Below are positions 1 through 64,000 of a stretch of DNA of 64,000 nucleotides, in pieces. Source of the stretch: Ignavibacteria bacterium (lineage in GTDB: Bacteria; Bacteroidota; Ignavibacteria; Ignavibacteriales; SURF-24); NCBI GenBank assembly GCA_025612245.1, contig JAAXKQ010000016.1:1-64000 (forward strand), read 5' to 3'. The notes under the pieces are model-generated. The model had not been told where the DNA came from. It worked only from the letters and a program-made list of their open reading frames with translations, and searched no databases. The position numbers and the translations under genes are program-made. Within the stretch, counting starts at the first letter, position 1. Each line of letters begins with the position of its first letter.

Positions 1-11
1 AGGTAGTTCGT

Positions 12-806
12 TTGAATCTCAGGCTGATAAGCTTTTTAAGAAAATTAATGTCTCTTAGAGGCAGTAAATCAAAGTTCCAGAATTATCCGGAGAATTTTGC
101 CAAAATCCTCGCTGAAAAACTGCGTAACCTTGAAAAGCTTATCGGCTATAAGATAAAAGACCCCACCTTTTACGTAAAGGCTATTACTCACCGCTCTTAT
201 TCCGAGTTTACAGACTATCACCTGAGGAGCAATGAACGCCTGGAGTTTCTGGGCGATTCGGTGCTCGGACTCATCATCGGCGAATACGTCTTTAAGGATT
301 TTCCGAATAAGGACGAGGGATTCCTCACAAAAACTCGCTCACAGCTGGTAAACCGCGCTGCACTGGCCAGCGCCGCAGCAAAGATTAACCTCCTGGATTA
401 TATGCTGGTTGCAAATAACTTCATCGGCAACTCGGATAAAGGAGCGCAGTCCATCATTTCAAATGCCCTGGAGGCTTTAATAGGGGCTATTTACGTGGAC
501 GCGGGACTTGAAGCCGCTAAAAAGTTCGTGGAAAAGGTAATTGTTGAGCCTGGAATTAAAGACGGACTCTTCCTCGTCGACAGGAACTTCAAAAGTCAGC
601 TCCTGGAATTTACACAGGCACACAAGCTTGAAAACCCGACCTATAAGCTCATTAAGGAAGAAGGCCCTAACCACAATAAGATCTTTACCATTGAAGTTCT
701 GGTCGACAATATCAGCTACGGCCTGGGCGAGGGTAAAAACAAGAAGACGGCAGAACAGAATGCCGCGCAGGATGCCCTGGTGAAAATAGGCGAACATAAG
801 CAGTAA
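12..806 (+). CDS. rnc: Ribonuclease III
   Basis: Endoribonuclease that cuts double-stranded RNA, acting in rRNA maturation and mRNA turnover in the cytoplasm. The RNase III signature NERLEFLGD lies at residues 74-82, with the metal-binding Asp82 and a second catalytic Glu at about 154 in ALEALIGAIYVDAG. A C-terminal double-stranded RNA-binding domain covers about 192-262. The open frame starts with TTG at 12; the ATG at 48 (residue 13) is an alternative start, and the window edge hides any upstream signal. Length of 250-264 residues is normal for the family. Both domains are complete, so function is secure; only the start is uncertain. Confidence 0.95.
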   Translation: MNLRLISFLRKLMSLRGSKSKFQNYPENFAKILAEKLRNLEKLIGYKIKDPTFYVKAITHRSYSEFTDYHLRSNERLEFLGDSVLGLIIGEYVFKDFPNKDEGFLTKTRSQLVNRAALASAAAKINLLDYMLVANNFIGNSDKGAQSIISNALEALIGAIYVDAGLEAAKKFVEKVIVEPGIKDGLFLVDRNFKSQLLEFTQAHKLENPTYKLIKEEGPNHNKIFTIEVLVDNISYGLGEGKNKKTAEQNAAQDALVKIGEHKQ

Positions 807-1009
807 TAAATGGAACTATCCCGAAAGTCCCGTCGCTGAAAAACAAATTCTCCTTCATATATACCATATATATTTTACACAAGAAACCCGCATGCTTGTA
901 GAGTAGGGCACTAATTTATTTAAAACCAATTAATGCAGGATTTCTTATATTTACACAATGAAATTTTGTGTTTCCTAAAAACTATTCAAAACTAGAGAGA
1001 ATTATCTAT

Positions 1010-3898
1010 ATGAAAAACTTTGAATTTACCGATAAGTTTGTGGACAGACATATCGGACCGGGTAAAGATGAGATCGACGAGATGCTCCATACCATCGGTG
1101 CAGGTTCACTTGAGGCCTTGGTGGAGGAAACAATTCCTTCTTCGATCAGACTCGAAAACGGGTTAAAACTGAGCGAGCCTTTGAGCGAATACCAGTTTTT
1201 GAAAGAGCTTAGGGAGATTGCAAAGAAGAACAAGATTTATAAGTCTTATATCGGAATGGGATATTATAATACAATCCTGCCCCCCGTAATTCAGCGTAAC
1301 ATACTGGAAAACCCGGGCTGGTATACGCAGTATACCCCCTACCAGGCTGAAATCTCACAGGGCAGGCTTGAGGCGCTTATTAACTTCCAGACGATGATTA
1401 TTGACCTTACGGGAATGGAAATCGCTAACGCTTCACTTCTCGATGAAGCTACTTCGGCCGCTGAGGCCATGATAATGCTTTTCCACCAGAGGAAAAATAA
1501 AGCAGCAGATACGTTCTTCGTCTCCGGGGAGTGTTTCCCGCAGACAATTGACGTCCTTAAGACAAGAAGCAATCCCCTTGGAATAAAACTCCTTATCGGT
1601 GATCACAAGACGCTTGAACTCAATGAAAATATATTCGGTATGCTCCTGCAGTATCCTGCCGGGAACGGTGAAATCTACGACTACAGCAAGCTCATAGAGC
1701 AGGCACACGAAAAATCAATCTATAGCTGTGTGGCAGCAGACCTGCTGAGCCTGACGCTATTAACGCCTCCGGGTGAATTCGGTGCAGACGTTGTCGTCGG
1801 TTCCACACAGCGCTTCGGCGTTCCTATGGGCTACGGTGGACCTCATGCGGCTTACTTTGCAGTCAAAGATGAATTTAAGAGATCCATGCCTGGCAGAATT
1901 ATTGGAATTTCCATAGACGCCCAGGGCAATAAGGCTTACCGGCTGGCCCTACAGACCAGGGAACAGCACATTAGAAGGGAGAAAGCTACAAGCAACATCT
2001 GTACTGCACAGGTGCTCCTTGCAATCATGGCCGGCATGTACGCCGTATATCATGGACCAAAAGGACTCAAGGCAATTGCCGAAAGAATTAACGGCCTTAC
2101 TTCAGCCCTCGAAAACGGTCTTAAAAGGCTGGGATACAGCCAGACGAACTCAAACTATTTCGACACACTCAGAATTGAAGTTGAAAAGAAGAAACAGTCC
2201 GAAATTAGAAAGCTTGCACTTAAGACCGGCATGAACTTCAACTATATTGGTAAAGACGCAATCGGAATTTCCCTCGATGAGACCACGGAAATTCAGGACA
2301 TTGAAAATATACTGGAAGTCTTTGCAAAGGCTTCGGGCAGGCAGGACACGCTCTTAATAGAAAGCCTGGGTGAAGGGGCAAATAACTCAATAATGCCTGG
2401 CTTAAAGAGAAAATCCCCGTACCTGCTCGAAAGGGTATTTAACGTTTACCACGCAGAGCATGAAATGATGCGCTACATCAAGGCACTGGAGAAAAGGGAT
2501 CTTTCACTTACAACTTCAATGATACCACTCGGCTCCTGCACGATGAAGCTGAATCCGGCAGCTGCCATGCTGGGTCTTACATTCGAAGAGTTCACCTCTC
2601 TGCATCCTTTTGTCCCTGAAGACCAGGCAGAAGGCTATCAGATTGTAATCAGGGAACTCGAGAAAGCTCTTTGTGAAATAACCGGGTTTGCCGGCGTCTC
2701 GCTGCAGCCAAATTCAGGCGCACAGGGAGAGTACTCGGGACTCATGGTCATAAGGCAGTACCACATAAATAATGGCAACAGCCACAGGAACGTAGTCATA
2801 ATTCCATCTTCAGCACACGGAACCAATCCCGCAAGCGCAGTAATGGCGGGTAACAGGGTTGTTGTTACAAACTGCAACGATAAGGGAAACATAGACCTTG
2901 AAGACCTTAGGAAGAAAGTAGAGGAAAACAAGGATAACCTTGCAGCCCTTATGGTTACCTATCCCTCAACTCACGGTGTCTTTGAGGAGGATATTAAGGC
3001 ACTTTGCGACCTTGTTCACAGTTACGGCGGACTGGTTTATATGGACGGGGCAAACATGAACGCCCAGGTGGGCCTTACAAGTCCCAGGAGCATAGGTGCG
3101 GATATATGCCACCTGAACCTGCACAAGACCTTTGCAATTCCCCACGGAGGCGGAGGTCCGGGTGTAGGCCCAATTGTAGCTTCAGAAAAGCTCGTCCCGT
3201 TCCTTCCGGGCCATTCAGTTGTAAAGCTCGGAGGCGAAAAGGCAATCCACGCCGTCTCGGCGGCCCCGTGGGGAAGCGCAAACGTGCTTGTCATCTCGTA
3301 CGCCTATATCAGGATGATGGGTCCAGAAGGCCTCAGGCGAGCAAGCGAGGGCGCAATTCTTAATGCCAACTACATCAAGTCGCGCCTTGAACCTTACTAT
3401 AAAGTCCTCTATACGGGGAAGAACGGCAGGGTTGCCCATGAACTGATATTCGACATGCACCAGTTTAAGGCTTCAGCCGGAGTGGACGTTGAGGATATAG
3501 CAAAGCGCCTCATGGATTACGGTTTCCACGCTCCTACGGTTTCTTTCCCGGTGCACGATACACTCATGGTTGAGCCAACCGAAAGCGAATCCAAGGCAGA
3601 GCTTGACCGCTTCTGTGAGGCCATGATCTCGATCAGGAATGAAATTAAGGACATTGAGCTTGGACAGGCCGACAAGGCAGATAACCTGCTTAAAAATGCT
3701 CCTCATACGGCAATGGTGGTTACTGCGGACGAGTGGAAGCACGCTTATTCAAGAGAAAAAGCGGCTTTCCCGACTGAGTGGACCGTCTCCAACAAGTTCT
3801 GGCCGAGCGTTGGAAGAATTAACAACGCCTACGGCGACAGGAATCTTGTCTGCACGTGTGAACCAATCAGTTCGTACCAGGAGGAACCAGCTTCTTAA
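1010..3898 (+). CDS. gcvP: Glycine dehydrogenase (decarboxylating), P protein of the glycine cleavage system
   Basis: PLP-dependent decarboxylation of glycine, passing the aminomethyl group to lipoyl-GcvH; the first step of the glycine cleavage system. The protein is the long single-chain form (about 962 residues) with both P1-like and P2-like halves, not the split GcvPA/GcvPB form. The PLP lysine is Lys706 in [16 protein letters not shown]. The N terminus has the family motif [12 protein letters not shown] at 968 would add 14 residues, but the ATG at 1010 follows an AGAGAGAA Shine-Dalgarno-like stretch and matches the usual family start. gcvT and gcvH are not next to it. The 200 bases upstream are AT-rich and hold no other gene. 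Confidence 0.95.
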
Positions 3899-3935
3899 GA
3901 TTTTTTGTTATCTTAGTATAGGAAGCCATTTTTTT

Positions 3936-3963
3936 ACAGGGTGAAGCGCCCGCTTCACCCTGT
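3936..3963 (+). terminator. Strong hairpin after gcvP
   Basis: ACAGGGTGAAGCG (3936-3948) pairs perfectly with CGCTTCACCCTGT (3951-3963), so the stem is up to 13 bp with a very small loop. A T-run precedes it rather than follows it on the plus strand, so it is not a textbook intrinsic terminator. Its position just after gcvP makes termination or 3' end protection the likeliest role. Confidence 0.45.
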
Positions 3964-4038
3964 ATAGTTTCAAGACAGGGGCTTCATCTTTACAAAAGAA
4001 GCAAAGAATTAACCTTTGGCTTAAAGGAAAGGAGCAGT

Positions 4039-4431
4039 ATGAGGTCCATTTGTGATATCTTAAAGGAATCCCGAAATATTGCCGTAGTTGGAATCTCCAA
4101 TAAACCCGGAAGGGATAGCGGCAGAATTGCACAATACCTGAAAGATGAAGGGTATAACGTCGTAGGGGTTAATCCTTTGGTTAAGGAGTTCCCGGGCATC
4201 AAAGTCTATTCTTCCTTAAAAGAGGTCCCTTTCAAGATAGATATAGTTGACGTATTCAGGCGTTCTGAGGCCATTCCGGAAATAATGCCGGATGTGCTGG
4301 AAGTTAAACCCAGGGTCTTGTGGCTCCAGCTGGGCATTAGAAACGACGAGGCTGTAGCCCCGGCATCTGACCTCGGAATTGAGACAATTCAGGATAAATG
4401 CATACTTGTTGAGCACCGGTTCTGCCGGTAA
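4039..4431 (+). CDS. CoA-binding domain protein (YccU-like)
   Basis: Small stand-alone Rossmann-type CoA-binding protein (CoA_binding_2 family, 130 residues). The N-terminal nucleotide-binding stretch AVVGISNKPGRDSGRIAQYL and the middle segment VDVFRRSEAIPEI followed by LWLQLGI are characteristic. The family is widespread and related to the CoA-binding half of succinyl-CoA synthetase, but its cellular role is not settled. It begins with ATG after AAAGGAAAGGAGCAG, a strong ribosome-binding site. The gene stands alone between gcvP and an outer-membrane protein gene. The family assignment is firm; the function is unknown. Confidence 0.85.
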   Translation: MRSICDILKESRNIAVVGISNKPGRDSGRIAQYLKDEGYNVVGVNPLVKEFPGIKVYSSLKEVPFKIDIVDVFRRSEAIPEIMPDVLEVKPRVLWLQLGIRNDEAVAPASDLGIETIQDKCILVEHRFCR

Positions 4432-4643
4432 TGCCTGAAAAGATGTTACAGGGCTAAGAGGCTTCAGTATTTTTTTTAGTCTTTTGCCTTGGCTTTATAC
4501 ACACATATATATGCGATACCCGCCTTTTTAAGTGTGCGTGTAAATGCTTCATATTTTGCTTTATTGTGTGTGTCTATGTGTGCGGGGTATCAGACATAAA
4601 ACATTATTTCAGTTAAGGACTTATTAAATTTAACGGAGGCGCC

Positions 4644-6011
4644 CTGAAATTTGTAATTCTCGCACTTGCTGTTTTGATGCTTTGCAGTGCTTCATCATTT
4701 TCCTACAGTAGTTCCGCCGCTCCGGACAATTTAACTTTACATAGCTCATTGCAGGACAGCCTCAGACAAAAAGAGATTACCGTAAGAGTCGACAGCATTG
4801 TTATCTACGGCAACAAAGTCACTGAAGCCGACGTAATCCTGCAGGAGCTGACCTTCAAAAAAGGGGATTTTGTCAGCGAAAAGATTCTTTCCTACAACAG
4901 GGAAAGGGTCTACAGCCTGGGCCTTTTTACGAACGTCAATATATTCCCGATCTTCAGGGACAGCCTCGCCTTTGTCGTCATAAATGTAAAAGAAAGCTGG
5001 TACGTCTGGCCAATCCCGGTCCTGGACATAAAGGATAACATGATAAAAAGGACTACCTACGGGCTTTACCTGCAGTTTAAGAACTTCCGCGGGAAAAACG
5101 AGACCTTAACTGCCAGCGCGAGCTTCGGCTATGACCCCAGTTTCGGCATTTCATACTACAGACCCTGGCTTTTAAGGGAAGATAATATTTTCTTATCAGT
5201 AAATCTTTTCTACAGGAGTCCCGTCAACAAGAGCATGATTGCCGAAAGGCTTTACGGTGAATCCTTCAGCCAGAGGATCTATACCGGCGATCTTACGATT
5301 GGAAAACGCTTTGACCTTTTCAACGTGGCGGGCATCTGGGCGGGCTACGACTATATAGAAACCCCCAGGTTTATTCCCGGCATTTCCGCTTCAGACCAGC
5401 GCATAGACAGGCTCCCGAGGGCCGGAATAAGCTACACCTTCGACAGCAGGAACCTCAAGCAGTTCCCTGACTCGGGGCTTTATGTGGCGGCGACTTATGA
5501 ACACAAGGGCTTCGGCCTGAATAACATCAACTATGCCGCCGCAAAGCTTGATCTAAGGAGCTACTACAGGCTCCTCGGCGACCTGACGGGTAAATGGAGG
5601 CTTGCCTCCAGGGCCACAATGGGCCCAAATATACCATATTACGACTACTCAATACTTGGCTCGCTGGAAAAGGTAAGAGGGCACTATAACGAGATAAGGG
5701 AAGGACATTTCTTTTATCTGGCTTCGGCAGAATTGAAGTACCCGATCATAAAGGAATGGAATTTCTCAATAAAGCTGCCCTTACTTCCGCAACAGCTTAC
5801 GAGCTACAGAATCGCGGTCTTTACGAATATCTTTGGCGATACCGGCGCCGTACAGGATAGAAACACTAAACTTGGCCTGAGGGACTTTTATTCCGGTTAT
5901 GGCGCTGGGCTGACGCTGCTTCTTCTGCCATATAACGTCATCAGGTTTGAATATGCATTAAATGAATTAAGACAGGGAGAGTTGCTTTTTGGTTTCGGAT
6001 TTTCTTTCTAA
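4644..6011 (+). CDS. Omp85/BamA-like outer-membrane protein with one POTRA domain
   Basis: Outer-membrane beta-barrel of the Omp85 superfamily (D15 surface antigen type). A single POTRA-like domain sits near residues 40-125 (VDSIVIYGNKVTEADVI onward) and a barrel fills the rest, ending in a C-terminal Phe (FGFGFSF) as outer-membrane proteins do. It is far shorter than BamA, which has five POTRA domains, so it is an accessory member. An ATG exists at 4677, but a CTG at 4644 lies four bases after GGAGG and adds KFVILALAVL, completing a good signal peptide; the CTG is therefore the chosen start. The 3' end overlaps rsmE by 23 bases. Confidence 0.8.
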   Translation: MKFVILALAVLMLCSASSFSYSSSAAPDNLTLHSSLQDSLRQKEITVRVDSIVIYGNKVTEADVILQELTFKKGDFVSEKILSYNRERVYSLGLFTNVNIFPIFRDSLAFVVINVKESWYVWPIPVLDIKDNMIKRTTYGLYLQFKNFRGKNETLTASASFGYDPSFGISYYRPWLLREDNIFLSVNLFYRSPVNKSMIAERLYGESFSQRIYTGDLTIGKRFDLFNVAGIWAGYDYIETPRFIPGISASDQRIDRLPRAGISYTFDSRNLKQFPDSGLYVAATYEHKGFGLNNINYAAAKLDLRSYYRLLGDLTGKWRLASRATMGPNIPYYDYSILGSLEKVRGHYNEIREGHFFYLASAELKYPIIKEWNFSIKLPLLPQQLTSYRIAVFTNIFGDTGAVQDRNTKLGLRDFYSGYGAGLTLLLLPYNVIRFEYALNELRQGELLFGFGFSF

Positions 6012-6717
6012 CGTTGAATTATACTACACGCCTGCTTCCAGTGTAAAAGGAAGCGAGCTTTTTATCTCGGGCGAAGAGTCTGAGCACATTTCGCGCGTAA
6101 TGAGGCATTCTGTCGGAGACGAGCTTTATGTGACTGACGGGGAGGGACGGATATTCCTCAGCGGCATCACGGAGTTAAGAAAGGACCTTGTCAGGTGCGA
6201 GATATTTTCAGAAAGGATTTATGAGAACAGGCTCAAAAACATTTATTTCTGCCTGGCAAAACTTAAGAGTACCGACAGGTTTGAATTTGCGCTGGAGAAA
6301 AGTGTTGAGCTTGGAATAACGAATTTTATCGTCTTTGATTCCGCCAGAACCGTTCCCAAAGGAGGAAAGCCTGAGCGCTGGCAGAAGGTTTTGATCTCGT
6401 CCATGAAACAGTCCTTAAGAAGCTTCCTGCCTGTGGTCTCTACGGCGTCTTCAATTGCAGAGATGATGGCGCTGCCGGGAGAGAAAATTGTTTTTGAGCA
6501 GGATGCAAAGCTGAGCTTCAGGCAGTTCCGTCCGCAGGAGGATAAGAACTACTACTTCATATTCGGGCCTGAAGGGGGACTGGATAAAAAAGAGCTTTCG
6601 ATGTTCAGTGAAGAGAACTCATACTTTCTGACGGAAAACCGCCTAAGGAGTGAGACGGCTGTTGTAACGGCGGCATCCATCCTGTCATTTAATCAGCAGC
6701 ATCATTTTGCGCCTTAA
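5989..6717 (+). CDS. rsmE: 16S rRNA (uracil-1498-N3)-methyltransferase
   Basis: SPOUT-class methyltransferase that makes m3U1498 in 16S rRNA using S-adenosylmethionine. Diagnostic motifs are GPEGG at residues 193-197 and LRSETA at 219-224, which form the knotted cofactor site. The N-terminal part (ISGEESEHISRVMR) matches the PUA-like RNA-binding domain. The start is a TTG at 5989 inside the end of the preceding gene, with AGGGAGA eight bases upstream, implying translational coupling. Length of 242 residues is normal. Identification is firm; the start codon is inferred. Confidence 0.93.
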   Translation: MVSDFLSNVELYYTPASSVKGSELFISGEESEHISRVMRHSVGDELYVTDGEGRIFLSGITELRKDLVRCEIFSERIYENRLKNIYFCLAKLKSTDRFEFALEKSVELGITNFIVFDSARTVPKGGKPERWQKVLISSMKQSLRSFLPVVSTASSIAEMMALPGEKIVFEQDAKLSFRQFRPQEDKNYYFIFGPEGGLDKKELSMFSEENSYFLTENRLRSETAVVTAASILSFNQQHHFAP

Positions 6718-6773
6718 GGCGCAGCCTCCACTCAAAGCAGTGTCCGTGAAGAGATTTTTCTCTGCGTGGGCCT

Positions 6774-6795
6774 CAACTCCCCTGCAGGGGAGTTG
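6774..6795. repeat. Perfect 22-base palindrome after rsmE
   Basis: CAACTCCCCTG followed by its exact reverse complement, centred on a CTGCAG site, with a C7A8 homopolymer junction just after it (6797-6811). It could end rsmE transcription, although no T-run follows on the plus strand. Confidence 0.4.
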
Positions 6796-6965
6796 GCCCC
6801 CCCAAAAAAAACTTATTGACCCCCAGAACCTTTTCCCTTCCCCAACCTTGACCTATAACACGCTTTCCTCAATCTATCCGGCAATTTACACCATCTGAAT
6901 CCTTTGTTCATCTTTTGCATCCGAAATAAGAAGCAGTGATCCTGCTCACAGTGTAGTTTAGTCAG

Positions 6966-6993
6966 TTGACATTATAAGCGAATACTTTATCTT
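6966..6993 (+). promoter_or_regulatory. Possible sigma-70 promoter for the exopolysaccharide locus
   Basis: TTGACA at 6966-6971 is a perfect -35 box. Sixteen bases later TATCTT (6988-6993) matches four of six positions of TATAAT. It is the best candidate between rsmE and the first exopolysaccharide gene, and would give a long structured leader. Confidence 0.35.
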
Positions 6994-7274
6994 TTAATTA
7001 AAGAGCCAGAGTAAGGTCGTTACTGGAAGAAATGAGCCAGCAAGTATTTCTTCCTTTAATATAAATACCTTGGGCAGCAAAATGAGGGCGAGTTTCTGTT
7101 CCTTTAACGGAAACAATTTTTCTGCCCGCCTTTACTTAATTCAATTAAATACATTCATATAAATTTCCAAAAAATGCACGGAAGTCTGGTGGGAAAGTCA
7201 CTTGGTGTGACTTGCAGTGCGGAGCTATGAGTCTGAAAAGCCAGGATACGAAGATAAAGAAAAGGAAAGAAGGG

Positions 7275-9581
7275 ATGAACAACCACCACAAGCCTCAGAA
7301 TGAAGAACCTATGAGAATGACACACTTGTTGGAGATTATCTACAGGCAGAAATGGACGATAATTGTTACTTTTTTAACCGTGTTGAGTTTTGCCTTAATA
7401 TTTACGCTCCTTGAGAAGAAAGTCTACGAAGCCAACACTTCGATCATTGTAGATGAAAGCCAGGCCACACTGGCACTGGGCTTAGGCAACCCGGATTCAA
7501 AGACAGACAAGGTACAGATACAGGTGGAGGTCCTGCAGTCCAGGGACCTGATCTCGCACGTGGCAGACAAACTGCTCGAAAGAGTTTACATAGATCCCGA
7601 CCAGCAGAAAGATACGCTCCTGATTATTCGTGAGGCCAGGCAGCAGCAGAAGGTTACCGACTTTTCATCGCCAAAAATGCAGGAAGGCGTAATCAAGCAG
7701 CTCAGGAACTCCATGGAGCTGATGACAAAGAAGGGTATGAATGTAATTAAGCTTTCCTTTAGAAGTCACGACCCCAGGGAAGCTGCCCTGATTGCAAACA
7801 TGTTCATTGAAACCTACTATGAGCGTGACCTTAACCGCAGCCGCTCGAATTCTTCTGAGCTAAGGGCGTTTCTTGAACAGCAAAGCGCCATTAAAGCCAA
7901 AGACCTGTCCCGAAGCGATTCAGCCCTCCAGAACTACATGCAGAACAACAACGTAACGGCACTTGACGTTGAATCCAACATCACAAATAACAAGGTTGCC
8001 GCCCTCCAGAGCGAACTTGAATCCGCAGACATTGAATACCAGAAAAATAAGCTCCTGCTGGAGAGCTATAAAAAAGAGCTCGCAAGACTGAGCCCACAGG
8101 TGGCACAGAAAATTGTAAGCGGCGACGACCTCTACATCAAAGAACTTCAGCAGGAAATTGCTAAAAAGGAATCCCAGCTCGATATCTCAAAAATTGTAAG
8201 CAGCTCTGAGGCCCAGAGGCCGGAATATAAAAGCCAGCTTAACAAGACGAGCCGGGCAATTGACTCTTTACGCGCAATCCTCGACTCCAGGACAAAAGAC
8301 TACGTGAAGAGCTCAATGAATAACTATTCCATTACCGGATCCTCCGGCTCAACTGACCCGGGCAATATTATCTCAGAGCTCTCAGGACAGATTCAGAGCC
8401 TGCAGGTAAAACAGTCTGCCCTGGAACTGAACCGGAAAATGCTCTCTGCAAACCTCGGCAAGTACAACGGCAGGCTAAGCCGCCTTCCAAAGGAAAGCGT
8501 GACACTGGCAAAACTGCAGAGGGAAAGGGCATTCAATGAAAAGGTTGCCGAGGATCTTAAGGCCAAGTACCAGGAAGCCATGCTTGCCGAACGCTCCACA
8601 TTCGGCGAAATCCAGGTGCTCGACAAGGCTTCCGTTCCCCTTGAGCCGGTAAGCCCGAATGCAAAGTTCAACCTGATAATAGGGGGACTTGCGGGACTGA
8701 GCCTGGGCTTTATACTTGCCTTTATCTTTAACTTCGCTCACAATAAAGTCCATACCCCGAAAGACATTGAATACCTGGGCTTCCGACTGCTTTCCACTAT
8801 TCCTAAGCTGCAGCTGGAGCAGAAGCCTGCCAATAGGCTTCTTAAAGAGCACGGTGGAAAACCGGCCTCAACTAGCCTCGTTACGGCAAAAAATCCCAAC
8901 TCCGAAATTTATGAATCCTACCTCCGCCTTGGAATTAACCTGGCTTACAGCCTCATGGACAGGCGCTTCAAGTCGCTTTTAATTACAAGCGCCGGACCCG
9001 GAGCAGGCAAGAGCGCAACGGCAATAAACGTTTCGGTGACGCTGGCTAACCTGGGTAAATCGGTCCTGCTCGTGGATACAGACATAAGGCGGCCCGTAAT
9101 CCACAAGTATTTCAACAAGACCATGACTCCCGGGCTTACAGATTACCTCATGGAGCAGAAGCAGATTGAGGATATAATTCAGCCGACACTGGTCAAAGGC
9201 CTGGATATAATCACCTGCGGCGGAAAACTGTTAAACCCGTCGCTCATCCTTTCTTCCTCAAAGATGAGATACCTGGTTGAGGAGGATACAAACGGTTACG
9301 ACTTCATTATTTATGACGCTCCGCCCTTGAACCCGGTAACCGATGCAATTCACCTGGCAAAATTGGTCGATGAGGTCATATTGGTCGCAAGGGCTGAAAA
9401 GACGCAGGTCGATGAGCTAAAAAGAGCAAACGAGCTGCTTCAGCAGGTGGACGTTTCCGTAAGCGGGGTTGTGCTAAACGACTTCGACACCTCGAAGGCG
9501 CCTTTTTCCGGAAAACACTACGGTTACTACTCTTATAACGAAGACGTCCCAAAGAAAAGAAAATTCGGGAAGAAGATATGA
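7275..9581 (+). CDS. Polysaccharide co-polymerase / tyrosine autokinase (Wzc-like)
   Basis: Inner-membrane protein that sets chain length and is a bacterial tyrosine kinase for exopolysaccharide assembly and export. A Wzz domain with a first membrane helix (WTIIVTFLTVLSFALIF) is followed by a long periplasmic coiled-coil region and a second helix (LIIGGLAGLSLGFILAF). The cytoplasmic kinase has Walker A (SAGPGAGKSA), Walker A' (LLVDTDIRRP) and Walker B (IIYDAPP). The C terminus carries a Tyr cluster (HYGYYSY), the usual autophosphorylation site. Start choice: the open frame begins at a TTG (7212) inside a hairpin and has an ATG at 7227, but the ATG at 7275 follows AAAGGA at good spacing. It leads the operon. 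Confidence 0.93.
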   Translation: MNNHHKPQNEEPMRMTHLLEIIYRQKWTIIVTFLTVLSFALIFTLLEKKVYEANTSIIVDESQATLALGLGNPDSKTDKVQIQVEVLQSRDLISHVADKLLERVYIDPDQQKDTLLIIREARQQQKVTDFSSPKMQEGVIKQLRNSMELMTKKGMNVIKLSFRSHDPREAALIANMFIETYYERDLNRSRSNSSELRAFLEQQSAIKAKDLSRSDSALQNYMQNNNVTALDVESNITNNKVAALQSELESADIEYQKNKLLLESYKKELARLSPQVAQKIVSGDDLYIKELQQEIAKKESQLDISKIVSSSEAQRPEYKSQLNKTSRAIDSLRAILDSRTKDYVKSSMNNYSITGSSGSTDPGNIISELSGQIQSLQVKQSALELNRKMLSANLGKYNGRLSRLPKESVTLAKLQRERAFNEKVAEDLKAKYQEAMLAERSTFGEIQVLDKASVPLEPVSPNAKFNLIIGGLAGLSLGFILAFIFNFAHNKVHTPKDIEYLGFRLLSTIPKLQLEQKPANRLLKEHGGKPASTSLVTAKNPNSEIYESYLRLGINLAYSLMDRRFKSLLITSAGPGAGKSATAINVSVTLANLGKSVLLVDTDIRRPVIHKYFNKTMTPGLTDYLMEQKQIEDIIQPTLVKGLDIITCGGKLLNPSLILSSSKMRYLVEEDTNGYDFIIYDAPPLNPVTDAIHLAKLVDEVILVARAEKTQVDELKRANELLQQVDVSVSGVVLNDFDTSKAPFSGKHYGYYSYNEDVPKKRKFGKKI

Positions 9582-9644
9582 AACTCTTCCCATAGGCTTT
9601 GCAAATAAACATTCAAAATTAAGCATCATAAAATGAGGGGTAAA

Positions 9645-10109
9645 ATGGGAAAATCAGCATTCTTTCTTGTGGCCGTTTTTCTTTCTGTCCTTGCCTTTGA
9701 AACCTCTGCGCAGACTGCATACTACAAAATTGACAACGAGAACGGGGAGCTGATGAAGAAAGTTAACATCTGGGGGTACGTTAAGAATCCCGGACGGTAT
9801 GAGGTTCCCGCTTCAACAAACCTGATACAGATAATTGCCTATGCAGGCGGCCCCAGGGATCACGCGCTCATGGATGAGGTGAAGGTTTTCAGGGATAACC
9901 AGACCGGCCTGGGTGCCCCGGCAGTAAGGGAGGTGAACGTTGAGGAGCCGTCTAAAGTGCGCACATCGGACCTCCAGCTGCTTGACGAGGATACAATTGT
10001 AATTGACCACAGCGCTTCGGTCACCGTTGGCGAAATATTCGGCTATATTGGCGCCCCGGTGGCAATTGTAACAAGCATTATACTAATTGCCGACCGCGTC
10101 AGGAAATAA
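9645..10109 (+). CDS. Short SLBB-domain protein, exopolysaccharide export
   Basis: Secreted protein of about 154 residues with a signal peptide (FFLVAVFLSVLAFETSAQ) and one SLBB/beta-grasp domain (VNIWGYVKNPGRYEVPAST then LIQIIAYAGGPRDHA). SLBB domains occur in Wza-type outer-membrane export proteins, but the poly_export domain of Wza is absent here. A hydrophobic C-terminal helix (GAPVAIVTSIILIA) could anchor it in a membrane. The first ATG is 9633; the ATG at 9645 is preferred because AGGGG lies just upstream. It sits between the kinase and dehydrogenase genes. A role as an export partner or adaptor is inferred. Confidence 0.8.
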   Translation: MGKSAFFLVAVFLSVLAFETSAQTAYYKIDNENGELMKKVNIWGYVKNPGRYEVPASTNLIQIIAYAGGPRDHALMDEVKVFRDNQTGLGAPAVREVNVEEPSKVRTSDLQLLDEDTIVIDHSASVTVGEIFGYIGAPVAIVTSIILIADRVRK

Positions 10110-10141
10110 ATTTTTAAGACACAATCATAAAAAGGGATAAT

Positions 10142-11539
10142 ATGAAACTATTGGAGAAAATTAACGACAGGACAGCAATTGTTGGCGTAATCGGCCTTGG
10201 CTACGTGGGGCTGCCGCTTAGCCTGGAATTTGCACTGAAAGGTTTTAATGTGATCGGTTTCGACCTGGACGGAAAGAAAATTGATTTTCTCAGTCAGGGG
10301 GAAAGCTATATTAAACACATAAGTGCCGAAAAAATTAAGCTGGCAGTCGCCTCAGGAAGGTTTACTTCAACAACCGACTTCTCCCGCCTCAAAGAGCCCG
10401 ATGCTATTATTATCTGTGTCCCTACACCTCTGGATGAACACCGCGAACCAGATATGAGCTACGTGGTTAATACCGCAAAGACGGTTGCACAGTATATCAG
10501 GCCGGGACAGCTCGTTGTGCTTGAGTCCACTACTTATCCCGGAACAACAGAGGAAATATTACTCCCTATGTTCGAAAAGCAGGTCAGGAGGCCTGAACTT
10601 GAGATTGCAGGAGGGCTGGAAGAAGAAGTGTCTGAAAAAGAAGGTGAAGCAGAGGCTTCCCAGGAAAGCGCGATGAAGGTGGGTGAGGACTTTTACCTGG
10701 CCTTTTCCCCTGAAAGGGAAGACCCCAATAACCAGAACTATACTACTTCCACCATACCGAAAGTAATTGGCGGCGTGACGCCAAACTGTCTTGAGGTTGC
10801 TCAGGCGCTCTACAGCCAGGTTATTGCCAAAACCGTACCCGTCAGCTCAACGAGGGTTGCCGAGGCTGCAAAGCTCCTCGAGAACATTTACCGCTCGGTT
10901 AATATTGCCCTTGTAAACGAGCTGAAACTGGTATTCGGCAAAATGAACATCGACGTCTGGGAGGTAATTGAAGCCGCCTCAACCAAGCCCTTCGGATTCC
11001 ACCCGTTCTATCCGGGGCCGGGACTCGGGGGGCACTGCATACCCATCGACCCTTTTTATCTTTCCTGGAAGGCAAGGGAAAACGACAGCAATACGAGGTT
11101 TATTGAGCTTGCAGGCGAAATCAACACCGCAATGCCTTACTATGTGGTTGAAAAAACCTTTGAAGCCCTGAACCAGCGGCAGAAATCCATGAAAGGCTCA
11201 AGAGTCCTCATCCTTGGCGCAGCCTATAAGAAAGACATCGACGACACGAGGGAATCACCTTCCTTAAAGCTAATTGATATCTTCAGGGAAAAAGGCGCAA
11301 TTGTCGATTACAACGATCCTTATATGCCCAAGCTTCCAAAGACAAGAAAGTATAAATTCGATATGGTTTCAGCTGAGCTTACGCCTGAGAACCTGGAGAA
11401 ATTTGACCTCGTGGTCCTAAGTACGGACCATTCCTCTTACGACTATGAACTCATTAGCCGGAAGGCACAGCTCATTATTGACACGAGAAACGCTTTCGGC
11501 TCCAGGGGCATCAGAAATCCAAAGATTGTGAAGGCATGA
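10142..11539 (+). CDS. Nucleotide-sugar (UDP-HexNAc type) 6-dehydrogenase
   Basis: NAD-dependent oxidation of a UDP-hexosamine to the uronic acid, in the WecC/WbpA/TviB branch of the UDP-glucose dehydrogenase superfamily. The Rossmann motif GLGYVGLPL is at residues 18-26, the substrate loop LESTTYPGTTEE at about 127-138, FSPEREDP at about 188-195, and catalytic Cys299 in GGHCIPIDPFY. The exact substrate (UDP-GlcNAc or UDP-ManNAc) cannot be read from sequence. Residues about 147-177 form an acidic, Glu-rich insertion not usual in the family. The stop overlaps the ATG of the flippase gene (ATGA). Confidence 0.92.
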   Translation: MKLLEKINDRTAIVGVIGLGYVGLPLSLEFALKGFNVIGFDLDGKKIDFLSQGESYIKHISAEKIKLAVASGRFTSTTDFSRLKEPDAIIICVPTPLDEHREPDMSYVVNTAKTVAQYIRPGQLVVLESTTYPGTTEEILLPMFEKQVRRPELEIAGGLEEEVSEKEGEAEASQESAMKVGEDFYLAFSPEREDPNNQNYTTSTIPKVIGGVTPNCLEVAQALYSQVIAKTVPVSSTRVAEAAKLLENIYRSVNIALVNELKLVFGKMNIDVWEVIEAASTKPFGFHPFYPGPGLGGHCIPIDPFYLSWKARENDSNTRFIELAGEINTAMPYYVVEKTFEALNQRQKSMKGSRVLILGAAYKKDIDDTRESPSLKLIDIFREKGAIVDYNDPYMPKLPKTRKYKFDMVSAELTPENLEKFDLVVLSTDHSSYDYELISRKAQLIIDTRNAFGSRGIRNPKIVKA

Positions 11540-12933
11540 TGAGTAAACCGGAAACCGCCACCAGGGGGTCTTACTGGACTAAGGGACCCAGCCTGTGGCT
11601 TAGTGAGTTATCAAGGACAAAGCAGGGGAAAAGGCTTCTGGATTTCATACGGGAGAACAAACTGAAAGAAAAGTTCCTGGGGGAAACCTCCTGGTTCCTT
11701 CTGTCAAATATGATCTATAGTGCCTCGACCTACCTGGTCGGGTTTTTAATCCCATATCTTCTGAATACGGATGCCATGGCCTTTTTCTCCTCGGGAAACC
11801 AGATACTCATGGTTCTGTCTTTCATCTTTGAACTAGGTTTTTCGGTGAGCTTCCTGAGGTTCTATCAGCTGGATAAATCGGTAAAATACGTCAACAGCTA
11901 CCTGCAGATGATACTTTTTGCCGTGGTAATTATTATCGGGTATTTTTTCAGCAGCTTCTTCGACAGGCTCTTTAACATAGACGAGCTGCCGGTTGACCCC
12001 TCGCTGATGTATTTCCTGGTTATTGCACAGCTCGGGTGGTTTTTCATTAAAAACTGGCTCCTTGCAGTAAATAAAATTAAAAGCCTGGTTTTTCATTCGG
12101 TGTTAATACTCTTCCTCAGGGTCATATTTCTGCTGCACCTTTATTACGCGAAAGATTTTTCCATAAGGCAGCTTTTCCTGGAGACATTATTCTTCCCGTT
12201 CTTACCGACAATGCTCCACCTTTTCTGGGTCAACGTAAAGCTCATATTGGAATCATTGTCGCTTTATAACGTATTTTCTACATCCGTAATCAGGAAAGCT
12301 ATCCTCAAGGTTTATTCTTTCCTCAGGTTTTCAATGCTGACCTATATTTCGGGTTTCCTATACCTTTATACGGTGCGTTATCTGGTTATATATATGACGG
12401 GGAAGAGCAATACGGTTGTTGCTGATCTGGGTTATGCAATGACGTTTATCGGTATCATACTGGTTTTCTATACCACCTTCAGAAGCTACCTGATAGCCCG
12501 TTTGAGCATTAATAAATCCGGCTTCATAAGGGCTTATATTTCAAACATAAAAAGCATGTATAAGCAGTTCCTTTTGCTTATTGTTCTCTCGTCGGTCTTT
12601 CTCTCATACGCGGTTTATCTCATCAAGCCCGCTTACCTGTCGTTTAATACGGTAATTTTTTCTTTTATACTCTTTTTGTCCACTTTCCTTAACGTCTATT
12701 TAGGGCTTTTTACGGTGCTGTCAAAGACCTATGACTACAACAAGCTCGAAGTGCTGCTGAACATTATAAGGTTTCTGTTTGTGGTTCTGATTACTAACCT
12801 CCTGGTCGAAAGCCACGTCATTCTGGGCGTTGCGCTCGTAAATGCCGTGATGGTGCTGGGAGAATATCTGTACGCAAAAATATTATTAAGAAGAATATAC
12901 TATGTCCAGGCTCAACCTGTTGAGACTCTTTAG
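11536..12933 (+). CDS. Wzx-like polysaccharide flippase
   Basis: Integral membrane protein of 465 residues with about a dozen hydrophobic helices, matching the MATE/MOP polysaccharide-flippase superfamily. It would move undecaprenyl-linked repeat units across the inner membrane. The N-terminal 50 residues are polar and precede SWFLLSNMIYSASTYLVGFLIPYLL. ATG codons at 11536 and 11539 overlap the end of the dehydrogenase gene, and the 3' end overlaps the polymerase gene by 32 bases, so the genes are tightly coupled. Flippases diverge strongly in sequence, so the call rests on topology and on position before a Wzy-like gene. Confidence 0.8.
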   Translation: MMSKPETATRGSYWTKGPSLWLSELSRTKQGKRLLDFIRENKLKEKFLGETSWFLLSNMIYSASTYLVGFLIPYLLNTDAMAFFSSGNQILMVLSFIFELGFSVSFLRFYQLDKSVKYVNSYLQMILFAVVIIIGYFFSSFFDRLFNIDELPVDPSLMYFLVIAQLGWFFIKNWLLAVNKIKSLVFHSVLILFLRVIFLLHLYYAKDFSIRQLFLETLFFPFLPTMLHLFWVNVKLILESLSLYNVFSTSVIRKAILKVYSFLRFSMLTYISGFLYLYTVRYLVIYMTGKSNTVVADLGYAMTFIGIILVFYTTFRSYLIARLSINKSGFIRAYISNIKSMYKQFLLLIVLSSVFLSYAVYLIKPAYLSFNTVIFSFILFLSTFLNVYLGLFTVLSKTYDYNKLEVLLNIIRFLFVVLITNLLVESHVILGVALVNAVMVLGEYLYAKILLRRIYYVQAQPVETL

Positions 12934-14242
12934 GGGTTCAATTGTTTTTATCTTTGTCTTCAGTATTTTCAATGACAACCTTCTTGTGGATATTTTCGGC
13001 GAGAATGTTCTAAAGGGAATATTCCTTTTATTCATTGTAGTGAATTTGAGAAGGCTGTACCTGAACATTCTGAACTGGAGGATGCTAAGGAATATAGTGC
13101 CTTTTTTCATATTCCTGATCCTGACCTATTTTATTATGCTCATTAACTTTGCGGGTTTTGAAAGGCTCCTGGAGAATTCGTTCTTGTGGATCTCGATGCT
13201 TGTAATTGTCGTTTATTTTATCAATTACGACATAAATGAGGTCGTGTATATGATATGGGCTTCTTTAATCATCTCCTCTATCTATGCATTTTTCTCGCAG
13301 CCGATTTCGGAGTGGACCTTCAGAAAGACCGGGGGTACGGGAGACCCGAATGAGTTTGCCGCACAGCTGCTTTCTGTCCTGCCTCTTTCGGTCTACCTTT
13401 TTACCGTCATAAAAAGCATGGTCTATAAGACCATAGTTATCTGCGTGTCCTTAGCCGTTTTCATATACGCGCTTTTTATTGCCGGCTCAATGTCCGGCTT
13501 CCTCATGCTAGGCTTTTTAATACCCGTAGTGCTGATACGCTTTATGAGCCTTTCATTTACAAAGAGCCTCATGGTAATAGGACTTGGTTTGCTGATGTTT
13601 ATGATTTCGCTGCTCGTCTTCCAGGAAAAACTCGAGAACACCGAGGCGGTGCAGAACATGCTTGGCCGTACGCAGGAAACCGGTACGGCGCAGACGAGGC
13701 TCAACAGCTGGAAGGCGGGCATAAACATGTTCATTGAACAGCCTTTCCTGGGCGTCGGAATGCGGCAGTACGCAGAATATTCGCCTAAATACTCAAAAAC
13801 ATTCCTTAGCAGCGATTCTGTTGCCCCGCATAATATGTTCATAGAGGTGCTTGCCGAATCGGGTATCATCGTCTTTATAGCTTTTGTCATCTTCCTCATA
13901 GACCTCATGTCCAGGTACTTTAATGAGATCAGAAGGAGTTCTTACTTCTGGCTTTACCTTTCTTTGCTGGCCTATATACTGATGGGTTTTACGCTCGGAA
14001 TCACATACAATAAATTTATGTGGCTTTCGGTTGCAATTCTCATGAATGTCCACAGGATCTTTAGAACCTCGCCCGAAAATGAAGCTGAGGAGGATAGGAG
14101 CTTTACTAGAAAAATTATTGACCTAAAAGAAGAGAGTACTTTTACATATCGGGACAGGGAAGAAAAGCCGCTTCAAGAAAAGCTGCTTGAAGAAAAACCG
14201 TTCAGGGAAAAACTGCTCAAAGGCAATGCAAGGAACCGGTAG
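12902..14242 (+). CDS. O-antigen ligase/polymerase family protein (Wzy-like)
   Basis: Multi-pass membrane protein of the Wzy/WaaL superfamily, expected to polymerise lipid-linked repeat units on the periplasmic side. The hallmark segment follows the middle: RLNSWKAGINMFIEQP then FLGVGMRQY, and APHNMFIEVLAESG in the large periplasmic loop. About ten hydrophobic helices are visible. The cytoplasmic tail after about residue 385 is highly charged and repetitive, with EKPLQEKLLE followed by EKPFREKLLK. It overlaps the flippase gene by 32 bases. Polymerase rather than ligase is inferred from the co-polymerase and flippase beside it. Confidence 0.82.
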   Translation: MSRLNLLRLFRGSIVFIFVFSIFNDNLLVDIFGENVLKGIFLLFIVVNLRRLYLNILNWRMLRNIVPFFIFLILTYFIMLINFAGFERLLENSFLWISMLVIVVYFINYDINEVVYMIWASLIISSIYAFFSQPISEWTFRKTGGTGDPNEFAAQLLSVLPLSVYLFTVIKSMVYKTIVICVSLAVFIYALFIAGSMSGFLMLGFLIPVVLIRFMSLSFTKSLMVIGLGLLMFMISLLVFQEKLENTEAVQNMLGRTQETGTAQTRLNSWKAGINMFIEQPFLGVGMRQYAEYSPKYSKTFLSSDSVAPHNMFIEVLAESGIIVFIAFVIFLIDLMSRYFNEIRRSSYFWLYLSLLAYILMGFTLGITYNKFMWLSVAILMNVHRIFRTSPENEAEEDRSFTRKIIDLKEESTFTYRDREEKPLQEKLLEEKPFREKLLKGNARNR

Positions 14243-14288
14243 GCACTAAATCCGGAAACGTTGTTTAACACTAAAGTCAGGGTGAAAA

Positions 14289-15431
14289 ATGAAAGTCGTA
14301 CACATTATTTCGTCTTTTGGTCCCGGCGGAGCAGAGCTGCTGATAAAAGACCTGGCCATAAATACGCGCAAGGACATCCTTGTAGAAGTCTGGGCCGTTG
14401 GTGAAAGTGAAAGCGGGGAATTCGAGGAAAGGTACAAAAAAGAGCTCTTCCTGAATAACGTTGCCTATGCAAACATAGGGAAAAAAGCCGGACGCGGGAG
14501 GCTTGACGTAGTTGCAAGAATCAGGAAACTCGTGCGCATTAGACGCCCTGACCTCATAAATACCCATTCCGAGCTGGCTACTTTCTATACTTCGCTTGCC
14601 ATAATCGGAACAGGAATCAAGCTCGTTCAGACGGTGCATAATACAGTTATCCATTACCCTTTCCTGCAGAGGATCCTGGCCCGTGTTATGACGGACAAAT
14701 TTGTGGCAATTTCCGAAAGGTGCAAATCCATAATCGAAAGCTCAATCGGGCCAAGCCATAAGAAAATAAGGCTTATCTATAACGGCGTCAACGTAAAGAA
14801 GTTTCAGTGCAGCGACAGGGAGATCAGTCAGGAAGTCAGAAACCTCCTTGTCATCGGCCGCCTGGCCGTTCAGAAAGACCACCACACGCTCCTCCGGGCT
14901 TTTGCCATATTGAAAAGCCGCCTGAGTCAAGAGGGCATTATGGTGCCGGTGCTCAACATCGTGGGTACAGGCGCCCTTAAAGACGAACTGATGAAGCTTT
15001 CACAGGATCTCGGGCTTGAGGATTTTGTGAAATTCCTGGGCGCCAGAAGCGACATCCCGGAAATACTGAGGCAGTGCGACATCTGGGTCATGTCCTCAAG
15101 GTGGGAGGGGCTTTCTATTTCAATGCTGGAAGCCATGGCATCGGGCATTCCAATTGTTGCTACCGACGTCGGCAGCAACAGCGAGGTCATTGAAAATAAC
15201 ATTAACGGAAGCCTCGTTGAGAAAGAAAACCCGGAGATGCTCGCTCAGGCCATCTACCGCCTCATTACCGATCGGGAAAGAAGGAGATTGTATTCGGAAA
15301 ATGCCAGGCTGAAGGTCCTGGATTTCAGCCTGCAGGCGTGCCTGAGCAGCTATACCGACCTTTACCTCTCGCTTATAAGGAAGAATGCAGGTTTTATACC
15401 GGTAGGCGGAATTAAAAAAGTGAGTGCCTGA
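14289..15431 (+). CDS. Glycosyltransferase, family 4
   Basis: GT-B fold glycosyltransferase of about 380 residues that adds a sugar to the lipid-linked repeat unit on the cytoplasmic face. The N-terminal motif HIISSFGPGGAELLI is the acceptor-side loop typical of GT4, and the donor site holds EGLSISMLEAMASGIPIVAT with the E-x7-E pattern, followed by GSNSEVI. It starts with ATG after AGGGTGA. It lies between the polymerase gene and a second glycosyltransferase. Donor and acceptor sugars cannot be deduced. Confidence 0.9.
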   Translation: MKVVHIISSFGPGGAELLIKDLAINTRKDILVEVWAVGESESGEFEERYKKELFLNNVAYANIGKKAGRGRLDVVARIRKLVRIRRPDLINTHSELATFYTSLAIIGTGIKLVQTVHNTVIHYPFLQRILARVMTDKFVAISERCKSIIESSIGPSHKKIRLIYNGVNVKKFQCSDREISQEVRNLLVIGRLAVQKDHHTLLRAFAILKSRLSQEGIMVPVLNIVGTGALKDELMKLSQDLGLEDFVKFLGARSDIPEILRQCDIWVMSSRWEGLSISMLEAMASGIPIVATDVGSNSEVIENNINGSLVEKENPEMLAQAIYRLITDRERRRLYSENARLKVLDFSLQACLSSYTDLYLSLIRKNAGFIPVGGIKKVSA

Positions 15432-15464
15432 GGAAAATGCTTCAAGGGAAAAAGAGTAATTGAT

Positions 15465-16436
15465 ATGCCTAAAGCCAGTTTGCTGATCATCGGGAAAACG
15501 CCTCCTCCGCTCGGAGGTGTGGCGGTTCACATTCAAAGGCTCCTTTTTAACCTTAGGAGGGACAATATTCCCTTCGAATCGGTGAGCCTGAGCCTCCCGG
15601 GGCTGAGGACTTTTATTTATAAATACTTCCGGGCCGGTGTCGTGCACCTTAATACCTCAAACGTGTATGCAAGGATGGCTTTGACTCTGCTGTCATTTCT
15701 GACAAAGAAAAAACACATAAATACCTATCACGGCAACCTGGGAAACAAAGGCGGGCTTAAAAACCTTGCCGACAGGATATCCATAAGCCTTGCCACGCGC
15801 CCTGTTGTATTAAATGAGGATGCGAGGAGCTTTGCCTTGAGGTATAACGAGAAAACCGTTAAAATATCGGCCTTCATCCCGCCGCCCTTCGAAGAGGCGC
15901 TTTCGGAAGAGATAAAGCATAAAATAAGTGTTCTCAGGAGCAGCTACGGCATAATCTACTCTACAAATGCATACGGACTTATGTATGACGCCGGGAAAAA
16001 CGAGATATATGGAATCATGAGCCTTATCGGGTTATTCAGCCAGTTATGCGACAGGGCTTTAATTTTATCTGACCCGGGGGCGTCCTATAAAAAATACCTC
16101 GAAAAAAACGGCATAAAACTGACCCCGAACGTACTAATGATTTCAGAAGCGCACAGCTTTTTTGAAATTTTGAAGCTTTCAGACTGCTACCTGCGCAATA
16201 CCTCAACCGACGGGGACTCTATTTCAATTAAAGAGGCACTTTACCTCGGCAAGGCTGTCATTGCCACCGACTGCGTCCAGAGGCCCCGCGGAGTGACTCT
16301 CTGTAAAACCAATGACCCGTTGGACCTCCTGGAGAGGGTAAAGAAAATGGATGCCAAGGGCAATTCTTACGTGAGCTACCCGGTTAGGGACGGGTACATG
16401 GACTTAAGAAAAATATACCAGGAATTAACTAAGTAG
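15465..16436 (+). CDS. Glycosyltransferase (GT4-like, divergent)
   Basis: Predicted GT-B glycosyltransferase of 323 residues. The N-terminal LIIGKTPPPLGGVAVHI resembles the glycine-rich acceptor loop of family 4, and the C-terminal part has SISIKEALYLGKAVIAT, equivalent to the E-x7-E donor region though one Glu is weakly placed. It is shorter than most family members, and its middle region is poorly conserved. It lies 33 bases after the previous glycosyltransferase and is transcribed with it. A role in repeat-unit assembly is inferred from context; the sugar is unknown. Confidence 0.78.
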   Translation: MPKASLLIIGKTPPPLGGVAVHIQRLLFNLRRDNIPFESVSLSLPGLRTFIYKYFRAGVVHLNTSNVYARMALTLLSFLTKKKHINTYHGNLGNKGGLKNLADRISISLATRPVVLNEDARSFALRYNEKTVKISAFIPPPFEEALSEEIKHKISVLRSSYGIIYSTNAYGLMYDAGKNEIYGIMSLIGLFSQLCDRALILSDPGASYKKYLEKNGIKLTPNVLMISEAHSFFEILKLSDCYLRNTSTDGDSISIKEALYLGKAVIATDCVQRPRGVTLCKTNDPLDLLERVKKMDAKGNSYVSYPVRDGYMDLRKIYQELTK

Positions 16437-16474
16437 CATTAAATCCAAAGTGTAAGAGGGGATAAGCAAAGTAT

Positions 16475-18589
16475 ATGAGACAGATAATTCAGGACTTAAA
16501 GAAAGGTGACACAATTCTTGAGGAGATCCCGGCGCCGGTAGTAAAGGCGAACCACGTTTTGATCCAGACTTCCTGCAGCCTCGTTTCACTCGGCACCGAA
16601 AAGATGTTGGTTGACTTCGGCAAGGCAAACATGCTCGACAAGGCAAAACAGCAGCCGGATAAGGTTAAAATGGTTCTGGACAAGATCAGGACGGACGGGC
16701 TACTGCCAACAATAGAAGCAGTAAGGAATAAGCTCGATCAGCCGCTGGCTTTAGGATATTCCAACGCGGGCAGAGTAATTGCCGTTGGAAAAGGGATCAG
16801 CGAATTTAAGCCCGGCGACAGGGTGGTCTCCAACGGCAACCACGCCGAGATTGTCTGCGTGCCGGCAAACCTCGTTGCCAGACTGCCCGATAACGTTTCA
16901 GATGAAGAGGGCAGCTTTGCCATTGTTGGCGCCATTGGGCTTCAGGGCGTCCGCCTGGCGGCTCCTACATTCGGCGAAACCTTTGTGGTAATTGGCTTGG
17001 GACTAATTGGCCTTATTACTTCAAAAATTCTCCTTGCAAACGGATGCAACGTAATTGGATTTGACATTGATCCGTACAAAATAAAGCTGGCGGAATCCTT
17101 TGGGCTCAGGGCTTTCGCGGCCGGGGAGGTCCATGAACAGGTAAACCTAGTAAGGTCAATTACCAATGAAACGGGCTCAGACGGCGTAATTATAACGGCT
17201 TCAAGCAGAAGCAACAGCATCATATCGGCTTCGGCACAGATGTGCAGAAAACGCGGAAGGATTATACTCGTAGGAGTTACTGGACTTGAACTAAGCCGTG
17301 CGGACTTTTACGAAAAAGAGCTTTCCTTCCAGGTCTCCTGCTCTTATGGGCCCGGGCGCTACGATGAGTCGTATGAACAGAAAGGTCAGGATTATCCTCT
17401 TCCTTACGTGCGTTGGTCGGAAAAAAGAAACATTGAAGCCGTGCTAAAGGCAATTTCAACCGGGAAACTGGAAGTAAAGTCTCTCATCTCGGAAGTAGTT
17501 CCGCTAGATGAGTATCTAAAAATCTACGGGAACTTAAAAAGGCAGTCCGTAATAGCCTCAATCTTAAAGTACCCGGAAAGGCTTAAGCCCGAGGATACAC
17601 TGGTAAACTTAAGAGAACCCGAATTTCCAAAGTCCCCCGGGGTGCTGGCAATAATCGGAGCGGGAAACTTTACCGGATCAACAATCATTCCTGCCATAAG
17701 AAAACTTCAGGTAAGAAAAAAATATATCATAAGCGCCAGGGGCCTGAGCGCAAAAATGCTGGCTAAAAAGGGGAATTTCGAGAATGCGGGCTCCGACCAG
17801 GGCCAGGTATTCAAGGACACTGAGGTTAACCTCGTGATGATTACAACCAGGCACAACCTGCACGCTAAGATGGCCGCCGAGGCTCTAAGGAACGGCAAGA
17901 ATGTCTTTGTTGAAAAGCCTTTGGCGTTAAATGAAAATGAACTGAAGGAAATACTCTCTGCACAAAAGCTCTCAGGCAGAACCATAAACGTCGGCTTTAA
18001 CAGGAGGTTTTCCCCGTACGCAGAAGCCGTTAAAAAAAACTTAAACGGCTCCCCAATTAACATAACGGCAACCATGAACGCAGGATTCATACCCCAAAAC
18101 AGCTGGCTGCACGACCCGGAGGAAGGAGGAGGCAGAATTATTGGCGAAGCCTGCCATTTTATAGATTTATGCTCGTTCTTTACCGGAAGCAGGATCCTTC
18201 AGGTTTGCATGAACTCAATGGGAACACAGCCCAGGCCTAACACGGATAACGTCTCAATCCTGCTTAAGTATGAAAACGGAAGCAATGCCGTCATTAACTA
18301 TTTTTCGAACGGCAGCAAAACCTATTCAAAGGAGCGCGTGGAAATCTATAGCGATGAAAGGACATTTATAATCGACAACTGGAGGTCCGCAACGGGCTAC
18401 GGTGCCAGAGGCTTTAAGAACCTTAAGGGTAGACAGGATAAAGGTCACAAGGCACAGTTCCGGCTCCTTGTAGAAAGGCTTTCTAATGGGGGAAAAGCAC
18501 TGATTGCGCTTGAAAGCCTCATTAACACCACCCGTGCCTCATTTGCCGCAATTGAAAGTATGAAGTGCAATTCATGGGTGAAACTCTGA
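16475..18589 (+). CDS. Two-domain oxidoreductase: MDR dehydrogenase fused to Gfo/Idh/MocA
   Basis: Fusion of two NAD(P)-dependent modules. Residues 1 to about 360 are a medium-chain dehydrogenase/reductase with the Rossmann motif GLGLIGLITSKILLANG. Residues about 385-704 are a Gfo/Idh/MocA oxidoreductase with AIIGAGNFTG and the signature VFVEKPLALN. Such fusions recur in exopolysaccharide loci next to heparinase II/III-like genes, where they probably modify a nucleotide sugar or glycan, but the reaction is not established. It starts with ATG after GAGGGGATAAG. Domain calls are firm; the substrate is unknown. Confidence 0.88.
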   Translation: MRQIIQDLKKGDTILEEIPAPVVKANHVLIQTSCSLVSLGTEKMLVDFGKANMLDKAKQQPDKVKMVLDKIRTDGLLPTIEAVRNKLDQPLALGYSNAGRVIAVGKGISEFKPGDRVVSNGNHAEIVCVPANLVARLPDNVSDEEGSFAIVGAIGLQGVRLAAPTFGETFVVIGLGLIGLITSKILLANGCNVIGFDIDPYKIKLAESFGLRAFAAGEVHEQVNLVRSITNETGSDGVIITASSRSNSIISASAQMCRKRGRIILVGVTGLELSRADFYEKELSFQVSCSYGPGRYDESYEQKGQDYPLPYVRWSEKRNIEAVLKAISTGKLEVKSLISEVVPLDEYLKIYGNLKRQSVIASILKYPERLKPEDTLVNLREPEFPKSPGVLAIIGAGNFTGSTIIPAIRKLQVRKKYIISARGLSAKMLAKKGNFENAGSDQGQVFKDTEVNLVMITTRHNLHAKMAAEALRNGKNVFVEKPLALNENELKEILSAQKLSGRTINVGFNRRFSPYAEAVKKNLNGSPINITATMNAGFIPQNSWLHDPEEGGGRIIGEACHFIDLCSFFTGSRILQVCMNSMGTQPRPNTDNVSILLKYENGSNAVINYFSNGSKTYSKERVEIYSDERTFIIDNWRSATGYGARGFKNLKGRQDKGHKAQFRLLVERLSNGGKALIALESLINTTRASFAAIESMKCNSWVKL

Positions 18590-18699
18590 GTGTTATTGCT
18601 GAAAAATGATTTTTTCTTTAGCAGCAACAACCCTAATCCTTCTTTGCAGGCACAGCTTATTAACTGATAATTTAACTAATAACAGCCAGAAGAGATGCT

Positions 18700-20184
18700 A
18701 TGAACAAATTATATTTTAGTCTGCCATATCCGCTTCAATATATTACAACCAACCTTTTCGGCCTGACAATAAGGTACGGAAGGTTTAATAAAGAATTCTA
18801 TAAGGCTCTTGACAGATACTTAAGCCTGGACCGCCAGGAAAAATGCGGCCTGGACATGCAGAAAGTAATTGAAATGGCAAAGGGGTCACGGTTTTATTCA
18901 ATAAAGGATGAAAAGGATTTTCAAAATTCTCCGATTGTAACCAAAAATATGGTCAAGGAGAATTACGACAAGATCATAAATCCCGAGTATGTCCACAAGA
19001 TTAATCATACGAGTGGTACAACGGGTTCAGGCCTGAATTATCCTGTTTCAAAGGAATTCGTAAACAATCACTGGGCGATTTACTGGAAGTCCAGGTATCT
19101 TTTTAACCTGACCACCGATACATGGTGCGCCTATATAATCGGCAGGAACGTTCTTAATACCGAAAGGAAAAAGCCCCCGTATTGGATAAAGTGCTACCCG
19201 GTGCACCAGTACCTTTTTTCAAATGCCCATTTGAACATAAATACGGTTGAACTCTATCTGAAGAAAATTAAGAAAAGCAGGATCTACTGGATGCACGGAT
19301 TCCCTTCGTCCTTAAATTACCTGGCAGGCCTCATAAAGGACAGGAAACTGCAGACGCTTGCAAAGGAGCTGAATCTGAAGATCATTACCACGAGTTCTGA
19401 AACGCTCTTTGACTTCCAGAAAAAGAACATCGAGGAAATTTTCGGCTGCCAGGTCCGCCAGCTCTACGGGCAGACCGAGGGTGTGGCAAACATATTCGAA
19501 TGCGAGGAAGGAACGCTCCACATAGACGAATCTTTTTCTTACGTGGAATTTGAAAGGGTTGAGAACAGCTGCGAGGATTATAAGATAATTGGAACGACAT
19601 ATATCAATAAGGCTTTCCCGCTCATAAGGTACGACACGGGGGACACGGTAAAACTCTACAAGGAGAACTTCGTCTGCAAATGCGGAAGGAAGTCTCGCGT
19701 GGTAAAGGAAATAATTGGACGGGAGCAGGACTACCTCATACTCGACGACGGCACAAAAATCGGCGGATCGGGATTTTTCTTCAAGAAGATCGTTAACGTC
19801 AAAAGGGCACAGATTGTGCAGAAGCAAAAAGGGGAAGCTACGTTCTATATCGTCAAGTCCCCTGACTATTCAGCCGAGGAGGAACAAATGCTAAAAGAGG
19901 AGATTGAAAACCGCCTCGGGAAGAATTTCCGCTACACACTCCAGTACACGGATGAGCTCATAAGGCTCAAGAACGGCAAAATGAAATTTGTAATAAATGA
20001 AATCGACGGGGATTCCAAGAACGGCTGCCAGAAGGTTCATATCGATGAGGAGGGAATAGCCGACGAAACAAAGCCTCACGCGCATGAGTACCCCTTCTGG
20101 AAAAACGGCTTCCAGATACTGCTCATCCTGTTCTCTAAGAAAATTGGCGACCTGTTCGGCTCCATTACGGACCTCTTTCACTAA
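18700..20184 (+). CDS. CapK-like adenylate-forming enzyme (phenylacetate-CoA ligase family), copy 1
   Basis: Member of the adenylate-forming superfamily closest to phenylacetate-CoA ligase/CapK proteins (494 residues). The ATP-binding P-loop is HTSGTTGSG, and a YGQTEG motif marks the adenine-binding region. CKCGRKS followed by IGREQDY matches the hinge to the C-terminal domain and could hold a metal through its Cys pair. CapK-like genes are common in capsule and exopolysaccharide loci, where they may activate an acid that decorates the polymer; this is inference. A paralogue lies at 21875, with a heparinase-like gene in between. Confidence 0.85.
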   Translation: MNKLYFSLPYPLQYITTNLFGLTIRYGRFNKEFYKALDRYLSLDRQEKCGLDMQKVIEMAKGSRFYSIKDEKDFQNSPIVTKNMVKENYDKIINPEYVHKINHTSGTTGSGLNYPVSKEFVNNHWAIYWKSRYLFNLTTDTWCAYIIGRNVLNTERKKPPYWIKCYPVHQYLFSNAHLNINTVELYLKKIKKSRIYWMHGFPSSLNYLAGLIKDRKLQTLAKELNLKIITTSSETLFDFQKKNIEEIFGCQVRQLYGQTEGVANIFECEEGTLHIDESFSYVEFERVENSCEDYKIIGTTYINKAFPLIRYDTGDTVKLYKENFVCKCGRKSRVVKEIIGREQDYLILDDGTKIGGSGFFFKKIVNVKRAQIVQKQKGEATFYIVKSPDYSAEEEQMLKEEIENRLGKNFRYTLQYTDELIRLKNGKMKFVINEIDGDSKNGCQKVHIDEEGIADETKPHAHEYPFWKNGFQILLILFSKKIGDLFGSITDLFH

Positions 20185-20209
20185 ACAAAATGATGCCTGA
20201 AAGTTAAAA

Positions 20210-21871
20210 ATGCTTGAGAACATAGCTGTTATATCCAGATACTACCATACGCTCCGGTACCTGAAGGCAAGACAGACCTTCGGGCGCTCGTATGCAGGGC
20301 TTAAAAGGAAATTCAGGCTCTATAAGGCTCCTGAGATTCCGGAAAACCTTACAAGGAAATTGAGCCTCAAAATCCCTTTCCTTAAGCATGAGCCGTGGAA
20401 TTCCAGGCAAGAGCTCCTTAATAGGGAATTCACATTTCTGAACATTAAGAGGAAGTTTGACGGGCAAATTGACTGGAAGTCACCTGATATGCCTTTACTC
20501 TGGCGCTTTAACCTGCACTACTTCAACTACCTGCATCTGCTTGAAGGTGAAGAAAAAGAAACGCTTATACTCGACTGGATAAGGAGTAATCCAAATGATG
20601 ATTCCTCGTCGGCTGCATGGCATCCATATCCTCTTTCACTTAGAATTACAAACTGGTGCAAGGAGGAGCTGAGTAATAAGGAAATCCTGAAGAGCCTTTA
20701 CTACCAGGTGAGCTACCTTTACCGTAACCTGGAGACTTACCACCCCGGAAACCATCTTCTTGAGAACGCAAGGGCGCTGATCTTCGGGGGAATGTTTTTC
20801 TTCGGCCAGGGTGAGGCAATCAGCTGGCTTAAGAAAGGACTCAGTATCTATGAAAGTGAGCTGCCGGTGCAGGTACTGACGGACGGGGGATACTTTGAGC
20901 TCAGTACGATGTATCACGCAATAATGCTGGAGAACTTTCTGGACGTTCTGAACCTGCTGGAAGAAAGAAATATCAGCCTCCCGGGCCTGAAGGAAGTTAC
21001 GATGAAAATGGGTGACTTCCTTTATTCGATGACTCACCCGGACGGGAGCATTTCGCTTTTTAACGACTCGGCTGAGGAAATTGCACCTTCAAGTGAAATG
21101 ATCCTTTCATACTTGAAATGCCTTACAGGATACACCCCCAGCTACAAGGAACAGTTTCCTTCCTCGGGTTACTTTGTACACAGGGGAAAAAGCCTTTGCC
21201 TCATAATCGACGGCGGGGCGCCAGGACCGGACTACCTGCCTGCACATTCACACGCCGACATCTTCAGCTACGAGCTTTCAGCGGCAGATGAAAAGATTAT
21301 TACCGACAGCGGCGTTTTTGAGTATGCCGAGGGACCGATGAGAAGCTACGTCAGGAGCACGCGCGCCCACAATACGGTATCTGTTGACGGGCTTGACCAG
21401 GCCGAGTGCTGGGGAAGCTTCCGCCTTGCAAAAAGATTCCATCCCGTGGATGTGCGTTTCAGCATGCAGGGCGGTAAAAGCCTCTTTAGCGGAAGCTTTG
21501 AAGGCTACGCTTCTTTGATAGGAGATGACATACGCCACAGGCGCACAATTGAAACCGACGAGGAAAAGGGAATAATTACGGTAAAAGACACACTCTCGGG
21601 TCACGGGCGGCATCTTGCCGAGAGCTTTATACACGTCCATCCTTCTGCAAAAATTGTCATGCAAGGGGATACTTTTATAGTAAATGGCAAAGGATACGCC
21701 GTAAAAATAACCCCCCTAAGCGGCACACCGGCAGTTAAGGAAGGATGGTACTGCCCCGGCTTCGGTAGAAAAATCAAAAGAAGCGTAATTACAGTAAAAA
21801 AAGACGCGCTGCCCTGTGAGCTTGGCTACAGGATTGAAGTTCTAAAATCAAATAACAACCCTAAGGTATAA
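20210..21871 (+). CDS. Heparinase II/III-like protein
   Basis: Two-domain protein of the heparinase II/III and alginate-lyase fold (553 residues). The N-terminal alpha/alpha toroid contains WRFNLHYFNYLHLL (about residues 99-112) and NHLLENARAL. The C-terminal beta-sandwich begins near AHSHADIFSYEL with conserved His, followed by RSTRAHNTVSVDGLDQ. Enzymes with this fold cleave or epimerise uronate-containing polymers. No signal peptide is visible, which is unusual for a lyase acting on exported polymer and suggests a biosynthetic role. The gene ends three bases before the second CapK-like gene. Confidence 0.88.
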   Translation: MLENIAVISRYYHTLRYLKARQTFGRSYAGLKRKFRLYKAPEIPENLTRKLSLKIPFLKHEPWNSRQELLNREFTFLNIKRKFDGQIDWKSPDMPLLWRFNLHYFNYLHLLEGEEKETLILDWIRSNPNDDSSSAAWHPYPLSLRITNWCKEELSNKEILKSLYYQVSYLYRNLETYHPGNHLLENARALIFGGMFFFGQGEAISWLKKGLSIYESELPVQVLTDGGYFELSTMYHAIMLENFLDVLNLLEERNISLPGLKEVTMKMGDFLYSMTHPDGSISLFNDSAEEIAPSSEMILSYLKCLTGYTPSYKEQFPSSGYFVHRGKSLCLIIDGGAPGPDYLPAHSHADIFSYELSAADEKIITDSGVFEYAEGPMRSYVRSTRAHNTVSVDGLDQAECWGSFRLAKRFHPVDVRFSMQGGKSLFSGSFEGYASLIGDDIRHRRTIETDEEKGIITVKDTLSGHGRHLAESFIHVHPSAKIVMQGDTFIVNGKGYAVKITPLSGTPAVKEGWYCPGFGRKIKRSVITVKKDALPCELGYRIEVLKSNNNPKV

Positions 21872-21874
21872 TTT

Positions 21875-23251
21875 ATGTTCAGTCTTAACTTCCTGAAAGA
21901 AGTTTACTACAGATCGCCATTATGGATTAAGAAAATATATTCGTCGATACCTTTTGAAATAAGAAGCGGAAAAGAATACAGAAAATGGATTGAATTCCTG
22001 AAACTGAACCTGGACCATGAGGAATATGAGCTATTTAAGATCAAGGAGACCGTTACCTATAGCTACCTTAACGTGAACTATTATAAGAGGATCTTCACTG
22101 AACTTGGAATGGTGCCTGAAGACATAAAGGACAAAAAGGACCTAAGCAGCCTGCCGCTTCTGGATAAGCAGATGATTCGCGAAAACCCGGAAGACTTCAT
22201 GGTCAGAAACTATCCTGCATTCAGGCGCTTTTATGTCACTACGGGCGGTACCTCCGGCATACAGCATACGTTCTTCCAGTCCAAAAACGTCTGGAAAAAA
22301 GAGCAGGCATTTATAATAAATTACTACATGGGATTTGACTATAATTATCGTGACCTTCGGGCAACTCTCAGGGGAGGTGAGTTTAGTAACCTGCCTGAAA
22401 ATGTATTCTGGAAAATTAATCCCATTAATAACGAAATTAACTTTTCGCCGTTCCACATAAATTCAAAAACAATCACTTATTACGTCGATAAGCTCAATGA
22501 ACTTAAACCCATGTATATTCACGGCTACCCCTCGGCTCTAACGCTGCTGATGAAAAATATACAGGAGCACAACCTGAAGCTCCATTATTCTCCCAAGGCC
22601 GTCTTCCTGGCCTCGGAAAATTATACGCACGAACAGACCGAAGGACTTAAGAGCTTCTTTAACGGCAAGATTACCACATATTACGGTCACTCGGAAAGGC
22701 TGATTTTTGCCCCTTCTGACTGCGAGCTTATGACGTTTTCCGTCGACAGGCGCTATGGGGCTTTTGAGCTCGTTGGAGACAATAACGAGGTCTTAACCGA
22801 GGAGGGCAAGGTTGGTGAAATTGTAGGCACCGGCTTCGACAATTATGCCATGCCGCTCATCCGCTACAGGACTAACGACCTTACCTCCTACAGCAGTTTT
22901 AAGGAGCTGAAAATAAATCCCATCAAGGGCAGGTGGAACCAGGAGTTCCTGGATGGGAGCAACATGATGAGGGTGTCCCTTACGGGCTTAAACATGCATT
23001 CAGACATTTTTAAGAACGTGCTTGCAATGCAGTTCTACCAGCCCCGCATTGGCGAGGCGGTGCTTGTGGTGGTGGCAAAAAAGAGCTTTACCGACCTGGA
23101 TGCCAGAAAGATACTGCAGGCTTTCAACAAGAAAGCAGGGCACGCAATAAAGTTCTCGCTTGAATTAAGGGATTCCCTAATTCAGACTGAAAGAGGAAAA
23201 ACAAGGAGGATAATTAAGGATTACCAAAAGACTATCGTCGACCCGAACTAA
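21875..23251 (+). CDS. CapK-like adenylate-forming enzyme, copy 2
   Basis: Second phenylacetate-CoA ligase/CapK-type protein of the locus (458 residues), clearly diverged from the copy at 18700. The P-loop reads TTGGTSG rather than the usual SGTTG, and the adenine-binding motif is YYGHSER. A typical C-terminal small domain follows (RYRTNDL near residue 328). It starts with ATG directly after the heparinase-like gene. Two different copies around one gene suggest two activated substrates or an activation-transfer pair; that is inference. A 147-base gap after it holds only an 11-codon open frame and a small hairpin. Confidence 0.82.
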   Translation: MFSLNFLKEVYYRSPLWIKKIYSSIPFEIRSGKEYRKWIEFLKLNLDHEEYELFKIKETVTYSYLNVNYYKRIFTELGMVPEDIKDKKDLSSLPLLDKQMIRENPEDFMVRNYPAFRRFYVTTGGTSGIQHTFFQSKNVWKKEQAFIINYYMGFDYNYRDLRATLRGGEFSNLPENVFWKINPINNEINFSPFHINSKTITYYVDKLNELKPMYIHGYPSALTLLMKNIQEHNLKLHYSPKAVFLASENYTHEQTEGLKSFFNGKITTYYGHSERLIFAPSDCELMTFSVDRRYGAFELVGDNNEVLTEEGKVGEIVGTGFDNYAMPLIRYRTNDLTSYSSFKELKINPIKGRWNQEFLDGSNMMRVSLTGLNMHSDIFKNVLAMQFYQPRIGEAVLVVVAKKSFTDLDARKILQAFNKKAGHAIKFSLELRDSLIQTERGKTRRIIKDYQKTIVDPN

Positions 23252-23413
23252 AAGGTGAAGTAATGAAAAAGTTATGGATTGAAAAAGTTTTGGAATGAAA
23301 ATGTGAGGCTTGGGTCCTGCTCTTCTGGCAGGGGATTGTAATAATATATTTTTTTAGATGTTCTTTAAAAGAATAAAGAGACTTGATTTTACTGAACCAT
23401 GGGAAAGAAGACA

Positions 23414-24709
23414 ATGAAGAAAGACCATATATTATTTTTAACTCATTATTTCCCCCCTGAGGTAAATGCTCCTGCCAGCAGGACTTATGAACATGCCAGG
23501 GAGTGGGTAAGGGAAGTTGAGGTTACCGTTGTAACTAATGTTCCTAATCACCCTGACGGGAAGGTGTTCCCGGGGTACAAAAACAGGCTCATCCAGAAAG
23601 AAGTAATTGACGGAATTAACGTCGTAAGGCTCTGGACCTTTGTTACGCCAAATGAGGGCTTCTTGTTAAGGAGCCTTAACTACGTGGTTTACATGCTTGC
23701 TGCAATTATTTACGTTCTGATTTCAGGCATAAGGTTCGAGGCAATTATAGCAACAACGCCTCAGTTCTTCTGCGCACTTGCAGGGAAGATTATTGCAAGG
23801 CTGACAAGAAAGCCTTTTATTCTGGAACTAAGGGACCTTTGGCCCGAGTCCATTATTGCCGTAGGCGCCCTTGAGAACAAAACTATAATCCGGTTACTGA
23901 ACCATATTGAGCTCGGCCTTTACCACTCGGCCGACAGGATCATTTCTGTTACAAAGTCCTTTAAGGATAACCTCGTTTCACGCGGAGTTGAACCCGGAAA
24001 AATTGACATCATCTTTAACGGCGTCTCTCCTGAAAACTTTACCAACGGCCGTGAAATAAAGGATGAATCAATAAGGGAATTCATGAGTGAAGGCTTCTTG
24101 GTCGGCTACATCGGGACAATCGGAATGGCGCATTCCATAAAAACCATTATTGAAGCCGCCGAACGCCTCAAAGATAGGCCAATAAAGTTCGTCATTGTGG
24201 GCTCCGGGGCGGAAAGAGAAAAGCTCGAAAAGCTAATAAAAGAAAAGGCCCTCCTAAACGTCAGGATTTTCCCGCTTCAGGCAAAACCCGAAATTGCCTC
24301 AATCATCAAGAGGCTCGACGTATTCTGCGTCCACCTTAAGAACGACCCCTTATTTAAGACGGTCATACCTTCAAAAATTTTTGAAGGTATGATAATGAAA
24401 AAACCGATTCTCATTGGAGTTAACGGGGAGGCAAGGACAATTATTGAAAACGCAAACGGGGGTGTTTATTTTGAACCGGAAAACCCGCTCGACCTGGCAG
24501 AGAAAGTGTGCCATTACTTTTCCTGCGAAGACGAAAGAAAACTGCACGGAGAAAACGGATTCAGGTTCGTACTGGAAAAGTTCAACAGAAAAGTGCTCGC
24601 TGCCGAGTACCTGAAAATCATAAAAAATCTGATTCCCGAAAGCCCCCTTCCTGAAACCGGTCTGAAAAATATAAAAGTCAAAAAAGCTGTCCTTGACATT
24701 AAGAAGTGA
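23414..24709 (+). CDS. Glycosyltransferase family 4, WbuB-like
   Basis: Glycosyltransferase of about 431 residues resembling WbuB-type enzymes, which transfer an amino-deoxy sugar such as FucNAc in O-antigen synthesis. Features are FLTHYFPPEVNAPASRTYEHA at the N terminus, the hydrophobic patch YVVYMLAAIIYVLIS for membrane contact, ELRDLWPESI, and the donor region KIFEGMIMKKPIL. The frame is open from an ATG at 23399, but the ATG at 23414 is better placed after GGGAAAGAAG. It closes the first block of the locus. The precise sugar remains unknown. Confidence 0.88.
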   Translation: MKKDHILFLTHYFPPEVNAPASRTYEHAREWVREVEVTVVTNVPNHPDGKVFPGYKNRLIQKEVIDGINVVRLWTFVTPNEGFLLRSLNYVVYMLAAIIYVLISGIRFEAIIATTPQFFCALAGKIIARLTRKPFILELRDLWPESIIAVGALENKTIIRLLNHIELGLYHSADRIISVTKSFKDNLVSRGVEPGKIDIIFNGVSPENFTNGREIKDESIREFMSEGFLVGYIGTIGMAHSIKTIIEAAERLKDRPIKFVIVGSGAEREKLEKLIKEKALLNVRIFPLQAKPEIASIIKRLDVFCVHLKNDPLFKTVIPSKIFEGMIMKKPILIGVNGEARTIIENANGGVYFEPENPLDLAEKVCHYFSCEDERKLHGENGFRFVLEKFNRKVLAAEYLKIIKNLIPESPLPETGLKNIKVKKAVLDIKK

Positions 24710-25004
24710 TACTTTAGCTTATAAGTAAAGGACATTGTTCCTGACAAACGTGACCCTTCTTAAGTTCATTTTTAATCTTTTGAAATAGCCCGCTTAAAAA
24801 GGAAATTTTTCAGTGCGGAAAGTGTGTGCAGGTGTGTGTGTTTGCCTGAACAAAAAACACACAGGCGGAAAAATTAAGATTAGAAGTGTTTGGTTCCTCT
24901 TAGAGAAAGTTATTAAGGCCCGAAAACAACAGCCGTTATTTTATTGAGGCAAAAATAACCAGCATTTTTTCTTCAACAAAATAGGAATTTGAAAAGAATT
25001 AAAT
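24710..25004 (+). other. Gap with a GT-rich element of competing pairings
   Basis: No gene was found. GTGTGTTT at 24836-24843 can pair with AAACACAC at 24855-24862. GCCTG at 24844-24848 can pair with CAGGC at 24862-24866, or with CAGG at 24829-24832. These pairings compete or would form a tight pseudoknot. The element precedes the initiating transferase gene and could be part of its leader. Confidence 0.35.
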
Positions 25005-26663
25005 ATGAACTTTTTACTAATATTTTTTACAAGTCTGATTTTTACGATCTTTTTTACGCCATACTTCATTGCTTATTTAAAAAAGACAAAGGTAGTCGAT
25101 CTACCGGGAAATAGAAGAATACATTCGGATATAGTCCCTAGAATGGGCGGACTGCTCATATTTCTGGTCGTCTCGGTCATGCTTCTTTCATTTACCGAGG
25201 AGCTGAACTCGGTAAGGCTCATGATCATTTCTGCAAACATCATACTTCTGGTCGGAATTTTTGACGACATGCTCGGGCTCGACTATTCGGCCAAGTTTTT
25301 ACTGCAGCTTTCCTCGGCGGTTCTTCTGCTTTTCTACCTGGCGCCGAAATTCGTAAAACTTAAACTTTTCGAGGTTACTATCCCTTATCCGCTGGATTAC
25401 ATACTCCTGCTTTTATTCATAATCGGCGGAATCAATTCAATTAACCTGCTGGATGGAATGGACGGGCTTGTAAGCGGCTTTTCTCTTCTGGTCTTCTCCA
25501 TTATCATGGCCCTGGCCGTCATTTCACACAGCACGCTATTGCTCATTCTTACGACAAGCCTTATGGGAAGCATACTGGGCTTCCTGAAGTATAACGCCTA
25601 TCCGGCTAAGATATTCCTGGGCGACACGGGGTCGCTTACGCTCGGGTTCTTCCTTGTCGTAACATCACTCCTGACCTCAATAAACTTTAACCAGAACGTT
25701 CTGGACCTGACGTTCCCCGTAATGCTTCTTGCCATTCCCGTAGTCGACACGCTGAGGGTAATGGTAATGAGGATTTTCAGGAAGCAAAACCCTTTTTTGC
25801 CGGACAGAACACACTTGCACCACATTATCAGTAACAGCAGCATATCGCATAAGTTTACGGTTTTCTTTATTGAAAGCCTTACCGTGGTCTTTATCATTCT
25901 TTCACTTTATTACATCAAGGTATCCCATTTTGTCCCTCTCATCCTCTTCTTCATCCTTGTTGCGCTTCTGCTTGCAATTGAGCCCATAATGAAGCTGGTT
26001 GGGAGGTTTATTGAGATCGACTATGAGTTCGAGCTTTTTAGAAAGCTGCCGCTGAAGAAAATACTGTTCTTTGAAAAAGGGCTCATACTGCTTTCTTCAA
26101 TCATGATAGCCTTTATAATCATTGCCTCGCTTCCACAGAGCACAACGCTGCAGAGCAATATTTTAATGATGTTCTTTATCATTGGCCTCGTAATGTTCTT
26201 CCTGGCATACGGGCACCAGAGAAAACAAAAAGACGTAAGCGACATATACACTTTTATCAACCTGGCTGCATTTTTCACCATTACAAATCTTAATTCTCCT
26301 GCCCTTTTCAATATGTCCTTGAGCAGCGTGAACCTGGGGCAGCTTACGGAAATCAGCTATTATGTGCTTGCACTGATAATTATACTCTTCCTTATTGCAA
26401 GCGACAAGATGTTCCCGGTCAAGAAGATCATCTTAAACGGAATTGACCTTACGGTAATTGTTTTTATTCTCCTTACTTTTATTGTAAACAGCTTTATCAA
26501 GTTTTACTTCGATGAATACTTCAGCATCAGTTTTCTTGAAGCCTTTATCTTTTACCTCTGGTACAAGGTTATTATATCCATTAAAGCCGAGGTTACAAAT
26601 ATTCTTTTCTATGCTTCCTTCGCTCTTCCGTTTGCAGCAATTCTGCTTCTGTTGTTCGTATAA
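25005..26663 (+). CDS. Undecaprenyl-phosphate sugar-1-phosphate transferase (WecA/MraY family) with extra membrane domain
   Basis: Initiates repeat-unit synthesis by moving a HexNAc-1-phosphate from UDP-sugar to undecaprenyl phosphate in the inner membrane. Family motifs are DLPGNRRIHSDIVPRMGG near the N terminus, the catalytic GIFDDMLGLD, NLLDGMDGL, FLGDTGS, and the basic DRTHLHH. The family core usually has about 330-370 residues and ends near residue 330 here. The remaining 200 or so residues add roughly seven further hydrophobic helices of no family I recognise. Context fits the first step of the exopolysaccharide pathway. Confidence 0.9.
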   Translation: MNFLLIFFTSLIFTIFFTPYFIAYLKKTKVVDLPGNRRIHSDIVPRMGGLLIFLVVSVMLLSFTEELNSVRLMIISANIILLVGIFDDMLGLDYSAKFLLQLSSAVLLLFYLAPKFVKLKLFEVTIPYPLDYILLLLFIIGGINSINLLDGMDGLVSGFSLLVFSIIMALAVISHSTLLLILTTSLMGSILGFLKYNAYPAKIFLGDTGSLTLGFFLVVTSLLTSINFNQNVLDLTFPVMLLAIPVVDTLRVMVMRIFRKQNPFLPDRTHLHHIISNSSISHKFTVFFIESLTVVFIILSLYYIKVSHFVPLILFFILVALLLAIEPIMKLVGRFIEIDYEFELFRKLPLKKILFFEKGLILLSSIMIAFIIIASLPQSTTLQSNILMMFFIIGLVMFFLAYGHQRKQKDVSDIYTFINLAAFFTITNLNSPALFNMSLSSVNLGQLTEISYYVLALIIILFLIASDKMFPVKKIILNGIDLTVIVFILLTFIVNSFIKFYFDEYFSISFLEAFIFYLWYKVIISIKAEVTNILFYASFALPFAAILLLLFV

Positions 26664-26720
26664 TGTATCGCAAAAAAAACGGTAAAACACGCCTATTCAC
26701 AGTGTCTTGAGGATATATAA

Positions 26721-29288
26721 ATGAAAGCTTACCTGTTAAGGGTACTTGTGCTCTTAATCCTTCTTGCTTATTACTTTGTCAACATTTCAATCCTGTCGCA
26801 TGACTTTGTCTATGCCGAAAATTTCGACAGCAACACACTTTCAGTAAAGCCCTGGATTTCAAATGCCGGCTACACGGTAAACTACCTGGGCCCGAGCAGC
26901 GAAAAGAAATTTGAAGGGAGGAACACACTAAAGTTTGACGTCACCCTCCATGGCGACAGCCAGAAGGAATGCTATTACTACTGGGTAATTCCAATAAGGG
27001 TTAAGTTCCACGGCAACCTGAATTATTCGGCCGAAGTGTGGGCCGACAGCGCGGCTTCCAGGCTTCTGAGCATGGGATTTAGCTTTATATATCCTCCTGC
27101 GCGCTCAAAATATAATTCTCAGCTAAACTCCCGGAACAACTGGTCGAGCCTCTCAGGCACCATAACCGAAGAGCAGCTGAATAACGAGGCCAATTTCTAT
27201 AACAGCGCTTCTTTGGCCACTTCTTACATACGCGGGCGGGAGCTCGAACGCTTCGGCATCTTCCTCAGGGGAAAAGGGGAGCAAAGGGTTACATTTTACC
27301 TGGGAAAGCTTGAGCTTAAAGGGAGAACCTTTAACATATCCGACCTTCAGAAATACCTTAAAAAAGAGTGGAATAGCTATTTCTCCAGGCTGAGCATGGC
27401 TTCGGAAAACACCCGGGACCTGCAGAGCCTTCCCTTGATACCTGATTTGAGGGAAAAGTCACTCTCTCCGGCCGGGCAGAGGTTCTTAAATGAGCTCTAT
27501 GAAGACAGGAGTAAAATTGAGCAGCTTTTTAGCGACGGCCCGGACGGAAGGAGCCTCTCGGATGAAAGCCTGCGGCATCTGGGCTCTTTACTGAACAACT
27601 ATTCCTCCAAAATCGAACTCCTGAAGACTGATGCCTCAGACCCGGCTGCAAGGGCCATGTTCTTTTCTTTCCCTGCAACCAGGTCTAACAGGCTTACAGG
27701 CATGAATCTGCCCGACGGGATCTCAGAGCTGAAAAAAATCTCGGCCAAAGGCACTCCCGGTGAATACCTCTCACTTACTTTCCTGCTGCAGCCAAAGGGT
27801 GAACTGAAAAATGTTTCCATGAGCTGGAGCAATTTTATGACGCAGGGCGATAAGCTTTCAGACAGGAAAGCTTCCACACGGAAAGTTCCCGTAAAAAGCA
27901 GGCAGCTAATCGACTCTGGCGCTCTGGATGTATCCATTGCAAAGGTATGGTTCCAGGCTGGAGTAAAATCCACCGAAACCGATAAGAAAATTCTGACACA
28001 GGAGCTCCTGGTAAAAAACGACAGCCTGGTAAGGGTTAATTACGAGGATAAGTCAAATTACCTGTTGGTCAAAGATGAATTTGGAAAAAGAAAATACATA
28101 GACATCAGCTCCCCGGACGCGAAATTCCCGGACAATGTTTCCGTAGAAGACAGCCGGAGCCTCCTGCCTTTTAATCTGGATGGAAAAACAAACAGACAGG
28201 TCTGGCTTACAATGCATATACCCGAGGACGCAAAACCTGGCAAATATACCTCAATCTTTAGGGTCTCCTCACTGGAGGGAAAACTTATAGAATTCCCGGT
28301 TGAAATTGATGTCCTTCCCTTTAAGCTGGATGAGTCGCGCATAATTTATTCTCTTTACTACCACGGAGCACTGAGGGACTGGAAGCTGAGGCATTTTAAC
28401 TGCATGGATAAAACTCCCGAACAGCTTTACCTTGAATTAAAGGATATGAAAGAGCACGGGGTGCTTTACCCGAATAATTACCAGGAGATCAGGCACATTG
28501 AGGAAAATATTGCTATTCGAGACCGCGTGGGGCTCCCGAAGGACAGGTTCTTTAGCACGATACTGGACTGGTTTAAGGGGCCTCCAATAAACGCTCAGCA
28601 GATGAATGCCCTTAAGGCGAGGATACTGGAGTTTAAGTCGGTAGTGGAAAAAAACGGCTTTAAGGAGCTTTATATTTATGGCACGGATGAAGCCCGGGGA
28701 AAGGCTCTCCTGGAGCAGAGGCAGGGCTGGATGCTTGCGCATGAGCTCGGGGTCAAAATATTCGTGGCGGGCTATTATGAGACTTTCCAGGCGATGGGTG
28801 ACCTGCTTGATGCTGCTGTAATCCAGGGTCCCTTAAGTCCCGAACAGGCACACCTGTATCATTCCAAAGGTAACAAGATCTTTTCTTACTCAAACCCCCA
28901 GGTGGGGCAGGAGAACCCGGAGATCTATAGGCGCAACTTCGGAATAGCACTCCTTAAGGCGGGCTACGACGGCTGCATGAACTATGCCTACCAGAAAAAC
29001 TATAACTCAATGTGGAACGATTTCGATAATACGCGCTACCGCGAGGAGACGTTTACTTACCCAACAACAAATGGCCTCATTTCAACCGTGCAGTGGGAAG
29101 GCTTCCGTCAGGGGATAACTGACGTGCGTTACCTTTCTACACTGCTTAACAGGATTGATGCCCTGAAGTCGAGGGGAGAGAATGTCACTGCACTGGAGGA
29201 CTGGGTGAGCTCCATCGACACTTCGGGTGACCTGGATCTCCTGCGCGAAGAGATTATTAGGAAAATTCTCTCCATTAAGCCCCTTTGA
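26721..29288 (+). CDS. DUF4091 glycoside-hydrolase-like protein
   Basis: Large exported or membrane-anchored protein (855 residues). One N-terminal hydrophobic helix (LLRVLVLLILLAYYFVNISIL) is a signal anchor or uncleaved signal peptide. The first half looks like a beta-rich carbohydrate-binding region. The second half is a TIM-barrel-like DUF4091 domain, with LYIYGTDEA near residue 650 and TTNGLISTVQWEGFRQGITDVRY near 790-812. DUF4091 proteins are thought to be glycoside hydrolases, but activity is not defined. As the last gene of the exopolysaccharide locus, 57 bases after the initiating transferase, it may trim or modify the polymer. Confidence 0.78.
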   Translation: MKAYLLRVLVLLILLAYYFVNISILSHDFVYAENFDSNTLSVKPWISNAGYTVNYLGPSSEKKFEGRNTLKFDVTLHGDSQKECYYYWVIPIRVKFHGNLNYSAEVWADSAASRLLSMGFSFIYPPARSKYNSQLNSRNNWSSLSGTITEEQLNNEANFYNSASLATSYIRGRELERFGIFLRGKGEQRVTFYLGKLELKGRTFNISDLQKYLKKEWNSYFSRLSMASENTRDLQSLPLIPDLREKSLSPAGQRFLNELYEDRSKIEQLFSDGPDGRSLSDESLRHLGSLLNNYSSKIELLKTDASDPAARAMFFSFPATRSNRLTGMNLPDGISELKKISAKGTPGEYLSLTFLLQPKGELKNVSMSWSNFMTQGDKLSDRKASTRKVPVKSRQLIDSGALDVSIAKVWFQAGVKSTETDKKILTQELLVKNDSLVRVNYEDKSNYLLVKDEFGKRKYIDISSPDAKFPDNVSVEDSRSLLPFNLDGKTNRQVWLTMHIPEDAKPGKYTSIFRVSSLEGKLIEFPVEIDVLPFKLDESRIIYSLYYHGALRDWKLRHFNCMDKTPEQLYLELKDMKEHGVLYPNNYQEIRHIEENIAIRDRVGLPKDRFFSTILDWFKGPPINAQQMNALKARILEFKSVVEKNGFKELYIYGTDEARGKALLEQRQGWMLAHELGVKIFVAGYYETFQAMGDLLDAAVIQGPLSPEQAHLYHSKGNKIFSYSNPQVGQENPEIYRRNFGIALLKAGYDGCMNYAYQKNYNSMWNDFDNTRYREETFTYPTTNGLISTVQWEGFRQGITDVRYLSTLLNRIDALKSRGENVTALEDWVSSIDTSGDLDLLREEIIRKILSIKPL

Positions 29289-29300
29289 ACCAAAAGTGCC

Positions 29301-29320
29301 GGGGGGAAATCTTTCCCCCC
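29301..29320 (+). terminator. G6A3/T3C6 palindrome at the end of the exopolysaccharide locus
   Basis: Six G and three A pair with three T and six C around a TC centre, flanked by TGCC and GGCA that can extend the stem. No T-run follows, so it may be a 3' stabilising hairpin rather than an intrinsic terminator. Confidence 0.35.
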
Positions 29321-29446
29321 TCCCTGGCATATCATCACTTCTCCTTAAGAAGACTGCATTTTTCTTCCCCTCGTTAGGAAAAATACCTGCTTTTTCGTAT
29401 TTTTAAGGTCTATGAAACAGGTATTTCACACATTCTATTAGCTCAC

Positions 29447-29479
29447 AAAAAGACGCATGTCCTTTGTATGTCTTTTTTT
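29447..29479 (+). terminator. Intrinsic terminator before prfC
   Basis: An AGACGCATG arm pairs with GTATGTCT with one mismatch, followed by a run of seven T. It lies about 160 bases after the DUF4091 gene and would end the exopolysaccharide transcript. Confidence 0.6.
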
Positions 29480-29629
29480 CTCTCTCTGCCACTGAGCAGA
29501 AATAAAAAAAGCCCAAGTAAATAATCTACAATTTTTTTTGGAATTTTAGCCGCGGCTGTGGTGTTATATGCCATAGTTGTGCCGGAAATAAAATCAGGTT
29601 TTCAAGAAGGAGCAAATCAGCTTTAGAAT

Positions 29630-31219
29630 ATGAGTATTCAGAAAGAAATAAATAAAAGAAGAACACTGGCAATAATAAGCCACCCGGATGCAGGCAAAAC
29701 TACACTGACCGAGAAATTCCTCCTCTTTGGAGGCGCAATTCAGACTGCAGGAGCCGTTAAGTCCAATAAAATCAAGAAAAGCGCCACGAGTGACTTTATG
29801 GAAATCGAGAGGCAAAGAGGCATTTCCGTTGCCACCTCTGTAATGTCTTTTGACTATAAGGACATCAAGATAAACCTGCTCGATACTCCGGGCCACAAGG
29901 ATTTTGCCGAGGATACCTACAGGACGCTTACGGCAGTTGACAGCGTAATTCTTGTCATAGACAGCGTCAAGGGCGTTGAGCCTCAGACTGAAAGGCTGAT
30001 GGAAGTCTGCCGTATGCGTAAGACGCCGGTTATAATATTTATAAATAAGCTCGACCGCGAGGGGCGCGATCCTTTTGAACTCCTGGATGAACTGGAAGAC
30101 AAGCTCTCCATCAGGGTGCGCCCTTTGAGCTGGCCGGTCGGAAAGGGCTTTATGTTCAAGGGGGTCTATAACCTTTACGACAAAAGCTTTAACCTCTTCC
30201 GCCCGAATAAGACGACGCTTGACGACAACCTGATTGTGGTTCCGGACCTGGAAGACGAAATACTGGAAGAAAAGCTGGGCAGCGAACCCCTCAAGCAGCT
30301 GAAGGAAGACGTGGCACTCATTGAAGGCGTTTATGATGCCTTCGACAGGCAGAAATACCTTGAAGGCGAGCTCGCCCCGGTATTCTTCGGCAGCGCCATA
30401 AATAATTTCGGCGTCAAGGAGCTCCTGGATACCTGTATTCAAGTTACCCCTACACCCCGCGGAAGGGAAACCGACAGGCGCATGATTAATCCCGGCGAGG
30501 AGCAGTTCAGCGGCTTTGTTTTTAAGATCCACGCTAACCTGGATCCAAAGCACCGCGACCGCATTGCATTCCTCAGGATCTGCTCTGGCAAGTTTGAAAG
30601 AAATAAGTTCTTCCACCACGTAAGGCTCGATAAAAGCCTCAGGTTCTCAAGCCCTGCAACTTTCATGGCGCAGGAGAAAAACCTCGTCGAAGAAGCCTAT
30701 CCGGGCGACGTGGTCGGGCTCTACGACACGGGTAACTTTAAGATTGGCGACGCGCTGACCGAAGGTGAAAACCTGGTATTCAAGGGAATTCCTAGCTTTT
30801 CACCCGAGATATTCAAGGAGCTCATAAATACCGACCCCATGAAGACAAAACAGCTTGAGAAGGGGATTCAGCAGCTTACAGACGAAGGCGTTGCACAGCT
30901 TTTTGTTCAGCACCTGGGAAACAGGAAAATTGTTGGAACCGTGGGAGAACTCCAGTTCGACGTCATTCAGTACCGACTGCTCCATGAATACTCCGCTTCC
31001 TGCCGCTTCAGGACGCTTAACTTCTTTAAGGCGTGCTGGATTACTTCGGATGATGAAAAGAAAATTGAGGATTTCATTCGTTATAAGCCTGAGAACATTG
31101 CGCAGGATAAAGACGGCAACCTGGTATATTTTGCCGAGTCGGAATGGCTTCTGAATAAGGCAATAGAGAATAATCCGGCTATTCAGTTCCACTTTAATTC
31201 AGAGTTTAAGGTAAACTAA
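29630..31219 (+). CDS. prfC: Peptide chain release factor 3
   Basis: Translational GTPase that removes RF1 or RF2 from the ribosome after peptide release. The P-loop SHPDAGKT lies at residues 17-24, followed by switch region [22 protein letters not shown], and the guanine-specificity motif [16 protein letters not shown]; the last part separates RF3 from EF-G. The C-terminal domain ends with YFAESEWLL, typical of RF3. Length of 529 residues is normal. It is a single-gene unit, with a terminator on each side. Confidence 0.96.
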
Positions 31220-31236
31220 ATAATTTCATAAATTGC

Positions 31237-31273
31237 AAAAAAAAGCCGGCCTTAATTCAAGCCGGCTTTTTTT
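31237..31273. terminator. Bidirectional intrinsic terminator
   Basis: An A-run, then GCCGGC, a ten-base loop, GCCGGC and seven T. It serves prfC on the plus strand and the Spy-like gene on the minus strand. Confidence 0.92.
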
Positions 31274-31297
31274 ATGTCTCTTTTTGTGCAGAGGGTT

Positions 31298-31816
31298 TTA
31301 GCCTTTGTTTTCGGGTGCCATTTTACCGTGCCCCTGCATCATGCCTTTTCCCTGCATCATGCCCCTGCCGCGGCGCATGCCTTTCATGCCTTCTCCTCTT
31401 CTCTGTCCATTGAGCATAGGAGCAGTCTTACGGAAAGTCTCCTTCTGCTGGTCGTTAAGAAGGCTATAGATCTGAAACCAGTGCTTAATTGATGAGGCCT
31501 TCATATCGGCCTGCATGTCGCTAACCTTCTTTGTAAGGTCCAGAACCTTATTCTCATTTACGTCCTTATTCAGGAAGAGATTTTTTATCTCAAGCCTTGT
31601 CTTTGCAACGTCGGACCTATAATCAATCATCTGTTTCTGGTGCTCAAGTCTAAGCTTTGCTATCTGGTCTTTCTGATCCTGTGTAAGGTTAAGCTCCTGA
31701 AGCATCTTCTGGCGGCCCTGAAATTTGCCCTGACCCTTTGCCTGTGCAAACATGCTTCCCAGGGGCAAAATAGCAACTAAGGCTACTGCAATAATATTTA
31801 TTATCTGCCTTTTCAT
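31298..31816 (-). CDS. Spy/CpxP-like periplasmic protein with Met/Gly-rich tail
   Basis: Small secreted protein (172 residues) with a signal peptide ending in GSMFAQA. It has the helical LTxxQ repeats of the Spy/CpxP/ZraP family: ELNLTQDQKDQIAKL near residue 41 and YSLLNDQQKETF near 120. Family members act as periplasmic chaperones or metal sensors. The C-terminal tail is rich in Met, Gly, His and basic residues (GRGMMQGKGMMQGHGK), suggesting metal binding. It is transcribed away from an ECF sigma gene whose operon encodes a second Spy-like protein, so co-regulation is likely. Start is an ATG after AAAGGAGAA. Confidence 0.85.
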   Translation of the reverse strand: MKRQIINIIAVALVAILPLGSMFAQAKGQGKFQGRQKMLQELNLTQDQKDQIAKLRLEHQKQMIDYRSDVAKTRLEIKNLFLNKDVNENKVLDLTKKVSDMQADMKASSIKHWFQIYSLLNDQQKETFRKTAPMLNGQRRGEGMKGMRRGRGMMQGKGMMQGHGKMAPENKG

Positions 31817-31865
31817 TTTTAATTCTCCTTTGTTATTTTAAGGTATCGTTTTAATGTTTTTTTTT

Positions 31866-31927
31866 ACCAGGCTGGATCCAGATAAATATCATTCTTGAAT
31901 ATTTACACTATTTGGACACAGCCTGGT
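31866..31927. promoter_or_regulatory. Inverted repeat between the divergent Spy-like and ECF sigma genes
   Basis: ACCAGGCTG (31866-31874) and its exact reverse complement CAGCCTGGT (31919-31927) are separated by 44 bases. The left arm overlaps a second palindrome, CTGGATCCAG (31872-31881). The pair lies in the only promoter-bearing gap of this stress locus, so it could be a looped operator or a structured leader. Confidence 0.4.
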
Positions 31928-32054
31928 CTTTTCTGGTTTAAAGGCAAGAGAAAAAATCATTACGGAAAAAATTCATGGGGGAGTCTCAGGCTGTCTATTT
32001 GTTTTAAACCTCCGGACGGTTATGTGTGTCTAATTTTTGAACTTGTAGAGTTAT

Positions 32055-32609
32055 ATGGCAGAAGATAAGGATTTTCAATACGTCAGGCGCTTCATTGATG
32101 GAGACGAAATGGCCTTTAATCTGTTGGTGCAGAAGTACCAGCAGAAAATTTACTGGCATGCCAGACGTATGTTGGGAAACCATATGGATGCCGACGAAGT
32201 TACGCAGGAAGTTCTGATTGTCCTTTATAACAAGCTGAAAAGCTTTAACTTTAAGTCTTCGCTCTTTACCTGGATCTACAGGATTACTGCAACCAGGAGT
32301 ATCAACCAGCTTAATAAAAGAAAACTGAAGAGATTTCTTTTTATTGAGGACTCGGATTACGATACGCTTAAGGACAGCGGGGACATTATTGGTGAGATTG
32401 AGAATAAAGAGAAAGTAAATAAACTGGACAATATATTAAAGCAGCTTCCCGTTAAGCAAAGGGAAGTGTTCATACTAAGGAATTTTGATGAATTGTCATA
32501 TGAAGAGATAGCTGAGATAACGGGGAAAAGTGTTGGCGGCCTTAAGGCCAATTACTTTCACGCTTTGAAGAAAGTAACGGAGATGATGGGGAAAAATGAA
32601 AACGAATGA
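32055..32609 (+). CDS. ECF-type RNA polymerase sigma factor
   Basis: Sigma-70 family factor of the ECF group (184 residues). Region 2 carries LVQKYQQKIYWHARRM, then DADEVTQEVLIVLYNKL and LFTWIYRITATRSINQL for core and -10 contact. Region 4 has LPVKQREVFILRNFDELSYEEIAEI followed by a helix-turn-helix (GKSVGGLKANYFHALKK) for -35 binding. The 3' end overlaps the next gene, a membrane protein that looks like its anti-sigma factor, by 14 bases. Such pairs control envelope or metal stress responses. Confidence 0.93.
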   Translation: MAEDKDFQYVRRFIDGDEMAFNLLVQKYQQKIYWHARRMLGNHMDADEVTQEVLIVLYNKLKSFNFKSSLFTWIYRITATRSINQLNKRKLKRFLFIEDSDYDTLKDSGDIIGEIENKEKVNKLDNILKQLPVKQREVFILRNFDELSYEEIAEITGKSVGGLKANYFHALKKVTEMMGKNENE

Positions 32610-33237
32610 TGAAATATTAAAGTATCTTGCAGGCTTGCTCTCTGAAGAGGAGAAAAGGGAGTTCGAGCTCAGGATGGAAAATTCACCTTCACTAAGAAAA
32701 GAGCTGGAGAGGAAGGCATCTTACTTAAAGGAGCTCAAGGCTTTGGGCAGCGTTGAAGCCGATACGCATTACTTCGAACAGCTCCTGCCCCAGCTGAGGC
32801 AGAAAAAGCTGCAGCAGAAGACCTCCTTGGGAAAAAAGAGAACCTTCAGGCTTTATCCCAGGCTTGCTTATATTGTGCCAATTCTGGCCGTAATAGCTTT
32901 CTTATTGTTTAAGCCTTCGCCTTATAACCCGACTTTCAAGAAGAACACGGCTCCTGCTCCTCCGGCAGAGCTTACAAGGGAAGTAAGCCGGATGAACGAA
33001 CAGACCAAGAGGGAACTGGCAGGCAGCCTGATGGAAAACGAAACCGGTACTACAATTCAGCCCGAGTCACTTCCTGATAATGCGGCTGAGGCCGTGGAAA
33101 ATACGCTGGGCGAGGAATTATATGCCGGAAGCGATTCAAAAGCACAGTATATAGACACCGACGAACTGATGAACTCAATTTCAAATGATGAAGCCGAGGA
33201 TATTTACCAGGCTATGATAAATAAAAAGATTCTTTAG
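32596..33237 (+). CDS. Probable membrane-bound anti-sigma factor
   Basis: Protein of 213 residues with a cytoplasmic N terminus (NDEILKYLAGLLSEEEKREFEL), one transmembrane helix at about residues 88-106 (YPRLAYIVPILAVIAFLLF) and an acidic periplasmic part. The N-terminal helical bundle beginning with a short DEILKYLAG-type helix is typical of Bacteroidota-type anti-sigma proteins. No HxxxCxxC zinc motif is present. Overlap with the sigma gene and the following Spy-like gene support the role; no family signature proves it. Confidence 0.7.
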   Translation: MKTNDEILKYLAGLLSEEEKREFELRMENSPSLRKELERKASYLKELKALGSVEADTHYFEQLLPQLRQKKLQQKTSLGKKRTFRLYPRLAYIVPILAVIAFLLFKPSPYNPTFKKNTAPAPPAELTREVSRMNEQTKRELAGSLMENETGTTIQPESLPDNAAEAVENTLGEELYAGSDSKAQYIDTDELMNSISNDEAEDIYQAMINKKIL

Positions 33238-33245
33238 GAGAAGAA

Positions 33246-33728
33246 ATGAAAGTTGTACTTATGGTTCTCATCCTTTTTGCCGCGTCTTTTGTTTCTGTCG
33301 TTGCACAGGGAAGAGGACCCATGTCGCAAAAGGCCCACGAAAAGATCAGCGAACTGGAAAAGCTAAAGCTCATGGAAACCCTGAACCTGGACGAATCCAA
33401 AATGGTCAAGTTCTTTGCACGCAGGAAGGAATTCCAGGATAAGATTCAGGACCTCAATAAGCAGAGAAACGACGTGCTCGACCAGGTGCAGAATGCCCTG
33501 AACAATGAGGGTAATTCCTCTAAAGACGAGCAGTATTACAAAAAATATGTCGAGAGCATTAAAACTATAGACCTTAATCTGGTCCGGGCAAGGAACGAAT
33601 ATTTCAATTCATTGAGGGATATACTCACACAAAAGCAGCTCGCAAAGCTGATGGTTTTCGAAAGGAACTTCAAAAAAGAACTCAGGGACATAATCTTCAA
33701 AGAAAGAAGAAAAAATATGCAGGATTGA
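33246..33728 (+). CDS. Spy/CpxP-like periplasmic protein in the ECF sigma operon
   Basis: Secreted helical protein (160 residues) with a signal peptide (VVLMVLILFAASFVSVVAQ). The body is mostly charged amphipathic helix, with LMETLNLDESKMVKFF and a second LTxxQ-like motif, ILTQKQLAKLMVFERNF. This is the layout of Spy/CpxP and CnrX-type sensors. It starts eight bases after the putative anti-sigma gene, so it probably senses a periplasmic signal and relieves sigma-factor inhibition; this is inference. Family membership is moderately secure. Confidence 0.7.
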   Translation: MKVVLMVLILFAASFVSVVAQGRGPMSQKAHEKISELEKLKLMETLNLDESKMVKFFARRKEFQDKIQDLNKQRNDVLDQVQNALNNEGNSSKDEQYYKKYVESIKTIDLNLVRARNEYFNSLRDILTQKQLAKLMVFERNFKKELRDIIFKERRKNMQD

Positions 33729-33739
33729 AAAAAAAAGTG

Positions 33740-33768
33740 TTGATTTTTTGGTAATCTAAGCATATTTT
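33740..33768 (+). promoter_or_regulatory. Sigma-70-like promoter of tRNA-Leu
   Basis: TTGATT (33740-33745), a 17-base spacer and TATTTT (33763-33768), ending 12 bases before the mature tRNA. The spacing is ideal for a stable RNA promoter. Confidence 0.55.
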
Positions 33769-33780
33769 TACTGTGCTAAT

Positions 33781-33864
33781 GCGGAAGTGGTGAAATTGGT
33801 ATACACGCTATCTTGAGGGGGTAGTGCCTTAATTGGCGTGCGGGTTCAAGTCCCGCCTTCCGCA
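33781..33864 (+). tRNA. tRNA-Leu (anticodon GAG)
   Basis: Acceptor arm GCGGAAG pairs with CTTCCGC, with discriminator A at 33864. The anticodon stem-loop is CTATC-TTGAGGG-GGTAG, so the anticodon is GAG. The long variable arm (TGCCTTAATTGGCGT) is that of a class II tRNA, and the T-arm reads GCGGGTTCAAGTCCCGC. No CCA is encoded. A terminator follows at once. Confidence 0.95.
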
Positions 33865-33869
33865 CTAAA

Positions 33870-33899
33870 GAAAAGCCTTTCTAAAAAGAAAGGCTTTTT
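33870..33899. terminator. Terminator shared by tRNA-Leu and the convergent outer-membrane gene
   Basis: AAAAGCCTTTCT and AGAAAGGCTTTT form a 12-base stem, with T-runs in both directions. Confidence 0.88.
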
Positions 33900-33935
33900 G
33901 CTTTTTAAATGCAGAATGCTTTTTAATTTGGCTTT

Positions 33936-34580
33936 TTATCTCTGATGATATAGCAAAACAAGCGTAAGTGTAAACGTATTAAATCCGCTCTCGTCACTCA
34001 TCTTCCCGAACAGGTTGACAAAGTTAAACTTAATCCCAGCATCCAGATCCAGCTGGCTCATAAGCCCTACGTCAACTCCGGCTCCAATACCCAGTCCCCA
34101 CCTTGCACGGCTGTCGCTCGAGAACTCCTGTGTGCCGTTTGGATATACCTTGTTAAAATTTGTCTTTCCCTGCGCATTCATCTGCAGTTCCAGGTTTGCA
34201 TATGGTGAAAGGCTGGACTGCTTGTTGAACAGGTATTCGGCCCCGAAAGCCACGGTAAAAATGCTTGTGGAGGTTTCAAGATCAATTGCTGTAGTCGGGT
34301 TTACAATTATATTGTCTTTGCTCCCGCTAATTGAGGTATAGATGAGCTGCCCTGTAAGCCTGAGGGGCAGCGGATCGAGCCCGAACTTGATCTTTCCTTC
34401 CAGGTGGTAGCCCGATTTGAGGCCCAGGCCGCTGCCCGAGGTGTCGATGTCGTTCGTATAGGAGCTTGGCCCTAGAACGTAGGTAAGCCCGCCTCCAAAG
34501 CCATATTTAATGTTTTGGGAATAAAGTACGGTAGAAAAACACGTTAAAAAGAATGCAAATACTGTAAGAACTCTTTTCAT
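33936..34580 (-). CDS. Outer-membrane beta-barrel protein, function unknown
   Basis: Small predicted barrel of 214 residues with a signal peptide (VLTVFAFFLTCFSTVLYSQ) and alternating hydrophobic/polar strands rich in Gly and aromatic residues. LGIGAGVDVGLMSQLDLDAGIKFNFV-like strands near the C terminus are typical of the OmpA/OmpX-like porin-family barrels of Bacteroidota. No ligand or enzyme motif is seen. It is monocistronic, ends at the terminator shared with tRNA-Leu and lies near a second small barrel gene, from which it is clearly different in sequence. Confidence 0.7.
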   Translation of the reverse strand: MKRVLTVFAFFLTCFSTVLYSQNIKYGFGGGLTYVLGPSSYTNDIDTSGSGLGLKSGYHLEGKIKFGLDPLPLRLTGQLIYTSISGSKDNIIVNPTTAIDLETSTSIFTVAFGAEYLFNKQSSLSPYANLELQMNAQGKTNFNKVYPNGTQEFSSDSRARWGLGIGAGVDVGLMSQLDLDAGIKFNFVNLFGKMSDESGFNTFTLTLVLLYHQR

Positions 34581-34689
34581 CTCGTCTCCTTTGCTGCTAA
34601 TACTAATAAAATAAAAGCAGGAATAATAAAGTAAAGAGCTTTATTTGTAGACATCTGTGCAGCTGGAAAGGGAATTGTTGGATGAAGGT

Positions 34690-34721
34690 AAAAGCCCTTT
34701 ATGAATTCATAAAGGGCTTTT
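34690..34721 (-). terminator. Terminator of the 34766 outer-membrane gene
   Basis: AAAAGCCCTTTATGAA is followed by its exact reverse complement, a perfect 32-base palindrome with a short T-run. It lies 44 bases after the minus-strand gene. Confidence 0.78.
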
Positions 34722-34765
34722 AGGCTTGAGGTCAGGCCTATATGAAAGAATACAATTTCACAATC

Positions 34766-35326
34766 TCAAAATTTATAGGCAATTCCTGCCGTAAGTATTC
34801 CAAGTCCGTAACCTAGTTCGCCGAAAGCGGCAAAATTCGGGCTAAAGAAGTAGCGCACACCGCCATGTACACCGAATACAGCGTAGCTTCCCGATGTATG
34901 GCCGTAAGAGGAAAGATATCCCGTGGGTTCGCTGAAGCTTACAATATTGTATCCCACCGTAACTCCTGCATACCCGTCCAGCTTCTCTATGTTTTCCAGG
35001 AAGTGGTATTCACCCCTTGCGCCAATGAGAAAATAGCTGTATTTCCAGGACCATCCCTGTTCAAAGTATCCGCCCCAGTCCTCCGTGGAGCTTGCATAGG
35101 CCAAAATTCCGCCGATGGAAATCTTGTCTTCTATTCCATACTGGAAACCCAGGCTGATAGGCGGAACACTGGCCGTGCCGTAAATGCCCGCTAAACCAAG
35201 GCCTATGCCTACTTGCCCAACCTGTGTATCTTTCTTAAAAGGATTGACTGACTGTGCAGGCGTGACAGTGGAAAACAGTATTAGTGCTACTAAAAGTGCT
35301 GCAAATACCTTAAAAGTTGATTTCAT
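34766..35326 (-). CDS. Small outer-membrane protein, function unknown
   Basis: Secreted protein of 186 residues with a signal peptide (FAALLVALILFSTVTPAQS) and repeated amphipathic strands (GQVGIGLGLAGIYG, PISLGFQYGIEDKISIGGIL), ending in ILTAGIAYKF with a C-terminal Phe. This fits an eight-stranded outer-membrane barrel. The gene has its own terminator and no coupled neighbour. No specific function can be inferred. Confidence 0.7.
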   Translation of the reverse strand: MKSTFKVFAALLVALILFSTVTPAQSVNPFKKDTQVGQVGIGLGLAGIYGTASVPPISLGFQYGIEDKISIGGILAYASSTEDWGGYFEQGWSWKYSYFLIGARGEYHFLENIEKLDGYAGVTVGYNIVSFSEPTGYLSSYGHTSGSYAVFGVHGGVRYFFSPNFAAFGELGYGLGILTAGIAYKF

Positions 35327-35748
35327 TAGATCCTCCGTTAAATTGATTGTTATTAAAGCTGTAAAAATAAAAAAAGGTAATTCTTTGTGTCAGCTTAAAA
35401 CAGAATGAATTACGAAAGTGTAGTTGGAAAATTTTTAATAACGCTTATGATCTGCTTTTACCCGGTAATCATAATTTCACCCGCAAAAATAAAACAGTCT
35501 GGCTGACTTTTAGTTTTGCGGCACTTTTATTCTGTATGGGATGCTAAAAAACGCTATTTTTCGCTTAATTCATCGGATTCAGAGACTTACAATAATATAA
35601 ATTAAAAACAAATTAAATGTCAATTCCAGGATGTGATTTAGGGACAATCTAAATATCTCGGCTTGGCTTTTCTAAATAGGGAAAAGAAGAGTTTGCTTAA
35701 TTCTAAGTCTTAGAGTAAATTTGTTGAACAAAAATAATGGAGTGTAAG
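35327..35748. other. Divergent promoter region between an outer-membrane gene and proline dehydrogenase
   Basis: About 420 AT-rich bases with no gene seen. The only firm element is the promoter at 35693-35721 with a palindrome in its spacer. A weak TATGAT/ATCATA inverted repeat lies near 35450-35475. Confidence 0.5.
35693..35721 (+). promoter_or_regulatory. Promoter of the proline dehydrogenase gene with an operator-like palindrome
   Basis: TTGCTT (35693-35698), a 17-base spacer and TAAATT (35716-35721). Within the spacer TCTAAG-T-CTTAGA (35702-35714) is a perfect 13-base palindrome, well placed for a repressor or a spacer-binding activator. Confidence 0.5.
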
Positions 35749-36648
35749 GTGTCAACATTAAACAATACCATTGTTAAGTTTGTTGAGCTTCTCCCGAAGC
35801 CTGTAGTAAAGATATTTGCCCAGAGATACATTGCTGGGGAGACTCTTCAGGATGCAATTCGAGTTGTAAAGGATTTAAATTCCAAGGGAATTTACGCGAC
35901 CATTGATGTTTTAGGCGAAGCTATTCAAACAAAGAGCGAAGCCATTCAGGCAAAAAACGACTGCCTGACAGTTCTGGATGCTATAAAGGACAACAGCCTT
36001 ATGGCAAATCTTTCAGTTAAACCCACACAGCTTGGGCTGTCAATTGACAAGGAGTTTGGCTTTAAGCAAGCTTCCGAAGTAGTTGCAAGAGCAGGACAGA
36101 TGAATAATTTTGTCCGGCTCGATATGGAGGATTCTCCTTATACGGATGCAACTTTTGACCTCCTGAGGTGTTTAAGGGAAAAATTTGACAACGTGGGCGT
36201 TGTAGTTCAGGCATACTTAAAAAGAACCCTGAGCGACGTTTTGTTGTTAAATAAAATAGGTACAAATTACAGACTATGCAAGGGAATCTATATCGAGCCC
36301 GAGGCGATAGCTTATAAGGACAAGCAGAAAGTCAGGGATAACTACCTGGAAATTCTGAAAGCAATCTTCAAAGACGGAAGTTATGTGGGCATTGCCACAC
36401 ACGACGACTACCTGGTTGAAGGCGCCTTAAAGCTGATTAAAGAGATGAACATTCCAAAGGATAAGTACGAATTCCAGATGCTCTACGGAGTTAAGGAAAA
36501 CCTGAGGGATAAGATCAACGCCGAGGGGCATAAGATCAGGATCTATGTACCGTTTGGAGAACAGTGGTACAAGTATTCTATCAGGAGATTAAAGGAAAAC
36601 CCGCAGGTTGCATGGTACATTACAAAAAGTATTTTTATGTTTAAATAA
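35749..36648 (+). CDS. Proline dehydrogenase (monofunctional)
   Basis: FAD-dependent oxidation of L-proline to pyrroline-5-carboxylate. This is the short stand-alone enzyme (about 299 residues), not the PutA fusion. Motifs include LPKPVVKIFAQRYIAGETL at the N terminus, FVRLDMEDSPYTD, GVVVQAYLKRTL, YRLCKGIYIEP, ATHDD and EFQMLYGV, which form the PRODH barrel and flavin site. An ATG at 35737 is available, but the GTG at 35749 has GGAG six bases upstream and matches the family N terminus. Its stop abuts the tsaD start codon. No P5C dehydrogenase is nearby. Confidence 0.93.
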   Translation: MSTLNNTIVKFVELLPKPVVKIFAQRYIAGETLQDAIRVVKDLNSKGIYATIDVLGEAIQTKSEAIQAKNDCLTVLDAIKDNSLMANLSVKPTQLGLSIDKEFGFKQASEVVARAGQMNNFVRLDMEDSPYTDATFDLLRCLREKFDNVGVVVQAYLKRTLSDVLLLNKIGTNYRLCKGIYIEPEAIAYKDKQKVRDNYLEILKAIFKDGSYVGIATHDDYLVEGALKLIKEMNIPKDKYEFQMLYGVKENLRDKINAEGHKIRIYVPFGEQWYKYSIRRLKENPQVAWYITKSIFMFK

Positions 36649-37665
36649 ATGAATGTATTAGGAATAGAAAGTTCTTGCGACGAAACTTCGGTTGCGGTAA
36701 TTCGTGATGGTAAATTAACTTCAAATTTAATTTCTTCACAGGATTTTCATGTAAAGTATGGGGGCGTGGTTCCGGAGCTCTCGAGCCGCGCCCATTTACA
36801 AATAATTATCCCACTGCTCAAGGATTCTTTGGTACAGGCGGGTATTGGCCTGAAGGACGTTGACGTCGTCTGCGCTACGGCAGGCCCGGGACTTATTGGA
36901 GCGCTCCTCGTCGGACTTACATTTGGTAAGTCGCTGGCATATTCGCTGAATAAGCCTTTTATACCCGTAAACCACATTGAAGGGCATATCTTCTCCGGAT
37001 TCCTCATGGATGAAAAACCTGAGTTTCCGTACCTGGCTCTCGTGGTCTCGGGCGGGCATACGCTGCTTTTAATTGTTAAAAGCGACACCGAAATCATTAA
37101 GCTTGGTACAACGGTCGATGATGCCGCAGGGGAAGCCTTCGACAAAGTGGCTAAAATGCTCGGCCTCGGTTACCCCGGCGGCCCCAAGATTCAGAAGGCG
37201 GCTTCACTGGGCGACCCGGAGAAAATTCACTTCCCGGTGGCTAACCTGAAAAATCCGTACGACTTCTCATTCTCTGGCCTTAAGACTGCCGTACTGCGAT
37301 ACCTTCAGCAGACCTACGGAAAAGACAAGGCCGTGCCCGATGGGGATATGCCGGATATTGCTGCCTCATTCCAGAAGGCTGTTATTAAAGCCCTCATGCA
37401 GAACGTGGAAAAAGCACTCAAAGAGTATAAGGTCAACTCGGTCTCACTCGTCGGCGGCGTTGCGGCAAACAGGGCCCTGCGCGAGGCACTCGCACAGGTG
37501 GCCTCAAAATACAGGAAAAAACTCGTAATCCCCGACTTTGTTTACTGCGGCGACAATGCTGCAATGATTGCATACCGCGGCAGCAGGCTTTTTGCCAACG
37601 GAAATAAATACAGCCTGGACTACAATGCTTTCCCGGGTCTCTCTTCAAAAACATTTGCCGGGTAA
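36649..37665 (+). CDS. tsaD: tRNA N6-adenosine threonylcarbamoyltransferase
   Basis: Transfers threonylcarbamoyl from its adenylate to A37 of ANN-decoding tRNAs (t6A), together with TsaB, TsaE and TsaC. The ASKHA fold starts with LGIESSCDETSVAV, and the metal-binding HIEGH lies at residues 109-113. GAGEAFDKVAKMLG-type and PGGPKIQK motifs follow, ending with DNAAMIAYRG. Length of 338 residues is normal. The ATG directly follows the proline dehydrogenase stop codon, and the next gene begins three bases after its own stop, so the group is probably one transcript. Confidence 0.96.
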   Translation: MNVLGIESSCDETSVAVIRDGKLTSNLISSQDFHVKYGGVVPELSSRAHLQIIIPLLKDSLVQAGIGLKDVDVVCATAGPGLIGALLVGLTFGKSLAYSLNKPFIPVNHIEGHIFSGFLMDEKPEFPYLALVVSGGHTLLLIVKSDTEIIKLGTTVDDAAGEAFDKVAKMLGLGYPGGPKIQKAASLGDPEKIHFPVANLKNPYDFSFSGLKTAVLRYLQQTYGKDKAVPDGDMPDIAASFQKAVIKALMQNVEKALKEYKVNSVSLVGGVAANRALREALAQVASKYRKKLVIPDFVYCGDNAAMIAYRGSRLFANGNKYSLDYNAFPGLSSKTFAG

Positions 37666-37668
37666 AGT

Positions 37669-38007
37669 ATGCTATCAATAAATAAGTACCATGATATTGA
37701 GAGGCTCTCGGATGAGGAGAAGCTTTCTCTTCTTAAAAAATGCAGGAAAAGAATAGATTTTTTTGACAGAATTTTAGTATATATACTTAACAAACGTACC
37801 GAAACGGCGGTCCTCATAGGGCGGGTGAAAATATCCCTGGGCCAGCCGATTTATTCGCCTGAGCGCGAGAGGGATGTTTCAGAAAAAATTAACAAGTCTA
37901 ACAAGGGACCGCTTTCCAGGGAATCAATAGACCGGATCTATGAGAGAATACTGGATGAGTCCAGGTCCACACAGAAAGCAGAGTCATCAAGGTTTAATGC
38001 AAAATAA
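37669..38007 (+). CDS. Chorismate mutase, AroQ type
   Basis: Short stand-alone AroQ-fold protein (112 residues) predicted to convert chorismate to prephenate for Phe and Tyr synthesis. The three-helix pattern is present: CRKRIDFFDRILVYILNKR (about residues 25-43), then AVLIGRVKISLGQPIYSPERERDV with the conserved Lys and the PxRE motif, and a final helix IDRIYERILDESR. It sits between tsaD and mltG, with no other aromatic amino-acid genes. The fold assignment is good; catalysis is inferred. Confidence 0.82.
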   Translation: MLSINKYHDIERLSDEEKLSLLKKCRKRIDFFDRILVYILNKRTETAVLIGRVKISLGQPIYSPERERDVSEKINKSNKGPLSRESIDRIYERILDESRSTQKAESSRFNAK

Positions 38008-39058
38008 TTCTTCCAATTCAGAAAAAAAAAAGTCATTAAGGGAACTGCTGGGTAAAAGAGAGCTGATCGCTCTAACTGCGGCTTTTGTCGTTTTTCTGGC
38101 AGTCTTTATTTATACATTCTTCTCTCCCAATTACTACAAGTGGACTTCACCTGTTACCTTTGAAATAAGGCACGGAATGACACTGGGCAGTACAATTGAT
38201 TCACTTTACAGCCAGGGAATCATTCCGGGCAAAACAAATATGCGCATTGCCGCAATCATTATGGGCGGGGGACGCAGACTTAAACCCGGCAGGTACAAGA
38301 TCCCTAACGGGCTAAGTTACGTGGGTTTGATGGAGCTCTTTAATTCGGGCAAAAGGGACGTATCCTCGCTCCTTACTTTTTCCGAGGGCTTTACAATATA
38401 CCAGTTTGCTCACATACTAAAAGAAAGGCTCGGACTCGACAGCCTCCAGGTTCTGGATGCCTGTAACGACAGGCGTTTCCTGGATTCTCTGGGAATTGAG
38501 GCCCCTTCAATTGAAGGCTACCTGATGCCCGACTCTTACTACTTCTACGAAAAAACGCCCGCAAAACAGGTGATTGGTCGCCTGAGGGGAGAGTTCAACA
38601 GGTTTTTTACCGACAGCCTTAAAAAACGCCTCAAGTCAATGAAATATAACATGAGGGAAGTGCTCACAATTGCTTCAATCGTTCAGGGTGAGTCGGCAAA
38701 GACTTCAGAATACCCGGTCATTGCAGGCGTTTATTATAACCGCCTTCGCCTTGGCATGAAACTTCAGGCCGATCCCACGGTTCAATATGCTTTGCTTGGG
38801 CGCTGGAGAAGGCTTTATAACAAGGACCTAAGGCTTGACTCTCGTTATAATACTTACTTATATTACGGCCTGCCGCCAGGACCAATAGGCAATCCCGGCA
38901 GAGATGCAATTATGGCAGCCCTTTATCCGAAAGAGCATAACTATATCTATTTTGTCGCCGACGGCAAGGGCGGACATAAGTTTTCTTCAACGTTTTCAGA
39001 ACATCAAAAATTTGTGGGTGAATACAGGGCATGGCGCGACAAACAGGTTCAAAAGTAA
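37997..39058 (+). CDS. mltG: Endolytic peptidoglycan transglycosylase MltG
   Basis: Inner-membrane lytic transglycosylase that cuts nascent glycan strands and helps set their length. One N-terminal membrane helix (ELIALTAAFVVFLAVFIYTFF) is followed by the YceG domain, with YLMPDSYYFYE, the catalytic Glu in IASIVQGES, YNRLRLGMKLQADPTVQYAL and PPGPIGNPG. The frame is open from 37940, but the ATG at 37997 is the likely start: it overlaps the chorismate mutase stop and lies after AAGG. Its 3' end overlaps the lipoprotein gene by 28 bases. Confidence 0.94.
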   Translation: MQNNSSNSEKKKSLRELLGKRELIALTAAFVVFLAVFIYTFFSPNYYKWTSPVTFEIRHGMTLGSTIDSLYSQGIIPGKTNMRIAAIIMGGGRRLKPGRYKIPNGLSYVGLMELFNSGKRDVSSLLTFSEGFTIYQFAHILKERLGLDSLQVLDACNDRRFLDSLGIEAPSIEGYLMPDSYYFYEKTPAKQVIGRLRGEFNRFFTDSLKKRLKSMKYNMREVLTIASIVQGESAKTSEYPVIAGVYYNRLRLGMKLQADPTVQYALLGRWRRLYNKDLRLDSRYNTYLYYGLPPGPIGNPGRDAIMAALYPKEHNYIYFVADGKGGHKFSSTFSEHQKFVGEYRAWRDKQVQK

Positions 39059-40731
39059 TAAGACTTCTAATTCCAACGCTCCTGGCTCTCTTCCTTTGCA
39101 GCTGTGCAAGCCAGCTCCCGCCGGGAGGGGGACCAGTGGACAGGACGCCACCGGAAATTGTTTCCGTCTATCCTGAAAACGGTAGCACTGGCTTTAAGGA
39201 TGACTCCTTTGAGGTTACTTTCTCTGAGTACGTCGACAGGCGCTCGGCCCAGGATGCCATTTTTATCTCCCCGGCAATCGAGGGCCAGTTGGAATACGAC
39301 TGGAGCGGAAAAACCTTGAGGGTGAAGTTCCCCGGAAAACTCCGCGACAGCATGACTTACGTCGTGACGCTCGGAACAGACCTGGTTGACTTAAATAACA
39401 AGAACAGAATGGCGCAGGCTTATTCATTCAGCTTCTCAACCGGACAAGGCATAGATAAAGGCGTTGTGGAAGGAAAAATCTATACCGGCGACCCCTCGGG
39501 CGTTATGGTATATGCCTACCCGTCCAAAGGAAAAGAAATTAACCCTTCTAAAGATAAACCCGAGTACATTTCCCAGGCGGGAAAAAACGGGACTTACAGG
39601 CTACTTGGAATGGCCCCCGGTACATACAGGATTTTTGCAATAAAAGATGAATTCCGGGACCTTGTTTACAATGTTGGCGAGGACCTCTTTGGGGCCCCAT
39701 ACAGGGATGTAACCCTTTCAAAAAAAGATACACTCTTCAGCAACCTGGATTATTTCCTTTCAAAAGAAGATACCGCAAGACCCCGTTTGGTCTCGGCTGC
39801 CATGACAGACCGCTTTCACATTCTGGTGGGCTTAAGCGAGGAATTCGACAGCACGATCATCAATACACAGAACTTTTCCATATTCGATTCAACCGCGCAA
39901 AAAGAGCTGAAGCCTCTTTATGCCTTTAAGGGAAGAGCCAAGTCTACGGAGTTGATACTTGCGCTGAAAGAAACCCCCGGCGAGCAGGATAACGTTTATC
40001 TCTGGGCTAAAAGGATTTCCGACAGGAACGGCAATACTACACTAAACGACTACGTCAGGCTTACTACTACTGCAAAACCCGATACCAGTGCGCCAAAGCT
40101 GCTTCAGACTAAGCCTTCGCCCGGAGCAGGCGGGGTGGAGACTTCAGGAGCGGAATTTAGCTTTTATTTCGATGACGGATTTGATTCACTTCAGGCCGTA
40201 AAAGGCATTTATGCTTCGGACCGCAGCGGCAAAAAAATACCTGTAAGGGTAAATTTCCCGGATAACGCATCCTTTAAGGTCCTGATTCCTTCTGAACTGA
40301 AGGCGAGACAGCAGTATTCAGTAAAGGTCGACTTAAGCGGTATTGTCGATGCCGCGGGAAACAGGACTGACTCTGTTTATACGCTTTCTTTTACCACCTC
40401 AAACGGCATGGAGTTTACGGGCGTCTCAGGCGTGGTAAACCCCGATTCAGGCATGCATGACAGTAGCCTGGTTGTTGTCCTTCAGGGACTGGAAAAAGAA
40501 AAGCCGGTTTATAAGAAACGCCTGGAAAAAAGAAAAAGGGACTTCAACTTTAATAAAGTCCAGCCGGGCAAGTACCGGATTTGGAGCTTTGAGGACAGGG
40601 ATAATACCGGCCTCTATAACGCGGGCAAGCCTTTCCCGTTCAAACCTTCAGACAGGTTTACGGTTTATCCGGATACTCTAAACCTGAGGGCCCGCTGGCC
40701 CGTGGAAGACGCCCACATCGACTTTAAATAA
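39031..40731 (+). CDS. Ig-like (Big_5) domain lipoprotein
   Basis: Surface or periplasmic lipoprotein of 566 residues. The signal peptide ends at a lipobox (LFLCSC) and is followed by SQLPPGGGPVDRTPPEIVSVYPENG, the standard beginning of a Bacteroidota Big_5 protein. The first Ig-like domain covers about 40-135, and a second similar one is near 345-455 (TSAPKLLQTKPSPGAGG). A beta-rich region in between and a C-terminal SpaA/prealbumin-like segment (GKYRIWSFEDRDNTGLYN) look structural. Function is unknown. It overlaps mltG, so it may act in the cell wall or envelope. Confidence 0.82.
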   Translation: MARQTGSKVIRLLIPTLLALFLCSCASQLPPGGGPVDRTPPEIVSVYPENGSTGFKDDSFEVTFSEYVDRRSAQDAIFISPAIEGQLEYDWSGKTLRVKFPGKLRDSMTYVVTLGTDLVDLNNKNRMAQAYSFSFSTGQGIDKGVVEGKIYTGDPSGVMVYAYPSKGKEINPSKDKPEYISQAGKNGTYRLLGMAPGTYRIFAIKDEFRDLVYNVGEDLFGAPYRDVTLSKKDTLFSNLDYFLSKEDTARPRLVSAAMTDRFHILVGLSEEFDSTIINTQNFSIFDSTAQKELKPLYAFKGRAKSTELILALKETPGEQDNVYLWAKRISDRNGNTTLNDYVRLTTTAKPDTSAPKLLQTKPSPGAGGVETSGAEFSFYFDDGFDSLQAVKGIYASDRSGKKIPVRVNFPDNASFKVLIPSELKARQQYSVKVDLSGIVDAAGNRTDSVYTLSFTTSNGMEFTGVSGVVNPDSGMHDSSLVVVLQGLEKEKPVYKKRLEKRKRDFNFNKVQPGKYRIWSFEDRDNTGLYNAGKPFPFKPSDRFTVYPDTLNLRARWPVEDAHIDFK

Positions 40732-40747
40732 ACCTTTACGCTTGGAA

Positions 40748-40814
40748 AACTGCGGTTTATACGTTCCCGGGGTAAAAGCCATTGCCCGGGGCAGATAAAC
40801 CGCAGTTAATTTTA
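40748..40814 (+). terminator. Long two-tier terminator hairpin
   Basis: AACTGCGGTTTAT (40748-40760) pairs perfectly with ATAAACCGCAGTT (40795-40807). The enclosed loop contains two CCCGGG copies that can pair with each other. AATTTTAT follows. It ends the tsaD-mltG-lipoprotein group. Confidence 0.6.
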
Positions 40815-40891
40815 TCGGGCCATACCTCACAATTTTATACTTCTTAGCTTGATTATTCGGATAATATGAAGGATCTTGCATATCTGAATTT

Positions 40892-40920
40892 TTGACAATA
40901 ATTCATTTTCTTGAGCTAAT
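40892..40920 (+). promoter_or_regulatory. Promoter of the tldD-tldE pair with tandem repeats
   Basis: TTGACA (40892-40897), a 17-base spacer and GCTAAT (40915-40920). Two imperfect copies of AATTCATTTTCTTGAGCT (40900-40917 and 40918-40936) overlap the spacer and the -10 box and run to the GGAGG ribosome-binding site. Confidence 0.5.
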
Positions 40921-40947
40921 TCATTCTTTTTAAGCTGGAGGCTTCAA

Positions 40948-42495
40948 ATGAGCGATAATTTTTCTGGCATCTCCCGCAGGGACTTCCTAAAGATTACCGG
41001 AACACTGGCCGTCGGGGCAACACTTGCAAACCCGATGCTGAACCGGGTCTTTGCAGGACAGTCGTCTTTGGGCAGAACTTCATCCTGCGAGTTCTTCAAG
41101 ACGCTCTGCGGTCTGGACAACACTGCAATTAATAAACTCCTTGGTATTGCCCTTTCCAAAGGGGGCGATTATGCCGATCTTTTTGCCGATTACAGCATAA
41201 ATAACAGCATAATTCTGGAAGACAGGATCATTAAGAATGCCTCCAGGAATATCAGCGCAGGCATAGGCATCAGGGTCCTTAAGGGGGACCAGACAGGATA
41301 TGCGTACTCTGAGGACATGACGTTTGAAAGCCTCAAAAATGCCGCTTTAACTGCCGCTAACATTGCTAATGAGACCGGCAAAAGCATTTCTTTGAACGTT
41401 ACAAATAAGAAAGTTAAAAACTACTACGAAGTGAGCCTCCCGGTAAGCGAAGTGGAACTGGATGCTAAGATAAAGCTCCTTAAGGAGTCCGAAGAAGCGG
41501 CTTTCCTTAAAGATAAACGCGTCATAAAGGTCAGTGCCAATATGCTGGATTCGGAAAGGTACATAGTTGTTGCAAACAGCGAAAACCTGCTCATGGAGGA
41601 CTACCAGCCGCTTATGAGGTACAACGTAAGCGTCATCGTTGAAGAGGATGGTAAACGCCAGTCGGGACGCATGAGCGGCGGCGGCAGGCTAGGCATGGAA
41701 TATTTCAGTAAAATTAAAACACCTGAAAAGTTTGCCCATGAGGCGGTCGATCAGGCGCTTTTACTCCTTACGGCTAAAAATGCCCCGGCTGGCCCGATGC
41801 CGGTTGTGCTTTCTCCTGGTGACTCCGGTATTTTGCTGCACGAGGCCATCGGGCACCCCCTGGAAGCCGATTTTAACAGGAAGGGTACCTCGGCTTACTC
41901 AGGCCGCATTGGGCAGAAAGTGGCCTCGGAATTATGTACGGTCTACGACGGCGGCACGGTTCCAAATGACCGCGGCAGCATTAACTTCGATGACGAGGCG
42001 GTCGCTTCAAACAAAACCACGCTCATTGAAAACGGAATCCTTAAAGATTACATGCACGACAGGATTAGCGCCAAATACTATAAGGTTAAACAGACTGGAA
42101 ACGGCAGGAGGGAATCCTATAAATATTTCCCGATCCCGAGGATGACCGTGACATATCTTGAAAACGGTACCTCGGATCCCACGGAGATAATCTCTTCGAT
42201 TAAGAAGGGAGTATACTGCAAAAACTTCTCGGGCGGACAGGTGGATATTTCAAACGGCGACTTTGTTTTTAACCCCACTCTGGCGTTTATGATCGAGGAT
42301 GGAAAGATCACCTACCCGGTTAAAAACTTTACGCTCATCGGTAACGGACCGGAAGTTCTGACTAAGGTGACAATGGTCGGAAATGACTTTAAGTTTTCCG
42401 ACGGCATGTGGACCTGCGGCAAAGGGCAGTCAGTTCCGGTTGGTGTCGGACTCCCGACGGTTAAGGTTTCTGAAATCACAGTTGGCGGCATGTAA
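40948..42495 (+). CDS. TldD-family metalloprotease with Tat signal
   Basis: TldD subunit of the TldD/TldE (PmbA) metalloprotease family, which in other bacteria cleaves unfolded or modified peptides in the cytoplasm. The zinc motif HEAIGH is at residues 298-303. Unusually, the N terminus carries a twin-arginine signal (SRRDFLKITG, then a hydrophobic stretch GTLAVGATLA), implying export of the folded protein. The length of 515 residues exceeds the usual 450-480 by about that signal. It starts with ATG six bases after GGAGG and is followed 20 bases later by its partner gene, which has no signal. Confidence 0.9.
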   Translation: MSDNFSGISRRDFLKITGTLAVGATLANPMLNRVFAGQSSLGRTSSCEFFKTLCGLDNTAINKLLGIALSKGGDYADLFADYSINNSIILEDRIIKNASRNISAGIGIRVLKGDQTGYAYSEDMTFESLKNAALTAANIANETGKSISLNVTNKKVKNYYEVSLPVSEVELDAKIKLLKESEEAAFLKDKRVIKVSANMLDSERYIVVANSENLLMEDYQPLMRYNVSVIVEEDGKRQSGRMSGGGRLGMEYFSKIKTPEKFAHEAVDQALLLLTAKNAPAGPMPVVLSPGDSGILLHEAIGHPLEADFNRKGTSAYSGRIGQKVASELCTVYDGGTVPNDRGSINFDDEAVASNKTTLIENGILKDYMHDRISAKYYKVKQTGNGRRESYKYFPIPRMTVTYLENGTSDPTEIISSIKKGVYCKNFSGGQVDISNGDFVFNPTLAFMIEDGKITYPVKNFTLIGNGPEVLTKVTMVGNDFKFSDGMWTCGKGQSVPVGVGLPTVKVSEITVGGM

Positions 42496-42515
42496 AAACA
42501 AATTCGGAGTAAAAA

Positions 42516-43856
42516 ATGTTACTTGATGACCATAAAAAACTGGCAAAAGAGGTAGTTGACCTCGTGATGGCGCAGGGCGGTGATACGGCCGTTGTTCGCA
42601 TAGATTTTAGCACGGATAAGGATGTTTCAATCCGTAACCAGAAAATTGATACACTGACGCAGTCCAACTCAAAAATGCTCACTCTAACGGTGAGCAGGGA
42701 TAAGAAAAAGGCAGTTGTAAGTACAAGCGACCTCTCGGAAACGGCCCTGAAAAGCCTGCTTAAAGACGCAATGAATATAGTTAAGTATACCGGGCAGGAT
42801 GAGTTTTACGGGCTCCCGGCAAAAGAAGAGCTTGGAATGGCTGAAGGGGACCTGAAAATCTATGACCCCAGGGAAGACTCCATTGCAATTGAAAAACGCA
42901 TTGATATGGCTAAAGAGCTTGAAACACTTTCTCTTAAACACGATAAGGATCTCATAGCCGACGGCTCATCCGTTTCAAGCAGCACGGGTCACTTTGTACT
43001 CGCAAACTCTCTCGGCTTCTGCGAAGGCTATATGCAGTCTGAATGGGTTGTGCAAAGTTCATGTGCAATACCGGACGCAGTTGAAGGACTGAATTCGGCA
43101 AGAAAACAGTCGGGAGGCTGGTACAGCGTTGCCAACTCATTTGAGAAACTTGAGCCGCTTGAAGCTGTAGCCGCTCAGGCTGCCAGGAGGACAATAATGA
43201 AAAGGGGAGCAAAGAAGCCCAAGACCCAGACTGTTCCTGTAATATTCGAAAATACGGTTGCCGTGGGACTCTTATCCTTCCTCGCACAGGCTTTAACAGG
43301 GAGCAACATCTACACCAGGCAGTCATTTTTAGCTGACAAGCTGGCCTCCAAAATTGCAGGCGATAACGTTACCATTGTAGAAGACCCGCTCATTCCGGGG
43401 CTGGTTTCCTCACGCCCCTTTGACGGCGAGGGGGTAAAAAGCCGCAGGAAGACCGTCGTTGAAAACGGCGTACTTAAGACGTTTCTCCTGGATAGCTATG
43501 CCGCAAGAAAGCTCAACATGAAGACTACGGGCAATTCAGATGGAGTAAGCAACTTGTACCTTGAGGAGGGTAAAACCAGCCTTGAGGAAATGATAAAAAC
43601 AATCGAAAACGGGGTACTGGTAACTTCCGCTTCCGGCTTCGGCGAGGTCCTTCAGACGGGTGATTATTCGAAGGGAGCGCAGGGCCTCTGGATTGAAAAT
43701 GGAAAGATTTCTTACCCGGTAAATGAATTTACAATAGCCTCAACCATGTTCGATATACTGAACAATATTGAACTGATCGGTAACGATTCCATTAAGACCG
43801 GTCCTGTTTTCTGTCCTTCCATCAAGGTCAGGAAGATGACGGTAAGTGGCGTTTAA
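42516..43856 (+). CDS. TldE/PmbA-family protein
   Basis: Partner subunit of the TldD-like protease (446 residues); it lacks the HExxxH zinc motif, as expected for TldE. Family features include GDTAVVRIDFSTDKDVSIRN near the N terminus, LSFLAQALTGSNIYTRQSFLA in the middle, DPLIPGLVSSRPFDGEGV, and a conserved end (GNDSIKTGPVFCPSIKV). No signal peptide or Tat motif is visible. It lies 20 bases after the TldD gene and is surely cotranscribed. If TldD is exported, TldE must either travel bound to it or form a different complex. Confidence 0.9.
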   Translation: MLLDDHKKLAKEVVDLVMAQGGDTAVVRIDFSTDKDVSIRNQKIDTLTQSNSKMLTLTVSRDKKKAVVSTSDLSETALKSLLKDAMNIVKYTGQDEFYGLPAKEELGMAEGDLKIYDPREDSIAIEKRIDMAKELETLSLKHDKDLIADGSSVSSSTGHFVLANSLGFCEGYMQSEWVVQSSCAIPDAVEGLNSARKQSGGWYSVANSFEKLEPLEAVAAQAARRTIMKRGAKKPKTQTVPVIFENTVAVGLLSFLAQALTGSNIYTRQSFLADKLASKIAGDNVTIVEDPLIPGLVSSRPFDGEGVKSRRKTVVENGVLKTFLLDSYAARKLNMKTTGNSDGVSNLYLEEGKTSLEEMIKTIENGVLVTSASGFGEVLQTGDYSKGAQGLWIENGKISYPVNEFTIASTMFDILNNIELIGNDSIKTGPVFCPSIKVRKMTVSGV

Positions 43857-43930
43857 TGAGTGAAATTGTATTTAGGTGAAGACGCCTAAGGTATTATAAT
43901 ATAGTTACTTGCATTATCTGTTGTGACGTG

Positions 43931-43960
43931 AAGGGCGGAATAATATCCGCCCTTATTTAT
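43931..43960 (+). terminator. Terminator of the tldD-tldE pair
   Basis: AAGGGCGGA and TCCGCCCTT enclose a short loop, followed by ATTTATT, a weak T-run. Confidence 0.55.
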
Positions 43961-44184
43961 TAAAGGACTAAAGACAATTTAGGCCGGAAAAATTTTACAA
44001 ATTATCTGCTGTTGCCTCTGTGTTTTTTTGCTGTTATCCGCCAGGTAAAACCGCCACCAATCTTCCTTAACTAAAATCAATAAAAGAAGTTATACCTATT
44101 AGCTTGAAGTAACGCATTACCCGTCGTGGGCCTTGGAGACTCGAAAAACTTTTGGCCTTGTTTAACAAAAATGAAGTAATATAT

Positions 44185-44224
44185 TAAAATGAGGAGTTTG
44201 CAGGATTGACGGCTCCTCATTTTA
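44185..44224. repeat. Perfect 12-bp inverted repeat
   Basis: TAAAATGAGGAG (44185-44196) and CTCCTCATTTTA (44213-44224) with a 16-base loop. It could end a small transcript or control the gene at 44347. Confidence 0.5.
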
Positions 44225-44346
44225 AGGAAGGGACCGGCCATGAAGAGTTCTGCTTTTTTTTAGGAATAGAAAATTCCTCCGGGTAAGAATGTCGGAAGAG
44301 ATACCCGGGGGAGAATGAATGAACAACAAATGAAGGAGAATAGAAT

Positions 44347-45411
44347 ATGGCAGATGAGATAAACCCGGGTTATAATCCTCCGGAAAGAAACCCCATTCCA
44401 CCAAGGCCTACCAGCGTAACCGTTGAGGAAACACGCCCCGGCATATTAAAAAGAATCTCCTGGGGTGCGGTAATTGCAGGCGTCGTTGTGGCCCTCGTAG
44501 TGCAGCTGATTTTAAGCCTCCTTGGCCTGGGAATTGGCTTTGGCGCAATTGAACCCTTGCAGGAAAGTAACCCCTTTTCGGGTCTCGGAACCGGGGCCCT
44601 GGTCTGGTGGGTTATCAGCATGCTGATTGCGCTTTTCTTAGGCGGCATGACTGCATCACGCCTGGCTGGTGTGCCAAGGGCATTCGACAGCGTGCTGCAC
44701 GGAGTACTCACCTTTAGCGTCTTTACGCTGATTTCATTTTATTTGCTTACAACTGCAATTGGCAGTGTAATAAGCGGCGTGGGAAGCGTCGTTGGCAAGA
44801 CCATTTCCATGGCAGGACAGGGCATCCAGACCGTAGCTCCGGAGGTGGCAGGAGCCGTAAAAGGGGAACTGCAGCAAAGGGGAATTGACCTGACCGACCT
44901 GAAGGCGGAGGCAAGAAGAACTCTGCGCGAGACGGGCAAACCCGAACTTCAGCCGGAAAACCTGAGCCGTCAGGGTAACCAGGCAATGGAAGACGTTACA
45001 GGGAGCGCAAAGAATGCTGCTCAGAACCCTCAGGCAACGGACAACGAAGCCAATGGTCTTATTGACCGGCTTTTTAACCGTGCCAGCAACATTGCCAATG
45101 CGGCCGACCGCGAGGCAGCGGTTAACGTTATCATGAAAAGGACCGGAAAAAGCCGCGAGGAGGCTAACCAGATTGTTGATAACTGGATACAGACCTATAA
45201 CCAGTCGAAGCAGAAACTTGCCTCTGCAAAGGATTCAGTGGTACAGAAAGCCCGTGAAACAGGAGACGTCGTTGCATCTGCAATGTCGAAGGCGGCAATT
45301 TTTGCTTTCATCGGACTCATCCTTGGCGCGGTTGCTGCTGCTTTTGGCGGAAAACTAGGCGAGCCGCATGAAAGGGCTGTGCCCGTCAGGGTCAGGGAAG
45401 AAAGATATTAA
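44347..45411 (+). CDS. Multi-pass membrane protein of unknown function
   Basis: Protein of 354 residues that I do not recognise as a named family. The N terminus is Pro-rich and polar. Three hydrophobic helices follow at about 38-62, 78-98 and 113-140, rich in Gly and Ala. The middle (about 150-310) is soluble, helical and rich in Ala, Gln and Asn, with a segment (ADREAAVNVIMKRTGKSREE) that looks like a short helical repeat. A last helix lies at about 318-340 (AIFAFIGLILGAVAAAFGG). It starts after AAGGAG and is convergent with the next gene. The long structured upstream region suggests regulation. Confidence 0.7.
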   Translation: MADEINPGYNPPERNPIPPRPTSVTVEETRPGILKRISWGAVIAGVVVALVVQLILSLLGLGIGFGAIEPLQESNPFSGLGTGALVWWVISMLIALFLGGMTASRLAGVPRAFDSVLHGVLTFSVFTLISFYLLTTAIGSVISGVGSVVGKTISMAGQGIQTVAPEVAGAVKGELQQRGIDLTDLKAEARRTLRETGKPELQPENLSRQGNQAMEDVTGSAKNAAQNPQATDNEANGLIDRLFNRASNIANAADREAAVNVIMKRTGKSREEANQIVDNWIQTYNQSKQKLASAKDSVVQKARETGDVVASAMSKAAIFAFIGLILGAVAAAFGGKLGEPHERAVPVRVREERY

Positions 45412-45430
45412 GCGTAACCTGAAAAAGAAG

Positions 45431-46285
45431 TCATTTGGGCACAATGCCGGAACCGAACCTGACGGCATATACATACGTGAACTCGGCTCCCAGGAAAAGT
45501 ATCTGTGAGGTGTAGTAAATCCATATGATGAATACTGCCAGGGACCCGGCTGCCCCAAAGGTGGAGCTGATGCTGCTTCTTCCAAGATAAAGGCTTATCA
45601 GGTATTTACCCAGAATGAATAGGAGGGATGTAATTATTCCTCCTATCCTGACGTCTTTCCACGAAAGCTTTACGTCCGGCAGTACCCTGTAAATCATTGA
45701 GAACAGGACTACCATTATTAAAAGCGAAATGATAAAATCCGTCAGGCTTAAGACAAATCCCGGAATTGAGATATATCTCTCGATAAAATCGCTCAGAGCT
45801 GAAATTACTGTGCTTATAATGAGCGAAGCCATGAGAAGGACTCCCACTGCAATGATGAGTGAAAATGATATGAGGCGGCTTTTCAGGAACGCCATGACTG
45901 CCGTATCCGGCTTACGCCTTACCTTCCAGATCATATTCAGGGAATCCTGCAACTCCAGAAAAACACCCGAGGCACCCAAAAGCAGGGTTACAATTCCTAT
46001 TACGGTTGCTATTATGCCCGACTGTAGGTTACTTGACTGTTTAATTGCGTTTTGTATCAGTACGGCGCTTTCCTTTCCTACCAGCGACTGAAGCTGTTCG
46101 ACAATCCTACCCTGGGCAGCGTCATTGCCAAAGACAAAACCCGCAATCGCAATGATAAGAAGAAGCATGGGGGCAATTGAAAAAATGGTGTAAAAAGAGA
46201 GCGAGGCCGCAAGCTTTGGGGCTTTATCGTCACTCCATTTCGTGAAGGTTTCCTTTAAAACATTCCAGACGAGGCTCAGTTTCAT
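45431..46285 (-). CDS. YihY/BrkB-family membrane protein
   Basis: Inner-membrane protein of the YihY/virulence factor BrkB family (284 residues). The N-terminal motif KWSDDKAPKLAASLSFYTIFSIAPMLL is diagnostic, followed by ASGVFLELQDSLNMIWKV and the C-terminal IIWIYYTSQILFLGAEFTYVYA. Six hydrophobic helices are visible. Despite the old name RNase BN, members are membrane proteins of uncertain function. The gene is convergent with the previous one, with only 19 bases in between and no terminator visible. Confidence 0.9.
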   Translation of the reverse strand: MKLSLVWNVLKETFTKWSDDKAPKLAASLSFYTIFSIAPMLLLIIAIAGFVFGNDAAQGRIVEQLQSLVGKESAVLIQNAIKQSSNLQSGIIATVIGIVTLLLGASGVFLELQDSLNMIWKVRRKPDTAVMAFLKSRLISFSLIIAVGVLLMASLIISTVISALSDFIERYISIPGFVLSLTDFIISLLIMVVLFSMIYRVLPDVKLSWKDVRIGGIITSLLFILGKYLISLYLGRSSISSTFGAAGSLAVFIIWIYYTSQILFLGAEFTYVYAVRFGSGIVPK

Positions 46286-46390
46286 TTTCTCGGCATCCGG
46301 CTTTGTTGTCTTATATTCTTAAAATACCGAAATAAATCTTTAAATCAAGACAAAGCTCTCAGGTGCATGCAAATGGACAAATTCCACGGT

Positions 46391-47278
46391 TTATCCGGAT
46401 GCACCGGCCTTCCGGTTTACAAAAACCACTCCGAGAGTTATGATAATGCCGCTTAAAATCGTAAGGAATGTGATATTTTCTCCTAGTATGATCCAGGCCG
46501 TGAAAACCGTGACAAAAGGCTCAAAGTAAAGAAATACACCTACATTGGCCGAGTCCATTTCCCTGAGCGCCTGTGCCCAGAGGACGTAGGCTATGCCGGA
46601 ACAGAATATGCCGAGAAACGCTATTGCGAGCCAGCCTTTAAGCGAAAGGTGGATGACTGAATTTATGCCTTCAGGCCGTATTGTAAAAGGAATGAGAAAA
46701 AGCGACATGAAGCTGAAAAGATAGAAAATTGTGAGCAGGGGAGAATAGTGCAGTGAAATCTTTTTATTCAGCGCCGAATAAACGCTCCATGTAACTGCGC
46801 TTGCAAGAACGAGTAAATCCCCCAGGTTTGAAATGAGCCCTATGTTCTTGAAATTCCCCTTGCTGACAAGAAGCAGCAAGCCAAAAAGGGAAATTACTAT
46901 GCCGCAGCTCCTGATGAAATTAAGCGACTCGTGAAAAAACATTACCCCCAGAATTGCCATAAAGACAGGAGAAAAACCAATTATCCAGCCCGTATTGGAG
47001 GCCGTGGTAAACTGAAGCCCCGTCACCTGTATCCACAGGTGAAAAGAGGCTACAAGAGCCAGAAGAACGATGTTTTTCAGCACTTGGGGAGGAATTGTGA
47101 ACTTCCCGTCCTTAATGAAAATAATGACTGCAAGAAGGAGGACTCCCATTATCAGCCTGGAAAGCACAATAGTAAGTGGAGTCAGCTCGCTTAGTGCAAT
47201 TTTTGTGGCAACGAAAGAGGCTCCCCATACCATTACTGCAAAAAGGGGCTTCCAGTACAGTCGAAGCTTATTTTTCAT
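46391..47278 (-). CDS. EamA/DMT-family transporter
   Basis: Drug/metabolite transporter superfamily protein of 295 residues with about ten helices in two EamA repeats. The first starts at LFAVMVWGASFVATKIAL, the second at LLVLASAVTWSVYSALNKK, and both have the typical small-residue pattern. The C-terminal EPFVTVFTAWIILGENI is the family signature. The substrate cannot be deduced. It overlaps the upstream AlaX-like gene by 11 bases, so the two are cotranscribed; that pairing might hint at amino-acid export. Confidence 0.88.
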   Translation of the reverse strand: MKNKLRLYWKPLFAVMVWGASFVATKIALSELTPLTIVLSRLIMGVLLLAVIIFIKDGKFTIPPQVLKNIVLLALVASFHLWIQVTGLQFTTASNTGWIIGFSPVFMAILGVMFFHESLNFIRSCGIVISLFGLLLLVSKGNFKNIGLISNLGDLLVLASAVTWSVYSALNKKISLHYSPLLTIFYLFSFMSLFLIPFTIRPEGINSVIHLSLKGWLAIAFLGIFCSGIAYVLWAQALREMDSANVGVFLYFEPFVTVFTAWIILGENITFLTILSGIIITLGVVFVNRKAGASG

Positions 47279-47720
47279 TGGCGGAGTTCTTAAAGCGCAC
47301 TCTCAGTATCCCGTCGTTAAAATCAGTTGAAATAATCTTAAAGCCGCCTATTTCTCCGGATGAGCTGACGTGTGGCCCGATGCACGGGCAGGCGTCGTAG
47401 TCGCCTATTCTTACAATCCTGACCTTATCTCCGGCACCTTCGGGCAGGCGTTCAAGGTTGAACTTTTTCTCTGCCTCCTCACGGCTTAGGAATTCCTCTG
47501 TAACCGGGAGGTTCAGTTTAATTACTTCATTTACCTTATTCTCAACTGTGCGGATTTCATCTTCCGTTAAATTGCGGTCAAAGTGGTAATCGCACTTGGA
47601 TTTTTTCTTTTCTATGTGTGCGCTGAAGCTCCTTCCGCAGTTGAACATTCTTACCATTGTCTGGTTTAATATATGTTCGGCCGAATGCATCTGCGGGTTA
47701 TAGTCTTTTCTTGGTTCCAT
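47268..47720 (-). CDS. AlaX-type alanyl-tRNA editing protein
   Basis: Stand-alone trans-editing protein (150 residues) related to the editing domain of alanyl-tRNA and threonyl-tRNA synthetases; it would hydrolyse mischarged Ser-tRNA(Ala) or a similar product. The zinc site is formed by HSAEH at residues 12-16 and a C-terminal CPCIGPHV. It is the short form, without the extra N-terminal beta-barrel domain. Its stop overlaps the start of the EamA transporter gene. The start is an ATG with no strong ribosome-binding site visible. Confidence 0.88.
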   Translation of the reverse strand: MEPRKDYNPQMHSAEHILNQTMVRMFNCGRSFSAHIEKKKSKCDYHFDRNLTEDEIRTVENKVNEVIKLNLPVTEEFLSREEAEKKFNLERLPEGAGDKVRIVRIGDYDACPCIGPHVSSSGEIGGFKIISTDFNDGILRVRFKNSANEK

Positions 47721-47902
47721 AAAAATTTTTCAGTCCTGAATTAGTTTCTCAGCAAAATATCCTTAAACATAAAGATAAATAAGTGAAAATTCCATTTAGT
47801 TTTACCACTTAGTTTTACGGCCTTAAGTTCTCAGTGGTTTAAGACCTTTTCAAAACCCCCTCCAAGCACTCTTAGCGCTAAAAATTGGGCTTCAGATTAT
47901 TA

Positions 47903-47931
47903 TTGACTATTAGTGCTTTTAAGGCTATAAT
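47903..47931 (+). promoter_or_regulatory. Consensus sigma-70 promoter of ettA
   Basis: TTGACT (47903-47908), a 17-base spacer and a perfect TATAAT (47926-47931), giving a start site near 47938 and a leader of about 50 bases. This is the clearest promoter in the window. Confidence 0.8.
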
Positions 47932-47990
47932 ACCGGACTAAAGATTTTTTGAAAAATGCGTGAAAAACGAGAAAAGGAGAACCATCAGTA

Positions 47991-49673
47991 ATGGCAGTTG
48001 AACCTAATAAGGTTATTTACTCCATGATCGGGGTAAGCAAGTTTTATAATCAGAAACCGGTGCTTAAGGATATATATTTATCATACTTCTACGGGGCAAA
48101 GATCGGTGTACTGGGCCTTAACGGGGCCGGAAAAAGCACGCTCCTTAAGATCCTTGCCGGGGTGGACAAGGATTTTAACGGCGAGACGGTCCTCTCGCCC
48201 GGATTTACAGTCGGATACCTGGAGCAGGAGCCTCAGCTGGATGAAACGAGAACGGTGAGGGAAATTGTAGAAGAAGGCGTTCAGGAAATTGTCGACCTGC
48301 TGAAGGAATACGACTCAATAAATGAAAAATTTGCCGAACCCATGTCCGACGACGAAATGACTGAACTCCTCGAGCGCCAGGGCAGGGTACAGGAACGCCT
48401 TGAGGCCTTTGACGCCTGGGAGCTTGACTCAAAGCTCGAAATGGCTATGGATGCACTCAGGTGCCCTCCGGGCGAAACACCGGTTAATGTGCTCTCGGGT
48501 GGCGAAAAAAGAAGAGTCGCTCTTTGCAGACTTTTGCTTAAAAAGCCGGATATTCTCCTTCTCGACGAGCCCACTAACCACCTGGACGCCGAGTCGGTTG
48601 CCTGGCTGGAACACCACCTTCAAAAGTACGAGGGTACGGTAATTGCCGTCACGCACGACCGCTACTTCCTGGATAACGTGGCAGGCTGGATACTCGAGCT
48701 TGACCGTGGTGAGGGTATACCATGGAAGGGAAATTATTCATCGTGGCTGGAGCAGAAGCAGAACCGCCTGGCACTGGAGGAAAAGAAAGAAACCGAACGC
48801 CAGAAAACTCTTCAGAGGGAACTCGAATGGATCAGGATGTCGCCCAAAGGACGCCACGCAAAGTCAAAGGCAAGAATTACTTCATATGAGAACCTGCTTA
48901 AACAGGAATCCGAAAAGCTCCAAAAAGAGCTTGAAATCTATATCCCTGCGGGTCCGCGCCTTGGAAATAACGTCATCGAAGCCTCTGCTGTCAGTAAGGC
49001 CTTCGGAGATAAGCTGCTCGTGGAGGATATGAACTTCTCGCTTCCCCCGGGAGGAATTGTAGGCGTTATTGGCCCTAACGGCGCCGGTAAGACGACCCTT
49101 TTTAAGATGATTACTGGATTGGACTCGCCCGACAAGGGTGAAATTAAAATCGGCGAAACCGTAAAACTGGCTTATGTGGATCAGTCCAGGGAGGCACTGG
49201 ACCCTCAGAAAACCATCTGGGAGATGATCTCGGGCGGGGAGGACAACCTGATGCTTGGAAATAAAAGCGTTAACTCGAGAGCTTACGTTGCACAGTTTAA
49301 TTTCTCGGGCGCCGAACAGCAGAAAAAAGTGGGTCTCCTTTCCGGCGGTGAACGCAACCGTGTGCATCTTGCCATGATGCTTAAGTCCGGTGCAAACGTG
49401 CTCTTACTCGATGAGCCCACGAACGACCTGGATGTAAACACAATGCGCGCACTTGAAGAGGCCCTGGAGAACTTTGCCGGCTGCGCCGTCGTAATCAGCC
49501 ACGACCGCTGGTTCCTGGACCGCGTTGCTACACACATTCTGGCTTTTGAGGGTGAAAGCAAGGTGATCTGGTTTGAAGGGAATTTTTCAGACTACGAGGA
49601 AAACAAACACCAGAGACTTGGCACCCTGGCCGACCAGCCCCACAGGATCAAATACAGGCAGCTGACCAGGTAA
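47991..49673 (+). CDS. ettA: Energy-dependent translational throttle protein EttA (ABC-F)
   Basis: Soluble ABC-F ATPase that binds the ribosomal E site and couples the first peptide bond to the ATP level. Two ATPase cassettes are present: Walker [10 protein letters not shown] near residue 43 and GPNGAGKTT near 361, signatures LSGGEKRR and LSGGERNR, and Walker [12 protein letters not shown] and [11 protein letters not shown]. The arm insertion and inter-domain linker ([13 protein letters not shown]) match EttA rather than other ABC-F types. Length of 560 residues is normal. It has its own promoter and terminator. Confidence 0.95.
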
Positions 49674-49700
49674 AATCCGGCCTCTTTTTTTAAGACAATT

Positions 49701-49747
49701 AAAAACGCCCGGAGGCGGATCTTTTAACCACCTCCCGGGCGTTTTTT
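49701..49747. terminator. Bidirectional terminator between ettA and a histidine kinase gene
   Basis: AAAACGCCCGG-type arm pairs with CCGGGCGTTTT around a loop, with T-runs on both sides. It lies 28 bases after ettA and 20 bases before the end of the convergent kinase gene. Confidence 0.92.
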
Positions 49748-49767
49748 ATAACCGGGCTTACATTCTA

Positions 49768-51615
49768 CTAATTATTAAATACCACACTGAAAACAGAGCC
49801 CGAACCTTTACGGCTTTTTACTTCGATTGATGCCTTGTTTAATTCGGCATACTTTTTAGCCAGGGCAAGTCCCAGCCCGTTTCCCTGGTAAGACCTCGTA
49901 TAGCTCTGGTCCTCCTGTGAGAAAGCCTCAAAAAGCCTCGGAAGGTAGCTTTCCGAAATTCCTACACCCGTGTCCTCCACGGAAACAACAAGACGGCCCG
50001 AAGTATCTTTTTTTACCAGGATTTTTATGCTGCCGCGGTCGGTGTACTTAACCGCGTTGTCAATTATGCTGCGGAACACCTGAGAAAGTGAGTATTCGTC
50101 TGCCATAACTTTGGTTGCTGTGGTGCTGTACTCCAGCTGCATTTCAATACCCTTGCCGGAGGCGTATTTTTTGAATTCAATGTAAAGATCCATCAGTATG
50201 TCGTCCAGGACGTCCAGTTCCCTCGGGAAAAGTTCATAGTTCCCGGTCTGAAGTTCAGACATGTTTAGTATAAGATCTATAGTCCTGAAGATTCTTTTCC
50301 CGGCTTTTTCAATTATCTTAAAGTTTTTCCTCAGCTCATCGTCTTCCCTCAAATCCAGTTCTTCTTTTAGGAGTGCGGAGTAAGTTAAGATTGTATTTAC
50401 CGGAGTGCGGATCTCGTGCGACATCTGTGCCAGGAACTCTGTTTTCAGGCGGTCGGAGTTTTCAGCCCTTTCCTTTGCGCCGATCAGGGCGCGTTCGGCT
50501 CTTTTCCTTTCCGTTATGTCGCTTACAATTGTAACCAGCACCTCGTCCCAGCCCTTTGATTTCCTTAGAAGGTTTATCGTGTTCTCGGTTTCAATTATAG
50601 TTCCGTCTTTTCTTTTCATCATGCATTCAGCCCGGAAAAGATTCTTCTTCCCGAGCAGTGAGTTTTCCATAGCCCTCATGCTTTCATAAATTTCCGGAGA
50701 AGGGAATAAGAAGCCTGGATTTTTCCCGGTAACTTCGCCCGGTTTATAGCCAAATATCTTTTCCACCACGGGGTTGCATGTAATTATCTTGCCGCTCGAT
50801 CTTTCACTTACAAACACGGCTTCATTTAGGCTGGAAAACATATTCTCCAGGAGGCTTTTTGCCCTTAAAAACTCCCTTTCAACGCTCTTTTTATCCGTGA
50901 TGTCAAGTGCCGTAGAGACTATGCCCTTCATGAGGCCCTGTCTGTCAAAGTCCGGTTCAATTCCTATGTCATAATAATAAGCCCTGTCCTTTGCGTTTAT
51001 TCTGATGATCTTCCTTGTCTTAATGGCGGATTCCAGCACCTGCCTTTTTATTGCGGTCAGTACCAGTGCATCTTCTGCCGGCAGGAGGTCCTTGTCAGTT
51101 TTCCCAATAACCTCTTCTGAGTGAAAGCCTAGAAATGAGTTATTGGTCCACGTGTAGCGAAGGTCTCTGTCCTGCTTTAATATAAGTACGGGGGAGTGCT
51201 GCACGGTAAGCGCTATCTGTTCTTCCTTTTCTTTTAGTTTTCTTTCCATTTCCTTGAGCTTCAGTGCGTGCCGGATGTAGCATTCTATCAGCGCCGGGCT
51301 CAGGTCCTGTTTCACCAAGTAGCTGTCCTCCTCAAATGGCAGCGCTTCTTCAAAAGAAAACCTCCTGCTGCCGGTAAATAATACTGGCATTCCTGTAGCT
51401 GAAGTGGTGAGGTCTGAGAGCGTTTCACTATTTTCCAGTCCCGGCAGGTCCAGGTCAATAATGAACAGGTCAAATACCTTTTCTTTCAGTAATTCAACTG
51501 CCCCTGAGGAAGCGGAAGCATATTTTAGTGCAAGTTCCTCCCGGAATCTTGACTTGGCTTCCCGGAAAAGCCCGGCAAAGTCTTTTTCGTTTCCGGATAA
51601 AAGTAATATTCTCAT
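49768..51615 (-). CDS. Sensor histidine kinase with N-terminal receiver and two PAS domains
   Basis: Cytoplasmic signalling protein of 615 residues. A receiver-like domain fills about 1-120, with phospho-acceptor Asp54 (FIIDLDLPG) and the conserved Lys in YLVKQDL. A PAS domain follows at about 130-240 and another at about 255-370. The HisKA domain has the H-box MSHEIRTPVNT near residue 395, and the ATPase has DNAVKYTDRGSI, VEDTGVGI and GNGLGLALAKKY. No transmembrane helix is visible. No response regulator gene is adjacent, so the output is unknown. Putting the receiver first lets another kinase control it. Confidence 0.92.
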   Translation of the reverse strand: MRILLLSGNEKDFAGLFREAKSRFREELALKYASASSGAVELLKEKVFDLFIIDLDLPGLENSETLSDLTTSATGMPVLFTGSRRFSFEEALPFEEDSYLVKQDLSPALIECYIRHALKLKEMERKLKEKEEQIALTVQHSPVLILKQDRDLRYTWTNNSFLGFHSEEVIGKTDKDLLPAEDALVLTAIKRQVLESAIKTRKIIRINAKDRAYYYDIGIEPDFDRQGLMKGIVSTALDITDKKSVEREFLRAKSLLENMFSSLNEAVFVSERSSGKIITCNPVVEKIFGYKPGEVTGKNPGFLFPSPEIYESMRAMENSLLGKKNLFRAECMMKRKDGTIIETENTINLLRKSKGWDEVLVTIVSDITERKRAERALIGAKERAENSDRLKTEFLAQMSHEIRTPVNTILTYSALLKEELDLREDDELRKNFKIIEKAGKRIFRTIDLILNMSELQTGNYELFPRELDVLDDILMDLYIEFKKYASGKGIEMQLEYSTTATKVMADEYSLSQVFRSIIDNAVKYTDRGSIKILVKKDTSGRLVVSVEDTGVGISESYLPRLFEAFSQEDQSYTRSYQGNGLGLALAKKYAELNKASIEVKSRKGSGSVFSVVFNN

Positions 51616-51847
51616 TTCGAAGTTTTTGCCTTTTTATATGAGCTCTAAAGCCTTATTCCTGTATGGTTTATTAGTAGTTTATTCATTAAATCTTATTTAT
51701 TTATAACTTAACTTTTTAATAAAAAGTTCGCTTCATTGTGCGTGACTTATATGTTGTGCCGGGTAATGGTAAATCTCCTGAAAATTCATTAATATTGAAT
51801 TCTTATTTTTATTATTTAAGAGAACAAGCGTAATTTTTGGGGGGAGA

Positions 51848-52579
51848 ATGAAAAATAGATTCACCATTTTCGTTTTATTTATATCGCTGTTTTGCCTTTA
51901 TGGCAGGGCTTTTGCCCAGTCTGCAGGCATAAATTTCATGATGGGCTTTCCGCAGGCCGATTTCCAGAAAAGCATAAACCGCACCGGCTTCGGCATTGGA
52001 GGCGAGGTGAATTTCTGGTCCGTAAGCCCTTCCATGCCCTTTACTCTGGGCCTTGACGCAAGCTATTTGAACTACGGCAGTGAAGACCGCAATGAACCCT
52101 TTAGCTATGAAGTTCCTGACGTGACGGTAAACGTCAACAGGACGAACAATATCGTAAACTTCCACCTTCTTTTTAAGATTATGCCGCCGGAGGGGAACCT
52201 AAGGCCATATATCGAAGGCCTCCTGGGAGGATCATACCTTTATACCGAAACAAAGGTAGGCAATACGGGAAACTATGATGAGGAAGTTGCCAGCACGACG
52301 AACTTTGACGACTGGGCCTGGAGCTATGGCGGCGGCGGCGGCCTTATGTTCAAGGTTTTTGATTTTAATAGTTCAGAGGCGGAGGATGAGAATTTCCTCT
52401 CACGCTGGAAAAATTTCAGCCTCTGGATAGACCTGAAGGCCCGTTACATGCTGGGCTCTCAGGCCGAGTACCTGAAGGAAGGATCGATGAGAATTGATAG
52501 AGGAAGGGTCTATATCACACCGTCAAAATCGGACACGGACCTTATAACCGCACACTTTGGGGTTATTGTGCAATTCTAA
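51848..52579 (+). CDS. Outer-membrane beta-barrel protein, function unknown
   Basis: Predicted secreted barrel of 243 residues with a signal peptide (FTIFVLFISLFCLYGRAFAQS). The body alternates short Gly- and aromatic-rich strands (FGIGGEVNFW, PFTLGLDASYLNYGS, YGGGGGLMFKVFDF) and ends in HFGVIVQF with a C-terminal Phe, as outer-membrane proteins do. No enzyme or receptor motif is seen. It starts after GGGGGGAGA, a strong ribosome-binding site, and is followed 20 bases later by a membrane hydrolase-like gene. Confidence 0.72.
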   Translation: MKNRFTIFVLFISLFCLYGRAFAQSAGINFMMGFPQADFQKSINRTGFGIGGEVNFWSVSPSMPFTLGLDASYLNYGSEDRNEPFSYEVPDVTVNVNRTNNIVNFHLLFKIMPPEGNLRPYIEGLLGGSYLYTETKVGNTGNYDEEVASTTNFDDWAWSYGGGGGLMFKVFDFNSSEAEDENFLSRWKNFSLWIDLKARYMLGSQAEYLKEGSMRIDRGRVYITPSKSDTDLITAHFGVIVQF

Positions 52580-52599
52580 ATTAAATAAAGGAGGCTTTT

Positions 52600-53283
52600 A
52601 TGTTCATAGGACATTATGGAGCCGCACTTGCGGCAAAGAAATTTGACGCCAGGCCCTCACTGGGAACAATGTTCCTGGCCTCACAGTTTCTTGATCTCTT
52701 GTGGCCGGCTCTCCTGTTCCTGGGAGTTGAGAAGGTGAGTGTTGAGCCCGGTAATTCGGCTTTTACCCCGCTTAATTTTGTTTATTATCCTTTTTCTCAC
52801 AGCCTCTTCTTTACGCTGATCTGGGCCGTCATATTTGGGGTTTTCTATTACCTCAAAGCCAAAAACCTCAGGAGCTCTTTTCTGCTGGGGATACTTGTCT
52901 TAAGCCACTGGGTGCTCGATCTTCTGACACACGTGCCGGATCTTCCTCTGTACCCGGGAAGCAGTATAAAGCTGGGACTTGGGTTGTGGAACTTCGTCTC
53001 TCTTACCGTACTGGTAGAAGGACTGATCTTCATTGTCGGAGCTTTCCTTTATATCGCTTCAACAAAGGCGGAAAATAAAAAGGGGAGTATCTTGCTTTGG
53101 AGCCTTCTGGCTTTGCTGGCGGTAATTTATGTATCGGGTATGCTCGCTCCGCCTCCGCCGTCAGCCGGGACAATGGTGTTTTCGGGCATCTATCAGTGCC
53201 TTTTTATTGCATGGGGATATTTTATAGACAGGAACAGGAAACCTGTCACTTTAGCTCAGCCCGTCATGGCAGAAGAGCACTAG
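52600..53283 (+). CDS. YdjM-like membrane-bound metal-dependent hydrolase
   Basis: Inner-membrane protein of 227 residues resembling the YdjM/DUF457 group of predicted metal-dependent hydrolases. Candidate metal ligands are spaced as in that family: GHYGAAL at the N terminus, SQFLDLLWP, PFSHSLFF, and SHWVLDLLTHVPD. About six hydrophobic helices are visible. The substrate is unknown; relatives are linked to membrane lipid or DNA-damage responses. It is probably cotranscribed with the barrel gene just upstream and is followed by a strong terminator. Confidence 0.75.
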   Translation: MFIGHYGAALAAKKFDARPSLGTMFLASQFLDLLWPALLFLGVEKVSVEPGNSAFTPLNFVYYPFSHSLFFTLIWAVIFGVFYYLKAKNLRSSFLLGILVLSHWVLDLLTHVPDLPLYPGSSIKLGLGLWNFVSLTVLVEGLIFIVGAFLYIASTKAENKKGSILLWSLLALLAVIYVSGMLAPPPPSAGTMVFSGIYQCLFIAWGYFIDRNRKPVTLAQPVMAEEH

Positions 53284-53301
53284 ATTTTTCAGAGCACTCA
53301 G

Positions 53302-53343
53302 AAAGGCGTCATATGATTTCAGAATATATGACGCCTTTTTTTT
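53302..53343. terminator. Bidirectional terminator
   Basis: AAAGGCGTCATAT pairs with ATATGACGCCTTT and is followed by a run of T. It serves the YdjM-like gene and the convergent GH92 gene. Confidence 0.92.
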
Positions 53344-53353
53344 GCCTTCTTAT

Positions 53354-55732
53354 TTACTTTGTAATTGAAAATGGCACTGAATCTTCCGATGTAGCCCAGT
53401 TATGGTTTGGCTTTGAACCCATGTGGAAAATGAGGCTTCCGCCCTGCATTATCTCTTCGTGCATTATGTAGCTTTTGTTATATGGCTTTCCGTTTAATTC
53501 TGCCGACTGGATGTAAATATTTTTATCGTTGTAGTTTTCGGCTTTCATGGTAAACGTTCTCCCGTTTTCAAGCCTCAGCCTGGCCTCACTTACGCACGGG
53601 CTTCCGATTACGTATTGGTTCGTTCCGGGGCATACAGGGTAAAATCCCATTGCGCTGAATATGTACCAGGCCGACATCTGCCCGCAGTCGTCGTTTCCGC
53701 AAAGCCCGTCCTGGGCGTTGCGGTACATGGAATTCATGATCAGGTGTATCTTTTCCTGCGACTTCCAAGGCTCAAGCGCCCAGTTGTACATGTATGCAAC
53801 GTGGTGGCTCGGCTCGTTTCCATGCACATAGTTGCCTATGAGGCCGCTCCTGGAGATGTCTTCCGTATTTTCAAAGTATTTATCGTCTAACTGCATCGTA
53901 AAAAGCGAGTCCAGTCTTCCTGAAAGCGCCTTTTTTCCGCCGATGAGCCCGATAAACCCGTTTATATCCTGCGGGACGTAAAGTGAATAGTTCCATGCGT
54001 TGCCTTCAATAAAGCCCTGCCCGTCCGTGCTCAACGGGTCCACGGGGCTCTTCCAGTTTCCCTTTGAGTCTTTTGCCCTCATAAAGCCCGTTGACGGGTC
54101 AAAAATGTTTGCGTAATTCATGGCCCTTTTCATGAATTCCCCTTCAATTTCGGGTTTATTCATTTCCCGTGCAAAGCGGGCAAGCGTGAAATCATCGTAT
54201 GCATATTCCAGAGTAACCGAGGCCGAGCTCCCAAGCTTATCCATTGGCACATAGCCGAGTTTTATATAGTCGCCAATTGCCTGGAAAGAGCTCTTCCGGG
54301 CGGTTTCCAGGCATGCCTCAAAGGCTTTCAGCGTATCGAAGCCCCTGATGCCTTTTAAGTATGCGTCTGCAATTACGGGAACACTGTGGTAGCCTATCAT
54401 GCACCAGTTCTCGTTTCCGTAGTGAGCCCATATGGGGAGCAGCTTGTGAACGCTCTGCGAGTAGTGGTCAATCATCGACTGCACCATGCCGCTCGTCCTT
54501 TTCTGCTGTATTAGCGTGAAGAGGGGATGGAGCGCTCGGTAGGTGTCCCACAGGGAGAAAATGGTATAGTTCGTGTAGCCTTCGGCCTTGTGTATGTTGT
54601 TATCAAGTCCCCTGTAGTATCCGTCAACGTCGCTATAGGTAACGGGACTTATATCAGCGTGGTACATTGAGGTATAGAAGCTCGTCTTAACGCTGTCGGA
54701 AGCGGAAATTGTAATTTTATCCAGCTCATTTTCCCATGTCGTGCGGGCTTCACATCTTACCCTCTCAAAATCCCAGTGGGGTATTTCAGACAAAAGGTTC
54801 TTTAAGGCGCCTTCGGTGCTTACGGAAGACAGGGCAAGCTTAACCAGTATCTTTTCATTGTCCGCGGTCGCGAAATCGAAGTACGCCTTTAAGTTTTTCC
54901 CGGCCATTTCGGGGAAGTTCTCATCCTGCCTGAACTTCCGCCAGAAGCCCTTATAGACAGGTTCAGTTCCGTTCTTAATGCCGTAATTCTTAAAAGGCCT
55001 GGAGAAAACCATTACAAAATAGATGTAGCGCGTGCGGGCCCAGCCTTCCGTAATCCGGTAGCCTGTTACAAGCGTGTCGTTTTCCACTCTGATTGAGCTC
55101 CAGATTACCTTGCCGTCATAGTTATATATCCCGTAGTTCATGTCGAGAATTATATGTGCGCTGTCTGTTTGGGGAAAAGTGTACCGGTGGAAGCCCGTTC
55201 TCGCTGAAGCCGTAAGCTCGGCTTTTATGTTGTACTTGTCCAGCTTAACCGTGTAGTACCCCGGAGAAGCAGCCTCAGTTCTATGGCTGTAACCCGAGCG
55301 GTAGCCGATTTCAGGATTCTCCGCAGTGCCGGGATTGAGGTAAAGTTTTCCGGTTGTAGGCATAATGAGGAAGTCGCCTAAATCCGAGTGCCCGGTTCCG
55401 CTAAAGTGCGTGTGGCTGAAGCCCACGATCGTCCTGTCGTTATACTGGTAGCCCGCGCAGTAGCGGTAGACCTCAGGGTTGTACTTGCCGTCTTTCAGGA
55501 ACTGGACAGTATCGGTCTCGGGACTCAGCTGAACCATCCCGAAAGGCACGCATGCACCGGGGAAGGTGTGACCCATTTCTTTTGTGCCGATAAAAGGATC
55601 CACATATTCGTAAGGCGTTTTAGCCGTCTGAGTAACGGCTTTTTTCTTCGGGTGATCTTTCTTAAGAGGAGCCGAAATCACGTCCATGAAAAGACAGCAG
55701 CTAAAGAGCAGAACATAAACAAAGACTTTCAT
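53354..55732 (-). CDS. GH92 family alpha-mannosidase
   Basis: Secreted exo-alpha-mannosidase of glycoside hydrolase family 92 (about 792 residues), calcium-dependent and inverting. The N-terminal beta-sandwich begins YVDPFIGTKEMGHTFPGACVPFGM. The catalytic barrel shows FSLWDTYRALHPL and GNDDCGQMSAWYIFSAMGFYPV, both standard for GH92. A signal peptide (VFVYVLLFSCCLFMDVIS) follows the ATG at 55732, which has GGAGA just upstream; the open frame would extend 30 residues further, but those are not signal-like. It probably digests mannan or N-glycans outside the cell. Confidence 0.95.
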   Translation of the reverse strand: MKVFVYVLLFSCCLFMDVISAPLKKDHPKKKAVTQTAKTPYEYVDPFIGTKEMGHTFPGACVPFGMVQLSPETDTVQFLKDGKYNPEVYRYCAGYQYNDRTIVGFSHTHFSGTGHSDLGDFLIMPTTGKLYLNPGTAENPEIGYRSGYSHRTEAASPGYYTVKLDKYNIKAELTASARTGFHRYTFPQTDSAHIILDMNYGIYNYDGKVIWSSIRVENDTLVTGYRITEGWARTRYIYFVMVFSRPFKNYGIKNGTEPVYKGFWRKFRQDENFPEMAGKNLKAYFDFATADNEKILVKLALSSVSTEGALKNLLSEIPHWDFERVRCEARTTWENELDKITISASDSVKTSFYTSMYHADISPVTYSDVDGYYRGLDNNIHKAEGYTNYTIFSLWDTYRALHPLFTLIQQKRTSGMVQSMIDHYSQSVHKLLPIWAHYGNENWCMIGYHSVPVIADAYLKGIRGFDTLKAFEACLETARKSSFQAIGDYIKLGYVPMDKLGSSASVTLEYAYDDFTLARFAREMNKPEIEGEFMKRAMNYANIFDPSTGFMRAKDSKGNWKSPVDPLSTDGQGFIEGNAWNYSLYVPQDINGFIGLIGGKKALSGRLDSLFTMQLDDKYFENTEDISRSGLIGNYVHGNEPSHHVAYMYNWALEPWKSQEKIHLIMNSMYRNAQDGLCGNDDCGQMSAWYIFSAMGFYPVCPGTNQYVIGSPCVSEARLRLENGRTFTMKAENYNDKNIYIQSAELNGKPYNKSYIMHEEIMQGGSLIFHMGSKPNHNWATSEDSVPFSITK

Positions 55733-55773
55733 TGATTTCTCCGGGAAAAAAAAGTTCAGGGAAATATTCTCAG

Positions 55774-56199
55774 CTACGGCATAAATCTGCCGCGCTGCTT
55801 CCAGAGATAGTACACTGCCCAAAGAGAGAACAGGGCAAATGGAAGAAAAAGCACGTTACCGGGTGCAACATTACCAAGATACATGTCGCGCATCCAGCCA
55901 GAGGTCAAAGAATAAAGCCATAAAATATTTGCCAGTTGCGCAAAGGTCCATCCCCGGAAGCGCATCTTCAACAACCCCGGTATGCTTAAGACCAGTATGG
56001 GTAGTGCCCAGAGTAAATCGGCAACCATGAAGCCGAATGTGGATGCCGCGGAGGATCTATCCATGCCCTCGGGCAGGTATCCGGATGCGAAGAGGCGCTT
56101 TAAGACGAGTATCCAGAAAACCAGCGTAATAATTGCCTCTATGATGTTGACGTAAATGATTACCGTAACACCCCTTGGACGCCTGGATTCATGATTCAT
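55774..56199 (-). CDS. Small four-helix membrane protein
   Basis: Predicted inner-membrane protein of 141 residues with four hydrophobic helices (VIIYVNIIEAIITLVFWILVL, ADLLWALPILVLSIPGLL, TFAQLANILWLYSLTSG and NVLFLPFALFSLWAVYYLW). No family was recognised. It begins with an ATG 55 bases from the previous minus-strand gene and ends 41 bases before the GH92 start codon, so it may share a transcript with one or both. It is long enough and hydrophobic enough to be real; function is unknown. Confidence 0.7.
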   Translation of the reverse strand: MNHESRRPRGVTVIIYVNIIEAIITLVFWILVLKRLFASGYLPEGMDRSSAASTFGFMVADLLWALPILVLSIPGLLKMRFRGWTFAQLANILWLYSLTSGWMRDMYLGNVAPGNVLFLPFALFSLWAVYYLWKQRGRFMP

Positions 56200-56254
56200 T
56201 TTAATGTGACCCCCTTTATAAGTTGTTCAAAAGGAAAGACTGAAATAAAGCCAG

Positions 56255-56797
56255 TTACTCCTGGCTGAAAAAAAGCTCCCTGTGAAGAAATGGCGCCAGG
56301 GCAACCGTCATTCCATGCACGTAAAGGTCCTTTCTATCCATAACCCCGTTCGTGAAAAATCCTATCGCTCCGTTATGATATTTCGTATTCATTTTACCCG
56401 TCAGTTCATCCATCACAATTCCAAGCTCCTTGCCGTTATGCAGCTCCTCCATTACCACCTGCGGCAGCTCAAAGTGCGGTGAAGTGCCGAATCCCGTTTT
56501 GCCGTTTTTATCCATTATGCACATTACGCCGAAACCGAACCAGCGCGAGAAGTAACTTAAAACGCCTCCTTCAATTCCAACGAAATAATCGGCGTTCAGG
56601 TTTTCACGGCTGTTGACTTCAAGGAGACCCAGAACGCGGTTCTTTGCGCCTGTAAAGGTCTCTTCCCCAAAGGGCTGGTCGGGAACTTTAGAGGCTGTTG
56701 CATAGCCTTTTACTTCCACGCCTTCAAAATACCTGGAAAAGCTGTCCCTGACAGCATTTACTTTGACCGGGTTAGCCGATCCTACTAAAACGAGCAT
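56255..56797 (-). CDS. yjjX: Inosine/xanthosine triphosphatase (YjjX-like)
   Basis: Non-canonical purine nucleoside triphosphatase (DUF84/YjjX family, 180 residues) that removes ITP and XTP from the nucleotide pool. It starts VGSANPVKVNAV, has the basic patch EETFTGAKNRV for phosphate contact, DYFVGIEGGV, and ends with VMDRKDLYVHGMTVALAPF. Length fits the family exactly. The upstream 108 bases hold a 14-base palindrome and a three-copy tandem repeat. The annotation as a phosphatase is by homology; one alternative is another member of the same ITPase-like fold. Confidence 0.93.
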   Translation of the reverse strand: MLVLVGSANPVKVNAVRDSFSRYFEGVEVKGYATASKVPDQPFGEETFTGAKNRVLGLLEVNSRENLNADYFVGIEGGVLSYFSRWFGFGVMCIMDKNGKTGFGTSPHFELPQVVMEELHNGKELGIVMDELTGKMNTKYHNGAIGFFTNGVMDRKDLYVHGMTVALAPFLHRELFFSQE

Positions 56798-56867
56798 AAA
56801 CTTCCTTGTTCTTAAACGTATTGTAAAACCCTGTATATATACAGGCCTGAGTCTCTTACTTTGCCCC

Positions 56868-56918
56868 AGGCCTTTAGATTTCTAAGACCTCAGATTTCTA
56901 AGGCCTTAAGATTTCTTA
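56868..56918. repeat. Three tandem copies of a 16-18 base repeat
   Basis: AGGCCTTTAGATTTCTA, AGACCTCAGATTTCTA and AGGCCTTAAGATTTCTTA run head to tail. The last copy includes the final codons and stop of the GNAT gene (minus strand), so the array seems to have grown by duplication of that end. A CTGTATATATACAG palindrome lies nearby at 56831-56844. Confidence 0.65.
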
Positions 56919-57454
56919 TTGTAGTATTCTTCCCTCAGTATACTCATTACATAAAAATCTATGTATCGGTTGAAGTGGTACATCGCTTGCCTTAACGTGC
57001 CTTCAATTACATAGCCCGCCTTTTCATAGGCCTTAACCGCCTTCGGGTTTTCGCAGCAAACGTGGAGCTGGATCCTGTTCATGTTAAGGATTTCAAAAGC
57101 ATACCTGAGCATGAGACTCGTGGCCTCGCCTCCGAAGCCTTTCGACCAGAACTCCGGGTCGTAAATCGCGAGATAAAACACGGCAGCGCGGCTTACATAG
57201 TCAATCCTCACAAATGCCGTCTGCCCAACGGGCTCATCGTCGGCCTGGCTGCAGATCGTAAAGAACATGATCTCTTTGCTGCCGCTCCAGGCATTCATTT
57301 CGGCACGCACCTGCTCCTGCGTCATGGGCGCAAATAAAAACAGGGTTTCCCTGACGTCGGTATTGTTTTTGCCGTATTCCACCAGCTCAAGATCTTTTTC
57401 CTGAACCGGCCTTAAGTAAATTTTTTCTCCTTCAAGAAACTTGACTGTCCGCAT
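56906..57454 (-). CDS. GNAT acetyltransferase (RimJ/RimL type)
   Basis: Acetyl-CoA-dependent N-acetyltransferase of 182 residues. It starts LEGEKIYLRPVQEKDLELVEY, as RimJ/RimL relatives do. The CoA-binding segment is GFGGEATSLMLRYAFEILN, followed by the conserved NPKAVKAYEKAGYVIEGTLR. The substrate may be a ribosomal protein N terminus, an amino acid or a drug; sequence does not decide. It is a minus-strand gene 39 bases after an EamA transporter gene and could be cotranscribed with it. Confidence 0.9.
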   Translation of the reverse strand: MRTVKFLEGEKIYLRPVQEKDLELVEYGKNNTDVRETLFLFAPMTQEQVRAEMNAWSGSKEIMFFTICSQADDEPVGQTAFVRIDYVSRAAVFYLAIYDPEFWSKGFGGEATSLMLRYAFEILNMNRIQLHVCCENPKAVKAYEKAGYVIEGTLRQAMYHFNRYIDFYVMSILREEYYNKKS

Positions 57455-57493
57455 GTTTTTCCGCCTTAAGTTGTTCTATTAAATTGTTTTATG

Positions 57494-58417
57494 TTAAATT
57501 TCACCGTCTTTCTCCTCTTCCGGAATATCCTGCCTTTTACCCGTCCCTTTTTTTACCAGCACCACACCCAAAAGTATTACGGCTGCGGCAAAAAGTGTAC
57601 TCAAGTTGAGCTTTTCTCCCAGCACAATCCATCCGAGCAGAAGGGCTATTACGGGATTAACGTATGAATATGTCGATACGAATGACACGGGAAGATGACT
57701 TACGGCATAAATGTAGGATGTGTAGCCTAAAAGTGAACCGAAAGTGACAAGATAGGTAAATGCCATCCAGCCGTAAAACCCTGCCTGCAAGTGATGCTCT
57801 TCGCCAAAGATAAAGCCCATTGAGGAAAGCAAAAAGCCCGCCGTCAGCATCTGAAATGCAGCGCTTGTAAGGGGCGCCACGCTCACACGCTTATATTTGG
57901 AGTACAGCGTTCCAAGTGCCCAGAGAAAAACCGCCGCAAGAAGACTAATTATTCCTCTCATATATGCCGGCTCCGTAAGTAAGCTTAAGTCCGACCAGAA
58001 GATGACCGCAACTCCAAGAAGCCCAACGGCAAGCCCCAGAATTACCTTCAGGTTCAGCCTGAAGCCGTGCGGCATTAAGGACTCAAGTCCGACAATCCAG
58101 AAGGGGACAGTTGTAATCAGCAGCGCTGCAAGCCCGCTCGGTATGGTCATTTCGCTAAAGACTATGAGCCCGTTTCCGAATCCCAGGAGGAGAATTCCCA
58201 TAACGGAAATGTTTAGAAAATCCTTTAAGCCCGGCATCCGATAACCCTTTGCCCTCAAGTACAGAACGAGTATCGTTCCGGCTAAAAGCCATCTCAGGCC
58301 CGCAAAAAGCATCGGAGGCCACTCGCCAACCCCAATCCTTATTGCCAGGTATGTCGTGCCCCAGAGTATACAGACGTTTACCCAGGCAAGGTACGCCTTG
58401 AATTTTTCTTTACGCAT
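57494..58417 (-). CDS. EamA/DMT-family transporter
   Basis: Drug/metabolite transporter of 307 residues with ten predicted helices in two EamA repeats (WVNVCILWGTTYLAIRIGVGEWPP, then ISLLAAVFLWALGTLYSKYKR). The C-terminal YVNPVIALLLGWIVLGEKL is the family hallmark. A charged tail rich in Lys and Glu follows. It resembles YedA/RhaT-type exporters. The transported compound is unknown. The start at 58417 faces the esterase gene at 58610 across a divergent AT-rich gap of about 190 bases. Confidence 0.9.
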   Translation of the reverse strand: MRKEKFKAYLAWVNVCILWGTTYLAIRIGVGEWPPMLFAGLRWLLAGTILVLYLRAKGYRMPGLKDFLNISVMGILLLGFGNGLIVFSEMTIPSGLAALLITTVPFWIVGLESLMPHGFRLNLKVILGLAVGLLGVAVIFWSDLSLLTEPAYMRGIISLLAAVFLWALGTLYSKYKRVSVAPLTSAAFQMLTAGFLLSSMGFIFGEEHHLQAGFYGWMAFTYLVTFGSLLGYTSYIYAVSHLPVSFVSTYSYVNPVIALLLGWIVLGEKLNLSTLFAAAVILLGVVLVKKGTGKRQDIPEEEKDGEI

Positions 58418-58609
58418 CTATATGAGATTCATAATAATTAAATAACTAAAATAAGTCATATTAGTGCTATCTTCAAGCAAATAGGTCTTCGGGATCAAAG
58501 GGCGTGGAAAAATTCGTATCTTGGGCTTTTACCGGCTTCTTTAAATTGAAAATAAAATGGATTTTCCTTAGCTTAAAGCTGGGATAATTAGAACTCTGGG
58601 AATATGCTG

Positions 58610-59827
58610 ATGAAACCAACTCCGGGTTTCTTATTTTATACAATTTGTCTTTGCATTGTTTCATTTTCTTTCGGCTCTACCATCAAGGCCCAAAAGCCTG
58701 ACTTTGCAAACGTCGAGTATGCCAAGGTTAACGGTAAAAGCCTGAAACTGGATATATATCTTCCGAAGTCTTCAAAGGGAAAAATCCCTCTGGTGGTCTG
58801 GATTCACGGAGGAGGATGGAAATACGGAAACAAATCGAGCGCCTTTACCGCTGCCGCACTGCTGCTTTCCAAGGGCTATGCCGTTGCCGGTATCAACTAC
58901 AGGTTAAGCCAGGATTCGGTTTTCCCCGCACAGTTAAACGACTGCAAGGCGGCCATAAGATTCCTGAGGGCAAATGCCCACAGGTATAATTTTGACCCGG
59001 AGAAAATCGGCGTCTGGGGCTCCTCGGCAGGAGGCCACCTGGCATCCCTCCTTGGAACTACCGGCGGCATAATGACCTCTGTAAGCGGAAATATAATGAT
59101 GAATATGGAAGGCAACGTGGGCAGCTTCTTTGAAGTCAGCAGCCGCGTTCAGGCTGTATGCGACTTTTACGGCCCGACGGATTTCCTTAGGATGGATGGC
59201 TATCATCTCTCTCCCAGGTCCAATGAGTCCCTCCTTGTTGGCGGGGCATTGAAGAAAAATCCCGACAGGTGCATGCTTGCCAATCCGGTCAGATACGTCA
59301 GCCCGGACGACCCGCCATTTTTTATCGCCCACGGGACCAAGGATCCCGTCGTGCCGTTTAACCAGAGCGAGCTCCTTAATAAGGCCTTAAGGCAGGCATT
59401 CTCAGGGAACAGGAAGGAAGTGGTATTTTATCCCGTAAAGGATGCAATCCACGGCGGCAACGCATTTAATTCGGATGCCCTTCTTAAAAGAGTACTTGCT
59501 TTTTTTGAGCGCAACCTTAAAAGCCCTTCATTTGAAACAGAACAGACTGAAAAAGTTTTAGACAGGTTTTACCTTCACCAGAACTACCCGAATCCTTTTA
59601 ACCCATTTACCGTAATAAATTACAGCCTTTCTAGCCCGGGTTTCGTAAACCTGCAGGTATTCGACTGCAGGGGCCGTGAGGTGGCAAGCCTTGTAAACAG
59701 GTTCGAAATGCCGGGAAGCTACAGCATCAGCTTTAATCCCTCCAAATCGGTTAAAAGCGGCATTTACTACTACCGGCTTTCAGACGGGAAAAACATAATG
59801 ACAAGAAAAATGTTACTGCTTAAGTAA
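58610..59827 (+). CDS. Secreted alpha/beta-hydrolase (esterase) with type IX sorting tail
   Basis: Carboxylesterase-like enzyme of about 405 residues with a signal peptide (LFYTICLCIVSFSFGSTIKAQ). The alpha/beta-hydrolase core has the oxyanion motif WIHGGGW, the nucleophile elbow GSSAGG, an acid in HGTKDP and the catalytic His in DAIHGGN. About the last 85 residues form a type IX secretion C-terminal domain starting HQNYPNPFNPFTVINYSL and ending RKMLLLK, so the enzyme is exported to the cell surface or released. Of two ATG codons, 58610 has the better spacing to GGG. Substrate is probably an acylated glycan, given nearby glycosidases. Confidence 0.92.
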   Translation: MKPTPGFLFYTICLCIVSFSFGSTIKAQKPDFANVEYAKVNGKSLKLDIYLPKSSKGKIPLVVWIHGGGWKYGNKSSAFTAAALLLSKGYAVAGINYRLSQDSVFPAQLNDCKAAIRFLRANAHRYNFDPEKIGVWGSSAGGHLASLLGTTGGIMTSVSGNIMMNMEGNVGSFFEVSSRVQAVCDFYGPTDFLRMDGYHLSPRSNESLLVGGALKKNPDRCMLANPVRYVSPDDPPFFIAHGTKDPVVPFNQSELLNKALRQAFSGNRKEVVFYPVKDAIHGGNAFNSDALLKRVLAFFERNLKSPSFETEQTEKVLDRFYLHQNYPNPFNPFTVINYSLSSPGFVNLQVFDCRGREVASLVNRFEMPGSYSISFNPSKSVKSGIYYYRLSDGKNIMTRKMLLLK

Positions 59828-59953
59828 TTTCATTTTGAAATCTTTCCTCCCCCCCCAAAAAAAAAAGCTGCCGAATTGTTGGATTGAATTAGAAAATGGG
59901 AATGGTATATTAAAACTATTGGCTATACTCTTACCAATAAAGGGAGACTATGT

Positions 59954-60142
59954 ATGTGCGCTATGAATGTCTATCAGACCAGGCCCAGGCTCTGGGTGTG
60001 GATTACGGTAATTATTTCATGCCTTGCTTTGCTTGCCGTAATAATTTACTTTGCCTCTCAGCCTGTAGCCGAACGCAAAATGCCCTCAACCTCGGGAAAC
60101 CCGTCGGTTACCGATACGGCAAGAACCAGCGGAGGCAAGTAA
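59954..60142 (+). CDS. Small single-helix membrane protein
   Basis: Predicted 62-residue protein with one strong transmembrane helix (WVWITVIISCLALLAVIIYFA) and a polar Ser/Thr-rich tail. AGGGAGA lies six bases before the ATG at 59954; an ATG at 59963 is also possible. A competing frame from 59950 lacks these features. No family was recognised. It lies between two glycan-active enzyme genes. Confidence 0.5.
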   Translation: MCAMNVYQTRPRLWVWITVIISCLALLAVIIYFASQPVAERKMPSTSGNPSVTDTARTSGGK

Positions 60143-60263
60143 TCTTTCCACAAAACAATCTTGCAGAGTTAAGCCGCCTTCCAGATTTTTAGTGCCTGAT
60201 TGCCCGAATATCACTAAATTGCAGGACAAAAAAACAGCAGGATTAATTATCCCGGGGAATTAA

Positions 60264-63023
60264 ATGCAAATTCTTCTTAGGCCAGTATCTTTAAGCTTCA
60301 TTATCTTATTTTTCTTCTTTACTTCTGTCCCATTTACTTCGGTCCCGGCTCAAAGGCAGCTTTACAGTTCGGATGCCTTTAGCCTTTATTCCGACAGGGT
60401 AGTGCAGGAGGGCTTTAGCGCCAGGGCTGTATCCAGGACGGAAATCACATCCGACTACAAAAGCAGCTTCAGAAAAAAGACTAACAGGACTGTTGTCCTC
60501 AAATTCAGCCTCAACGGGCTGGATAACGAAAGGGCACCGGGGCAGGACCATAAATTCATCTTGAGCCCGGGGGAGAAAACCGATACGGCTTACTTCAGCT
60601 TCGGCATGCCGGATACGGGAATGGAGAGAAAAAACCTGGAAGAAAAATGGAAAACTTATTCCCAGGACCCGTTCCTGCATGCAAGTAAGGACCTGCTTAT
60701 ACGCCTGGATATGAGGGAGGTCTTAAGAGAGTTTAAGGCTTTAGGGTATTTCCGGACCTACGACAAAGAAAAAGTTCAGTCAAAGGATTTCAGGGGCGTT
60801 TTTGTGGCAGGGGCAAATGAGCCCCTAAACTGGAACTTTCCGGCACTTACCGGGCGCCCTGAGATGAAGCTTATGGACCCGGATAGCGATGGAATTTATG
60901 AGGTGAAAATCCATTTCCCGAAGGAATTTTCTCCAGAGGAAAACTCAAACACAATTAAACACTGGAAGCTCGGGCTCGACATTTCCCAATTCCCGCAGTA
61001 CCAGTCGCCGGACTTGCTCGTTGACGCGCTTTATAATAAGGCGATGGAGGAAATGCTTCAGAACCTGAGGCAGGAAGACGGAGCCTTTATGGCTGGAGCG
61101 CAGTGGACCGGCGTCTGGACGCGCGACATTAGCTACAGCATCCTTCTCTCACTGGCTATTGTAAACCCGGATGCCTCCAGGACCAGCCTCATGGCTAAGG
61201 TTAAAAACGGCATCATAATACAGGATACCGGTACCGGTGGCGCCTGGCCGGTTTCCTCAGACAGGGTTACCTGGGCGCTTGCCGCCTGGGAGGTCTATAA
61301 AACTACGGGGGATAAAAACTGGCTTAGAAAGTCATTCGATATAATTAAAAAATCTACAGAGGCCGACCTTGAGAACGTAATGGACCTTTCAACGGGGCTC
61401 TTTGCCGGTGAGTCTTCTTTTCTCGACTGGCGCGAACAGACCTATCCACGCTGGATGGACCCGAAGGATATTTACAGCTCCAAAAATCTCGGCACAAACA
61501 TGGTCCACTATGAGGCTTACCAAATCCTCTCTGAAATGGCTAAGATACTTGGTGAACCCGCTGAAAAATATGCCTCAACTGCCGGAAAGATTAAAGAAGG
61601 AATCAACAAATACCTCTGGATGAAAGACAAGGGATACTACGGGCAGTACCTTTACGGGCGGAATTACCTGAGCCTCTCGCCAGGAAGTGAGGCTCTGGGC
61701 GAAGCCTTAAGCGTGCTGTTTGATGGCGTAACGACGCCAAAGATGAAGAAGTCGATAATTGAGAACGTGCCCGTAACAAAGTTCGGCCTTCCGTGCATCT
61801 ATCCGGAAATTCCGGACATTCCGCCTTACCACAACAACTCTGTCTGGCCTTTTGTGGAATCGTTCTGGGCCTGGGCTTCTGCCGAAACGGGGAACAACAG
61901 GTCGGTCCTTGCTGCAATGGCTTCCGTATACAGGCCCGCGGCGCTTTTTTTGACGAATAAGGAAAACCTCGTAGCCCGGACAGGGGACTACCTCGGAACG
62001 GAAATAAATTCCGACCGCCAGCTCTGGAGCCTTGCCGGAAACCTCGCCCTTACCTACAGGGTGATCTATGGAATGCGCCTTAGCGCAGATTCAATTTCAT
62101 TCCATCCCTTTATTCCGGAAGAATATTCCGGAAGCAGAAACCTGAAGAATTTGAAATACCGCAATGCCACGCTTGAAGTTAAAATTGAAGGCTTTGGAGG
62201 TGGAATCAAATCCGTGAGCCTGGACGGCAGGCCATACCCGAAGTCTTCCTTTCCGTCCAGCTTAACCGGAAGCCACAAAATTACAATAGTAATGAATGAC
62301 AGTATTCCTGAAGAAGGAAAGCTGAACATGCAGGAAGTGGCATTTGCTCCCGAAACGCCCGTGCTTAAATATGACGGAATGAAGCTTATCTGGAATAAAA
62401 CAGAAGGCGCCCTGAACTACGAGGTCTATAAAAACGGGAAGATGGAATTCAGCAGCAGCAATTTGTCTTATGAAGTGGATAACTCGGCCCCTTTCCTGGA
62501 ATTCCAGGTCAACGCAGTGGATAAAAAAGGACTGGGATCCTTCCTTAGTTCACCGGTCTCAATTTCCCCGGGCGGCAGCATCTATACTTTTGAAGCCGAG
62601 GAGGCAATCTCAGAAGGTGAAAACGGCAAGGACATTGAAAACAGGTATTCGGGCTTTAAGGGCAGGGGATATCTCGTACTCGAAAAGAATAAAAACAGGG
62701 AAGTGAGCTTGATTGCAGATGTGCCTGAGGAAGGGCTTTACAGCATAGATTTTAGGTATTCCAACGGAAACGGACCCATAAATACGGAAAACAAGTGCGC
62801 TATCAGGACACTCCTTATAGACGGCAACAGGCTTGGCGCGGTAATTATGCCGCAAAGAGGGGATAACGTGTGGAACGACTGGGGGTATTCGAATTCCATT
62901 CATGCAAGGCTTTCCAAAGGAAGGCACGTTCTGACATTGACATTCGGCAGATATGATGATAATATGAATATGGATGTCAATGGCGCACTTTTAGACAGCG
63001 TGCGCCTGATCTTGTTAAAATAA
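60264..63023 (+). CDS. Large six-hairpin glycosidase with carbohydrate-binding-like C terminus
   Basis: Secreted enzyme of 919 residues with a signal peptide (SFIILFFFFTSVPFTSVPAQ). Residues about 20-240 are beta-rich. A large alpha/alpha-barrel at about 250-610 has WTGVWTRDISYS near 273 and HNNSVWPFVESFWAWA, the pattern of amylo-1,6-glucosidase/GH63-like six-hairpin glycosidases. An FN3-like segment near 690-765 is followed by a CBM6/CBM35-like module (FEAEEAISEG, then DVNGALLDSVRLILL). The exact family and substrate are not certain. No type IX tail is seen. It belongs to the glycan-degrading neighbourhood. Confidence 0.8.
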   Translation: MQILLRPVSLSFIILFFFFTSVPFTSVPAQRQLYSSDAFSLYSDRVVQEGFSARAVSRTEITSDYKSSFRKKTNRTVVLKFSLNGLDNERAPGQDHKFILSPGEKTDTAYFSFGMPDTGMERKNLEEKWKTYSQDPFLHASKDLLIRLDMREVLREFKALGYFRTYDKEKVQSKDFRGVFVAGANEPLNWNFPALTGRPEMKLMDPDSDGIYEVKIHFPKEFSPEENSNTIKHWKLGLDISQFPQYQSPDLLVDALYNKAMEEMLQNLRQEDGAFMAGAQWTGVWTRDISYSILLSLAIVNPDASRTSLMAKVKNGIIIQDTGTGGAWPVSSDRVTWALAAWEVYKTTGDKNWLRKSFDIIKKSTEADLENVMDLSTGLFAGESSFLDWREQTYPRWMDPKDIYSSKNLGTNMVHYEAYQILSEMAKILGEPAEKYASTAGKIKEGINKYLWMKDKGYYGQYLYGRNYLSLSPGSEALGEALSVLFDGVTTPKMKKSIIENVPVTKFGLPCIYPEIPDIPPYHNNSVWPFVESFWAWASAETGNNRSVLAAMASVYRPAALFLTNKENLVARTGDYLGTEINSDRQLWSLAGNLALTYRVIYGMRLSADSISFHPFIPEEYSGSRNLKNLKYRNATLEVKIEGFGGGIKSVSLDGRPYPKSSFPSSLTGSHKITIVMNDSIPEEGKLNMQEVAFAPETPVLKYDGMKLIWNKTEGALNYEVYKNGKMEFSSSNLSYEVDNSAPFLEFQVNAVDKKGLGSFLSSPVSISPGGSIYTFEAEEAISEGENGKDIENRYSGFKGRGYLVLEKNKNREVSLIADVPEEGLYSIDFRYSNGNGPINTENKCAIRTLLIDGNRLGAVIMPQRGDNVWNDWGYSNSIHARLSKGRHVLTLTFGRYDDNMNMDVNGALLDSVRLILLK

Positions 63024-63029
63024 AGTTTT

Positions 63030-63641
63030 ATGGAAACACTAAACTACTGGATCCAGCATTACGGGTACGGGGGCATTTACGCGCTCTTGATGCTGGGAAT
63101 AGTAGGCGTTCCTGTACCGGATGAAACGCTTCTTGCGCTTTCGGGCTTCTTAGCCTTTAAGGGTGAGCTCTCACTTCTGCCGGCTTTTCTTGCCGCTTTC
63201 CTTGGGAGCATAACGGGCATTACGATCAGCTATTTTATCGGACGCGGCTTTGGGCGCGCTGTCCTGGAAAAATACGGGCACTATATCCACCTTTCCCGGG
63301 AACGCCTCGAAAAATCACGTCTCTGGTTTAAGAAAATCGGCCGCTGGGCGCTTCTTCTGGGGTATTTTATCCCCGGCCTCAGGCATATTATTTCTCTTCT
63401 TGCCGGGTCGGCAAAAATGAATTACCCGGAATTTGCTCTTTACACCTATGCCGGGGGATTTATCTGGGCGGCAACTTTTATCTCCATAGGCTACTATTTC
63501 GGCGAGAAATGGAAGAATATTCTGCAGGCAATACACCACCATATCATTCTTTCCTCAATCGTTCTCATTCTTCTGGTTTCCGGCATAATTATCATCAGGA
63601 ATTTCCTCGCCAAAAAAAAGAATCTTCGAATGGAGGATTGA
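63030..63641 (+). CDS. DedA-family membrane protein
   Basis: Inner-membrane protein of 203 residues of the DedA/SNARE-associated family, whose members include undecaprenyl-phosphate flippases. Motifs are GVPVPDETLLALSGFLA near the N terminus, FLGSITGITISYFIGRGFGR, and the basic GYFIPGLRHIISLLAG. About five hydrophobic helices are visible. The ATG lies seven bases after the glycosidase stop codon, so they may be cotranscribed. A lipid-carrier role would suit the exopolysaccharide-producing cell, but this is inference. Confidence 0.92.
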   Translation: METLNYWIQHYGYGGIYALLMLGIVGVPVPDETLLALSGFLAFKGELSLLPAFLAAFLGSITGITISYFIGRGFGRAVLEKYGHYIHLSRERLEKSRLWFKKIGRWALLLGYFIPGLRHIISLLAGSAKMNYPEFALYTYAGGFIWAATFISIGYYFGEKWKNILQAIHHHIILSSIVLILLVSGIIIIRNFLAKKKNLRMED

Positions 63642-63658
63642 CGCCATACCTTTTAGCT

Positions 63659-64000
63659 TCAGGTGAAAAATAACCCTATTGAAGCCAGAATCATTACAAT
63701 CGTCGAAAGCCATCCCATGAACTTCATTACTCTGGAAACCGTAAAGTCTCCCATTACTTTCCTGTTTGCCGACATCAGCATGAGCATTATCATCACCGGT
63801 CCTGCCGTTATGCCGTTTATTACAGCCGCCCAGAATAGCGCCTTAATGGGATTTATTGGCGTAAAGTTGATGAATAAGCCGAGTATGATTGAAAGCGCCA
63901 GTACGGAGTAAAAGTTTTTTGCCCTATGGGGCTTGTGTTCCAGTCCTATTTTCCATCGGAAGGCCTCTCCTACAGCGTAGGCTGCGCTACCGGCAAGAAC
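63659..64000 (-). CDS. NRAMP-family divalent metal transporter (C-terminal part)
   Basis: The last 113 codons of a minus-strand gene that begins beyond the right edge. Translation from the edge reads LAGSAAYAVGEAFRW, then LFINFTPINPIKALFW and AAVINGITAGPVMIMLMLMS, ending MGWLSTIVMILASIGLFFT and a TGA stop. These match the last three or four helices of NRAMP/SLC11-type Mn/Fe transporters (MntH relatives). Nothing can be said of the metal-binding DPGN and MPH motifs, which would lie outside. It is convergent with the DedA gene, 17 bases apart, with no terminator visible. Confidence 0.88.
   Translation of the reverse strand, partial: VLAGSAAYAVGEAFRWKIGLEHKPHRAKNFYSVLALSIILGLFINFTPINPIKALFWAAVINGITAGPVMIMLMLMSANRKVMGDFTVSRVMKFMGWLSTIVMILASIGLFFT

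What the first reader, a model, noticed from the sequence alone, without database searches (positions are those of the whole stretch)
31298..33728. ECF sigma locus with two Spy-like periplasmic proteins, analogous to CnrYXH
An ECF sigma gene overlaps a one-helix membrane protein that looks like an anti-sigma factor, followed by a secreted Spy/CpxP-like protein; a second Spy-like protein with a Met/His-rich tail is divergent. In Cupriavidus the CpxP-fold sensor CnrX works with anti-sigma CnrY and ECF CnrH in metal sensing. Here neither periplasmic protein has obvious sequence identity to CnrX, so this may be an independent solution that senses metals or misfolded proteins.
Basis: partly seen in the sequence, partly recalled or inferred. 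Interest (0 to 1): 0.55.

Follow-up and report, generated by a model that had tools for sequence, protein, structure and literature searches.

The report
Envelope-stress sigma locus with two Spy-like proteins
A four-gene bacterial alarm module, in which a stress-specific transcription factor, its membrane-bound inhibitor and two related periplasmic helper proteins are kept together, appears to switch on pumps and helper proteins that protect the cell envelope, and it may sense damage with a protein of the chaperone fold.

Summary
The window carries spyA <- | -> ECF sigma, one-helix anti-sigma, spyB. The last three lie together in 56 of 56 loci of the order and in 76 of 80 loci fetched by sigma alone, the 4 misses running off contigs; divergent spyA was seen only within the order (0 of 40 wider loci). 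The divergent promoter holds two back-to-back TTAAAC-N15-19-TGTC copies in 49 of 49 regions (shuffles 0.15). Elsewhere in 57 genomes the strict motif lies just upstream of genes at 48 of 69 sites (control 2 of 30), all 48 with hydrophobic N-termini: HlyD/MacA adaptors, MacB, TolC, TonB-type receptors, more Spy-family proteins. SpyA is a true Spy/CpxP relative; SpyB keeps the fold, lacks the LTXXQ signature and has no conserved metal ligands. Best reading: an autoregulated envelope-stress module, SpyB probably the anti-sigma's periplasmic partner, SpyA an output chaperone. CnrX-type metal sensing is not supported. SpyB/anti-sigma contact was not shown; covariation was inconclusive. A similar sigma/anti-sigma/spy operon was published in Phocaeicola vulgatus in 2026.

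The parts
31298..31816 (-). spyA: secreted Spy/CpxP-family protein, 172 aa, Met/Gly/Arg-rich tail; predicted output chaperone
   Evidence: PF13801 8.4e-9 and PF07813 7.3e-6, both above cut-off; order profile finds E. coli Spy 3oeo at 5.7e-11 and CpxP 3qzc at 9.1e-7; LTXXQ in 50 of 52 orthologs
31912..31941 (-). predicted sigma-dependent promoter of spyA: TTAAACC-N16-TGTCCAA, 96 nt from the ATG
   Evidence: strict motif; relaxed form on this side in 49 of 49 regions
32004..32033 (+). predicted sigma-dependent promoter of the sigma operon: TTAAACC-N16-TGTCTAA, 22 nt from the ATG
   Evidence: relaxed form on this side in 49 of 49 regions
32055..32609 (+). ECF sigma factor, 184 aa
   Evidence: TIGR02937 5.5e-30; order profile nearest to sigma-H 6in7 (1.5e-28), SigW, RpoE; CnrH 2.2e-13
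32596..33237 (+). anti-sigma factor, 213 aa: helical N-terminal domain 1-80, one TM helix about 86-108, variable linker, conserved C-terminal helix about 195-207
   Evidence: weak NCBIfam anti-sigma matches below cut-off
33246..33728 (+). spyB: secreted Spy-fold protein, 160 aa; predicted periplasmic partner of the anti-sigma
   Evidence: AF2 mean pLDDT 90.2; CnrX chains among best Foldseek matches, weak E; homologous to SpyA by profiles, prob 98.6, E 9.4e-16; trio conserved

Best explanation
An autoregulated envelope-stress module. Without stress the ECF sigma is held at the inner membrane by the one-helix anti-sigma, whose variable periplasmic linker ends in a conserved short helix. SpyB, a Spy-fold protein made in the same operon, probably docks on that tail and keeps the complex closed. 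Misfolded envelope proteins or other ligands of SpyB would draw it away (as proposed for RseB and CpxP), exposing the anti-sigma to proteolysis. The freed sigma reads TTAAACC-N16-TGTCNAA promoters: its own operon (making more inhibitor, so the response shuts off), the divergent chaperone SpyA, and efflux pumps (MacAB-TolC, HAE1-type RND), TonB-type receptors and further Spy-like proteins. Shown: gene order and its conservation, family and predicted fold of the parts, the promoter motif and its placement. Inferred: that this sigma reads the motif, the SpyB docking, the signal, and the proteolysis.
For: Sigma, anti-sigma and SpyB together in 56/56 order loci; sigma and SpyB in trio spacing in 76/80 sigma-fetched loci with the 4 misses at contig ends, and in 20/20 class and 18/20 phylum loci, these 40 fetched by SpyB itself. 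Twin relaxed motif 49/49, strict on both sides 30/49. Strict motif elsewhere upstream of genes 48/69 vs 2/30 control; spacer 16:17 = 60:9 vs 13:17. 48/48 targets with hydrophobic N-termini vs 13/32. Pfam tallies of targets; own-genome targets. LTXXQ matches 50/52 SpyA and 0/56 SpyB. C-terminal anti-sigma helix better conserved than its linker. Precedent: AabB, a periplasmic operon partner, lowers SigAb activity (PMC12153292, passages).
Against: No direct evidence of SpyB/anti-sigma contact: of the top 60 covarying pairs with SpyB, 22 fall in the periplasmic part (87 of 186 columns) and 35 in the cytoplasmic domain (78 of 186), so no enrichment, while the positive control sigma/cytoplasmic domain gave 50 of 60. 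Spy proteins can simply be outputs, as the P. vulgatus authors propose (PMC13114119). Another ECF sigma could share the motif. 21 of 69 outside sites are not upstream of a gene by my rule (14 inside ORFs). Relative G054 has no SpyB match yet one site upstream of a receptor gene (L098; the genome is 93% complete).
Confidence: 0.5

Rival explanations
1. SpyB is only an output chaperone. The anti-sigma senses stress by itself, through proteases or its own tail; spyB sits in the operon for balanced induction, as is assumed for spy behind cirYZ in Phocaeicola vulgatus.
For: SpyB and SpyA are homologous. P. vulgatus cirYZ-spy: deletion of the anti-sigma gene most strongly induces cirY, spy and two downstream genes, and the authors describe Spy as a protective chaperone (PMC13114119, passages). 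The covariation test gives no sign of SpyB/tail contact.
Against: SpyB lacks the LTXXQ signature that SpyA keeps (0 of 56 vs 50 of 52), while the trio stays contiguous in loci without SpyA; further Spy-family proteins among the motif's targets lie elsewhere. The anti-sigma keeps a conserved terminal helix after a variable linker.
Confidence: 0.33
2. CnrYXH-like metal sensor: SpyB binds Ni, Co, Cu or Zn and transmits it to the anti-sigma, inducing metal efflux.
For: CnrX chains are the recurrent bacterial periplasmic matches of the SpyB model (prob 0.91-0.99, TMt 0.60-0.67, E 0.13 or worse); the motif precedes a tripartite RND pump; SigAb of Acinetobacter responds to copper (PMC12153292, passages).
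Against: No conserved His/Cys/Met in SpyB, whereas CnrX signalling needs Met123 (PMC7689651, passages); the RND permease is nearest to multidrug models, not CusA/CzcA; the sigma is not closest to CnrH.
Confidence: 0.1
3. The twin motif is read by another ECF sigma, so the module is not autoregulated and the listed targets belong to a different regulon.
For: A second ECF sigma gene with a Spy-like ORF lies beside the module in L251; other ECF sigmas of these genomes were not surveyed; no expression data exist here; G054 has no SpyB match but has a site before a receptor gene.
Against: The relaxed motif sits on both sides of this locus in 49 of 49 regions and before the sigma gene in 11 of 20 class and 7 of 18 phylum loci. 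Of the three relatives without a SpyB match (G043, G047, G054), G047 has no strict site and both G043 sites lie inside ORFs; G054 is the exception named above.
Confidence: 0.07

Closest known systems
CirY-CirZ-Spy of Phocaeicola vulgatus (PMC13114119, 2026; passages read)
   Same: ECF sigma, anti-sigma and co-transcribed Spy-fold protein in that order; sigma gene and spy induced when the anti-sigma is deleted; P. vulgatus has two such loci
   Different: The passages mention no divergent second Spy gene and no efflux regulon; Spy is described as output, not partner. Homology of CirYZ to these proteins was not tested by sequence here
SigAb-AabA-AabB of Acinetobacter baumannii (PMC12153292, 2025; passages read)
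   Same: ECF sigma, one-helix anti-sigma and small helical periplasmic protein in one operon with overlapping genes; the third protein has anti-sigma activity
   Different: AabA is 107 aa and binds in a CnrY-like way in the authors' model; copper-responsive; three direct targets. Sequence relation not tested here
CnrYXH of Cupriavidus metallidurans (PMC7689651, PMC4803752; passages read)
   Same: ECF sigma, membrane anti-sigma, helical-bundle periplasmic sensor (CpxP-like fold recalled), and a tripartite RND pump as target
   Different: Gene order anti-sigma, sensor, sigma; metal ligands including Met123; sensor is a transmembrane protein; metal RND pump
RpoE8 operon of Azospirillum brasilense (PMC12826043; passages read)
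   Same: ECF sigma, hypothetical protein and a protein annotated as periplasmic heavy metal sensor in one operon
   Different: Only noted there as up-regulated by RpoE6; function not studied in the passages seen; no sequence comparison made here
RpoE-RseA-RseB of E. coli (PMC8103513; passages read)
   Same: RpoE/SigW-like sigma, membrane anti-sigma, periplasmic partner encoded in the operon, envelope-stress output
   Different: RseB is not of the Spy fold (recalled); no proteolysis shown here
Spy/CpxP/ZraP family
   Same: SpyA: sequence family; SpyB: predicted fold
   Different: In E. coli spy answers to the Cpx and Bae two-component systems (PMC13114119 discussion), not to an ECF sigma

Membership tests
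Spy/CpxP family (PF07813 LTXXQ / PF13801) - SpyA | family profile above cut-off | tested here: met
   PF07813 27.1 bits (cut-off 24.3), PF13801 36.1 bits (29.2); LTXXQ matches 50 of 52 orthologs at E<=0.01
Spy/CpxP family - SpyB | LTXXQ family profile | tested here: not met
   LTXXQ is not among the 17 families that match any of 56 members at E<=0.01; Metal_resist matches 6 of 56
Spy/CpxP/CnrX fold - SpyB | hairpin of long helices | tested here: met
   model helices 26-46, 50-86, 95-123, 129-159; CnrX and a VirG-like protein among Foldseek matches at E 0.13 and worse; ZraP 3lay Z 9.9 among generic helical bundles; profile homology to SpyA
CnrYXH metal sensor | metal ligands in the sensor, including a conserved Met | tested here: not met
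   no column after the start Met with H, C or M above 36% in 146 SpyB
CnrYXH metal sensor | short CnrY-type anti-sigma | tested here: inconclusive
   8 Foldseek matches, all RsiW, RslA or the SigK partner; CnrY not listed, which does not exclude it
CnrYXH metal sensor | heavy-metal RND pump as target | tested here: not met
   NF033617 multidrug 1103 bits (cut-off 1250), TIGR00914 CusA/CzcA 407 bits (cut-off 701); that the pump is a target is itself inferred from the motif
CnrYXH metal sensor | response to Ni/Co | not testable with these tools
   needs experiment
ECF anti-sigma factor | one transmembrane helix after an N-terminal cytoplasmic domain | tested here: met
   one hydrophobic segment in 142 of 146, none in 4
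ECF anti-sigma factor, class I | class I anti-sigma domain fold | tested here: inconclusive
   residues 1-80 mostly pLDDT above 90; all 8 Foldseek matches are anti-sigma factors, TMt 0.52-0.68, but E 1.1-8.3
Zinc-binding anti-sigma subclass | HxxxCxxC | tested here: not met
   absent from the window's protein (sequence); present in 16 of 146 anti-sigma ORFs
sigma/anti-sigma/spy operon as cirYZ-spy | same gene order and autoregulation | tested here: inconclusive
   order met; autoregulation only by promoter motif; no sequence comparison with CirYZ made
RpoE-RseA-RseB type control | periplasmic partner binds anti-sigma; proteolytic release | tested here: inconclusive
   covariation inconclusive; no complex prediction offered; proteolysis not testable here

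The most novel reading that the evidence does not exclude
Across the Bacteroidota-Ignavibacteria lineage a chaperone fold has been recruited as the dedicated periplasmic inhibitor of an ECF anti-sigma system, so that envelope damage is read by chaperone titration and answered mainly with multidrug efflux and further Spy-family proteins; in Ignavibacteriales the sensor (SpyB) and the effector (SpyA) are homologous proteins made from mirror-image promoters of the same sigma.
Probability: 0.35. Interest if true: 0.68.

Novelty: new variant of a known kind. Interest (0 to 1): 0.5.

Why it matters
How Ignavibacteria sense envelope damage seems little studied: the one search made for it gave 348 matches, and none of the 10 shown mentions Ignavibacteria. 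A near-universal module of the order with a sharp, testable promoter gives a concrete candidate regulon, links envelope stress to multidrug efflux, and offers a case where sensor and effector may be homologous proteins of one chaperone fold, so the idea of sensing by chaperone titration (RseB, CpxP) can be tested with two proteins that differ in role but share ancestry.

Tried and rejected
Metal sensing as in CnrX: considered first, set aside for lack of ligands, pump type and sigma type. Covariation of SpyB with the anti-sigma tail: 146 trios, inconclusive (where no anti-sigma profile hit existed the longest ORF after the sigma gene was taken). Sequence search of solved structures with the SpyB profile: best rows are protein A constructs and a VirG-like protein, no CnrX. 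VIA-align second look at SpyB: dominated by generic helical hairpins; CnrX not in its 50 rows, ZraP is; not used as evidence of absence. Anti-sigma profile against PDB sequences: one unrelated weak row. Plasmid collection with a distant sensor: no match. My first fetch of motif sites (and L093) covered 42 of the 69 outside sites and left out all 9 N17 sites and 18 N16 sites; I then fetched the other 27 so that the count holds misses; 2 of the 9 N17 sites are upstream of a gene and 7 lie inside ORFs. The control was read for 30 of its 50 sites. Three of 52 divergent regions were left out of the motif count because the ORF starts were called too far upstream. The four loci without a complete SpyA are not in that count. 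A tree of SpyA and SpyB was not built. Scripts that failed.

Paper searches for prior art. Also looked at without use: PMC9723704 (passages; no Spy-linked ECF named in them). The ECF reclassification paper was not held, so no ECF group number is assigned.
Full report
What is there. The window holds spyA (31298-31816, minus), an ECF sigma gene (32055-32609), an anti-sigma gene overlapping it by 14 nt (32596-33237) and spyB (33246-33728), between prfC and a tRNA-Leu(gag) gene. The sigma is unambiguous. The anti-sigma has no Pfam match at E<=1 and only weak NCBIfam anti-sigma matches (13 and 10 of 56 orthologs match the two best models at E<=0.01), but its predicted fold matches only anti-sigma factors in the PDB (8 of 8 rows at E<=10: RsiW, RslA and the SigK partner, RskA by recall; E 1.1 to 8.3, so each alone is weak), and 142 of 146 orthologs have one membrane helix.

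The two periplasmic proteins differ. The SpyA order profile finds E. coli Spy (5.7e-11), CpxP (9.1e-7) and ZraP (5.1e-4) in the PDB, and LTXXQ matches 50 of 52 orthologs. The SpyB profile finds none of these, LTXXQ matches none of 56 orthologs and Metal_resist matches 6. Yet SpyB is homologous to SpyA (profile comparison probability 98.6, E 9.4e-16) and its model (mean pLDDT 90.2) finds CnrX chains at Foldseek ranks 6-8 and again below (probability 0.91-0.99, TMt 0.60-0.67, E 0.13 and worse), mixed with unrelated helical proteins, some ranked higher. SpyB thus keeps the fold but not the chaperone signature, while SpyA keeps both. No SpyB column after the start has more than 36% His, Cys or Met (146 sequences).

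Conservation. In 59 genomes (own plus 58 relatives) the SpyB search hits 56; G043, G047 and G054 have none. In all 56 loci sigma, anti-sigma and SpyB lie together; SpyA is adjacent and divergent in 52. Of the other four, L040 and L070 carry partial SpyA at contig ends, L053 ends at the sigma gene, and in G014 (L060) SpyA lies on another contig with its own motif copy at C90:297-326, about 40 nt before the SpyA match. A set of 80 loci fetched by the sigma alone from named genomes (titles include Ignavibacteriales, Melioribacteraceae, Ignavibacteriaceae, best 80 of 499 kept) shows the trio in 76; the four misses have under 800 nt of contig left. Some of these are the same genomes as in the first set; pooled, 169 of 176 loci gave trios, 146 of them non-redundant. 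In 40 further loci chosen because they encode SpyB, from the class and the phylum, sigma and SpyB stand in trio spacing in 20 of 20 and 18 of 20, with divergent SpyA in 0 of 40. SpyB-profile matches occur in 143 of 395 sampled phylum genomes at E<=0.001; weaker ones may be other Spy-like proteins.

Promoters. Between spyA and the sigma gene lie two back-to-back copies of TTAAACC-N16-TGTCNAA, each in the right orientation and position for its gene. Of 49 usable regions (of 52), all 49 have the relaxed form on both sides (0.15 expected over both strands from shuffles) and 30 have the strict form on both sides. The relaxed form also precedes the sigma gene in 11 of 20 class loci and 7 of 18 phylum loci with a sigma gene. 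The motif has the AAC/GTC elements usual for ECF promoters (recalled).

Candidate regulon. In 57 genomes the strict motif occurs 150 times against 50 for the reversed control. 81 sites are in the module (counted by hand), 69 elsewhere. All 69 were fetched: 48 lie within 250 nt upstream of a same-strand ORF of at least 90 aa and outside other ORFs (46 of 60 with N16, 2 of 9 with N17), 14 lie inside ORFs and 7 are neither; of the 50 control sites 30 were examined, 2 upstream and 26 inside (Fisher p 2.6e-9). All 48 downstream proteins have a hydrophobic N-terminal segment against 13 of 32 ORFs in control loci. Pfam tallies of the 48: CarboxypepD_reg 12 and TonB Plug 7, HlyD adaptors 7, LTXXQ 5, outer-membrane efflux 2, MacB core 2, and others. 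In the window's own genome a slightly looser pattern (TTAAAC-N16-18-TGTCNAA) gives 8 sites, 2 of them in the module. The strict form precedes a complete adaptor-permease-TolC RND operon, conserved in the sister genome G001; the looser form precedes MacA-MacB, an 812-aa TonB-type receptor, a lipoprotein-like gene and less clear genes (receptor domains). The permease is nearest to a multidrug RND model (1103 bits, cut-off 1250) and far from CusA/CzcA (407 bits, cut-off 701). The targets are predictions from a motif; no transcript was measured. G054, without a SpyB match but 93% complete, has one site before a receptor gene (L098) and one inside an ORF.

Mechanism. Autoregulation and a divergent chaperone output are the natural reading of the promoter anatomy. 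That SpyB is a regulatory partner is inferred from its strict operon bond, its lack of the chaperone signature, the CnrX-like fold, the conserved helix that ends the anti-sigma tail (positions 195, 199, 203-204, 207) and the precedents CnrX and AabB. Against it stands the covariation test: the positive control worked (50 of the top 60 sigma/anti-sigma pairs in the cytoplasmic domain, which holds 78 of 186 columns) but SpyB pairs showed no excess in the periplasmic part (22 of 60 against 87 of 186 columns). With 146 sequences and a poorly aligned tail this is inconclusive, not a refutation.

Known systems. The nearest published one found is cirYZ-spy of Phocaeicola vulgatus, an ECF sigma/anti-sigma pair with a co-transcribed Spy-fold protein, induced in colitis; deleting the anti-sigma most strongly induces the sigma gene, spy and two downstream genes (PMC13114119, passages). 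There Spy is seen as output. SigAb-AabA-AabB of Acinetobacter has the same layout and a third protein with measured anti-sigma activity (PMC12153292, passages); sequence relation was not tested. CnrYXH shares architecture and an RND target but not the metal site or pump class (PMC7689651, PMC4803752, passages). An Azospirillum operon of sigma, hypothetical protein and annotated periplasmic metal sensor is mentioned in PMC12826043 (passages). Hence: works like these, a new variant of a known kind, not shown to be a CnrYXH member.

Noticed in passing
L251 3657-6369 (minus): A second ECF sigma gene with a Spy-like ORF lies directly upstream of the module, a tandem of two ECF/Spy units.
   Followed up: no
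G014 contig C90:297-783: SpyA lies on another contig than its sigma operon but carries its own TTAAACC-N16-TGTCGAA copy just upstream, a natural test of co-regulation.
   Followed up: partly
L123, L124, L337: The motif precedes a 78-aa ORF followed by a second gene in G030 and G009 (PqqD-like then ATP-grasp-like, from the look of the sequence only); too short for my 90-aa rule, so counted as misses. L123 and L337 have the same site letters, near the two ends of one contig.
   Followed up: no
L127, L128, L329, L339: Four genomes carry the motif before a related lipoprotein-like gene that shares the stretch NFDSxxxxxIDY; the L127 protein matches LTXXQ above cut-off.
   Followed up: partly
   Followed up: partly
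L276-L281, L283: Distant loci mostly have shorter anti-sigma ORFs with a VPxxYF-like motif, repeated in several, ahead of the membrane helix.
   Followed up: no
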